Shown here: in pieces, positions 1 to 7,045 of the stretch
Position numbering within the stretch: the stretch's first letter is position 1
Layout: each line of letters opens with the position of its first letter
Source of the DNA: Deltaproteobacteria bacterium
GTDB taxonomy: Bacteria; Desulfobacterota; Desulfobacteria; Desulfobacterales; UBA11574
Reading direction: 5' to 3'
Assembly: GCA_019313025.1 (NCBI GenBank)
Contig: JAFDCA010000522.1
Span: 1-7,045 of the forward strand
DNA: 7,045 bases
Notes under the pieces: model-generated
The model's input: only the letters and a program-made list of their open reading frames with translations
Told to the model about the DNA's origin: nothing
The model's database searches: none
Program-made: the position numbers and the translations under genes

Positions 1-161
1 AAAGAAGAGATGAGTTCTACGCCGAGTTTACCAGGTTCGCTGTCGAAGCCAAGGGCGTGAAGATAAAACGGCGCCTCAGTTATCGGTCCTTTATGGCCAA
101 GAGAGTACAACTCGACACACCGCTGCTCTATGTCGTAAGTTTCAGGTAAAAAAGGGTTCAT
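1..161 (-). CDS. Unrecognised protein, N-terminal 53 residues only (cut by window edge)
   Basis: An open frame starts with ATG at 161-159 and runs off the left end of the window without a stop. The first residues read MNPFLPETYDIEQRCVELYS, and further on there is a motif-like stretch FYLHALGFDSEPGKLGVEL. The start is well supported: it overlaps the stop of the upstream ATP-grasp gene as ATGA, and a strong GGAGG lies 6 nt upstream inside the last codons of that gene. Such an overlap normally means translational coupling, so this is the fourth member of the gltA - metallopeptidase - ligase operon. I do not recognise the family from 53 residues. No signal peptide or membrane segment is visible in the portion present. 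Confidence 0.8.
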   Translation of the reverse strand, partial: MNPFLPETYDIEQRCVELYSLGHKGPITEAPFYLHALGFDSEPGKLGVELISS

Positions 162-1585
162 TCCCTACCTCCATCAAAGGGGAGCACTCTGCAGCGGCCC
201 TGTAATTCATTTACAAAAGTCGCAGCATAAGACTCGAGTTGTTTTAAGTGGCTATCAAGAACGCTTTCGCGCGTTTGCAACATGGCAAAACGGGCTTCAT
301 GACAAATTTTAGTCGCTATTTCAGGAAGATTGCCCAGAATACACCACTCATCGGGACGTTTGATGTCACGGCAGGTCGTTCCGTTTCGAACCCGCTCGAC
401 GGCATTGTTCACAAGGGTGTAAATGCCCGCTTTTATTTTGTGCTTGATAAAGCAAGGTTTATCTTCCAAGCTGTGCACAATTAAGTGAGCACCGTTATAA
501 GGCCTCCGGAACATCTTTTTGGACTGTTCTAAAAAATCTTGTGTAAATTCTTCAATAAGACCCAGAAACTGCATCACGTGAAGCGCCACCAAGGGAACTT
601 CACCCCTGTCCACTTGTAGCAATGATAAAAGCATGGTCGATCCCTGGAACCTCGGGTTGATCTCTAAAGCCAACACCTCGTCGCCGTGAAGAAGGAAATC
701 CATACCAAAAAGACCCAAAAAACCTTTGGCGCCCATGAAAATGCCGATTTTTTCCATAATTGTACAGATTTCTTCCCTTATGGATTTCGGGACTCTGTCG
801 GCAGCTGAGAAATCATTTCCGCAGTAAACTTCAGCCCGGTTTGTGCATCCATAGGCACCTACAATTTGAACTGACGGACAGGCAGCGATTGATCTCAATC
901 CTTCACGGGTTTTCAGGATGACACAATGCCCGTTGAGAGAAGGCACCGGCAAATATTTGGACAGTTTCACGCGTTGATCGGGTTCAAGTATATCCTTGAC
1001 CCTCTCGAATTCTGTCTCATTGTTCACAAAATAAGTGTTCTCCCCGGAAGACCCCACCGGGGGCTGTATGACAAAAGGGCCATCCAAAATATCACTTGCC
1101 TTGGAAAAGGTTGTTTCATCCAAGGTACTTACAAAAGTCTTCGGGGTCTTTACGCCCAACATGGAAAACATTTCCAATTGCCGCAACTTGTCGTCAAAAA
1201 GATCCTTAAGCATCAAAGGGGGCGCCAACACACGAAAACGTCTGTCATTTTCTAACACCCTAAGGGAACGGTAGCAAACCGTATGGATAGGTTCCTTCAC
1301 ACCACTGATGTATGTTTCAATCCGTTTCCGTGTCGGCGCTTCCCACAGCATTTCAAGATCCTGATTCCCCCAGTTTTCCCGCCTCCCGAAATCTTTCTCC
1401 ACAGAAAATAGGGTCTTTTCTGTCCAAAGCCTTTCATATTCCTCACCAAAGTCACAAAAGAATCCCGCATCTAAAGAAATAAAATCAAGCACCGCATACG
1501 CATCGATACCTCTCTGTCCCACCCAGGCCCAGGTTCCCCGGTATTTGCTCAGTGCATCCTTAAGTTGGAACAGATTCTTTATCAT
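158..1585 (-). CDS. ATP-grasp carboxylate-amine ligase family protein
   Basis: A 475-residue cytosolic protein with an ATP-grasp fold. Residues 1-120 form a family-specific N-terminal (pre-ATP-grasp) part. The segment DDKLRQLEMFSMLGVKTPKT (131-150) is the usual entry to the ATP-grasp subdomain, with K133 as a likely nucleotide contact. PFVIQPPVGSSGENT (170-184) is the glycine-rich loop, and D296 with E308/N310 in LALEINPRFQGS form the Mg-ATP site. About 140 residues follow as a C-terminal extension. Family members activate a carboxylate as an acyl phosphate and join it to an amine or another nucleophile; the substrates here cannot be read from the sequence. Q174 sits where most relatives have a lysine. 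The gene starts 3 nt after the metallopeptidase stop with only a weak TTGGA-like ribosome site, and its stop overlaps the next start. The overall class is secure; whether it ligates peptides, amino acids or another acid is open. Confidence 0.88.
   Translation of the reverse strand: MIKNLFQLKDALSKYRGTWAWVGQRGIDAYAVLDFISLDAGFFCDFGEEYERLWTEKTLFSVEKDFGRRENWGNQDLEMLWEAPTRKRIETYISGVKEPIHTVCYRSLRVLENDRRFRVLAPPLMLKDLFDDKLRQLEMFSMLGVKTPKTFVSTLDETTFSKASDILDGPFVIQPPVGSSGENTYFVNNETEFERVKDILEPDQRVKLSKYLPVPSLNGHCVILKTREGLRSIAACPSVQIVGAYGCTNRAEVYCGNDFSAADRVPKSIREEICTIMEKIGIFMGAKGFLGLFGMDFLLHGDEVLALEINPRFQGSTMLLSLLQVDRGEVPLVALHVMQFLGLIEEFTQDFLEQSKKMFRRPYNGAHLIVHSLEDKPCFIKHKIKAGIYTLVNNAVERVRNGTTCRDIKRPDEWCILGNLPEIATKICHEARFAMLQTRESVLDSHLKQLESYAATFVNELQGRCRVLPFDGGRE
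162..172 (-). promoter_or_regulatory. Ribosome binding site of the truncated left-edge gene
   Basis: GGAGG (172-168) is followed by a 6-nt spacer and ATG at 161. It lies within the last codons of the ATP-grasp gene. It is the best Shine-Dalgarno site among the downstream genes of this operon and is the main evidence that the left-edge frame is a real gene. Confidence 0.75.
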
Positions 1586-1588
1586 GGT

Positions 1589-2665
1589 TCATTCCAACGG
1601 AAAAATCCAATGAGAGGGGTTCACAATACCGTTTTGCACAAACCTGTCTATTAATTGAGCGTGTCTGAAAGCAATTTTTCCACCCATTAGCATTTCAAGA
1701 TTGCCCTTGGCATTAAGGTACGATCGAACCCTATTGGGTCCGGTAAAATAGTGAAATTCCTTTGTAAGCGCACCTGAGCGTGACGTATCGGCCAACCCCC
1801 GTTTCACCCGTGCCACAATCGTATACGCCGTCTCTTCATCGAAATACTCCAAGAGTTCTTCAAAAACTTCTGCAAATCCGGCTGTGAGCGATAAGTATAC
1901 CGCCAAACAACGCCCAGCGTAAATTTTCTCCTGGAAGGGATAAAGGTTATCAGACATGTGTTCAAAGTGAACCGCAAGTCCTTCTTCGGCTTCTCGATAG
2001 CCTGCCGTACCCATGGAAAAAATACCCCATGGAAAGCAGGAACCATTGTGAATGCGAACAGCGTGAACATCTATCTCATGTACCAAAAGGCGTTTTACTT
2101 CCTGGGGTGCAAACAGAGCATTTCGATTAAGATGAATGACGCGGGAAACACTGTCTACCGATATTTTTGTGGCCATTGAAGACGCCAGCGTAATATCCAT
2201 GGAAATACCAAGTTTTTCTAAGCGGGTCTCAAGTAACTTTGCAAAGTCCTTTGCTAAAACGCTTCGTTCAGGAGGCATGACATCTGAAAGTCTTTCTAAA
2301 ACCTGGCGAGCCAGCTGGGCGTCTTTGGTGGTTGGGGCGCCGAAGATTTCAATGGCAAATCGTGTGAATCTTTCGCTGCCGACCGCAGCAAACATCTTTT
2401 TAGTTCTGTCCAGCTCGAACTGTTTTTCACGGTATAGTTCGATGACTTCATCCGGGGCATCCATGGATTCAAGAGGCAAAATCGGCTTAAAATCACTCCA
2501 ATCTGAAGGACCGTTTTTATATTTGAACACAGGAGATTTTTTAATGCTAAAAAAACGAGGGTTCAGAAAAGCTTTTTGTTCCTCGAGCAAGTTGACCGGC
2601 TTCACCACCTGGCCCAGGGTGAGTTGCTGCAGTAAACTTCTAAGCTTCCTATCCGTAGCGTTCAT
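1589..2665 (-). CDS. DUF1704 / MATCAP-like zinc metallopeptidase (QEGLA-motif family)
   Basis: A 358-residue soluble protein. The zincin signature HExxxH appears as HEIDVH with H196, E197 and H201. The family's second motif (QEGLA) appears as EEGLAVHFEH, where E228 is the likely third zinc ligand. A downstream block, RVKRGLADTSRSGALTKEFHY (286-306), is also typical of the family. Bacterial members are often labelled 'flavohemoglobin expression-modulating QEGLA motif protein'; eukaryotic relatives (MATCAP) are carboxypeptidases that remove the C-terminal tyrosine of alpha-tubulin. A carboxypeptidase role here is therefore inferred from family; the substrate is unknown. The gene begins 10 nt after the gltA stop with no clear Shine-Dalgarno sequence, so ribosomes probably reinitiate from gltA. 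It is followed after 3 nt by the ATP-grasp ligase, suggesting the two enzymes act on the same molecule. Confidence 0.87.
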   Translation of the reverse strand: MNATDRKLRSLLQQLTLGQVVKPVNLLEEQKAFLNPRFFSIKKSPVFKYKNGPSDWSDFKPILPLESMDAPDEVIELYREKQFELDRTKKMFAAVGSERFTRFAIEIFGAPTTKDAQLARQVLERLSDVMPPERSVLAKDFAKLLETRLEKLGISMDITLASSMATKISVDSVSRVIHLNRNALFAPQEVKRLLVHEIDVHAVRIHNGSCFPWGIFSMGTAGYREAEEGLAVHFEHMSDNLYPFQEKIYAGRCLAVYLSLTAGFAEVFEELLEYFDEETAYTIVARVKRGLADTSRSGALTKEFHYFTGPNRVRSYLNAKGNLEMLMGGKIAFRHAQLIDRFVQNGIVNPSHWIFPLE

Positions 2666-2675
2666 CGATATCGGA

Positions 2676-3956
2676 CTATCGTTGGTCGATGGGAATATAG
2701 TCGGTTATGGTCGGTCCGGTGTAAATCTGACGAGGTCGTCCAAGTTTCCATTTGGGATCATCTAGACTCTCTTTCCATTGAGCAATCCAGCCCGGTAACC
2801 GACCGATGGCAAACATGACCGTAAACATGTTGGTGGGAATGCCCATGGCTCGAAGGACGATGCCGCTGTAAAAATCGATATTTGGATACAGATTGTATTC
2901 AATGAAATAATCATCTCTTAATGCCGCTTCTTCAAGTTCCTTGGCAATATCGAGCAACGGATCTTTAATGTTGAGTTTGGCAAGAACCTTATCACACATC
3001 TTCTTCATGATTTTGGCCCGCGGATCATATGCCTTATATACGCGATGTCCAAAACCCATGAGGCGAAAGGGATCTTTTTTATCTTTGGCGCGTTTAATGG
3101 CCTTGCGATAGTTCCCGCCGTCTTGTTGAATATCGGTAAGCATTTCGATGACCGCTTGATTGGCTCCTCCGTGCAACGGGCCCCAGAGAGCTGCGATACC
3201 GGCGGAAATCGCCGCATACAGATTGACTCTCCCGCTCCCCACCAGCCTTACCGCTGAAGTCGAACAGTTCTGCTCATGGTCAGCGTGAAGAATCCAGAAA
3301 ACATCCAGTGCCCTTACCAGGTCTTCATCAATGTGATACGGCTTAACCGGTGTATCAAACATCATGTTCAGAAAATTTGCACAGTATTTTAGATCAGGTC
3401 GCGGATAAACAACTTTGTGACCTCTCGATATCTTATAAGACATGGCGGCCATGGTCCGAACTTTGGATAATAAGCGGGTAACGGTAATATTGATCTCCTC
3501 TTCAATGTCCTCAAGCTCGGGATAAAAGCTTCTTAAAGCATTCACCATGGATGAGAGTATTCCCATGGGATGAGAAGCTCTGGGAAAGTTCTGATAAAAA
3601 ATCTGCATGTCCTCATGCACAAGTGATTGGTCGTTAAATAAAACCGACATGTTTTTGAGCTCCGCTTTGGTGGGCAGCCGACCGTTTATTAACAAATAGA
3701 CGGTTTCGAGAAAACTCGAATGTTCAGCCAGCTGTTCCACCGGGATTCCGCGATACCGTAGAATTCCTTTTTCACCATCCATGAACGTAATGGAACTGGT
3801 GCAGCTGCCGGTGTTGGCATAGCCAGGATCCAAGGTAATGAGGCCCGTCATTTGGCGAAGGTTTGAAATATCGATGGCCCTTTCGCCCTCACTGCCGGTA
3901 ACAATTGGAAGTTCATATGTTTTGTCGACGAATATAAGTTTAACCTTATCTTCCAT
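2676..3956 (-). CDS. gltA: Citrate synthase, type II (si-type, GltA-like)
   Basis: A 426-residue citrate synthase condensing acetyl-CoA with oxaloacetate in the cytosolic TCA cycle. The catalytic triad is intact: H262 in LWGPLHGGAN, H304 in MGFGHRVYKAYDPRA and D361 in YPNIDFYSGI, equivalent to H264/H305/D362 of E. coli GltA. The HADHEQNCSTS block (224-234) is also present. The length and an N-terminal small beta domain fit the hexameric type II enzymes of proteobacteria, many of which are inhibited by NADH. I chose ATG 3956 because MEDKVKLIFVDK aligns with the usual family N-terminus and AGAGGTG lies 4 nt upstream. In-frame starts at 3974 (ATG) and 4013 (TTG, behind AGGAGG) would add 6 or 19 unusual residues. 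The gene heads an operon with the metallopeptidase 10 nt downstream. In some Desulfobacterota-type anaerobes this enzyme is known to run in reverse (citrate cleavage); nothing in the sequence decides direction. Confidence 0.97.
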   Translation of the reverse strand: MEDKVKLIFVDKTYELPIVTGSEGERAIDISNLRQMTGLITLDPGYANTGSCTSSITFMDGEKGILRYRGIPVEQLAEHSSFLETVYLLINGRLPTKAELKNMSVLFNDQSLVHEDMQIFYQNFPRASHPMGILSSMVNALRSFYPELEDIEEEINITVTRLLSKVRTMAAMSYKISRGHKVVYPRPDLKYCANFLNMMFDTPVKPYHIDEDLVRALDVFWILHADHEQNCSTSAVRLVGSGRVNLYAAISAGIAALWGPLHGGANQAVIEMLTDIQQDGGNYRKAIKRAKDKKDPFRLMGFGHRVYKAYDPRAKIMKKMCDKVLAKLNIKDPLLDIAKELEEAALRDDYFIEYNLYPNIDFYSGIVLRAMGIPTNMFTVMFAIGRLPGWIAQWKESLDDPKWKLGRPRQIYTGPTITDYIPIDQR

Positions 3957-3967
3957 ATTCCACCTCT
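3957..3967 (-). promoter_or_regulatory. Ribosome binding site supporting the gltA start at 3956
   Basis: AGAGGTG (3967-3961) followed by GAAT and ATG. Together with the protein alignment pattern it favours the short 426-residue citrate synthase over the two upstream in-frame starts. Confidence 0.65.
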
Positions 3968-4042
3968 GTTCCATAAATGAGTGATTAGAGTTTAGTATAC
4001 CCAGTTTAAACAAAGTGATTAACCTCCTATTATATCAACGCT

Positions 4043-4054
4043 TTGGCATGCCAA
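4043..4054. promoter_or_regulatory. 12-bp perfect palindrome in the gltA leader (possible operator)
   Basis: TTGGCATGCCAA is a perfect palindrome lying about 90 bp upstream of the gltA start codon and about 110 bp downstream of the predicted promoter. The TTGGC/GCCAA half-sites resemble a dimeric regulator target in shape, but no regulator is identifiable here. It could act as a transcription roadblock or be chance. Confidence 0.35.
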
Positions 4055-4161
4055 TAAACTTCGTATCATCATGTGTCTGAACAGGACGAAACGCTTTCTT
4101 AATGACTACCCAATGACGCATCTCCCATTGATTGAGACGGTGTAAATTTGAGAAAAACTTT

Positions 4162-4190
4162 TGTATACATGAATATCATTATAACGTCAA
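4162..4190 (-). promoter_or_regulatory. Predicted sigma70-type promoter for gltA operon
   Basis: On the minus strand TTGACG (4190-4185) is followed by exactly 17 nt and TATACA (4167-4162), five of six matches to the -35 and four of six to the -10 consensus. The surroundings are AT-rich. Transcription would begin near 4155, giving a leader of about 200 nt before the citrate synthase start. No better promoter was found closer to the gene. Confidence 0.6.
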
Positions 4191-4211
4191 GAAACCGTAT
4201 AAAATATTTTA

Positions 4212-4252
4212 AAAACTATCGTTTACACAGACACACGGGGTATGATAGTTTT
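4212..4252. repeat. 9-bp perfect inverted repeat with 23-bp spacer in the divergent region
   Basis: AAAACTATC (4212-4220) is the exact reverse complement of GATAGTTTT (4244-4252). The arm centres lie 32 bp apart, about three helical turns, so both half-sites would face the same side of the helix. The spacer contains TTTACA and TATGAT, promoter-like hexamers for the plus-strand gene though only 13 bp apart. An operator for the 263-residue gene is plausible; no binding protein is known. Confidence 0.45.
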
Positions 4253-4300
4253 GATATTTATTATCTGGTATCGTGCATCCTTTATCCCGCACTTTGCAAA

Positions 4301-4306
4301 AGGAGG
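4301..4306 (+). promoter_or_regulatory. Ribosome binding site fixing the start of the 263-residue protein
   Basis: AGGAGG is followed by CATT and ATG at 4311. An in-frame upstream ATG at 4242 lacks such a site and would add 23 hydrophobic residues not matching the rest of the protein, so 4311 is preferred. Confidence 0.75.
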
Positions 4307-4310
4307 CATT

Positions 4311-5102
4311 ATGTCTTTTAAAGAAAACCTTTTAAAAAAAATTAAAATCGACAATATGGGGCGACAGATCATTGCTTCCATCGGTCCCTTAGAAAGCGGC
4401 CGCAAGATAGATAAAAAAATTATGCGGGAGCTTCTTGAAATGGCGGACTACACTTACAAAAGAAAGCGAGATCTCGATCTTTATATCGAAAATATCGACG
4501 CCGAAAAAACTCGGATTCTGGTGCTCGACAATGATCTGGCCATTTACAATACGTCTGTCTATGACGTTGCCATGCGTAAAAGTCCCACTGTCAAAGAAAT
4601 GATGAATCCTTTCAATGTGGTTAAAATCCTAAAAGATACGGATGTGGTCATAAGCAAAAAGGAAGACTCCGTGAAAACCATTCAACAGGAATGCGTCGCC
4701 AAGCTGAACCTATCCTTTAATGCACTCGATCTCGATGAAATAATCAAAGACGGCTTGGCCTCTTTTGAAAATGGATACTCGGACGGCGTCACTGAATGCC
4801 TTGATCTGTTTGCAGAGATTTTACATTACACAAACGCACCCAAAGTCTTTAGAATTACCCACCACAAGATAATCGGAGCATGGGATAAAAATGAGAATGG
4901 GGAAGACATGTTCGGCCCCATAGTCCTTTACAGTATGATACACAACACTTTAAAATTGATCGATCAAAAGATCGGCAGTTTTGATAAAGAAAATATTGAA
5001 TTTTTTCAGAATGTTGTATCAGGAAAGGAACCGGCCTCGGCAGAAGGATCGAATGTTTTTCACTATCTTAAAACGGCCGCATTAAAATTGACGTCTGTTT
5101 GA
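4311..5102 (+). CDS. Conserved-looking hypothetical soluble protein (263 aa)
   Basis: I do not recognise this as a named family. The protein is charged, lysine- and acid-rich, predicted soluble, with no signal peptide, membrane span, Cys cluster or nucleotide-binding motif. The N-terminal third holds IIASIGPLESGRKIDKKIMR (16-35) and a lysine/arginine/aspartate-rich stretch; the middle has VLDNDLAIYNTSVYDVAMRK. The last third carries RITHHKIIGAWD and FGPIVLYSMIHNTLKLIDQ and looks helical. A clear AGGAGG sets the start at 4311. It is transcribed divergently from gltA and is followed 86 nt later by the CheD-HDOD gene on the same strand, so a shared transcript is possible. Codon use is in line with its neighbours, which supports a genuine gene. 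The paired histidines (HH) in the C-terminal part are the only eye-catching polar motif; no function is proposed. Confidence 0.85.
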   Translation: MSFKENLLKKIKIDNMGRQIIASIGPLESGRKIDKKIMRELLEMADYTYKRKRDLDLYIENIDAEKTRILVLDNDLAIYNTSVYDVAMRKSPTVKEMMNPFNVVKILKDTDVVISKKEDSVKTIQQECVAKLNLSFNALDLDEIIKDGLASFENGYSDGVTECLDLFAEILHYTNAPKVFRITHHKIIGAWDKNENGEDMFGPIVLYSMIHNTLKLIDQKIGSFDKENIEFFQNVVSGKEPASAEGSNVFHYLKTAALKLTSV

Positions 5103-5188
5103 TATCTATATATGCACAGACAATTTGGGGTGCAAAACTTGACAAAAAAAGTTAAAGTTGATTTTTTATTATCGAGGATTTTGGAGAG

Positions 5189-6526
5189 ATGAAAAAACAA
5201 ATTGTGACTTCAGGCACATCGGTTATTAGTGAGAAAAAACAAGAATCCCTCGAAGCATATCTGGGAAGCTGCGTAGGGGTTACTCTGGTTGATCGCCAGG
5301 CCGATGTGGGAGGATTGCTCCACCTTCTTTTGGCCGAGCCCACAGGATCGGATGCGCATTTTATTCCTGAAAATTATGCAACCACCGGCTTGCCGCATTT
5401 TTTAAATAAATTGATGGATGCGGGGGCTTCGAAAGAAAATTTGGAAGCATGTGTGGCCGGAGGCGCCCTTATAGGACCTGTATCCGATATGGATCTATCC
5501 CTGGATATCGGGGGACGAACCGCTGAAAGGGTTCAAGTTTATCTCGAAGATCAAGGGATTCCGATCATTGAAACCGAAACCGGCGGATATTCCGGACGCA
5601 AAATGAGCCTTGATCTTTATCAATGGAACACGACCATTGAACCGACATGGCAAATTGAACGGCCGTCCATGAGTCCTTTTCAAACCGATGTTGTTTTCAA
5701 TATTGATGAGGCGATTCAAAGGGTGAAACCAATACCCCAGGTGGCACTTAAAGTTATCCGTATGATACACAGAGATGACTATACGATGAAAGAAGTAGGG
5801 AATGAGATCCGCCGGGACCAGGTGATCAGCGGAAGGGTTTTAAATCTTTGCAACTCTGCTATCATGGGTCTGAAAACAGTCGTTGATTCCATAGATCGGG
5901 CACTGGTATTGGTGGGAGAAAAACGACTTTTAAAACTCGTTGTTACGGCATCGGTCAAATCACTCTTCCCGCAATCATTCCAAGGCTACTCTCTGTGCAA
6001 AGGGGGAATCTTCCATCATGCGATCGGAACCGCCCTGATTGCTCAAGAGCTTGCCGCTTTTACTGAAAAGGTGGCACCCGATATTGCCTATACAGCCGGT
6101 CTTTTGCATGATATCGGAAAAATTCCCCTGGATCAGGTGATGACGGCAAACGCCCCTTTCTTCTATAGATCTACCCAGGAAAAAGGCCATGACTTGTGCG
6201 AAATGGAAAGATTGAAGTTCGGTGTAGATCACACTGAAGCCGGAATGCGGCTGGGTAAGCTATGGACCCTGCCAAACAATCTGATTAATGTGATTGCCAA
6301 TCACCATCAGCCCGAAGCTTCAACGGAGGATGAAGAACTTGTTACAATGGTGTATATAGCCGATCTGTTGATGTCAAAATTTCAAGCACACCATGAATTA
6401 GAGCAAATCGATACGGAAAAATTATCGGACAGGCTGAATCGATTGGGGCTAAGTTCTGATCATTTTCCGATGTTGATCGATCGAATTCCAAGAAACATTT
6501 TTCAATCTGCATCCATGCCGGTTTGA
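5189..6526 (+). CDS. CheD-HDOD fusion protein
   Basis: A 445-residue cytosolic fusion. Residues 1-148 are a CheD-type glutamine deamidase domain: LGSCVGV with C28, GGLLHLLL with H45 (17 residues later, as in CheD), ACVAGGALIG, and GIPIIETETGGYSGRKMSLDL. CheD converts glutamines of chemoreceptors to glutamate and binds CheC. Residues about 172-375 are an HDOD domain beginning DEAIQRVKPIPQVALKVIRM, with HH276-277, LLHDIGK (H307, D308), DHTEAG (H348), NHH (H372-H373) and AD392. HDOD proteins are signalling-output modules, often alongside chemotaxis or second-messenger components; most are not proven enzymes. The position matching the catalytic Thr of Thermotoga CheD is E22. The start at 5189 has GGAGAG close by and GAGGA 10 nt upstream. 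No cheC, receptor or kinase gene lies in the window. Domain assignments are firm; the cellular target is unknown. Confidence 0.9.
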   Translation: MKKQIVTSGTSVISEKKQESLEAYLGSCVGVTLVDRQADVGGLLHLLLAEPTGSDAHFIPENYATTGLPHFLNKLMDAGASKENLEACVAGGALIGPVSDMDLSLDIGGRTAERVQVYLEDQGIPIIETETGGYSGRKMSLDLYQWNTTIEPTWQIERPSMSPFQTDVVFNIDEAIQRVKPIPQVALKVIRMIHRDDYTMKEVGNEIRRDQVISGRVLNLCNSAIMGLKTVVDSIDRALVLVGEKRLLKLVVTASVKSLFPQSFQGYSLCKGGIFHHAIGTALIAQELAAFTEKVAPDIAYTAGLLHDIGKIPLDQVMTANAPFFYRSTQEKGHDLCEMERLKFGVDHTEAGMRLGKLWTLPNNLINVIANHHQPEASTEDEELVTMVYIADLLMSKFQAHHELEQIDTEKLSDRLNRLGLSSDHFPMLIDRIPRNIFQSASMPV

Positions 6527-6559
6527 ATAGGGTGTTTTTACACGATGTTAACGATGAAA

Positions 6560-6754
6560 CGGGTTGTTGCCCAAACGTAACTCTTTTTGAGCGTTCATTG
6601 AAACGTTTTTTGTTCATAAATCTTGGCAAAGTGAAAGAAAAGCGACTTTAACTGTTTGAACCCGGAGGGCGAGTTTTGGAATCGCGTGAAACGAGCCTTA
6701 GATTTATCAAAAAATATTTCAGGGCCAGCGAAAAATGATGTGGGCAACAACCCG
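6560..6754. repeat. 14-bp perfect inverted repeat pair (167-bp spacer)
   Basis: CGGGTTGTTGCCCA at 6560-6573 is the exact reverse complement of TGGGCAACAACCCG at 6741-6754. Each arm is also a small GGG/CCC mini-hairpin. The arms do not extend convincingly in either direction. They may be ends of a decayed element, a long-range RNA pairing, or chance. Confidence 0.4.
6590..6611 (+). terminator. Weak candidate intrinsic terminator after the CheD-HDOD gene
   Basis: AGCGTT (6590-6595) can pair with AACGTT (6602-6607), one pair being G-U, around a 6-nt loop, and the T-run 6606-6611 follows directly. The stem is short and low in GC, so termination strength is doubtful. It lies 64 nt after the stop codon, which is a plausible place. 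Confidence 0.35.
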
Positions 6755-6840
6755 AAAAGGTATGAAACTTCAGTTTATAGCAGTTGCCAAAAATATATTC
6801 CGATTGAATTAATAACGGTCACAATTTACCGTAAGCCGCC

Positions 6841-7027
6841 CGGATGATTTCGTTGAGGTCGGGAAGCTGTCTGAGCAAATTAGAGCGCGTTAAAGAGAAC
6901 ATCTTCGAAGCATTTCAAAATAAAGCATAAAATCAAACTACTGAACGATATTCTAAAAAGCCATGGACATGTTCTCTTTTACGCGCTTTTGTTTGCGAGT
7001 TCTTGCAGATCTCAACGAAATTATCCG
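6841..7027 (+). repeat. Large imperfect inverted repeat (about 60-nt arms); MITE-like element or hairpin RNA
   Basis: The left arm 6841-6902 is complementary to the right arm 6969-7027, around a 66-nt AT-rich centre. The outer block (6841-6860 with 7008-7027) matches at 18 of 20 positions, the inner block (6875-6902 with 6969-6996) at 24 of 28, including GAGAACAT/ATGTTCTC and GCGCGT/ACGCGC. A poorly matching 14/11-nt internal loop joins the two blocks. Of the six mismatches in the two blocks, four become G-U pairs in plus-strand RNA. Neither arm codes for a recognisable protein. The outer end may continue past the window edge. Confidence 0.7.
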
Positions 7028-7045
7028 GCGGATGAAACGGAATGT

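Follow-up and report, generated by a model that had tools for sequence, protein, structure and literature searches.

A MATCAP-type peptidase gene recurs beside two ATP-grasp genes across bacterial phyla in a block that may build and trim a peptide-like molecule

We describe a conserved bacterial gene block whose core set comprises two different ATP-grasp enzymes (GRASP1 and GRASP2), joined in most lineages by a single zinc carboxypeptidase of MATCAP type; the citrate synthase gene gltA lies outside that set. The partnership of the peptidase with the two ATP-grasp enzymes recurs in four phyla. Because a MATCAP relative and two ATP-grasp enzymes are conserved together, the block probably builds and trims a peptide-like molecule. 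The specific reading that we favour, and to which we give close to an even chance, is that the two ligases put together a small peptide or amino-acid conjugate, which the carboxypeptidase trims.

Results

Gene content of the block

The window, meaning the whole 7,045-nucleotide stretch of Desulfobacterota DNA that was analysed, carries all four genes of the block on its minus strand (Table 1). A sequence-only reading had named gltA, a DUF1704 metallopeptidase with HEIDVH and EEGLA motifs and an ATP-grasp ligase, and matches to PF00285, PF08014 and PF02655 bear out these assignments. Its four-gene layout also stands, but it missed that the fourth gene encodes another ATP-grasp enzyme, GRASP2. 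Re-reading the sequence returned the spacing it had given: gaps of 10 nt between gltA and the peptidase gene (2666-2675) and 3 nt between the peptidase gene and GRASP1 (1586-1588), and a 4-nt overlap, ATGA, between GRASP1 and GRASP2 (158-161). The gltA open frame (4013-2676) begins at TTG; the ATG at 3956 yields 426 aa, the length found in 5/9 relatives (L002, L003, L005, L006 and L007). Comparing the window with relative L001 gave dN/dS values of 0.13 for gltA, 0.17 for the peptidase, 0.18 for GRASP1 and 0.13 for GRASP2 (53 codons); purifying selection is acting on all four genes.

Table 1 Features of the block and a full-length relative of its truncated gene
Feature	Position	Strand	Details
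GRASP2 start, fourth gene	1..161	-	53 codons; ATG at 161, cut at base 1 of the window
GRASP1, ATP-grasp enzyme	158..1585	-	475 aa
MATCAP/DUF1704 zinc peptidase	1589..2665	-	358 aa; HEIDVH (H196, E197, H201), EEGLA (E227, E228)
gltA, Si-type citrate synthase	2676..3956	-	NF004126 614 bits, cut-off 505; PF00285 E 2.6e-135
Full-length GRASP2 in relative L001	L001:6645-8249		534 aa

The further claim that the genes lie behind one promoter was not confirmed. A consensus promoter scan was uninformative: it gave 10 promoter-like sites, and shuffled sequence gave 7.4 +/- 2.3. Those on the minus strand were either intragenic or lay in the divergent gene, at 4336-4308, and no strong candidate appeared immediately upstream of gltA. 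A single weak terminator-like hairpin on the minus strand lies within gltA, and the window contains no RNA elements or tRNAs. From gene spacing and conservation, single transcription of the block may be proposed.

Recurrence across phyla

Of 58 loci collected, 25, spread over five phyla, have GRASP1 and GRASP2 as neighbours (24/24 of L001-L024, plus L026, where they are 775 nt apart), and the same adjacency occurs in further genomes (G533, G493 and G466). The ATP-grasp relatives at the other 33 loci (L025, L027-L058) are remote, and neither GRASP2 nor a peptidase match turned up in the fetched stretch; these loci were left out of the counts. L026 was kept outside alignments, tree and distance correlations. 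Directly upstream of the GRASP pair, the peptidase gene is found in 9/9 fetched Desulfobacterota loci, L003 being assigned to that phylum by similarity, and in 13/17 pair-bearing genomes of other phyla in which a peptidase search was made. Loci and genomes identical by coordinates (L015 and G345, L017 and G556, L019 and G455) were each counted once. We left G152, in which one contig end carries gltA-peptidase and another carries GRASP2, out of the adjacency counts, and the genomes of L011 and L020, whose contig ends cut off the upstream side, outside the peptidase search. The genome of L024 (G019) has a peptidase gene adjoining a GRASP1 start on a separate contig, L173.

The block peptidases also group as one branch (SH-aLRT 93) in a quick tree made without bootstrap, where ten sets of rows each duplicate a single place. 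Together, these results uphold the proposal that ligase and peptidase as a rule belong together, and the neighbourhood check, which asked whether adjacency is rare or due only to recent rearrangement, did not refute it.

Peptidase-ligase coupling is strong and not obligatory, because four genomes (G010, G014, G466 and G605) have both ligases with no peptidase detected, these being drafts in a search whose control genomes likewise lacked a match, and G486 shows the reverse, its peptidase gene adjoining a radical-SAM gene, both ligases missing from the 12 kb that were read and GRASP2 missing from the genome. In L026 (Nitrospinota) the ligase pair was found and the peptidase was not detected. Such cases would fit a loose grouping, in which GRASP1 and GRASP2 act on something unrelated and the peptidase is a general carboxypeptidase carried along; in the same direction, 24/26 gammaproteobacterial loci with a QEGLA-type peptidase lack a neighbour of the ATP-grasp families searched. 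We nevertheless consider this explanation unlikely. Among 285 Omnitrophota genomes, apparently the same draw for both searches, GRASP2 occurs in 12, the peptidase in 10 and both in 9, so that GRASP2 is present in 9/10 peptidase-bearing genomes (hypergeometric P 7e-14, with genomes taken as independent and kinship uncorrected). Within the class of G007, PF08014 was found in 4/192 genomes, all 4 among the 7/291 with GRASP2. Divergence is correlated among the three proteins, with r 0.98-0.99 over 18 loci, for the most part an effect of the division between phyla, and r 0.76-0.90 among 6 loci of Omnitrophota. Tight spacing at most loci, together with the second MATCAP/ATP-grasp pairing described below, likewise argues against a loose grouping.

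The link to gltA is narrower. This gene is upstream of the peptidase gene in 9/9 Desulfobacterota loci and is not upstream in 15 loci of other phyla (L010-L024) or in L167-L170; a gltA-specific role is therefore unlikely. We tried the GltA C-terminus as a target and rejected it, since its sequence varies (Arg in the window and 7/8 readable loci, CTQ in L009, with L004 masked there) and gltA is unlinked outside Desulfobacterota. In L004 an open frame runs through both gltA and the peptidase gene; this apparent GltA-peptidase fusion is an artefact produced by a stretch of N in the scaffold. Thus, of the sequence-only reading as a whole, the ligase-peptidase association survives; its suggestion that gltA could point to the target does not, and neither does a simple cycle of one ligase and one peptidase, given two different ligases and genomes in which both occur with the peptidase undetected.

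A CstA-family transporter gene lies 3' of GRASP2 in 9/12 testable Omnitrophota loci and was not seen in Desulfobacterota loci, and the fetched loci showed no conserved short frame near the block that would encode a target or a carrier; together these offer a clue, loose in the case of the transporter, to a small product. An SPL-like radical SAM gene is present in 18/19 genomes with the block and physically linked to it in 11/12 testable Omnitrophota loci. We rejected it as a universal partner: it also occurs in block-free genomes (20/20 in the class of G007, 8/20 in the Omnitrophota phylum), so its presence alone is meaningless and only the physical linkage in Omnitrophota counts. An anti-phage defence system was rejected as well, since none of the peptidase, GRASP1, GRASP2 or the SPL-like protein matched a PADLOC model.

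Two different ATP-grasp enzymes

GRASP1 matches PF02655 at 41.7 bits (cut-off 23.2) and keeps D296, E308 and N310, which we take to be metal-binding residues, in 18/18 rows. Its matches to dipeptide-type ligases are weak (LdmS model, E 1.2e-5; PDB 8yi6, E 9.8e-6; PDB 7r8p is presumably LdmS) and fall far short of NCBIfam cut-offs, with 24 bits where LdmS requires 475 and 16 where BesA requires 750. Fold comparison links it to PylC, PurT and PurK. Carboxylases and purine enzymes are among its closest folds, and pyruvate and biotin carboxylases are its top Foldseek matches, so GRASP1 need not be a peptide ligase.

GRASP2 is a divergent enzyme with the ATP-grasp fold, and the four members scanned (L001, L013, L023 and L026) have no Pfam match at E 0.01. 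Conserved in 17/17 rows are K176, K231, D482, E492 and N494, presumably the Lys, Asp, Glu and Asn of the ATP/metal site, roles that we assign by pattern. Its nearest folds are those of amide- or peptide-forming ATP-grasp ligases (DcsG, ArgX, LysX, RimK and Ddl). GRASP2 represents an ATP-grasp family unseen by Pfam and NCBIfam. At the sequence level, neither GRASP1 nor GRASP2 matches the tubulin tyrosine ligase (TTL) family in Pfam or NCBIfam at E 0.01; kinship at the level of the fold may exist.

The presence of ArgX and LysX among the best GRASP2 fold matches raises a LysW-like carrier pathway, in which a ligase would load an amino acid on a small carrier, the amino acid would be modified there and the peptidase would release it; gltA, which leads to 2-oxoglutarate, would feed the glutamate branch. 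We judge this very improbable, as the fetched flanks of the loci examined contain no short two-CxxC frame ending in E and no WGE-tailed frame, and no enzyme for modifying an intermediate on a carrier was recognised in the block.

A MATCAP-type peptidase

Known MATCAP substrates are proteins, and the enzymes are known as tubulin trimmers. The window peptidase matches PF08014 (MATCAP) at 158.8 bits (cut-off 27, E 2.4e-46) and scores 174.4 bits against TIGR02421 (QEGLA), under the cut-off of 338.65. It aligns with PDB 7z5g (KIAA0895-like; E 4e-25) across HExxxH, EEGLA and RxKRGxxDTSxPG, and its metal-site residues also align to PDB 7z6s. H196, E197, H201, E227, E228 and G229 are invariant in a 15-row alignment; the block peptidase of L012, outside that alignment, reads QEGFA, and that of L015/G345, which has an in-frame TAG, was used in pieces. 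EEGLA is present in all 10 gltA-linked rows, window included, and QEGLA in all 39 gammaproteobacterial rows, from all of which the RxKRG pattern is missing. From these motifs, the block peptidase is a putative zinc carboxypeptidase of MATCAP type. The family paper, whose title names deglutamylation, reports that eukaryotic TMCP/MATCAP enzymes trim tubulin tails and that TMCP1 requires E281 and E316 for activity (PMC10499314).

A second, separate MATCAP/ATP-grasp pairing exists in Gammaproteobacteria. In one MATCAP branch of our gammaproteobacterial sample, from which G635 (broken MATCAP pieces) was left out, 11/12 loci adjoin a glutathione-synthetase-like ATP-grasp gene, and L145 has two.

Discussion

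The kinship with tubulin trimmers raises the idea of reversible protein tailing, by which one or both ATP-grasp enzymes would add C-terminal or side-chain residues to a protein encoded elsewhere and the MATCAP enzyme would remove them, as in tubulin tyrosination or RpsF glutamylation. RimK and LysW-bound ArgX, both acting on protein C-termini, are fold neighbours of GRASP2, and the block peptidase carries the EEGLA and RxKRG motifs of MATCAP1. A precedent is found in Pseudomonas, where RimK and RimB form a ligase/protease system acting on RpsF (PMC11957791). However, no target gene was recognised in the block in any phylum, GltA fails as a candidate for the reasons set out above, and a single tailing step needs fewer than two different ligases. 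We regard tailing as somewhat unlikely. Its most far-reaching form, a bacterial ligase/carboxypeptidase cycle on the C-terminus of a cellular protein that pairs a MATCAP1-motif peptidase with a previously unrecognised ATP-grasp family, would be a prokaryotic counterpart, possibly a forerunner, of the tubulin tyrosination cycle; this we hold to be distinctly improbable.

Assembly and trimming of a small peptide or amino-acid conjugate remains our preferred reading, although the protein nature of the known MATCAP substrates, the carboxylase-like and purine-enzyme folds near GRASP1 and the genomes where ligases and peptidase occur apart count against it. Both ATP-grasp enzymes would form amide bonds and share a product, acting in sequence to convert a carboxylate to an acyl phosphate and join it to an amine. 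The result would be an amino-acid conjugate or short peptide, and the peptidase would then take the C-terminal residue off this small product, or recycle it. In Desulfobacterota the set may have been captured downstream of gltA, with co-expression with the entry step of the TCA cycle or a supply of precursor as possible benefits.

The recurrent partnership and the separate gammaproteobacterial one suggest that an ancient role of the MATCAP family may lie in the making and trimming of peptide bonds, and the compact three-protein set means that the product can be sought directly. No description of the function of bacterial MATCAP relatives was found in the open-licence literature searched. A 2009 amidoligase survey may already discuss ligase/peptidase pairings of this sort, so we do not claim priority.

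Comparison with known systems

The block peptidase falls, above cut-off, in the same Pfam family as eukaryotic MATCAP/TMCP (KIAA0895L, KIAA0895; PF08014) and shares the HExxxH and EEG metal site and RxKRGxxDTSxPG; it differs in being bacterial and in lying beside two ATP-grasp genes. The TIGR02421 QEGLA family and its gammaproteobacterial relatives belong to the same superfamily, and one branch also sits beside ATP-grasp ligases, but the block peptidase is under the TIGR02421 cut-off, has EEGLA instead of QEGLA and contains RxKRG. In that gammaproteobacterial branch the ligases resemble GshB, and an N-formylglutamate amidohydrolase accompanies them as a domain or as a neighbour. LdmS and BesA resemble GRASP1 weakly, whereas their NCBIfam cut-offs lie far above its scores, and the ArgX/LysX-LysW pathway differs in its carrier, absent from the block's fetched flanks. 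RimK/RimA/RimB, which glutamylates S6, likewise combines an ATP-grasp ligase, itself a GRASP2 fold neighbour, with a protease; RimB is a retropepsin-like aspartic protease (PMC11957791), whereas the block's peptidase belongs to a zinc family and its two ligases to families other than that of RimK.

Organization of the window

Coding features of the window are collected in the table. On sequence grounds, we regard the family assignments of gltA, the peptidase and the first ATP-grasp enzyme (GRASP1) as secure. The head-to-tail arrangement of four genes proposed in the sequence-only reading was borne out, with gaps of 10 nt between gltA and the peptidase gene and 3 nt between the peptidase gene and GRASP1, and a 4-nt overlap between GRASP1 and the fourth gene. 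This fourth gene encodes a second, divergent ATP-grasp enzyme (GRASP2) and is the key that the earlier reading missed. Compared with the closest relative of the window (L001), all four genes are under purifying selection (dN/dS 0.13–0.18).

Coding features of the window and their best-supported assignments
Feature	Position	Strand	Assignment
gltA (citrate synthase)	ATG 3956 to 2676	-	Citrate_synt, E 2.6e-135
MATCAP/DUF1704 peptidase	2665-1589	-	MATCAP, E 2.4e-46
GRASP1 (ATP-grasp enzyme)	1585-158	-	ATP-grasp_3, E 1.7e-10
Fourth gene, start only	161 to beyond base 1	-	
286-aa open frame, divergent from gltA	4242-5102	+	No Pfam or NCBIfam match
445-aa protein	5189-6526	+	N-terminal CheD-like domain, C-terminal HDOD/HD domain

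A rare ligase pair with a linked peptidase

Scanning species-representative genomes once with a GRASP1 profile returned 58 loci, 25 of which also carry GRASP2 (L001–L024 and L026). L026 comes from a Nitrospinae bin (G605); its GRASP2 is 34% identical to that of L001 and lies 775 nt from GRASP1. The GRASP2 frame spans 622 aa there, and the neighbouring genes encode a methyltransferase-family protein (upstream) and a HEAT-repeat/cNMP-binding protein (downstream). Adjacent ligase genes were also found in three more Omnitrophota-phylum genomes (G533, G493 and G466). The block of peptidase, GRASP1 and GRASP2 is rare: GRASP2 occurs in 7/291 genomes of the class of G007, 12/285 of the Omnitrophota sample and 3/16 of the phylum sample around L023. 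The other 33 loci hold remote ATP-grasp relatives, with both GRASP2 and the peptidase absent from the stretch fetched. Among these, L028 adjoins a PBP1A-like gene, L027 is followed by a homologue of that gene (72% identical), and L033 lies between a threonine-synthase-like gene and an FtsW gene, settings that hint at cell-wall-related ligases.

The pairing of peptidase and ligase suggested by the window proved genuine; its conservation is wide, but it is not obligatory. The peptidase directly precedes the ligase pair in 9/9 Desulfobacterota loci. Elsewhere, it was detected in 13/16 searched genomes with GRASP2, adjoining GRASP1 in all 13, and was not found in G010, G014 and G466. G605 gave no PF08014 match, in a search that returned none for any genome, controls included; with G605 counted, the tally is 13/17. 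Conversely, all four peptidase-bearing genomes among 192 sampled from the class of G007 carry GRASP2, as do nine of the ten among 285 Omnitrophota genomes (P 7e-14 for co-occurrence in the latter, uncorrected for kinship). The exception, G486, has a peptidase and a spore-photoproduct-lyase-like (SPL-like) radical SAM gene, with both ligases missing from the 12 kb read. Distances for the three proteins agree at r 0.98–0.99 over 18 loci, a value that largely reflects the split between phyla, and at r 0.76–0.90 over six Omnitrophota loci alone. In the Omnitrophota genome G345 (L015/L087), both ligase genes are open and the peptidase gene contains an in-frame TAG, reflecting either decay or a sequencing error.

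The gltA link

gltA lies upstream in 9/9 Desulfobacterota loci and in none of L010–L024 and L167–L170, which weakens its place in the original interpretation. In Omnitrophota, a gltA of 60% identity lies on a different contig in G015; G012 and G018 yielded no gltA at E 1e-10. Each of the nine genomes with a gltA-linked locus has one close gltA, and eight of them also have at least one distant copy elsewhere (33–36% identity). Capture behind gltA is specific to one lineage and may provide shared regulation or a supply of precursors; it is no evidence for GltA modification.

The 286-aa protein stands beside gltA in all eight Desulfobacterota places with room (L001, L002, L003, L005, L007, L008, L009 and G152 in L172), at 64–85% identity; judged by this conservation, it is tied to the gltA locus of Desulfobacterota. 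The 445-aa protein, an unusual join of CheD-like and HDOD/HD domains, has a counterpart near the block in L001 only, among 30 loci compared.

Partners in Omnitrophota

In 11/12 testable Omnitrophota loci, the peptidase or GRASP1 is preceded, immediately or with one gene between, by an SPL-like radical SAM gene; in 9/12 testable loci, the gene after GRASP2 encodes a CstA-family transporter. A nitroreductase-family gene sits between radical SAM and peptidase in L019, L021 and L168; neither a peptidase nor a CstA gene is present in L010 and L016. Radical SAM genes of this type occur in 18/19 block-bearing genomes, but since block-free genomes have one too (20/20 in the class of G007, 8/20 in Omnitrophota), they are uninformative outside the Omnitrophota linkage.

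Of the short open frames compared beyond the core genes, the 25 best shared fell only over the 286-aa neighbour and tRNA genes, and thus gave no candidate target peptide or carrier. In eight Omnitrophota loci (L010, L013, L016, L018, L019, L021, L168 and L170), the block lies inside a tRNA island. These eight, the only loci scanned, were picked because tRNA-derived short open frames matched. tRNA-Pro and tRNA-Leu lie upstream (8/8), frequently joined by Arg(tct) and His; tRNA-Arg(tcg) follows shortly downstream (7/7 with room), and tRNA genes likely mark the block borders here.

Other MATCAP branches

In a quick tree of 93 rows, the peptidases of the block form one branch (SH-aLRT 93), the gltA-linked members join six metagenome relatives (SH-aLRT 100), and gammaproteobacterial types are set apart (SH-aLRT 98). 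PF08014 occurs in 38/274 genomes of the class of G597, which we take to be Gammaproteobacteria in GTDB; we examined 38 loci in 37 of them. Twelve (L144–L155) form one tree branch (SH-aLRT 88), all with an N-formylglutamate amidohydrolase domain fused or adjacent to MATCAP, and 11 with an adjacent glutathione-synthetase-like ATP-grasp gene (two in tandem in L145). Their ligases were searched with a profile built from four of them (L144, L145 and L147), which lie nearest PRK12458 in NCBIfam, two above its cut-off. Among the other 26 loci, all of the QEGLA type, two include a RimK-like gene in the stretch and 24 hold none of the searched ATP-grasp families. These neighbourhoods show that MATCAP branches differ, one keeping the new ATP-grasp pair, one GshB-like ligases and a third no such tie. 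The L144–L155 set is a separate cluster and deserves its own study.

Possible function of the block

Our searches of open-licence papers brought up no account of this block. Most likely, as its simplest reading, GRASP1 and GRASP2 would carry out two ATP-dependent steps that yield a short peptide or an amino-acid conjugate, which the peptidase would trim or recycle. The CstA gene of Omnitrophota would be consistent with such a product being transported. Reversible protein tailing by the ligase(s) and peptidase, as in the tubulin-like cycle of the original interpretation, may be a less likely alternative; the four genomes with ligases and no detected peptidase would better fit a synthetic pair with an accessory trimmer than a strict add/remove cycle. 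Fold neighbours of GRASP2 make amide bonds with amino acids, and the MATCAP family takes off C-terminal residues. Successive bonds in peptide-like metabolites are often made by linked ATP-grasp ligases (PMC4431377).
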